Virus record (IMG/VR): IMGVR_UViG_3300042566_000153
Location: 1 to 22,553 of that record
Length of the DNA: 22,553 nucleotides
Reading direction: 5' to 3' (one strand)
DNA from: a virus
Below the pieces are notes generated by a model. That model searched no databases and was not told the origin of the DNA. It saw only the letters and a list, made by a program, of their open reading frames with translations. The position numbers were made by a program, and so were the translations under genes. Below are positions 1 to 22,553 of the stretch, piece after piece. Each line of letters opens with the position of its first letter. Positions within the stretch are counted from its first letter, which is position 1.

Positions 1-489
1 GTAGTAGGTAATACTTATTATATTAGAAACGTAGTAAACAGTACACGATTTACTGTATCTTCTACCGTAAGCGGATCAAATATTGCTATAGGTGCTAACG
101 CTACAGGAACAGCAATGCTGTTAAATCCCGTACAGTATATGTATGTTGCTGTAGCAAATTACTCTGCAAATGCATTCAATAGAAATATAGCTAATACCAC
201 CTCTCCGAATATCATAACTGTAAGTGGATCAACAGCTAACTTAGAAGTAAATAATCCTATTATTTTCGCAGGTAATGCTTCGGGTAATACTGCTAACATA
301 GAACTAGATACAGTATATTACATTAATTCAGTGTCAGGTAGTAATGTAACTATTAGTAAGACTAGATACAACGGTGTAGCAGGACCTGAATATACTAATA
401 TTACTACAGTTAGTTCTAATGTTGATATTGATTATACGGTATACGACGGACCAGATATTTTTAGAAGAACAACGTTGAATCCATTCTAA
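1..489 (+). CDS. C-terminal part of a large repetitive virion structural protein (5' end outside window)
   Basis: The frame is open from base 1 to TAA at 487-489, so the gene begins upstream; 162 residues are visible. They are rich in Asn, Thr, Ser, Val and Gly and nearly lack Cys and His, as in beta-rich phage fibre or tail proteins. Two similar units can be seen: GNTYYIRNVVNSTRFTVSS near residue 3, and a later one with TVYYINSVSGSNVTISKT. Each is a YYI turn followed by alternating hydrophobic strands. The internal ATG at 115 has no ribosome binding site and lies inside the same repeat pattern, so it is not the start. The next gene begins 2 bases after the stop, which suggests one transcript. 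Structural role is inferred from composition and repeats only; tail-fibre or baseplate identity is not shown. Confidence 0.6.
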   Translation, partial: VVGNTYYIRNVVNSTRFTVSSTVSGSNIAIGANATGTAMLLNPVQYMYVAVANYSANAFNRNIANTTSPNIITVSGSTANLEVNNPIIFAGNASGNTANIELDTVYYINSVSGSNVTISKTRYNGVAGPEYTNITTVSSNVDIDYTVYDGPDIFRRTTLNPF

Positions 490-491
490 TT

Positions 492-731
492 ATGGAACAT
501 CCATTTATAGTATCACTTACAGATAAAAATTTAGAAGAGCTCCAGAATACGTTATCCGATTTGTACGGTAAATTAAATTTTGCATACAGATCGGGTAATG
601 GAGCATTGATCAGTCAAATACATATGGTTATAGAAAGTTATCGGACTGAATATAATAAAAGAATGGACGAAATGATCAAAAAGCAAAACATTAACGCTCA
701 AATTAACATTGAAAAAGGTAGTAAGAGTTAA
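492..731 (+). CDS. Small helical protein of unknown function
   Basis: 79 residues, starting at ATG 492 two bases after the preceding stop. There is no clear Shine-Dalgarno sequence, so translation is probably coupled to the upstream gene. The sequence (MEHPFIVSLTDKNLEELQ at the start, then LSDLYGKLNFAYRSGN and later IESYRTEYNKRMDEMI) reads as two or three amphipathic helices with a charged C-terminal tail, compatible with a coiled coil. I see no catalytic motif, signal peptide or membrane segment. Similar short proteins sit beside structural genes in T4-like marine phages, so a minor virion or assembly role is possible but only inferred. Confidence 0.65.
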   Translation: MEHPFIVSLTDKNLEELQNTLSDLYGKLNFAYRSGNGALISQIHMVIESYRTEYNKRMDEMIKKQNINAQINIEKGSKS

Positions 732-740
732 CCTTTTTCA

Positions 741-769
741 TTGACATAAACTTACAATTAATATATCAT
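741..769 (+). promoter_or_regulatory. Sigma70-type promoter adjoining the DnaE-like start codon
   Basis: TTGACA at 741-746 is a perfect -35 element. After a 17-base spacer, TATCAT at 764-769 matches the -10 consensus at five of six bases. The start site expected 6-8 bases downstream falls on or next to the ATG at 776, so the transcript would have almost no leader. It lies just after the stop of the preceding gene at 731. Confidence 0.7.
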
Positions 770-775
770 CAATCA

Positions 776-1282
776 ATGATTATTGATAACTTCGGTCAGC
801 ACATCTTTAACGAAAAAGACATATGTAATTTGTACATGACTGACCCTACTCGGCAGTTAAAATCATTACTTGTAAAAGAAGTAATTAACTTTGATTCAGA
901 ACTAGATTTACAAAAACTACCAGAACTTCTTGAATATCAAACCAGTGACCAAACTATTGAAGAATTTGACAACATAAGATCAACCGAATGGTTCATGCCT
1001 GAAGAATATAAAAATTTTGATATTGCTAAATGGATTTTAGAGCAATGCAAAACTGATGAAGAATTACAACGCGCAGGAGAAGAACTGATTATGTTTCAAG
1101 AACGAGACATGTTTATTCTTCTTCAATACTTAAAATATTTAGTAGACACTATGCGTAAACATAACATAGTATGGGGTGTAGGTAGAGGTAGTAGTATTGC
1201 TAGTTTTGTTTTATATCTAATAGGGATACATAGGATAAATAGTTTATACTATCAAATATCAATTAATGAGTTTTTAAAATAG
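776..1282 (+). CDS. DnaE-like protein: fragment of the DNA polymerase III alpha family without the catalytic aspartates
   Basis: 168 residues. The C-terminal third (about 110-168) follows the bacterial DNA polymerase III alpha pattern: helix FILLQYLKYLVDTMRKHNI, then WGVGRGSSIASFVLYLIGI, then a run ending NEFLK. In DnaE/PolC the matching stretch is the [GP]GRGS segment up to ERFLNPER, just before the PDFDxDF catalytic aspartates. This protein stops there, so it cannot be a polymerase itself. The N-terminal 100 residues are acidic and I do not recognise them. It may bind a nucleotide, primer or host factor; that is inference. ATG 776 has no ribosome binding site and lies 6 bases past the -10 element. 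A late-promoter octamer sits inside its 3' end. Family call fairly sure, function unknown. Confidence 0.7.
   Translation: MIIDNFGQHIFNEKDICNLYMTDPTRQLKSLLVKEVINFDSELDLQKLPELLEYQTSDQTIEEFDNIRSTEWFMPEEYKNFDIAKWILEQCKTDEELQRAGEELIMFQERDMFILLQYLKYLVDTMRKHNIVWGVGRGSSIASFVLYLIGIHRINSLYYQISINEFLK
1234..1241 (+). promoter_or_regulatory. T4-type late promoter octamer (GATAAATA) inside the end of the DnaE-like gene
   Basis: GATAAATA matches the T4 late element TATAAATA at seven of eight bases and the NATAAATA form described for marine T4-like phages. A start site would fall near 1247, about 45 bases before the gene at 1293. That would let the 1293 gene and the two GroES-family genes be made late as well as early. 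The site overlaps coding sequence, so a chance match is possible. Confidence 0.45.
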
Positions 1283-1292
1283 GAGACTAATG

Positions 1293-1628
1293 ATGACAAA
1301 GTATAGAACTGCAATGGGAAAGACGATAGACATGGCTTCACTAACCGCAAAAAATGAAAAGGTAAGAGCCGTAGGTAACATGAGTGTAAATGCTCGTGGA
1401 GACACGATTGATGCTCAAGGTAACGTAATAGTACCTGCTACAAAAAAAGTAAGTAATAATTATCAAAAAACTGTGGGTAATAGGTCAGCAAACGTAGTAA
1501 AACCCCAACCAAAAGCTAATAAACCTACACCTGAACTAACACCAGATGAAATTGAACTAGAACAATCTCTTGACGATGATATAGAAATAGAACAAATTAA
1601 AGCAAAAGAAAGGAAAAGTACTAAATGA
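1293..1628 (+). CDS. Conserved T4-like marine phage protein of unknown function
   Basis: 111 residues from the second of two adjacent ATG codons (1290 and 1293). GGAG at 1282-1285 is 7 bases from ATG 1293 but only 4 from ATG 1290, so I prefer 1293. The N-terminal half, with KYRTAMGKTIDMASL, NEKVRAVGNMSVNARGD and later KTVGNRSANVV, is the kind of sequence I recall from other marine T4-like phages. The C-terminal half is proline-rich, then strongly acidic (ELEQSLDDDIEIEQ), then basic, and looks disordered. There are no Cys residues, membrane segments or enzyme motifs. It overlaps the groES start by four bases (ATGA), so the two are probably co-translated. The VNARGD region hints at a virion-associated protein, but this is a guess. 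Confidence 0.7.
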   Translation: MTKYRTAMGKTIDMASLTAKNEKVRAVGNMSVNARGDTIDAQGNVIVPATKKVSNNYQKTVGNRSANVVKPQPKANKPTPELTPDEIELEQSLDDDIEIEQIKAKERKSTK

Positions 1629-1912
1629 AGATTAAACCAATACAAGGCAGAATAGTAGTTAAAGAAGTTGAAACAATAAAAAAGAGTGCAGGCGGTCTTA
1701 TCTTAGCAGGCGCGGCAGCAGATAAACCTAATCAAGGTATCGTAATTGCTGTAGGTCCTGGAACTTATTTAGAAAATGGCACTTTTGTAGTACCCGGAGT
1801 TAATGAGGGTGACAAAGTTCTTTTCGTTCAAGGCGCGGGTCAAGTAGTAAAAGTAGAAGATCAAGAGTACCGCATTCTACAAGAAGATGAAATTTTGGCA
1901 ATTATTAAGTAA
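1625..1912 (+). CDS. groES: GroES-family co-chaperonin (Cpn10), canonical type
   Basis: 95 residues, the normal length of bacterial GroES. The protein matches the family along its whole length: KPIQGRIVVKEVET at the N terminus, a mobile loop KKSAGGLILAGAAADKP that keeps the SAGG(L/I)(I/V)L core which docks on GroEL, then GIVIAVGPGTYLENG, a GDKVLFV strand and the final YRILQEDEILAII. GroES caps the GroEL ring, forming the folding chamber. T4 encodes its own co-chaperonin, gp31, to fold the major capsid protein on host GroEL; this protein probably does the same job but is far closer to bacterial GroES than gp31 is. ATG 1625 overlaps the preceding stop (ATGA), with GGAA upstream. A second family member follows directly. 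Confidence 0.92.
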   Translation: MKIKPIQGRIVVKEVETIKKSAGGLILAGAAADKPNQGIVIAVGPGTYLENGTFVVPGVNEGDKVLFVQGAGQVVKVEDQEYRILQEDEILAIIK

Positions 1913-1919
1913 GGATATT

Positions 1920-2285
1920 ATGTTAACAGCTAAAAATACGAATGCTATTCAAGTAGAAGAGTTTTTACCTCTTAAAGATTCTGTAGTTGTTCATCAAATG
2001 GAATTTGGTGAAAGATTGAGTCATGCAGGTCTTATTCTTCCAAATGATGATATGAAAAATTCTGGTATCAGACCTCGTTGGGCTAGAGTTTATGCGATCG
2101 GTCCAGATCAAAAAGATTTAGAAGTCGGGAAATGGATTTATATCGCACACGGAAGATGGACTAGAGGTGTAAAGATTGAAGACGCTGAAGGTGTCCAAAT
2201 TGTTCGCAAAGTAGACAATAAAGATATACTATTAGTAAGCGATGAAAAAGTTGAAGACTATAACATGAGTGATAAGGGAATCTAA
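1920..2285 (+). CDS. Second, divergent GroES-fold protein (gp31-like co-chaperonin candidate)
   Basis: 121 residues from ATG 1920, which has AAGGA at 1911-1915, five bases upstream. A longer frame from 1887 would run through the end of groES and has no ribosome binding site. The Cpn10 pattern is visible: FLPLKDSVVVHQMEFGERLS, a loop HAGLILPNDDMKNSG in the mobile-loop position, WARVYAIGPDQKDLEVGKWI, then a strand series ending in NKDILLVSDE. It differs from the first copy in lacking the SAGG loop core and having an RPRWARV insertion and an acidic tail (DEKVEDYNMSD). It could form a mixed or separate cap on GroEL for a different substrate, or modify the first co-chaperonin. Family assignment is by pattern, function inferred. 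The stop overlaps the next ATG by one base. Confidence 0.75.
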   Translation: MLTAKNTNAIQVEEFLPLKDSVVVHQMEFGERLSHAGLILPNDDMKNSGIRPRWARVYAIGPDQKDLEVGKWIYIAHGRWTRGVKIEDAEGVQIVRKVDNKDILLVSDEKVEDYNMSDKGI

Positions 2286-2590
2286 TGAAATTTTTTAAGA
2301 AATGGTTTGCAAATATGTGCCGTGAAGCGTGGGAAAATGCGCGTGAATACGAAAAAACAAGAGGGGATAGACCTTCAATAGCAAATTCACTATCGCCTAA
2401 GTCAGTTGATTCTATTGACTCTAACGGTACTAGGTTTACTGTGTACAAAGCTGACGGCGGGCATGTAGTAGAAACACGTAGTTATGATAAAAACCACGAC
2501 AGTCAAACCAGTTTATACATAGTTACATCCGAACAAGATTTGGGTGAGAGACTAGCACACATTGTAACATACGAAGCAATCAAGAGATAA
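2285..2590 (+). CDS. Small conserved phage protein of unknown function
   Basis: 101 residues. ATG 2285 shares its A with the preceding stop (TAATG), with GGGA a few bases upstream. The first 25 residues (MKFFKKWFANMCREAWENAR) form a basic, aromatic amphipathic helix. A linker with serines and prolines follows, then a small beta-rich domain with NGTRFTVYKADGGHVVETRS and LYIVTSEQDLGERLAHIV. I recall similar proteins near replication genes of T4-like marine phages but know of no function. No catalytic residues stand out. The N-terminal helix could bind a membrane or a partner; this is a weak inference. Confidence 0.65.
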   Translation: MKFFKKWFANMCREAWENAREYEKTRGDRPSIANSLSPKSVDSIDSNGTRFTVYKADGGHVVETRSYDKNHDSQTSLYIVTSEQDLGERLAHIVTYEAIKR

Positions 2591-2593
2591 TTA

Positions 2594-3523
2594 ATGAAGA
2601 ATAGACTTTGGGTTGAGGCATACAGGCCTAAATCTGTAAATGAATATGTTTTTGTTGATGAAAGACAAAAACAAATCGTTAATCAATGGATCAAAGATGG
2701 AATGATCCCTCACTTACTGTTATCCGGTGATCCAGGCACCGGTAAGACTACACTGGCAAAAGTTCTAATCAAAGAGCTTGGCGTAGAAGAATACGATGTA
2801 ATGGAGATTAACGCTTCTAGAGATAACGGCGTAGGTATTGTTAGAACTAAAATCAATAACTTTGCTGAAACAATGCCTTTTGGTAAATTCAAAGTTATCT
2901 TGCTAGACGAAGCTGATTACACTTCTCCTGAGTTTCAAGCAGCACTTAGAAACGATATGGAAGCTTATGCTAATACAGTAAGATTTATTCTTACTTGTAA
3001 CTATGAGCACAAGATTATTCCTGCACTAAGAGAAAGCAGATGTACTAAGTTTCACATTGCAAAACCTGATATTACTGAATTTACTGCTAGAGCAGCAACG
3101 GTTCTTGTTACCGAAAACATAGATTTTACACTAGAAGACTTAGATAGCTATGTTCGCGGCTGTTATCCAGATTTGCGCAAGTGTTTGAATCAGCTACAAG
3201 CTAACTCAGGTACAGGAAAATTACAACCTCCTCATTCTGAAGGTAATGGTGAAGAAGAGTTATTGACTCAAGCTGCACAGTTATTTAAAACAGGTAAGAT
3301 TCTTGAAGGTAGACAGCAACTAATGCAGTACATTGCTCTTTATCCAACAAGAGTAGAAAATACATATCGGTGGATGTACAACAATCTTGATCTTTGGGGT
3401 AAGACTAACGATAAGAAAGATCAGTCTATTATCACTATTAGAAATGGCTTGGCTAGTCTTCCTCTTGTGGGTATACCTGAAATAAGTTTAGCAGCTACAC
3501 TTGCTGAGCTAACAGGGAGTTAA
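2594..3523 (+). CDS. gp44: Sliding clamp loader large subunit, T4 gp44 type (AAA+ ATPase)
   Basis: 309 residues, close to T4 gp44 (319). Domains in order: N-terminal WVEAYRPKSVNEYV, typical of clamp loaders; Walker A GDPGTGKT at 45-52; a NASRDNG segment at 73-79; Walker B VILLDEAD at 101-108; sensor 1 FILTCNY at 131-137; and the clamp-loader SRC motif with its arginine finger at 148-150. The C-terminal collar (after about 230) is helical and resembles gp44. With gp62 it would load gp45 on DNA at primer ends using ATP. No gp62 gene is recognisable next door, although T4 has 62 just before 44. Here gp44 is about 15 kb from gp43 and gp45, whereas in T4 these genes are clustered. Confidence 0.93.
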   Translation: MKNRLWVEAYRPKSVNEYVFVDERQKQIVNQWIKDGMIPHLLLSGDPGTGKTTLAKVLIKELGVEEYDVMEINASRDNGVGIVRTKINNFAETMPFGKFKVILLDEADYTSPEFQAALRNDMEAYANTVRFILTCNYEHKIIPALRESRCTKFHIAKPDITEFTARAATVLVTENIDFTLEDLDSYVRGCYPDLRKCLNQLQANSGTGKLQPPHSEGNGEEELLTQAAQLFKTGKILEGRQQLMQYIALYPTRVENTYRWMYNNLDLWGKTNDKKDQSIITIRNGLASLPLVGIPEISLAATLAELTGS

Positions 3524-3524
3524 A

Positions 3525-3812
3525 ATGCGTTATTTGTTAATATCATTTTTTAGAAGAAAGGGTGGTCAAATTGATGAAATGGTTAAGACATCCAAACGAC
3601 TTCAAGAATCCGATATCAATACTTCTAATGTTATTATTGATTATGCGGACAAAAAAGTAGAAAAGTGTGTAATTGAAGGTAAAAAGGTTGATACTGATTT
3701 TGACAAAATGAATATTTATTATAAAAAAATATACCCTAATATCATTGATCAGTTAGAAAAAGAAGCGATAATAACAAAAAATCAACTATCCAAACTTAAG
3801 AAAACAAAATAA
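3525..3812 (+). CDS. Conserved small protein following gp44, unknown function
   Basis: 95 residues, Lys-rich. ATG 3525 follows the gp44 stop by one base, with GGGAG at 3516-3520 as ribosome binding site. The sequence MRYLLISFFRRKGGQIDEMV, a TSNVIIDYADKKVEKCVIEG beta segment and YPNIIDQLEKEA helix fit a compact alpha/beta protein that I recall as a companion of gp44 in marine T4-like phages. Because it sits where a second clamp-loader subunit could be, gp62-related function deserves thought, but it is half the length of T4 gp62 and I see no resemblance. It ends just before a strong terminator. Confidence 0.65.
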   Translation: MRYLLISFFRRKGGQIDEMVKTSKRLQESDINTSNVIIDYADKKVEKCVIEGKKVDTDFDKMNIYYKKIYPNIIDQLEKEAIITKNQLSKLKKTK

Positions 3813-3835
3813 AAAACGGGGCTAAGCCCCGTTTT
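3813..3835. terminator. Bidirectional intrinsic terminator between convergent genes
   Basis: A perfect 10-base-pair stem (3813-3822 with 3826-3835), core CGGGGC/GCCCCG with a TAA loop, flanked by A-runs on the left and T-rich sequence on the right. It therefore works on both strands. It sits in the 26 bases between the stop of the gene at 3525 and the end of phoH, so it ends both convergent transcripts. Confidence 0.92.
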
Positions 3836-3838
3836 ATT

Positions 3839-4630
3839 TTATGAGTACATCTTAAGTATATGTTCTATAATCTTATGCCTCCTTATATCTTTAGTGTCAA
3901 ATTTGCAGACAGTCATTCCAGGCACTGCACATTTTTCTACTCGTGTTACTAAATCTAGTAGGCCGTTTTGAGATGTTTGGCGATCTGTTTGTTCAATGTC
4001 GCCTGTAATGATAATCTTACTACCTTCGCCTATTCTAGTTAATAACATCTTGAGTTGAACGGGTGTGCTATTCTGGCTTTCATCCACAATAATCCAACTA
4101 TTTTTAAAAGTTCTGCCTCGACAAAAACCAAGTGGTGTAATTTCTATCACATGTTCGTCTAACATATACTTTAATTCTGTTGCACTATAAAATTCATTGA
4201 GAACATCATATAAAGGACGCACCCATGGTTCCATCTTCTGATTTAAGTCTCCTGGTAAGAATCCATGATCTTCATCGTCTACTGATACCGCCGGCCTCGT
4301 CAATATTATCTTTTCGCATTCCCCGTCTCGTAATGCTTGTATAGCAGCTAATACCGCTAGATAAGTTTTACCTGTACCTGCTGGTCCTGAAGAGATAACT
4401 ACATCTTTTTCTGGATCAGTAAGTGATAAAATATATTTTTCTTGGTTTACGCTTTTTGGAATAAGTTCAATTTTTCTGCGGGGTTTTTGTTTTTGCTGAG
4501 CTTGATTAAAATCTATCACTGTTTTAGATTCTTTAGTATAGAATGTTTTACTATCATCATACGAGTTCATTTCTTGTCTAGTGAATCTTGGATCTTTCTT
4601 TCGTAATGCACCGGTTTTTCTTTTGCTCAA
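3839..4630 (-). CDS. phoH: PhoH-like ATPase
   Basis: 263 residues. The ATPase core has Walker A GPAGTGKT at 82-89, a TRPAV segment at 111-115, GFLPGD at 123-128, Walker B WIIVDESQN at 179-187 and ITGDIEQTD near 208-216, all hallmarks of the PhoH family. The family is widespread in marine phages; its role is not settled, with RNA metabolism or phosphate stress proposed. The N-terminal 50 residues are basic and probably disordered. The start is TTG at 4628-4630, chosen because GGAG at 4638-4641 lies 7 bases upstream on the minus strand and no ATG fits. It is the only minus-strand gene in the window, so it must have its own promoter in the gap at 4631-4796; I could not identify a convincing one. 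Confidence 0.93.
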   Translation of the reverse strand: MSKRKTGALRKKDPRFTRQEMNSYDDSKTFYTKESKTVIDFNQAQQKQKPRRKIELIPKSVNQEKYILSLTDPEKDVVISSGPAGTGKTYLAVLAAIQALRDGECEKIILTRPAVSVDDEDHGFLPGDLNQKMEPWVRPLYDVLNEFYSATELKYMLDEHVIEITPLGFCRGRTFKNSWIIVDESQNSTPVQLKMLLTRIGEGSKIIITGDIEQTDRQTSQNGLLDLVTRVEKCAVPGMTVCKFDTKDIRRHKIIEHILKMYS

Positions 4631-4652
4631 GTGTGTTCTCCTTTTGTTTTAC

Positions 4653-4669
4653 ATGAAGCTATGCTTCAT
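4653..4669 (-). repeat. Inverted repeat in the phoH leader
   Basis: ATGAAGC at 4653-4659 and GCTTCAT at 4663-4669 pair perfectly with a 3-base loop. There is no T-run after it in either direction, so it is not a terminator. It lies just upstream of the phoH ribosome binding site and could be an mRNA hairpin or a protein-binding operator. Confidence 0.55.
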
Positions 4670-4727
4670 TAATATTTAAGTAGGTAATATGCGCGTAAGA
4701 CTGTACTATTAAAAGTAGTTAGCTTAT

Positions 4728-4735
4728 GATAAATA
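4728..4735 (+). promoter_or_regulatory. T4-type late promoter octamer (GATAAATA)
   Basis: GATAAATA in a non-coding gap. The start site expected near 4741 gives a leader of about 56 bases for the gene at 4797. A second octamer follows at 4784. Confidence 0.6.
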
Positions 4736-4783
4736 TATGAATGTTCCGATTAAGTATTTTTACCGTTGTGTTTTATAATAAGT

Positions 4784-4791
4784 GATAAATA
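4784..4791 (+). promoter_or_regulatory. Second late promoter octamer, abutting the 4797 start codon
   Basis: GATAAATA again, with its last base 6 before ATG 4797. With T4 spacing the transcript would begin at or next to the A of the start codon, giving a leaderless message. The 4797 gene has no visible Shine-Dalgarno sequence, which fits. A TATAAT hexamer at 4774-4779 lies just upstream. Confidence 0.5.
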
Positions 4792-4796
4792 AGTAT

Positions 4797-5381
4797 ATGA
4801 AAACAAAAACCGCAGATAAATTCTTTGACACCATTAACTTTATTAGTATCGTAGATACTGTAAAAGGTATATACACTAGTGACGGCACAATGTCCACTTT
4901 GTTAGACTATGAAAGAGTTATAGATGATGCTGATGTTTATGCATTTAAAAATTGGATTAACGGTGAGTTAGTTCAAGGTCCTGATGTAGGAAGATACACA
5001 GCAACTTGCATTTTCATGTGGCCGTACAAAATGATGCCTGATCCCAGAGGTGCTGTAAGATTATTAAAGATTGGATGCAAAGTAGAATTTGCTAAATCTG
5101 AAATAAAAGTTCCAGTTGAAGTAAGAGACTATGAAGACTTGGTCCCGGGCGGTAATTATCCCAAGATGAAAGAAAGAAAAGTTTGGTTCGTAAAAATAGA
5201 AATACCTTTAGCACTAATGGATTCTATTAAAGAGGGATCTATTGACTTAGCAGATAGCACTATTGACTTAGCAGATATTGAAGATGCATATAACGAAGAT
5301 TTAGACAAAGATGCGTCAAAAATAGAAGATTCTGAACAAGAAGATATGGATCAACCAGCATTACCATCAGAGCAGATATAA
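4797..5381 (+). CDS. Conserved phage protein of unknown function with acidic tail
   Basis: 194 residues from ATG 4797. A GTG at 4782 is in frame but overlaps the GATAAATA octamer and has no ribosome binding site. Residues 1-135 look globular, with NWINGELVQGPDVGRYTATC, FMWPYKMMPDPRGAVRLL and ERKVWFVKIEIPLALMD. The last 55 residues are strongly acidic (repeated D and E, ending DQPALPSEQI), include a short tandem repeat IDLADST-IDLADIE, and are probably disordered. I recall homologues in marine T4-like phages but no function. Late promoters upstream suggest a virion or assembly role (inference). The next gene starts directly after the stop. Confidence 0.7.
   Translation: MKTKTADKFFDTINFISIVDTVKGIYTSDGTMSTLLDYERVIDDADVYAFKNWINGELVQGPDVGRYTATCIFMWPYKMMPDPRGAVRLLKIGCKVEFAKSEIKVPVEVRDYEDLVPGGNYPKMKERKVWFVKIEIPLALMDSIKEGSIDLADSTIDLADIEDAYNEDLDKDASKIEDSEQEDMDQPALPSEQI
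5239..5277 (+). repeat. 21-base tandem duplication inside the 4797 gene
   Basis: The 18-base unit CTATTGACTTAGCAGATA occurs exactly at 5239-5256 and 5260-5277, with a period of 21 bases. It adds seven residues (IDLADST-type) in frame to the acidic tail. Identity at the DNA level suggests a recent slippage duplication. Confidence 0.9.
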
Positions 5382-5924
5382 ATGACTATTATAAAAGAAA
5401 GTTTAGATTATTTGGATATGGAAGGACAATTAGAATCTAAGATTTCTATAGATGAATATGCTGCTAAAATGGGTCCAGATCACGAGGTAGTAACACTGTC
5501 ATTTATTGTAAAATCCGAATTGGCAGGTGAAGATTTGGTATCTTGGTTTGAAAAGGGTTATGATTTTGTTATTGATGCTAGTACTAGTGAAGGTGAGCTT
5601 GCTCCGGGAAAGTATGTAGTGTTCGTAGAATTGGACAGAAGATCAAGAGTACCTCAGCGTGTTATTGAATTATTAAACGATTTAAAAACACTTACTGGAA
5701 TACAAATGAAAGATTGGGTAATACAAATTGATAGCAAAGAATACCCAGCTAGTGAAGAAATAATACGAGAAAAGGTTATTCTAAACCCAAACGAGTACAA
5801 ATCCGAAAAAGAAGATGAATCAGAACTTAATGAAATGCGAGTAGCAGCTGGATTAGAACCTAAAAAACTTTTTGGGGAAAAAGACGCACTATTAAAAGAT
5901 TTTATTATGTCCGCAGGGCTTTAA
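5382..5924 (+). CDS. Conserved phage protein of unknown function
   Basis: 180 residues. ATG 5382 follows the preceding TAA with no gap, and the ribosome binding site is weak, so coupling is likely. The sequence begins MTIIKESLDYLDMEGQLESK, has a beta-rich middle (VVTLSFIVKSEL, KYVVFVELDRRSRVPQRV) and a helical, acidic C-terminal part ending KDALLKDFIMSAGL. The middle could be an alpha/beta domain of the ferredoxin kind. There are no Cys residues, membrane segments or enzyme motifs. It forms a pair with the preceding gene, and both products are acidic, so they may act together; this is inference. Confidence 0.7.
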   Translation: MTIIKESLDYLDMEGQLESKISIDEYAAKMGPDHEVVTLSFIVKSELAGEDLVSWFEKGYDFVIDASTSEGELAPGKYVVFVELDRRSRVPQRVIELLNDLKTLTGIQMKDWVIQIDSKEYPASEEIIREKVILNPNEYKSEKEDESELNEMRVAAGLEPKKLFGEKDALLKDFIMSAGL

Positions 5925-5928
5925 ACCA

Positions 5929-5957
5929 TTGACATTATCTAAATCGTGTTGTATAAT
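5929..5957 (+). promoter_or_regulatory. Perfect-consensus sigma70-type promoter for the chaperone operon
   Basis: TTGACA at 5929-5934, a 17-base spacer, and TATAAT at 5952-5957: both hexamers and the spacing match the optimum. The start site expected 6-8 bases on falls at or next to ATG 5963, so the dnaJ message would be leaderless. It would be a strong early promoter for host RNA polymerase. Confidence 0.88.
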
Positions 5958-5962
5958 AAACA

Positions 5963-6754
5963 ATGGAATATTATTCAATATTAGGCATAGACAATAAATC
6001 TTCTCAAGAAGATATCAAAAAAGCCTATAAAAAATTAGCTATGAAATATCATCCTGACCGAAATAACGGAGATGATGTTCAATTCAAAAAAATCCAAGAA
6101 GCATATGATACATTGGGCGACCCAATAAAAAGACAACAGTACGATAACCCATCTAGAAATCAGCAGCAATTTGGGTTTAATATGAATTCCGCTGAATTTG
6201 ATACTATCTTTAGTCAGTTTTTCGGAGGTAGACAACACAACTATGCCCATAATCAAAAACAAACATTTAAAACTCAAGTTAGTGTGTCATTAGTAGATGC
6301 TTTTAAAGGATCTACACATGTTTTGCAGTTGTCTACTCATTCTGGTAGTAAAATAATAAATATTAATGTACCTCCAGGAATTGAAACCGGAGATTCTATT
6401 AGATATGACGATGTAATAGAAAATGCAATATTGTTAGTGCAATTTGTTGTTTTACCTGATTTGAGATTTGACAGAAAAGGAAATGATTTGTACTCTCACT
6501 ATTCCATTTCTATATTAGATTTAATAGTTGGTACTAAGTTTAAGTTTACAACAATAGATCAACGAATTCTAGAAGTTAAAATAAATCCCAAAACACAACC
6601 TTATATGCAACTTAAAATACCCAAAGCAGGTATGCCCGATAAAAAAAATGGATACGGAGACCAATTTATCTTGCTAAAACCTTATATGCCTGATAATATA
6701 AGTCATGAAATAACTACAGCTATTAACGATCATTTAGAAAGAACAACCAAATAA
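5963..6754 (+). CDS. dnaJ: DnaJ-family co-chaperone (class B, no zinc fingers)
   Basis: 263 residues. The J domain (1-62) has [20 protein letters not shown], the essential HPD at 30-32 and a [14 protein letters not shown] end. A short Gly/Phe-Gln region (about 64-92) follows, then a client-binding C-terminal part with [29 protein letters not shown] and [16 protein letters not shown], as in CbpA/DnaJ. The four CxxCxGxG zinc repeats are absent. It would stimulate host DnaK ATPase and steer clients to it. There is no Shine-Dalgarno sequence; the ATG lies 6 bases past a consensus -10 element. It is followed by the Clp ATPase gene, making a DnaK/Clp-directed pair, while GroEL-directed co-chaperonins are at 1625-2285. 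Confidence 0.92.
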
Positions 6755-6771
6755 ATCAAAAGGAGTAAAAG

Positions 6772-9051
6772 TTGAACACCAGTCCCGAAATTGAAAGTAT
6801 CATTGAACAGGCAATAGAACAAGCAAAATCCCGCAAACACGAGTATGTAACACTAGAGCATTTATTGCTTGCATTAGTTATTCATCCTCCCTTTAAAAAA
6901 TGTTTAAACTCTTTTGGAATAGACACAGGATTGATGACTGATGAGATAAGTTCTTACTTAGATGGATTACATTCTATTGAATCTGTTGAACTTAATGTTA
7001 CTCCCAAAAGAACGAATACATTAGAACGAGCAATGAATCGTAGTGTTACCCAAGTTCTTTTTACTAATAGAAAACAAGTAACTACTATTGATTTGTATCT
7101 TAGTTTAACTTCTGAAAACAACTCACATGCCCATTACTTTTTGTTAAAGTATGGTGTATTTAGAAATGAGTTTGCGCAGCACTGGCAAAAGAATTATAAA
7201 GGTGGCGACTACACTACTTCTTTAACATCTAATCAAGCTGATGATATTTTGGAAGAGTTTACTATTAATCTTACTCAATTAGCAAGAGAAAATAAACTAG
7301 AACCAGTTATCGGTAGATCAAAAGAAATAGATGACATTGTAAATGTGTTAGCTAAAAGATTTAAAGCTAATGTACTTATGGTAGGTGATCCAGGTGTAGG
7401 TAAAACTGCAATTGCTGAAGGTATAGCAAACGCTATTATTAGTGGGGATATTCCCGAGTTTCTAGAAGGATTTGAATTGTATTCTCTTGAAATAGGTAGT
7501 TTACTTGCTGGTTCTAGATATCGCGGTGATTTTGAAGAAAAAGTAAAAACTGTGTTAGAAGCATTGGCAACTAAGAAAAATGCTATCTTGTTTATTGATG
7601 AAGCACATACCATGCAAGCAGGCGGCACAAGTAACGGATCAGTTGACTTTGCTAATATGATTAAACCAGCTATTACTAAAGGTAACTTAAAAGTTATAGC
7701 ATCAACAACTTGGGAAGAGTTTTACGAATCTTTTGAGAAAGATCGTGCTTTGATGCGCAGGTTCTACAAAATTTCAATTGATGAACCATCACATGATTCT
7801 ACTATTAGAATCTTAAATGGATTGTCAGCAAGATTAAACGATTTTCACTCTGTAGATATTACAGAAGAAGCTATTAAAGCAGCAGTAGAAAGTGCTGATC
7901 GTTATATTCATGATCGCAAAAATCCCGACAAAGCAATTGACTTGCTAGATGCTGCGTGTGCCAAGCAACGAGTCTTAGGCAACAAAGAAGCTAAAATAAC
8001 TAAAGAGCTTATTCATGAACAAGTAGAAAAATATACAGGGGTTCCTGCTGACAAGCTTTCAAACAACAACTATGAACGCATTAATAATTTGGACGCGGGC
8101 ATTAAATCAAAACTATACGGTCAAGATGACACAGTTGATAAGGTTCTTGAGCGAGTGTATGTATCATTTGCAGGCATTGGTAATGAAACTAAGCCCATTG
8201 CAAGCTTTTTGTTCTTAGGCCCGACAGGTACTGGTAAAACTGAATTGGCTAAACTCTTAAGTAAGAATCTAGAAATGCCATTGCTCAAATACGACATGAG
8301 CGAATACAGTGAAAAGCATTCAGTATCATCATTGATCGGACCTCCTCCGGGATATGTTGGTTTCGGTGATAGTCAGGTTCAGGGAGGAAGACTTATCTCT
8401 GATCTAAGCAAGAATCCACATGCTATCATGTTGTTTGACGAAGTTGAAAAAGCACATCCAGATATTTTTAATATCTTTTTGCAAATTCTTGACGAAGGTA
8501 CGATCACTGGGTCTAATGGTAAGAAAGTTAGTTGTAAGAACACTGTTATTATCTTGACTTCTAACCTAGGTTCGGCTGATAGCGAAAAGAACGCCATTGG
8601 ATTTGGTACACAAGAAAAAACTGGTGAAGATGATAAAGCACTTAAAGACTTTTTTAAGCCAGAGTTTAGAAACAGATTAGACATGGTTTGCAAGTTTAAA
8701 AAGCTTGATATGCTTTCTATTAAAAAGATTGTTATTAAGTTTACTGAAGATGTTAAAAAGAGCTTGTTGGAAAAACACAACATTACTCTTAACTTGAGCG
8801 AACCGGTTATTGAATATCTAGCTGATAAAGGTTATGATAACAAAATGGGAGCAAGACCCCTGGCTCGTAAGATTGATGAAATGATCAGAGTACCCTTGAG
8901 TAAAAAGATTTTGTTTGAACGCATTAAAGATTCAAACATCATGGCTATCATTGAAAATGATGAAATTGTGTTTAATGTGACCAACAAAGTAACAGCTAAA
9001 CTTAATGATCAAGGTATTATAGAGGTTAGTAGTGAACATAACCCTGACTGA
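6772..9051 (+). CDS. clpA: ClpA-type AAA+ protein unfoldase
   Basis: 759 residues, like E. coli ClpA (758). The start is TTG 6772, with GGAG at 6762-6765 six bases upstream. Domains: Clp N domain (1-145, VTLEHLLLAL at 27-36); AAA module 1 with Walker A GDPGVGKT (205-212), pore loop YRGDF (250-254) and Walker B ILFIDE (272-277); AAA module 2 with Walker A GPTGTGKT (483-490), GYVG pore loop (527-530), Walker B MLFDEVEKAHPD (553-564) and EFRNRLD arginine finger (631-637). The long ClpB middle domain is absent. An IGF tripeptide at 609-611 lies where ClpA and ClpX carry the loop that docks on ClpP, so it may feed substrates to host ClpP. No clpP is in the window. It follows dnaJ in one operon. 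Confidence 0.9.
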   Translation: MNTSPEIESIIEQAIEQAKSRKHEYVTLEHLLLALVIHPPFKKCLNSFGIDTGLMTDEISSYLDGLHSIESVELNVTPKRTNTLERAMNRSVTQVLFTNRKQVTTIDLYLSLTSENNSHAHYFLLKYGVFRNEFAQHWQKNYKGGDYTTSLTSNQADDILEEFTINLTQLARENKLEPVIGRSKEIDDIVNVLAKRFKANVLMVGDPGVGKTAIAEGIANAIISGDIPEFLEGFELYSLEIGSLLAGSRYRGDFEEKVKTVLEALATKKNAILFIDEAHTMQAGGTSNGSVDFANMIKPAITKGNLKVIASTTWEEFYESFEKDRALMRRFYKISIDEPSHDSTIRILNGLSARLNDFHSVDITEEAIKAAVESADRYIHDRKNPDKAIDLLDAACAKQRVLGNKEAKITKELIHEQVEKYTGVPADKLSNNNYERINNLDAGIKSKLYGQDDTVDKVLERVYVSFAGIGNETKPIASFLFLGPTGTGKTELAKLLSKNLEMPLLKYDMSEYSEKHSVSSLIGPPPGYVGFGDSQVQGGRLISDLSKNPHAIMLFDEVEKAHPDIFNIFLQILDEGTITGSNGKKVSCKNTVIILTSNLGSADSEKNAIGFGTQEKTGEDDKALKDFFKPEFRNRLDMVCKFKKLDMLSIKKIVIKFTEDVKKSLLEKHNITLNLSEPVIEYLADKGYDNKMGARPLARKIDEMIRVPLSKKILFERIKDSNIMAIIENDEIVFNVTNKVTAKLNDQGIIEVSSEHNPD

Positions 9052-9712
9052 GCGTAATAAGCTTTTTTATAATAAGTTTTGTTATCGTGTGATTTTAAAG
9101 TACCTTGGTGTTAGATTTGTTTCTAACACTAGGGACTTGGATCATTTTAAACGAAAGATCAGCATGGCACGAAAAAATAATTCAACTGCTTGGTATAAGG
9201 TACCAGTACCTAAGCTAACTCAACTAAACTTAGATGTATGTGAAAAGCTAATAGGGTTTTATAATAACTATTCATGTAATAAAGAAGTTACTTTTTTACA
9301 TGATCATTTAGCATTATCTGTTTATACTTCTAATATAGATATTTTAAAAGAGTTGTATCAAATTGATAACAACATAGAAATAATTCAAGCATTACCGGCT
9401 CCGCCTGCAATAATGTATTTTGCAAAAGACCCCTCTTTTAAGTTTAGAGTATACTTAAAAGGTATCAGAGTAAATGAAACTTTGATATCGGATTTAAGAG
9501 ACTTTAGCAAAAGATATGAGTATTCACTAGATATACAATTATGTGGCGCATTAAAAGATTATGTTAATAGTAATCGTTGGGGTATAAGGTATCGTAAATA
9601 TTTGACTAACAATTACTTTATTAACTACAATGACCCTAGTACACTAACATTAATGCACTTACTTTTTAACGAATGCTTGGGTAAAAATTATAAGTTAGAA
9701 AAACGTCCTTAA
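9032..9712 (+). CDS. Phage protein of unknown function, coupled to the Clp gene
   Basis: 226 residues, starting at GTG 9032 inside the end of the Clp gene (20-base overlap), with AGAGG at 9021-9025 as ribosome binding site. The protein is basic and aromatic-rich: an N-terminal LTERNKLFYNKFCYRVILKYLGVRF, a middle VYTSNIDILKELYQIDNNIEI, a LPAPPAIMYFAKDPSFKFRVYLKGIRV strand pair, and an RWGIRYRKYLTNNYFINYND end. I recall this type from marine phages as a conserved hypothetical but cannot name a fold. The overlap suggests stoichiometric translation with the unfoldase; a substrate adaptor would be one idea, unproven. No cysteine motif or membrane segment is seen. Confidence 0.65.
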   Translation: MNITLTERNKLFYNKFCYRVILKYLGVRFVSNTRDLDHFKRKISMARKNNSTAWYKVPVPKLTQLNLDVCEKLIGFYNNYSCNKEVTFLHDHLALSVYTSNIDILKELYQIDNNIEIIQALPAPPAIMYFAKDPSFKFRVYLKGIRVNETLISDLRDFSKRYEYSLDIQLCGALKDYVNSNRWGIRYRKYLTNNYFINYNDPSTLTLMHLLFNECLGKNYKLEKRP

Positions 9713-9714
9713 GA

Positions 9715-9722
9715 GATAAATA
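9715..9722 (+). promoter_or_regulatory. T4-type late promoter octamer (GATAAATA) in the 5' arm of a hairpin
   Basis: GATAAATA lies 3 bases after the stop of the 9032 gene, in non-coding sequence. T4 spacing puts the start site near 9728. This is the clearest late promoter in the window because of its position and the hairpin built around it. Confidence 0.7.
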
Positions 9723-9746
9723 CTCTATATATTTATAGGGTATTTA
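9717..9746 (+). promoter_or_regulatory. Ribosome-site-hiding hairpin upstream of the 9748 gene
   Basis: Bases 9717-9729 pair with 9734-9746 in a 13-base-pair stem with one G-U pair (9724 with 9739) and a 4-base loop. The 3' arm holds the only Shine-Dalgarno candidate, AGGG at 9737-9740, 7 bases before ATG 9748. The 5' arm overlaps the late promoter and ends just at the predicted late start (about 9728). RNA coming through from the Clp operon can fold and hide the site; late RNA lacks the 5' arm and cannot. The same device controls T4 late genes such as e and soc. Confidence 0.75.
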
Positions 9747-9747
9747 C

Positions 9748-9909
9748 ATGGCTAAAATCGTAGAAGAAATCATCGTAATCAAGCTAAGCAAATTAGTAAA
9801 AGACGATGTTACTCAGGGTATTGTAACTAATGATTTACAAGCGGCGCTAGAACAAGTTGCTCAAGAGTTGGTAGGTGATAGTGTGATAGTTGAGGTTGAA
9901 AAAGCCTAA
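9748..9909 (+). CDS. 53-residue protein, first gene of a late operon
   Basis: M-A-K-I-V-E-E-I-I-V-I-K-L-S-K-L is followed by a DDVTQGIVTNDLQAALEQV helix and a short acidic strand GDSVIVEVEKA. The ATG has AGGG 7 bases upstream, held in the hairpin described at 9717. TAA overlaps the next ATG by one base. The alternating hydrophobic pattern suggests a small beta-alpha-beta fold. It heads a late operon with a beta-rich protein at 9909, so a small virion or assembly part is plausible. I do not recognise a family. Confidence 0.7.
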   Translation: MAKIVEEIIVIKLSKLVKDDVTQGIVTNDLQAALEQVAQELVGDSVIVEVEKA

Positions 9910-10277
9910 TGTCACAAACTTCTACACTCATTCTATTACCGCAAACTACATACGACGGTGGCGGAACCGCTAATGTGTATACTGTTACTGGTAATGCTCA
10001 ACCCGCCGCTGCTTATTATTTGGGTAATCAAGACTTGCAAACTATAACTTATAGTTTTACAAATGTCACTGGTAACTTAGAAATTGAAGCTACTCTTGCT
10101 ACTGAACCGGGATCAGGTGATTGGTTCAAGGTTTATGAAGTAGAAGCTGATAACAATTCCAACACAAACAGTACAATAAACGCATATCAAAATATTACTG
10201 GAAATTTTGTGTATATGAGAGCAAAGATAAAAGACTTTGCTAACGGCGTTGTACAATATGTTAAAATTTCTTATTAA
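9909..10277 (+). CDS. Probable virion structural protein (small beta-rich)
   Basis: 122 residues, starting at ATG 9909, which shares an A with the preceding stop. Composition is typical of phage head-decoration or tail proteins: rich in Thr, Asn, Gly, Tyr and Val, without Cys. Segments such as TVTGNAQPAAAYYLGN, QTITYSFTNVTGNLEIEATL, GDWFKVYEVEAD and NITGNFVYMRAKIKDF read as a beta sandwich. I recall similar proteins in T4-like marine phages annotated as structural. The late promoter and hairpin upstream fit late expression. Attachment site on the virion is unknown. Confidence 0.65.
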   Translation: MSQTSTLILLPQTTYDGGGTANVYTVTGNAQPAAAYYLGNQDLQTITYSFTNVTGNLEIEATLATEPGSGDWFKVYEVEADNNSNTNSTINAYQNITGNFVYMRAKIKDFANGVVQYVKISY

Positions 10278-10285
10278 GGACTAAC

Positions 10286-11554
10286 ATGAAAAAGATCGTA
10301 GTACTTCCAGGTGGCTATCACCCGTATCATGCAGGACATTATTCGCTGTTTAAAGCAGCAGAAGAAAAGTTTCCTGATGCTGATGTATACTTAGCAGCTA
10401 CTAACGATACCAAAACTCGTCCGTTCCCTTTTGAAATTAAAAAGAAACTAGCACAATTAGCTGGAGTTAATCCTGATCAATTTGTTCAAGTAAAAAGTCC
10501 TTTCAAAGCTGAAGAAATTACTCAAAAATATAATCCTGAACAAGATGTATTAATATTTGTTAGAAGCGAAAAAGATAGAGACGAACAGCCTAAGCCCGGT
10601 GGTACTAAAAAAGATGGATCACCTTCATACTTTCAACCATATGATCCCGATAATTTAGAATCTTTTAATAAACATGCTTACATGGAATACTTACCGACTA
10701 TTGAGTTTGGACCCGGTATTAAAAGCGCGACAGAAATAAGAAACGCTTGGCCTAACTTAAACGAAAGACAAAAATTAGCAATGGTAATGAGTTTATACCC
10801 TAGAACACAACAAAACAAAAAGCTGGCTGATGTAGCAGTAAAAATGTTAGATGCCGGTATTATTGGTGATCAAGTAAATGAAGAAGGTGTAGCGGAGGGC
10901 TGGAAAGACGTTGTAGCAGGGGGTGCTTTAGCATTAGCATCATTGGGAGCTAATGCTCAAACTTCTGATATGGATAACATACAACAGTATACGCAACTAA
11001 CTAAACAGTATTATGAAGCATTGGTTGATCGCGCAGAGAATGAAGACGGTTTTGTTTTAGATAGAAGAGACTTAAATCGTATTAAAGCAAAAGCACAAGA
11101 TATGGCCGCTGCAAAAGTAGCCAAACAGAAACAGAGTAATACACAGAATAATAATTCATCAAGTAATAGTTTTCCAAGTCAGGGAAGCGAAAGAAGAGTG
11201 GCTAGTGATAGAGATCAGTTTGAGTCAATGGATGTTGAAGAAGCAACTCTTATTAACGATCCAGAACAAGGTCATTTGATTGTACCAGACGGCGGTATGG
11301 GTACTTGGGATGAACAATCACTTTTATCTAACTTAACAAGAAAGTTTTCTAGTATGGTAGAAATGATCAAAGAAAAAAGATACAGCAATTTGTATCATTC
11401 ACTGTACGAAGCTGGTGTAGTAGAAAACATGTTAAAAGCATTAGTTGAATATGAAAACTTTAAAACCAAGCAAGGTAACAGACCTATAGCTAAAAATCGT
11501 TCTATTGATATAAGTCAAGTTAACGAATCTACAGATTATATCTCAGAAAAATAA
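10286..11554 (+). CDS. Cytidylyltransferase-like nucleotidyltransferase fused to hydrophobic and helical modules
   Basis: 422 residues, ATG 10286 with AAGGA at 10276-10280. Residues 1-195 are an HxGH nucleotidyltransferase: VVLPGGYHPYHAGHYSLF with HAGH at 15-18, TNDTKTRPF, IFVRSEKDRDE, and SATEIR at 147-152 in place of the usual IS(S/T)T(K/E)IR. It would transfer a nucleotide to a phosphorylated substrate, which cannot be told. After NEEGVAEG (198-205) comes a hydrophobic stretch, VVAGGALALASLGANAQ (209-225), then a helical Gln/Asn-rich region and a C-terminal helical domain after MDVEEAT (315-321). The junctions resemble prohead protease sites, and the hydrophobic module recurs in the protein at 12596. 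I infer a polyprotein. Confidence 0.8.
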   Translation: MKKIVVLPGGYHPYHAGHYSLFKAAEEKFPDADVYLAATNDTKTRPFPFEIKKKLAQLAGVNPDQFVQVKSPFKAEEITQKYNPEQDVLIFVRSEKDRDEQPKPGGTKKDGSPSYFQPYDPDNLESFNKHAYMEYLPTIEFGPGIKSATEIRNAWPNLNERQKLAMVMSLYPRTQQNKKLADVAVKMLDAGIIGDQVNEEGVAEGWKDVVAGGALALASLGANAQTSDMDNIQQYTQLTKQYYEALVDRAENEDGFVLDRRDLNRIKAKAQDMAAAKVAKQKQSNTQNNNSSSNSFPSQGSERRVASDRDQFESMDVEEATLINDPEQGHLIVPDGGMGTWDEQSLLSNLTRKFSSMVEMIKEKRYSNLYHSLYEAGVVENMLKALVEYENFKTKQGNRPIAKNRSIDISQVNESTDYISEK

Positions 11555-11562
11555 TTTGATGT

Positions 11563-11601
11563 CCTCTTCAGATAGTAAATAATATTACTTATTTGAAGAG
11601 G
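11563..11601 (+). promoter_or_regulatory. Hairpin over the ribosome site of the 11607 gene, with an imperfect late promoter inside
   Basis: CCTCTTCA at 11563-11570 pairs perfectly with TGAAGAGG at 11594-11601, and AGTAA/TTACT pairs inside. The 3' arm contains GAGG (11598-11601), the ribosome binding site, 5 bases before ATG 11607. AGTAAATA at 11574-11581 matches TATAAATA at six of eight bases; a start near 11587 would leave out the 5' arm and free the site. It has no T-run after it, so it is not a terminator. Confidence 0.6.
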
Positions 11602-11606
11602 ATAAC

Positions 11607-12500
11607 ATGGCAAAACGTAAAACAAATCAAGACAAAGCTATTCCAGTAGAAGCAGTTCAGGAACTAGCTGATAAAGCACCACAAGCAGCAAGCATCGGCG
11701 GCACTGAAGCTCCCGCACAAAATCAAGTTCAAGTCAATGTAGATTTTTTAAGAACTACAAGAGCACATTTGGCAATGCCCTGCTACGGTGGCATGTTAAC
11801 AGAATCTACATTCATGAGTTATATCAAGTGGGCTAACACTGCTAGACAGTTAGGCATTGACTGGACTCTTGAGACAATGGTAAACGAGTCGCTAATTAGC
11901 AGAGCTAGAAATACACTGACTGCCAAGTTCTTAGAAATGCCTGAATCATCTCACTTGATGTTTATTGACGCTGATATTGGTTGGGAGCCATGGCATCTAC
12001 TGGTTCTATTAAACAGAGATGTAGATGTAATCGGTGGACTTTACCCGATGAAAACTATGCCAATTAAATGGGTAGTAAACGGGTTTGATGGAGCAGAAGA
12101 AGGCGCCGATGGTTTACAAGAAGTAAGTAAAGCAGGTACTGGATTTTTATTAACCAAGAAGCATGTATTTGAAAAAATGAACGGACATCCTGCTGTGAAG
12201 CAGTATAAGAATGATATTGGTCTTGACCCTAAATATGACAAGTACTTGAAAACTTACTTTGACACAGCAGTAAGGCAAAACAGATATTATTCAGAAGACT
12301 GGACTATGTGTGAAAATTGGCGTGATCTAGGTGGTAGAATTTGGGTTGACAAACGAGTTTTGTTAAGACACACAGGTACTTATACCTTCTGCCAGGAAAA
12401 TCAAGACCATTTGTTGAATACTATTGGACCTATGTATCTAGAAGCACAAAAAGCTAAAGGAATGAAACTGGTAGATCAAGCAGGAAATGAAGTAAAATAA
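11607..12500 (+). CDS. Glycosyltransferase-like protein (GT-A fold)
   Basis: 297 residues. The first 45 residues are a Gln/Ala-rich linker; the catalytic-type domain follows. HLMFIDADIGWEPWHL contains a DAD (121-123), the metal-binding D-x-D of GT-A enzymes, preceded by a SLISRARNTLTAKFLE helix as in family 2-like proteins. Later, YYSEDWTMCENWRDLGGRIW (SEDW at 229-232, which could supply the catalytic acid) and VLLRHTGTYTF (His 255) match the end of such domains. It would move a sugar from a nucleotide-sugar to DNA, protein or another sugar; the acceptor is unknown. ATG 11607 has GAGG upstream within a hairpin. An intrinsic terminator follows. Confidence 0.8.
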   Translation: MAKRKTNQDKAIPVEAVQELADKAPQAASIGGTEAPAQNQVQVNVDFLRTTRAHLAMPCYGGMLTESTFMSYIKWANTARQLGIDWTLETMVNESLISRARNTLTAKFLEMPESSHLMFIDADIGWEPWHLLVLLNRDVDVIGGLYPMKTMPIKWVVNGFDGAEEGADGLQEVSKAGTGFLLTKKHVFEKMNGHPAVKQYKNDIGLDPKYDKYLKTYFDTAVRQNRYYSEDWTMCENWRDLGGRIWVDKRVLLRHTGTYTFCQENQDHLLNTIGPMYLEAQKAKGMKLVDQAGNEVK

Positions 12501-12514
12501 TAATATTTTGACAT

Positions 12515-12539
12515 AAAAAGGGGCTTAGGCCCCTTTTTT
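12515..12539 (+). terminator. Intrinsic terminator after the glycosyltransferase-like gene
   Basis: A-run, GGGGC (12520-12524), loop TTAG, GCCCC (12529-12533) and six Ts. It is close in sequence to the terminator at 3813 and ends the 9748-12500 operon. The large gene at 12596 has its own late promoter beyond it. Confidence 0.92.
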
Positions 12540-12563
12540 ATTGTTCTATAAATTTACAGATTT

Positions 12564-12571
12564 GATAAATA
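12564..12571 (+). promoter_or_regulatory. T4-type late promoter octamer (GATAAATA) for the 12596 operon
   Basis: GATAAATA sits in the non-coding gap directly after a terminator, as needed for a fresh operon. The start site would be near 12577, giving about 19 bases of leader before ATG 12596 and only about 7 before the alternative ATG 12584. Confidence 0.72.
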
Positions 12572-12595
12572 TACATATCACTTATGGATTTCATT

Positions 12596-15127
12596 ATGAA
12601 CAGCAAACAATTCACAGAATCAACTACTTCAGGGGCTATAGCTACTGTTGCTACACCTGTAGGCAAAACACAAACACGCGGTAAAGGAATTTATCCTAAC
12701 GAAAAAGGCGGCAACTTATTAACTGGCAAAAAGACTAATGAAAAGTTTGCTAACAGTAAATCAGTTAAAGAATCTCAAGAGCAAGATGTTTCAGAAGCTA
12801 GTAACAGGTTAACAATACCTGACTCACCATATACACGTAAAAACTTTGGTAGTGAAAAGCTAGTTGAAATCTTAAAAAGTCGAGGATGGCAAGGACCTTT
12901 CCAAATACAACAACTAGGTAAAAAATGGATTAAATCCTTAGTTGGTTTACAAGGCATTGATACAGATGATTACGCTATGGTTCAAGGTAAAGACCCTGAG
13001 TACGATGGATGGGTCGTATATGCAGGAAATTATGTGTTTGGTATAGAATATGGATATCATATGGGTGATGCTAATAAAGTCGCAAAATGGACAAAAGACT
13101 GGAACCAAGACTTATCAGAAGCCAAACTTGATGAAGAAGACATTATCATTGTTCCTGGTCAAGGAAATCGTATCAAGCCTGGATTTATTCCAAAAGCAAA
13201 AGACCGTACTGATCACGAAGTTGAAATGGCAAAGAGTGACTTGTTTCAATCTAATAAGAATGCTAAAAAGATATATGAACTGATCAAAGACATTCCCGAA
13301 GAAGTGGGTATTGAAGGTTGGGTTCAAGAAAAGATTATCAAAGCAAATGATTACTTAAACACTGTTCGTGAGTATTTAGAACATAAACAACTAAGTGAAG
13401 ACACCATTGAAGGCAAAAGAGATAACTTTAGTATAGACGATATTAAACAATTAGAAAAAATAAAAGATTTAGAAACTATTAAAGCTAGAGCAAGAGAATT
13501 AATAAAAGGTTTCCCTGATCGTAGAATGAAACCTGAAAAAATAGATTACTTTTATAATAGAATTGATAGTTTGTTTTCGCCCATGCAAGTTATAAAACTA
13601 ATGTATGATTTATTGTTAGCCGGCGAAGGTATGAAAACAATAGGTTCTAGATATTCTACAAGTGCTAATTCATATCAGCGCCGTTTTGATGAAATGACCG
13701 GCGGAGTTATTGCTGGCGGCGGCGTAGGGGAAGGATTAGCAGATGATTTTGCTAGTATGGCAAAATCAATGGGCATGAACGCAAAAATTAGACAGCCAGG
13801 GGAAAAACAACCTGTAAAACCTGCATTTAAAGCAACACCACCATCTCCAGAAGAAAGAATAAAACTTCAACAACAACTTGAACAGACTAAAAGAGAAATA
13901 AATAAGTTGCGCCAAGATAAAGATGAAAGTTTTAGCTCTAGAGAAAGATGGAGTGGACTATTAGCACAACATGATTATATCAGTAAGAGATTAAAAATAG
14001 AATCTGTTGATCAAGATATGGCGGAAGGCTACCGTATACTACCAAACATTGATCGTGAAAAATATCAAGAAAGACAAGGCTTAGAAGGGCCATTCAGAGC
14101 AAGAAACGGTAAAGTATATTACTACGATCCAAAAGCTGGTTTGGCATATGACCCAGACACAGACTTTTATATTGACTATGATACATTAACCATGATGGAC
14201 AGAGAAATGTCCGAAGGAGTAATAGGAAAAGTATTAGCAGGTACAGCACTGTTAGCTTCTCTTTGGGGAATAGGACAGCAGCAAGCACAACAAGTGTATA
14301 GCAATAGTCCTCAACTACAAACACTTATCAAGTATCATCAAATGGCTGCACAGCAAAATGATCAAGCTAAAATTAAAGAACTAGAAAGAAGAATAGAAAA
14401 TCATAAAACTCGTTTGTCATTAGGTAAAGGCGAAGTAATGGGCGCAGACGACAAACCAATCGTTCCTAGTTTTGAAAGTTCTATCATGCGAGGTATTCAG
14501 AACGAACAGAATGATGATTGGGGTTCAATGAGCAAACGCGACTTCAAGCGTAGAGAAATGGAACATGAGTTAGGTCACGAAACACGCAAAACTTATAACA
14601 AACCTAAAGGTATGTTTTTTTACAATGTACCAGCAGGAAAAGAAACTGATGCTAGTCGTGCAGGATTAAAACAAAGTAAATCAGGTAAGTGGTATGGTTA
14701 TCAAGATAATATGTTGGGTAAAGGAAGATACTGGGAACCTAAAAACGAAAGTGTAACAGAAAATACTGATCAAGAACACGATTCAGCATCACTACAAAAA
14801 CATTTTGGTGCAGAAGTTGCGTATGATGCGGCAAGTCACGGCCCAAAAATGATGCAACGAAAAGATTTAAAAGGAAATTCATATCAACTTATTCGTTTAC
14901 CTAATAAAAACTACAAAGCAACATTAGTTACAGAAAATACTGATAAGTGCCCCGAATGCGGCGGTAAGCTAGTAGCAGAAAGCGAACTAAACGAAGAAGG
15001 CAATAAAGATGCTTGCTATCATAAAGTAAAATCGCGCTACAAAGTTTGGCCAAGTGCGTATGCTTCAGGTGCGTTAGTAAAGTGCCGCAAAGTTGGCGCT
15101 AGTAATTGGGGTAATAAAAGCAAATGA
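12596..15127 (+). CDS. Very large modular protein, probable capsid cargo polyprotein
   Basis: 843 residues from ATG 12596; an in-frame ATG at 12584 is too close to the predicted late start, and TGGAT at 12585-12589 is well placed for 12596. No single known domain spans it. Short modules are separated by h-x-E sites: DVSE (E67), DLSE (E175), QLSE (E268), GVGE (E379), DMAE (E477), EMSE (E540), SVTE (E722), LVTE (E780), LVAE (E795). One module (541-558) is hydrophobic, LAGTALLASLWGIG. The last 60 residues hold CPEC (785-788) and a basic CYHKVKSRYKVWPSAYASG segment seen in marine T4-like phages. MNSKQFTES resembles a T4 capsid-targeting tag. I infer a packaged protein cut by the prohead protease. 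HELGH at 657-661 is probably not a zinc site. Confidence 0.75.
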   Translation: MNSKQFTESTTSGAIATVATPVGKTQTRGKGIYPNEKGGNLLTGKKTNEKFANSKSVKESQEQDVSEASNRLTIPDSPYTRKNFGSEKLVEILKSRGWQGPFQIQQLGKKWIKSLVGLQGIDTDDYAMVQGKDPEYDGWVVYAGNYVFGIEYGYHMGDANKVAKWTKDWNQDLSEAKLDEEDIIIVPGQGNRIKPGFIPKAKDRTDHEVEMAKSDLFQSNKNAKKIYELIKDIPEEVGIEGWVQEKIIKANDYLNTVREYLEHKQLSEDTIEGKRDNFSIDDIKQLEKIKDLETIKARARELIKGFPDRRMKPEKIDYFYNRIDSLFSPMQVIKLMYDLLLAGEGMKTIGSRYSTSANSYQRRFDEMTGGVIAGGGVGEGLADDFASMAKSMGMNAKIRQPGEKQPVKPAFKATPPSPEERIKLQQQLEQTKREINKLRQDKDESFSSRERWSGLLAQHDYISKRLKIESVDQDMAEGYRILPNIDREKYQERQGLEGPFRARNGKVYYYDPKAGLAYDPDTDFYIDYDTLTMMDREMSEGVIGKVLAGTALLASLWGIGQQQAQQVYSNSPQLQTLIKYHQMAAQQNDQAKIKELERRIENHKTRLSLGKGEVMGADDKPIVPSFESSIMRGIQNEQNDDWGSMSKRDFKRREMEHELGHETRKTYNKPKGMFFYNVPAGKETDASRAGLKQSKSGKWYGYQDNMLGKGRYWEPKNESVTENTDQEHDSASLQKHFGAEVAYDAASHGPKMMQRKDLKGNSYQLIRLPNKNYKATLVTENTDKCPECGGKLVAESELNEEGNKDACYHKVKSRYKVWPSAYASGALVKCRKVGASNWGNKSK

Positions 15128-15627
15128 GAGCTGGTGAGTTTATAACAGAAGCTTGGAGCGAGAAATATAAACGCTCTATCAACTGTAGTAATCCAAAAGG
15201 CTTTAGCCAAAAAGCACATTGTCAGGGCAGAAAAAAGACTGATGAAGAAGTTGACCAGCTTGATGAAGCATGTTGGGATACATACAAACAAGTGGGTATG
15301 AAAAAGAAAAGTGGCAAAATGGTTCCTAACTGTGTGCCAAAAGAAAGTATAGATGAAACTAGCGAAGAACAACTAGAAGAAGACTTGCGTAAATGGTTTA
15401 AAGAAAAGTGGGTTAGATTTGGTCCTGACGGTAAAATCAGAGGCTCATGTGCTAGGGGCAGTGAAGGTGAAGGTAAGCCAAAATGCTTACCGCAAAAGAA
15501 AGCACAGTCTTTAGGTAAAAAAGGTAGAGCAAGTGCTGCTAGCAGAAAGCGTAGACAAGATCCAAATCCTGAAAGACAAGGTAAGGCAAAGAACGTGCCT
15601 ACTAAGAGTACTAGAGATAAGAAATGA
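15124..15627 (+). CDS. Basic three-module Cys protein with capsid-targeting-like N terminus
   Basis: 167 residues, overlapping the preceding stop by ATGA. The N terminus MRAGEFITEA matches the T4 internal-protein tag MKTYQEFI(A/T)E. Three Cys-bearing modules follow, each beginning right after an [I/L]-x-E: after FITE9 comes WSEKYKRSINCSNPKGFSQK...HC; after QLDE48 comes ACWDTYKQVGMKKKSGKMVP...C; after QLEE86 comes DLRKWFKEKWVRFGPDGKIR...C...C, then a Lys/Arg-rich tail. Each module has one pair of Cys or nearly so and is strongly basic, so DNA or zinc binding is plausible. The modules recur in other marine T4-like phage proteins. I infer a capsid-packed DNA-binding protein matured by prohead proteolysis. 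Confidence 0.75.
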   Translation: MRAGEFITEAWSEKYKRSINCSNPKGFSQKAHCQGRKKTDEEVDQLDEACWDTYKQVGMKKKSGKMVPNCVPKESIDETSEEQLEEDLRKWFKEKWVRFGPDGKIRGSCARGSEGEGKPKCLPQKKAQSLGKKGRASAASRKRRQDPNPERQGKAKNVPTKSTRDKK

Positions 15628-16013
15628 GAGCCCGCGAATTCATAACTCTTAAAGAAGATACTACTTCTTTAAATCAAGTTTATCAAAATGATTTCCCCGA
15701 TCGTGACGAAGCTTTTTGGGAATATGTTACTAATAGTGAATTGAATACTCAACATGAAATTCAAACTATGCAACCTTATAAATTAGAAATATTACTAAAA
15801 GGACAGTACAGAATAGAACACGTAGATGAGTTATATGATATCATGGACAGCTATCAACAGAAGTTAGTCAAAACATATGCTAAACAAAATCTTGCAAATC
15901 AAATAATCGTTATTGCTGACGGTAGAATTATTGATGGTAATCACAGAGCGTTAGCAGCAGTAAAAAGTAAACAACCTATTAAGTTTATAAACTTAGACGA
16001 TATTGAGGAATAA
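15624..16013 (+). CDS. ParB/sulfiredoxin-fold protein with capsid-targeting-like N terminus
   Basis: 129 residues, ATG 15624 overlapping the preceding stop (ATGA). Residues 90-118 carry NQIIVIADGRIIDGNHRALA, with DGNHR at 104-108; this is the ParB-like nuclease/CTPase signature (usually DGxHR). The whole domain is short, lacking ParB's DNA-binding helix-turn-helix. Some phage ParB-like proteins act as nucleases or as small-molecule phosphotransferases; which applies here is not shown. The N terminus MRAREFITLKE resembles the tag on three neighbouring genes, with L-K-E at 9-11 fitting a cleavage site. If packaged, it could act on host DNA or nucleotides on entry (inference). Confidence 0.78.
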   Translation: MRAREFITLKEDTTSLNQVYQNDFPDRDEAFWEYVTNSELNTQHEIQTMQPYKLEILLKGQYRIEHVDELYDIMDSYQQKLVKTYAKQNLANQIIVIADGRIIDGNHRALAAVKSKQPIKFINLDDIEE

Positions 16014-16015
16014 AA

Positions 16016-16459
16016 ATGTTATCAGATGATTTAAAAGTATTATTAGCAAGTTGTTATGGCTTTGCTATAAAAGCCCAAAATTTTCATTGGAATGTAGAGG
16101 GACCAGACTTTCCCCAATATCACAAGTTTTTTGGGAAAATCTATGAAGATGTGTTTGACAATGCCATTGACCAAACAGCAGAATATGTAAGAACTTTGGG
16201 CAGTTACGCTCCCGGAAGCTTTACACGAATGGCAGAACTGTGTATAATAGAAGATCAGCTAAAGATACCCCGTGCCCAATTAATGATAGCTGAAATTTAT
16301 CAAGACAATTTAAAACTTATTGATCTTTTGAATACTTGCTTCAAATCCGCAGAGCAAGAGAACAAACAAGGTATTATGAACTTTTTAGCTGAAAGACTAG
16401 ATGCACATGAAAAATGGTCTTGGCAGTTAAACAGCACATTAAAAACAGATAGAGCATAA
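16016..16459 (+). CDS. Dps/ferritin-like protein
   Basis: 147 residues, two bases after the preceding stop, with GAGGA at 16006-16010. The N-terminal helices match Dps: NFHWNVEGPDFPQYHKFFGKI with His 24 and His 36 (12 apart as in Dps ferroxidase sites), then DNAIDQTAEYVRTLG with Asp 52 and Glu 56; spacing from His 24 to the Asp is one residue longer than in E. coli Dps. The C-terminal helix LDAHEKWSWQLNS also fits. Dps forms 12-subunit shells that oxidise and store iron and guard DNA. No lysine-rich DNA-binding tail is seen. Unlike its neighbours it lacks the EFIxE tag. Possible uses are protecting phage DNA or host metabolism; not shown. Confidence 0.85.
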   Translation: MLSDDLKVLLASCYGFAIKAQNFHWNVEGPDFPQYHKFFGKIYEDVFDNAIDQTAEYVRTLGSYAPGSFTRMAELCIIEDQLKIPRAQLMIAEIYQDNLKLIDLLNTCFKSAEQENKQGIMNFLAERLDAHEKWSWQLNSTLKTDRA

Positions 16460-16462
16460 ATA
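16455..16462 (+). promoter_or_regulatory. T4-type late promoter octamer (CATAAATA)
   Basis: CATAAATA overlaps the stop codon of the Dps-like gene. The start site near 16468 gives a short leader that includes AAAGGA at 16473-16478, 7 bases before ATG 16486. It fits the marine NATAAATA form. Confidence 0.6.
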
Positions 16463-16485
16463 CTAAATTAATAAAGGAACTTAAT

Positions 16486-17037
16486 ATGAAAATCCAAGAA
16501 GTTTTATTAGAAAACGCAGAACGCCCTTACGTGTGTGTTCATGTTAAAAAAGGTACGTATGAATGTACTGCTAGTTCAAGCTATGGCGCTGCTAAAAAAG
16601 CTGCTGAAAAGTGGGGCTTGAAGTCTACTGCTGGTATTGCTGTTTACTTAGCTGATGTTACGCACACTCCTACTAACGAAGCAAAAAACAGAGAAATTGA
16701 CGATTGGGATGAAGACGAACCGGTTGCTGATGCCGATCAAGACAAAGTAAAGCACTTGGTTATGCAACTACGGTCAGCACTTGACGTTGATGGAAACTAT
16801 GCTATTAGTTTTAAAGATGGCTCTAAAGCTAAATTACCGGTAGAAGATATTAACTTGTTTTTGCGCAAGTATGAAACAGTTATGCCGGCAAATAAAGAAA
16901 CTATGCAAAATGTTGGTGGCCAAAACAAAGAAGGTTTTGATAAAATTGTTAAGTTCTTTAAGGGACAAGCAAGACCAAAATCACCTTATGATAATATGGC
17001 ACCTAGCAAAAGTGGCGGCCCCACTTATTATAATTAA
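16486..17037 (+). CDS. Phage protein of unknown function with capsid-targeting-like N terminus
   Basis: 183 residues, ATG 16486 with AAAGGA 7 bases upstream. The N terminus MKIQEVLLEN has the tag pattern M-K-x-x-E-h-h-x-E seen in neighbours, with L-L-E at 7-9. A small alpha/beta domain follows (13-60: RPYVCVHVKKGTYECTA, then SYGAAKKAAEKWGL and TAGIAVYLADVTH), which resembles the short protein at 17037 in layout. After an acidic linker (DDWDEDEP) comes a second domain (about 85-150), NYAISFKDGSKAKLP and VEDINLFLRKY. The C-terminal tail is Lys- and Pro-rich. I recognise no enzyme family. Late promoter and tag suggest packaging in the head. Confidence 0.68.
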   Translation: MKIQEVLLENAERPYVCVHVKKGTYECTASSSYGAAKKAAEKWGLKSTAGIAVYLADVTHTPTNEAKNREIDDWDEDEPVADADQDKVKHLVMQLRSALDVDGNYAISFKDGSKAKLPVEDINLFLRKYETVMPANKETMQNVGGQNKEGFDKIVKFFKGQARPKSPYDNMAPSKSGGPTYYN

Positions 17038-17225
17038 TGAAAGTAGCAGACGTTGTACAACCATATAAAATGTACATTGCCCGGGTGTTTGTAAAGCAAC
17101 CGGGTTATACTGGTAATATGGATGTTACTGTAACTGCGCAAAACTTGTTTATGGCTAGGCAATTAATGAAACAACAATATGGCATTACTGATGCTGTTAT
17201 TGGTACGATTAAAGAAATGAAGTGA
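17037..17225 (+). CDS. Small alpha/beta protein of unknown function
   Basis: 62 residues, sharing one base with the preceding stop (TAATG). The order strand-strand-helix-strand can be read in KMYIARVFVKQPGY, NMDVTVTAQNLFMARQLMKQQYG and DAVIGTIKEMK. This resembles the first domain of the 16486 protein (strand, AAKKAAEKWG helix, strand), so they may be related copies. A small adaptor or dimerising domain is possible. The stop overlaps the GTG of the interrupted frame at 17222. Confidence 0.65.
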   Translation: MKVADVVQPYKMYIARVFVKQPGYTGNMDVTVTAQNLFMARQLMKQQYGITDAVIGTIKEMK

Positions 17226-17329
17226 ACATACCCAGGGACCGTTGGGGTTATGTGCGTGAGCTACTACGCGACTGAAGGATTCGCTACCCCATAAGTCAAA
17301 GTGTAGCACCAAATACTGAGTTATTATGA
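17222..17329 (+). other. GC-rich gap: frame broken by one TGA, or a structured RNA
   Basis: 38 of the 70 bases at 17231-17300 are G or C, in a genome region otherwise clearly AT-rich. One frame starts with GTG at 17222 overlapping the stop of the gene before (GTGA), encodes MNIPRDRWGYVRELLRD, meets TGA at 17273-17275, then stays open (RIRYPISQSVAPNTELL) to TGA at 17327-17329, overlapping the ATG of the gene after. The overlaps at both ends look like a real gene with one in-frame stop. Alternatively, TGGGGT (17243-17248) pairs with ACCCCA (17286-17291) around an inner stem at 17252-17257/17266-17272, like an RNA junction. I cannot decide between them. No cloverleaf of a tRNA can be drawn. Confidence 0.45.
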
Positions 17330-17850
17330 GAGCAAAAGAGTTTATTATAGAAAATACAGTTCAAGAAAATCCAGCATACGGTTTGCCTACCTTAGATAAA
17401 CATAGATACAGTGTTCTAGATAAACTTGTAAAAAATGCTAAAAAAGAAAGAAATATAGCTAAAAAAGCAATACAAAGCTTGGATGAAGAAATTGATGATA
17501 ACAAAGCTGCTGAAGTAGCTAAAGCAGTAGAATGGATTTGTAAAAAACTTAACATCACAAAAATACCCGCAATTGAACTAAGCATGGATACTGATGAAGC
17601 GCAAGGCAATCATCATACTGGTGGACACGTACCTGGATCAGGTAAGATTTGGATTTATGCTAAAAACAGAAACTTAGTAGATATTTTAAGAACTACCTTC
17701 CACGAACTAGTACATGTAAAACAACACGACCTAGATATGATTAAACCCGATTCAAGTTATCCGGGATCACCGATAGAAGCAATGGCTGACATGATGGCTG
17801 GCAAACTAATAAAAATATACGGTGCTGCCAACCCACATATCTTTGAATAA
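17326..17850 (+). CDS. Zinc metallopeptidase-like protein with capsid-targeting-like N terminus
   Basis: 174 residues. The zinc motif HELVH is at 126-130 in FHELVHVKQHD, and Glu 151 in SPIEAMADMMAG is a good third ligand 21 residues on, as in gluzincins. A KIWIYAKNRN strand precedes it, as usual. The N terminus MRAKEFIIEN is the tag seen on neighbouring genes, with I-I-E at 7-9. Residues 25-60 are Lys-rich helix. If packed in the head, it could enter the cell with DNA and cut a host protein, or it could process virion proteins; substrate unknown. ATG 17326 overlaps the end of the interrupted frame; there is no strong ribosome binding site. It is the last gene of the late block. Confidence 0.78.
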   Translation: MRAKEFIIENTVQENPAYGLPTLDKHRYSVLDKLVKNAKKERNIAKKAIQSLDEEIDDNKAAEVAKAVEWICKKLNITKIPAIELSMDTDEAQGNHHTGGHVPGSGKIWIYAKNRNLVDILRTTFHELVHVKQHDLDMIKPDSSYPGSPIEAMADMMAGKLIKIYGAANPHIFE

Positions 17851-17861
17851 TACCAATTAGA

Positions 17862-17889
17862 TTGATAATTCAATAATTTAGACTATACT
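17862..17889 (+). promoter_or_regulatory. Sigma70-type promoter for the dsbA-gp43 operon
   Basis: TTGATA (17862-17867) and TATACT (17884-17889) each match consensus at five of six bases, with a 16-base spacer. The start would be near 17896, giving a leader of about 60 bases that includes a hairpin. It marks the switch from late block to replication genes. Confidence 0.62.
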
Positions 17890-17922
17890 AACAGTCTAAG
17901 AAAAATTCTGTCCTACAGAATT
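17878..17922 (+). promoter_or_regulatory. Two adjacent inverted repeats before the dsbA-like gene
   Basis: TTAGACT (17878-17884) pairs with AGTCTAA (17893-17899), and AATTCTGT (17904-17911) pairs with ACAGAATT (17915-17922), both perfectly. Neither is followed by a T-run, so they are not standard terminators. The first overlaps the -10 element of the promoter, so it may be an operator; the second would be in the 5' leader of the mRNA and may affect its life or translation. Confidence 0.6.
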
Positions 17923-17956
17923 CACACATATATACTACACAACAACAGGAGATCAT

Positions 17957-18220
17957 ATGTCAAACGGTAGAGTATTTAATCAAGACGAAAAAACTAAATT
18001 GACCCAGATTATAAATGAGGGTCTTTCAGTATTAAATGAGATAGAAACGCTTAACGGCGGATTATCGGATACGATAAAAGCTATTGCAGAAGAGCTAGAT
18101 ATCAAGCCATCCGTACTAAAACGGGCAGTAAAGACTGCATACAAGTCATCACTTACACAAACTAATCAAGATCATGAAGATTTAAACACGATTCTGGAGA
18201 CTGTTGGCAGGGTCCAGTAA
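17957..18220 (+). CDS. dsbA: DsbA-like double-stranded DNA-binding protein
   Basis: 87 residues; T4 DsbA has 89. The pattern of an N-terminal acidic helix, ETLNGGLSDTIKAIAEELDIKPSVLKRAVKTAYK, and an acidic C-terminal helix follows T4 DsbA (helix, turn, D-[EI]-AEELxIxxKxxxR-like helix, tail). T4 DsbA binds DNA at late promoters and boosts late transcription, so it would act on the ATAAATA sites in this window. AGGAG at 17947-17951 gives a strong start at ATG 17957. It is followed after one base by gp43. Family call is by length, layout and similar motifs, so moderate. Confidence 0.7.
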   Translation: MSNGRVFNQDEKTKLTQIINEGLSVLNEIETLNGGLSDTIKAIAEELDIKPSVLKRAVKTAYKSSLTQTNQDHEDLNTILETVGRVQ

Positions 18221-18221
18221 T

Positions 18222-20924
18222 ATGTATGTTGATGCAATCAATGATGCAAAAAATGATCGCATACATGTGATAGAAAGAACTTCTGATGGCACTAGAAGCT
18301 ATCAGGAGTTCCCTGCTAACTATGTATTTTATTATCCCGACTCTAAAGGCAAGTATCGTTCTATCTATCGTGACTCTTTAAGTAGGTTTTCTACTAGAAA
18401 GAAAAGCGAATTTGAAAAAGAAAAGCGTATACACTCGGGTAAGAAGTTATTTGAAAGCGATGTTAACACTGTTTTTAGATGTTTATCTGACAACTATTTA
18501 GGTGTAGAAGCTCCAAAACTTCACACAGCGTTTTTTGACATTGAGGTTGATTTTTCCCCAGAACGCGGATACGCGCCTACTAGTGATCCTTTTAGTCCAG
18601 TGACAGCAATTGCATTGTACTTGGATTGGTTAGATCAACTTATATGTTTGGCTATTCCACCTAAACACATAACAGACGAAACAGCACAAGAGCTAGTAGC
18701 AGAATTTCCAAACACTTTTTTGTTTCGTAGTGAAATAGAAATGTTTGAAACTTTCTTTCAAATAATTGAAGATGCTGATGTGTTAACAGGATGGAACTCA
18801 GAAGGATTTGATATTCCATATATAGTAAACAGAGTAACTAAGATCATGAGTAAAGATGATACTAGAAAGTTCTGTTTAATGGGGCAATTACCTAAACCAA
18901 GAACTTACGAACGATTTGGTAAAGAAGAACAAACATATGACTTAGTAGGTAGAATTCATATGGACTATCTTCAGTTGTATAAAAAGTACAACTATGAATC
19001 CAGACACAGTTACTCGTTAGATGCTATCGGGGAAATGGAAGTTGGTGAAACAAAAACTCCATATGAAGGCACACTAGATCAACTATACAATCGTGACTTC
19101 AAAGAATTCATTAGATATAACCGCCAAGACACTATGCTTGTAGTAAAGATTCACAACAAGCTAAAATTCTTAGAGTTGGCTAATCAACTAGCACACGAAA
19201 ATACAGTATTGTTACCAACAGTAATGGGTTCAGTAGCTATGATTGAAATGGCTATCTATAATGAAGCACATGCTAGAGGTCTTATCGTGCCAGATAAGCA
19301 AAGAGGTCATTCAGGCGAAATGGCTGCTGCTGGTGCTTATGTTGCCCAACCAAAGAAAGGATTGCATTACTGGGTGGGAGCTATAGATATTAACTCACTG
19401 TATCCTTCAACAATTCGTGCTTTGAACATGGCCCCAGAAACAATTGTAGGGCAAATTAGACAAACACATACTGAAAAGTTCTTACACGATAGAGCAATGG
19501 AACTAGCTAAAGAAAAGCGAAACTATGACGAAGATGATGAACTTGACATGAGTTCATTGCTTTGGGAAGGATTGTTTGGTTCACTAGAATATACTTCAGT
19601 AATGAATCAAGAACGCGGCACAATGCTTATTGTTGACTTTGAAGATGGTAGATCACAAGAAATGTCTGCTGCTGAAATATGGAAAATGATTTTTGATTCA
19701 CACAGTCCGTATATGTTATCAGCTAATGGTACTATATTTAGAAGTGATCAAGAAGGTGTTATTCCCGGTCTACTTACTCGTTGGTATGCTGAACGTAAAG
19801 ACTTGCAGAAAAAACTAAAAGAAGCTACTACTGAAACAGATAAAGAGTATTATGACAAGCGACAGTTGGTAAGAAAGATTTTGCTTAACTCTGCTTATGG
19901 TGCACTCTTAAATGAACACTGTAGGTTCTATGACAAACGATTGGGTCAGTCAGTTACTTTAACTGGTAGACAAATTGTTAAGCACATGAATTCTCAGATC
20001 AATGAGATTATAACAGGTGCTTACAATCATGAAGGCGAATCTATGATATACTCTGATACCGACTCAGGTTATTTTTCAGCTTGGCCTATTATTGAGCAAG
20101 AAGTTAACGCAGGTAAGATGGAATGGAACAAAGAACTAGTTGTCCAATTATATGATAATATTGCTGATCAAGTTAACGATAGCTTTCCCGGGTTCATGGA
20201 ACGTGCATGTCATTGTCCAAGAAAGAACGGTGCTATCATTAAAGGTGGCAGAGAAATCATAGGTGACGTGGGCTTGTTTATCAAGAAAAAGCGTTATGCG
20301 GTAAATATCTATGACAAAGAAGGCAAGCGTAAAGACGTAAATGGTAAAACGGGTGATATTAAAGCTATGGGTCTTGAACTAAAAAGATCAGATACGCCTA
20401 AATATATTCAAAAGTTTTTACTAGACGTTCTTACTATGGTTCTAAGCAATAAGTCCAAAGAAGATATTATAGAACGTATCAAAGATTTTAAGCGAGAACT
20501 ATCCGAACAGCCTAGTTGGACTAAGGGTTCTCCTAAGTCAGTAAACAAGCTTACTTTTTACGGCGAACTAGAAGCTAGAAGTAAAAAAGGTAAGGCTACT
20601 ATGCCGGGGCATGTTCGTGCAGCTATCAATTGGAACTTTCTTAAAAAGGCACATAGCGACAATTATTCTATGACTATTTTAGATGGTATGAAAGTTGTTG
20701 TGTGTAAGCTTAAAACCAATCCGTTAGGATTCACTTCCATTGCTTATCCTACAGATGAGCTTAGACTTCCAGATTGGTTCAAACAATTACCGTTTGATGA
20801 CTCATTAATGGAAACTACACTAGTAGATAAAAAGATTGAAAACCTATTAGGTGTACTAAACTGGGACTTGAAAAGTAACACAGACACAAATACTACATTT
20901 GATAGTTTGTTTTCTTTTGGTTGA
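18222..20924 (+). CDS. gp43: DNA polymerase, T4 gp43 type (family B)
   Basis: 900 residues from ATG 18222, with AGGG at 18209-18212; T4 gp43 has 898. A TTG at 18204 in the same frame lies inside the preceding gene and is less likely. Exonuclease motifs: DIE at 106-108, TGWNSEGFD at 189-197, and YNRQD (Tyr 299, Asp 303). Polymerase motifs: DINSLYPS at 389-396, KILLNSAYGAL at 552-562, YSDTDS at 610-615. All catalytic residues appear intact. The C terminus TTFDSLFSFG matches the gp43 tail (LDFLFG) that binds the gp45 clamp. It replicates the phage DNA with proofreading; gp45 is 80 bases downstream. No intein or intron is present. Confidence 0.97.
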   Translation: MYVDAINDAKNDRIHVIERTSDGTRSYQEFPANYVFYYPDSKGKYRSIYRDSLSRFSTRKKSEFEKEKRIHSGKKLFESDVNTVFRCLSDNYLGVEAPKLHTAFFDIEVDFSPERGYAPTSDPFSPVTAIALYLDWLDQLICLAIPPKHITDETAQELVAEFPNTFLFRSEIEMFETFFQIIEDADVLTGWNSEGFDIPYIVNRVTKIMSKDDTRKFCLMGQLPKPRTYERFGKEEQTYDLVGRIHMDYLQLYKKYNYESRHSYSLDAIGEMEVGETKTPYEGTLDQLYNRDFKEFIRYNRQDTMLVVKIHNKLKFLELANQLAHENTVLLPTVMGSVAMIEMAIYNEAHARGLIVPDKQRGHSGEMAAAGAYVAQPKKGLHYWVGAIDINSLYPSTIRALNMAPETIVGQIRQTHTEKFLHDRAMELAKEKRNYDEDDELDMSSLLWEGLFGSLEYTSVMNQERGTMLIVDFEDGRSQEMSAAEIWKMIFDSHSPYMLSANGTIFRSDQEGVIPGLLTRWYAERKDLQKKLKEATTETDKEYYDKRQLVRKILLNSAYGALLNEHCRFYDKRLGQSVTLTGRQIVKHMNSQINEIITGAYNHEGESMIYSDTDSGYFSAWPIIEQEVNAGKMEWNKELVVQLYDNIADQVNDSFPGFMERACHCPRKNGAIIKGGREIIGDVGLFIKKKRYAVNIYDKEGKRKDVNGKTGDIKAMGLELKRSDTPKYIQKFLLDVLTMVLSNKSKEDIIERIKDFKRELSEQPSWTKGSPKSVNKLTFYGELEARSKKGKATMPGHVRAAINWNFLKKAHSDNYSMTILDGMKVVVCKLKTNPLGFTSIAYPTDELRLPDWFKQLPFDDSLMETTLVDKKIENLLGVLNWDLKSNTDTNTTFDSLFSFG

Positions 20925-20932
20925 ACGAACAG

Positions 20933-20961
20933 TTGACAAACGCAATAAAATCCTATATTAT
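20933..20961 (+). promoter_or_regulatory. Sigma70-type promoter for the sliding clamp operon
   Basis: TTGACA (20933-20938) is perfect; TATTAT (20956-20961) matches the -10 consensus at five of six with a 17-base spacer. Starts near 20968 give a leader of about 38 bases with AGAGGA (20993-20998). A CTAAATA at 20977-20983 is one base off the late core and could add late expression. A separate promoter would give clamp in excess over polymerase. Confidence 0.75.
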
Positions 20962-21005
20962 ACATAATAGAAATACCTAAATAATTTCATACAAGAGGAA
21001 ATAAA

Positions 21006-21740
21006 ATGAAAGATTTTTTACAAGATTTGATCCAGCATACACATGGCTTGGGAGTAGTGGAGTTAGTAAAAGTAACAGGCACTGATCAAGTTACTAAGAT
21101 CGAAGCAATGGCAGAAGATAAGACCGTTATTATCAGTGGCACTTTTAAGCATCCAATCGCTGATGCTATTGGTACTTTTGGTATGCCCAATCTAGGCAAG
21201 CTTAAAACTATTTTAGGTTTTGAAGCTGAGTATGACGAAAATGCTTCTATCAGTGTTGTTAGAGAAACAAGAGATAGTGAAGACGTTCCTACTACTATTC
21301 ACTTTGCTACAAAGAATAACGACTTTGTAAATGATTACAGACTTATGTCTAAAGAAATTGTAGAAAGCAAAGTAAAAACTGTTACATTTAAGGGTGCAGC
21401 TTGGAACGTAGAATTTGAACCCACAGTAGCTGGTATTATGCGTTTGAAAATGCAAGCTTCTGCTAACAGTGAAGAAGTAACGTTTTCAACTAAAACAGAA
21501 AGCGGAAACTTGAAAATTTATTTTGGTGATCCTTCTACTCACTCAGGTAACTTTGTGTTTCATGCAGGTGTAACTGGTACTATGACCAAAGCTTGGCAAT
21601 GGCCTGTAAAAGTGTTTCTTTCTATCATGGACTTGCCCGGCGATAAAACAGTTAAAATCTCTGATCAGGGTGCTGCTGAAATCACAGTAGATTCAGGCTT
21701 AGCTGTGTACTCTTACATTCTTCCTGCAATGTCAAAATGA
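21006..21740 (+). CDS. gp45: Sliding clamp, T4 gp45 type
   Basis: 244 residues (T4 gp45: 228). The sequence has the beta-alpha-beta pattern of gp45-type clamps, with TFKHPIADAIGTFGMPNLGKLKTIL and a final VDSGLAVYSYILPAMSK like the T4 end. It lies 80 bases after gp43, whose last residues match the clamp-binding tail. Clamps of this type form trimers around DNA, hold the polymerase and, in T4, also activate late transcription with gp33 and gp55, so the protein links replication to the late promoters seen here. Start ATG 21006 has AGAGGA upstream. It overlaps the next gene by ATGA. Confidence 0.93.
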   Translation: MKDFLQDLIQHTHGLGVVELVKVTGTDQVTKIEAMAEDKTVIISGTFKHPIADAIGTFGMPNLGKLKTILGFEAEYDENASISVVRETRDSEDVPTTIHFATKNNDFVNDYRLMSKEIVESKVKTVTFKGAAWNVEFEPTVAGIMRLKMQASANSEEVTFSTKTESGNLKIYFGDPSTHSGNFVFHAGVTGTMTKAWQWPVKVFLSIMDLPGDKTVKISDQGAAEITVDSGLAVYSYILPAMSK

Positions 21741-21973
21741 TTACAAAGATAGCAACAGGTTTGGGATTATTAAGTACTGGCGGCTCTTCAGGCCCGTATG
21801 TAAGTTTGAATAATCATAGTGCTGGCATGGTTAGATATAACGGGACAGATATGGAAGTTTACGATGGTTCGTCTTGGTATAAAATATCATCTACAGTTAA
21901 TATAGATATTGACTATAACACACGAATGATTATGGACTGGGCCAGTAAAAAATGGCAGAAGAAAAAGCAATAG
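21737..21973 (+). CDS. Small protein with virion-like beta motif, unknown function
   Basis: 78 residues, ATG 21737 overlapping the gp45 stop (ATGA). The middle, MVRYNGTDMEVYDGSSWYKI, is a motif common in phage tail-fibre and other virion proteins (GxxRYNxxxxxxEVYDGxxW), with a GLGLLSTGGSSG stretch before it. The C-terminal tail is basic (DWASKKWQKKKQ). Its place in a replication operon is unusual for a structural motif. I do not know its function. The next gene starts within it. Confidence 0.65.
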   Translation: MITKIATGLGLLSTGGSSGPYVSLNNHSAGMVRYNGTDMEVYDGSSWYKISSTVNIDIDYNTRMIMDWASKKWQKKKQ

Positions 21974-22092
21974 AAAAATTAAAAGACAATCCCACTTTTG
22001 CTGATCTTTTAAAACAAAAAGCTGATATTGAAGAAAAGATACAGATAGTAAAAATACTACTAAAGGACAATAATGGATCAGATCCAGCATAA
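21952..22092 (+). CDS. 46-residue helical protein of unknown function
   Basis: It overlaps the gene before by 22 bases and the gene after by 20. The sequence begins MAEEKAIEKLKDNPTFADLL and goes on with KADIEEKIQIVKILLKD; it reads as two charged helices with a heptad-like pattern, a possible small coiled coil. No strong ribosome binding site is seen, so coupling is likely. Its real expression is plausible because codon bias resembles its neighbours and it fills the gap between 21973 and 22073. Confidence 0.6.
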   Translation: MAEEKAIEKLKDNPTFADLLKQKADIEEKIQIVKILLKDNNGSDPA

Positions 22093-22553
22093 TCTTACTA
22101 ACGCACACAATCCAGAATGGGCACTGTTTTTACCAGCAGTGTCTTCATTCTTTATCGCAGGATTAGGCAAACAACGAGAAGGTGAGCAGTACTTTGATGC
22201 TGCTAGAATTCCTCAAGGGTTTAATGGTGACGTAGAACCACTTAACTTCTTGAACTCTACTCAGGGTTTGTACAAGTACAAATGGGGCTTGTATTCTGCA
22301 GGTCACGCTAATCTAGACATTACTAAAGATGATCCAAGTGAGTCAATTATCAGAAAGCGTGAAAAGGGTACTTTCATGTTAGGCGACTCAGGTGGATTTC
22401 AGATTATGAAGGGGCAATGGCCAGCTGATTGGAAAGATCCTAACTGTCCTAAAGCTATGAAGCAGCGTCAACTAGTACTAAAATGGATGGATACTTATAT
22501 GGACTATGGTATGTGTCTTGACGTTCCTACTCAAACTCTTAGAAACAAACACT
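22073..22553 (+). CDS. N-terminal part of a tRNA-guanine transglycosylase/DpdA-like protein (runs off the window)
   Basis: 160 residues are visible; the frame is open at the window end. AAAGGA at 22062-22067 precedes ATG 22073 by 5 bases. Residues 102-111 read MLGDSGGFQI, close to the DSGGFQ signature of tRNA-guanine transglycosylases, whose Asp binds the base. MCLDVPTQ at 147-154 is placed like the second catalytic-region Asp. Proteins of this superfamily swap guanine for a 7-deazaguanine in tRNA (Tgt) or, as DpdA, in phage DNA. The rest of the N terminus does not match bacterial Tgt, which favours a DpdA-like DNA enzyme, but tRNA action is open. Synthesis genes (queC, queD, queE, folE) are not in this window. 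Confidence 0.72.
   Translation, partial: MDQIQHNLTNAHNPEWALFLPAVSSFFIAGLGKQREGEQYFDAARIPQGFNGDVEPLNFLNSTQGLYKYKWGLYSAGHANLDITKDDPSESIIRKREKGTFMLGDSGGFQIMKGQWPADWKDPNCPKAMKQRQLVLKWMDTYMDYGMCLDVPTQTLRNKH

Follow-up and report, generated by a model that had tools for sequence, protein, structure and literature searches.

The polymerase and probable clamp genes, and the truncated last gene

The window, a stretch of 22,553 nucleotides that makes up the whole of IMG/VR virus record IMGVR_UViG_3300042566_000153, closes on a run of genes that are all read from the plus strand. A gene for a family B DNA polymerase (18204..20924) is followed by that of a probable sliding clamp (21006..21740), by an open reading frame (ORF) of 78 aa that overlaps the clamp stop codon (21737..21973), and by another of 46 aa, read by eye from the sequence, that overlaps the start of the next gene (21952..22092). 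This last gene, encoding a DpdA-like transglycosylase, starts with ATG and is still open at the window end (22073..22553), which leaves its 5′ third, 160 of 518 codons. The clamp gene is preceded by a good match to a sigma-70-like promoter, TTGACA-17-TATTAT (11/12; 20933..20961); promoter-like sites number six in all against 5.4 expected in shuffles, a count that is not above the shuffled level. Because the two small overlapping ORFs bridge the clamp and DpdA-like genes and a promoter-like site precedes the former, both proteins are likely to be made from one predicted transcript.

Family B polymerase genes are present in 213 of the 224 loci at which the enzyme family is found, and the clamp-family gene is directly upstream in 219. 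The assignment of the latter as a sliding clamp is moderately supported by its position behind the polymerase gene and by weak profile matches: all members of its family fall within PHROG 12062, annotated as of “unknown function”, 2 of 59 match a processivity-factor PHROG (best 6.7e-5), and the family profile has no significant match among PDB sequences or to T4-type gp45.

Several other genes of the window can be recorded here. Positions 776-1282 encode a short protein with a DNA polymerase III alpha-like domain (PHROG 11127, 1e-39) in a phage whose replicative polymerase is of family B, and phage Phosso has a DnaE-like stub near its dpdA-like gene. Reading by eye suggests a Dps/ferritin-like protein at 16016-16459, a ClpA/ClpC-like ATPase at 6772-9051, and two consecutive GroES-like genes at 1625-1912 and 1887-2285. 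Campylobacter phage CP220 carries a ferritin-like gene beside its clamp and folE genes.

The full-length protein and its place in the transglycosylase superfamily

A search of the phage’s own genome spans only the 22.5-kb window record, and a near-identical contig was therefore used to complete the gene. Across all of the window, the 267-kb IMG/VR contig G001 is 99.97-99.99% identical to it, and several shorter contigs from other metagenomes (L001, L003, and L004) agree with it as well. The complete protein of 518 aa was taken from this contig (99.98% identical), and its gene occupies L020:10001-11557. Three scans of viral contigs yielded 225 full-length relatives, and at least 598 loci exist.

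The original prediction rested on two motifs of the truncated protein, both of which belong to a conserved catalytic framework. DSGGFQ (residues 105-110; 22385..22402) contains D105, the counterpart of D89 in the DSGGFQ motif of Escherichia coli Tgt, and MCLDVPTQ (residues 147-154; 22511..22534) contains D150. Among 92 full-length members, which are 33-83% identical to the window protein, residues D105, S106, G107, G108, Q110, M147, D150, and P152 are invariant, and judged by this conservation each of the two motifs is more than chance. A third aspartate, D298, sits in ITFDCASP beyond the window end, where the profile alignment pairs FDCASP with FDCVMP of the E. coli Tgt sequence MFDCVMPTR; the aspartate of this FDC motif is the nucleophile of the TGT mechanism. 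D105, D150, and D298 are invariant in 92/92 family members and are kept in 52-53 of 53 bacterial relatives.

The predicted structure places the protein in the base-exchange superfamily, as had been proposed from the motifs. An AlphaFold model built on the alignment of 92 members (pLDDT 89.5, pTM 0.88) contains the TGT barrel fold by which the TGT/DpdA superfamily is recognized, and in a fold search of the PDB the first 13 matches were all TGTs, 12 of them with E≤0.001 (probability 1.00), the first non-TGT match having an E-value of 0.02. TM-scores to the bacterial enzymes are moderate (0.47-0.54 by TGT length, at about 13% identity). The matches in a Foldseek comparison with BFVD include DpdA2 of Vibrio phage nt-1 (R9TGF0, 3e-9), a TGT of Achromobacter phage Motura, and mycophage queuine transferase. 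Among sequence profiles, the nearest is the TGT-domain protein of Vibrio phage vB_VcorM_GR7B (7e-12), followed by nt-1 DpdA2 (5e-4) and E. coli Tgt (1e-3), with controls at 0.09-0.7. Annotation libraries are silent on the family: no model in Pfam, PHROGs, or NCBIfam recognizes the protein, none of the 92 members scanned singly reaches the cut-off of the Pfam TGT model PF01702 (there is one sub-threshold TGT match), and searches of PDB sequences with the single sequence and then with the profile gave no TGT match, the fold search alone finding TGTs.

Comparison with characterized enzymes shows how far the family has diverged. It shares with the bacterial TGTs of E. coli and Zymomonas mobilis the fold, DSGGFQ, and the FDC nucleophile region, but lacks the zinc motif and has a different N terminus, a trait already noted in the truncated gene, as well as additional helices at the C terminus and a tail that is disordered. 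The full sequence bears out what would be expected of a protein other than Tgt, in that the CxCxxC motif, present in E. coli Tgt, is found in 0/225 members; it is absent from Enterobacteria phage 9g DpdA and nt-1 DpdA2 as well. The 9g enzyme (DpdA1) belongs to the same superfamily and stands in the same gene order of polymerase, clamp, dpdA, folE, and queD, but has 317 rather than 518 aa, and neither detectable similarity (P 0.11; P 0.33) nor a sequence match to it or to its PHROG 887 was found. Vibrio phage nt-1, whose DNA contains dPreQ0 (Hutinet et al., 2019; PMC6884629), is a large T4-like phage in which DpdA2 (PHROG 10773) also combines the TGT fold and a DSGG motif with companion folE, queD, and queE genes. 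The window enzyme is 54 residues longer, most of its relatives have a polymerase-like tail, and its cassette differs (orf147, GT1, and a phosphoribosyltransferase, usually without QueC); similarity to DpdA2 is limited to distant profile and fold matches, with no BLAST or PHROG 10773 match.

The GR7B protein and its counterpart in Xanthomonas phage PhiXhv-12 (2e-11) form the nearest outgroup. Their phages likewise have folE, queD, and queC, but no polymerase-clamp pair adjoins the gene in the annotated stretch, the proteins match the DpdA2 PHROG weakly, and that of GR7B is without the tail peptide. Within the family, cultured representatives are provided by the PA5oct-like Pseudomonas phages (PA5oct, Paride, MIJ3, and others), whose protein shares 34% identity with the window enzyme over 414 residues. 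In these phages the enzyme gene is preceded by those of a polymerase and a clamp-family protein and adjoined by orf147 and GT1, queE follows about 3 kb further on, and the enzyme is annotated as a hypothetical protein only. Campylobacter phage CP220 gave no significant family match in the 150 of its 177.5 kb that were searched. The window enzyme is thus neither Tgt nor DpdA1 nor DpdA2, and by the libraries at hand it is best read as a new, divergent, and widespread DpdA subfamily, possibly one already named, as the family may prove to be DpdA3 or DpdA4 of Cui et al. (2023).

A shorter branch of the enzyme, in which the catalytic residues are kept and the clamp peptide described below is absent, occurs on some 50 proteobacterial contigs and chromosomes (L296-L345), for example in Shinella (L298), Ciceribacter (L302), Limnohabitans (L304), and Rhizobium (L316). 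Recurrent ORFs at these loci encode a tyrosine recombinase (34 loci), a 574-aa protein of unknown nature (25), DUF6641 (19), a YhhQ-type transporter (8), and a GT1 homologue (about 8), and the whole looks like an uncharacterized DNA-modifying mobile element. The DpdA-like gene is also held by contigs binned as Rhodobacteraceae, Neomarinimicrobiota, Pacearchaeota, Euryarchaeota, and Bacteroidetes genomes (L291-L295); phage polymerase B and clamp genes adjoin it there, so these are probably phage contigs that were mis-binned into metagenome-assembled genomes.

Polymerase-like peptides in the tail of the enzyme

In phages T4 and RB69, a peptide at the C terminus of the polymerase binds the sliding clamp. 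The corresponding peptide of the window polymerase, TFDSLFSFG (20895..20921), is presumed to do the same, and its likeness recurs in the disordered tails of DpdA-like relatives as KFNELFEF, MFDQLFEV, KFDELFSF, and TFGSLFSF. The C termini of the polymerase and the DpdA-like protein of Vibrio phage 2.275 read NNTDLFDW and NNNDLFGW, respectively, and in the PA5oct group the two peptides are HFDSLFGW and SFNSLFDV. Scoring with a matrix derived solely from the polymerase tails put 120 of 180 distinct DpdA-like tails above a threshold set at the 99th percentile of shuffled tails, against 0.28% of 1415 control ORFs. The peptide is present in 15 of 25 clusters formed at 70% identity (related sequences not being independent), and in 0/49 bacterial relatives, whose loci lack a neighbouring clamp gene of this kind. 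The replication link proposed from gene order alone is in this respect stronger than first thought, and the enzyme probably works at the replisome.

The reading that competes best with clamp tethering is that the enzyme is a DpdA without clamp contact, the tail peptide being an effect of chance or composition and the gene order one of mere co-expression. The motif is short, the identity of the clamp is weakly established, and the window protein’s own copy, GNPDLFSIS at its very end, scores 0.6 against a threshold of 7.6, so that the case for tethering is weaker in this phage than in the family at large. Shuffled tails of unchanged composition and the control tails nevertheless lack the peptide, which occurs in 15 of the 25 clusters and is absent from the bacterial branch, and its place varies from internal to the extreme C terminus, a mobility seen in functional linear motifs. 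An enzyme that makes no contact with the clamp accordingly seems rather unlikely, though it carries appreciable weight, and docking on the clamp is retained below as part of the preferred reading.

The downstream cassette and the proposed modification of phage DNA

Downstream of the DpdA-like gene, and on the same strand, follow genes for orf147, GT1 (a GT4-like glycosyltransferase), GMP reductase, FolE, a nucleotidyltransferase, QueD, a purine-type phosphoribosyltransferase, QueE, GT2, and an epimerase. The genes folE, queD, and queE, which had been proposed as worth seeking, are thus all directly downstream, and together with orf147, the glycosyltransferase, the phosphoribosyltransferase, and GMP reductase they lie no more than 8 kb 3′ of the enzyme gene. 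Genes for 7-deazaguanine synthesis that accompany the enzyme in a phage, as they do here, are one mark of a DpdA in the broad sense. In 45 non-redundant loci, each with at least 8.5 kb of downstream sequence, orf147 was counted 45 times, the clamp 42, FolE 39, QueE 31, and the phosphoribosyltransferase 26; in 17 large records, FolE was found in 17, QueD in 16, and the phosphoribosyltransferase in 9. A search for queC, suggested likewise, found in the 267-kb contig, at a distance of about 190 kb, a divergent QueC-like gene whose product is a PP-loop protein bearing the cysteine motif of QueC. Among large records, QueC occurs only in G001, in Vibrio phage 2.275, whose family member adjoins queF, yhhQ, a queuosine gene, and folE, and in records of other DpdA types; in most relatives it is absent or very divergent. 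The similar QueC-like protein of another member adjoins a radical SAM gene, and a weak QueC match in a further member was rejected as looking like TilS, for which reasons preQ0 cannot be assumed to be the product.

The product may instead depend on orf147 (L020:11777-12220), a cysteine-less paralogue with the QueD fold. It has no convincing Pfam match; its profile agrees with that of QueD at P 3.4e-5 (0.19-0.67 for four other families), and its model (pLDDT 94.3) matches QueD and 6-pyruvoyl tetrahydropterin synthases. H36, H62, H64, and E132, the last a glutamate at the substrate-anchor place of the fold, are invariant, and on our reading of the alignment the QueD nucleophile position holds no cysteine. 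Homologues also occur in Cellulophaga phages phiST, phi19:2, and phi13:1. DpdL, a 7-carboxy-7-deazaguanine decarboxylase, was defined in a 2023 paper that reportedly dealt with such phages. From this we infer that orf147 is possibly a decarboxylase giving 7-deazaguanine; if so, the base would be plain 7-deazaguanine.

A further modified base was considered thinkable in the original prediction, which had pointed to the glycosyltransferase-like gene at 11607. That candidate was abandoned, since its relatives are mostly in Synechococcus ACG-2014f cyanophages and in phages of rhizobia, in which this enzyme was not found. Another glycosyltransferase, GT1 (L020:12572-13771), lies inside the cassette. 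A broad profile counted it in all 45 non-redundant loci, and a stricter test, which is preferred, placed it between orf147 and FolE in 109 of 112; conversely, of the contigs retrieved by GT1 alone, all 46 with sufficient flanking sequence contain the DpdA-like gene, orf147, and the clamp. Its EX7E-like pattern is kept in most members (QETLGI..YEG). Among isolated phages, GT1 was found only alongside some DpdA (the PA5oct group, Phosso, ACP17, X1, and BUCT-ZZ01; weakly PhiXhv and Ep032), and in Phosso both GT1 and orf147 are 170 kb from the dpdA-like gene. About eight bacterial loci have a homologue close to the DpdA-like gene, on several chromosomes with no phage replication genes nearby. GT1 and the cysteine-less orf147 are a tightly conserved pair that accompanies DpdA genes of several subfamilies.

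The best genetic argument concerning the substrate of the enzyme comes from Synechococcus cyanophage BUCT-ZZ01, in which one cluster reads QueE, phosphoribosyltransferase, QueD, FolE, GT2 (a relative of that found here), DpdA2, orf147, and GT1. DpdA2 stands there where the window-type enzyme would, and since one replaces the other in the same cassette, both subfamilies are taken to do the same job on DNA. This displacement tells against the view that the enzyme is a tRNA-guanine transglycosylase of the queuosine pathway, acting on host or phage tRNA to tune translation. The fold is that of a TGT, and folE, queD, and queE serve tRNA queuosine too, so that the cassette could in principle serve tRNA; but CxCxxC is missing from all 225 members, no Pfam TGT match reaches the cut-off in 92 of them, the gene is bound genetically to the clamp in 219 of 224 loci, and the phage is without tRNA genes, none being found in the 267-kb contig, all of which makes this view improbable. 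A permuted tmRNA of the same phage was noted at L092:13078-13377 on the minus strand (Rfam RF04321, 78.9 bits; ARAGORN tag ANDEFALEDIRLAA). More improbable still is that 7-deazaguanine enters DNA as a nucleotide made by the phosphoribosyltransferase (L020:16524-17111, with the intact PRPP motif ILIVDDINDTGET) while GMP reductase (L020:13773-14876; 560 bits to the NCBIfam model) depletes the supply of guanine, leaving the TGT-like protein some other role or none, given that the phosphoribosyltransferase is found in 26 of 45 loci and 9 of 17 large records, that the TGT-like enzyme keeps all catalytic residues, and that salvage of exchange-freed guanine explains both cluster genes equally well.

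This large, uncultured phage thus very probably replaces guanines in its own DNA, a reading of the gene as one for DNA base modification that the full sequence, the TGT/DpdA fold, the loss of the zinc motif, and the presence of folE, queD, and queE support. There is a strong probability, in our judgement, that the gene encodes a divergent DpdA that swaps guanine in phage DNA for a cassette-made 7-deazaguanine, its disordered tail docking on the clamp and the virion DNA being protected as a result. Predicted fold, catalytic residues, zinc-motif loss, gene cluster, DpdA2 swap, and the tail peptide of most relatives are the observations beneath this reading, and activity on DNA, the identity of the base, clamp binding, and protection are what we infer. 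In the proposed scheme, FolE, QueD, and QueE would convert GTP to 7-carboxy-7-deazaguanine, a step well supported by gene content, and a derivative would then be formed, probably by orf147. The DpdA-like enzyme, docked by its C-terminal tail on the sliding clamp, would exchange guanine in freshly copied DNA for the modified base, with D298 as nucleophile and D105 as acid/base, a step supported by fold, residues, gene order, and the cassette swap. The other steps are conjecture: the phosphoribosyltransferase and GMP reductase would salvage the released guanine, and GT1 may add a sugar to the base. The modified virion DNA would be protected from host nucleases. The fuller picture, in which a clamp-tethered enzyme installs 7-deazaguanine in new DNA and GT1 glycosylates it to leave a sugar-bearing base in the phage genome, is offered as speculation that we consider doubtful.

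Because Pfam, PHROGs, and NCBIfam miss an enzyme that is carried by at least 598 viral contigs, what is probably a common kind of DNA modification in large environmental phages has gone unannotated, and the omission extends to cultured phages such as PA5oct and Paride. With the linked glycosyltransferase, the idea that phage DNA contains a sugar-bearing 7-deazaguanine can be tested directly, and a transglycosylase that rides the clamp, if true, would explain how post-synthetic base exchange keeps pace with the replication of a 270-kb genome.
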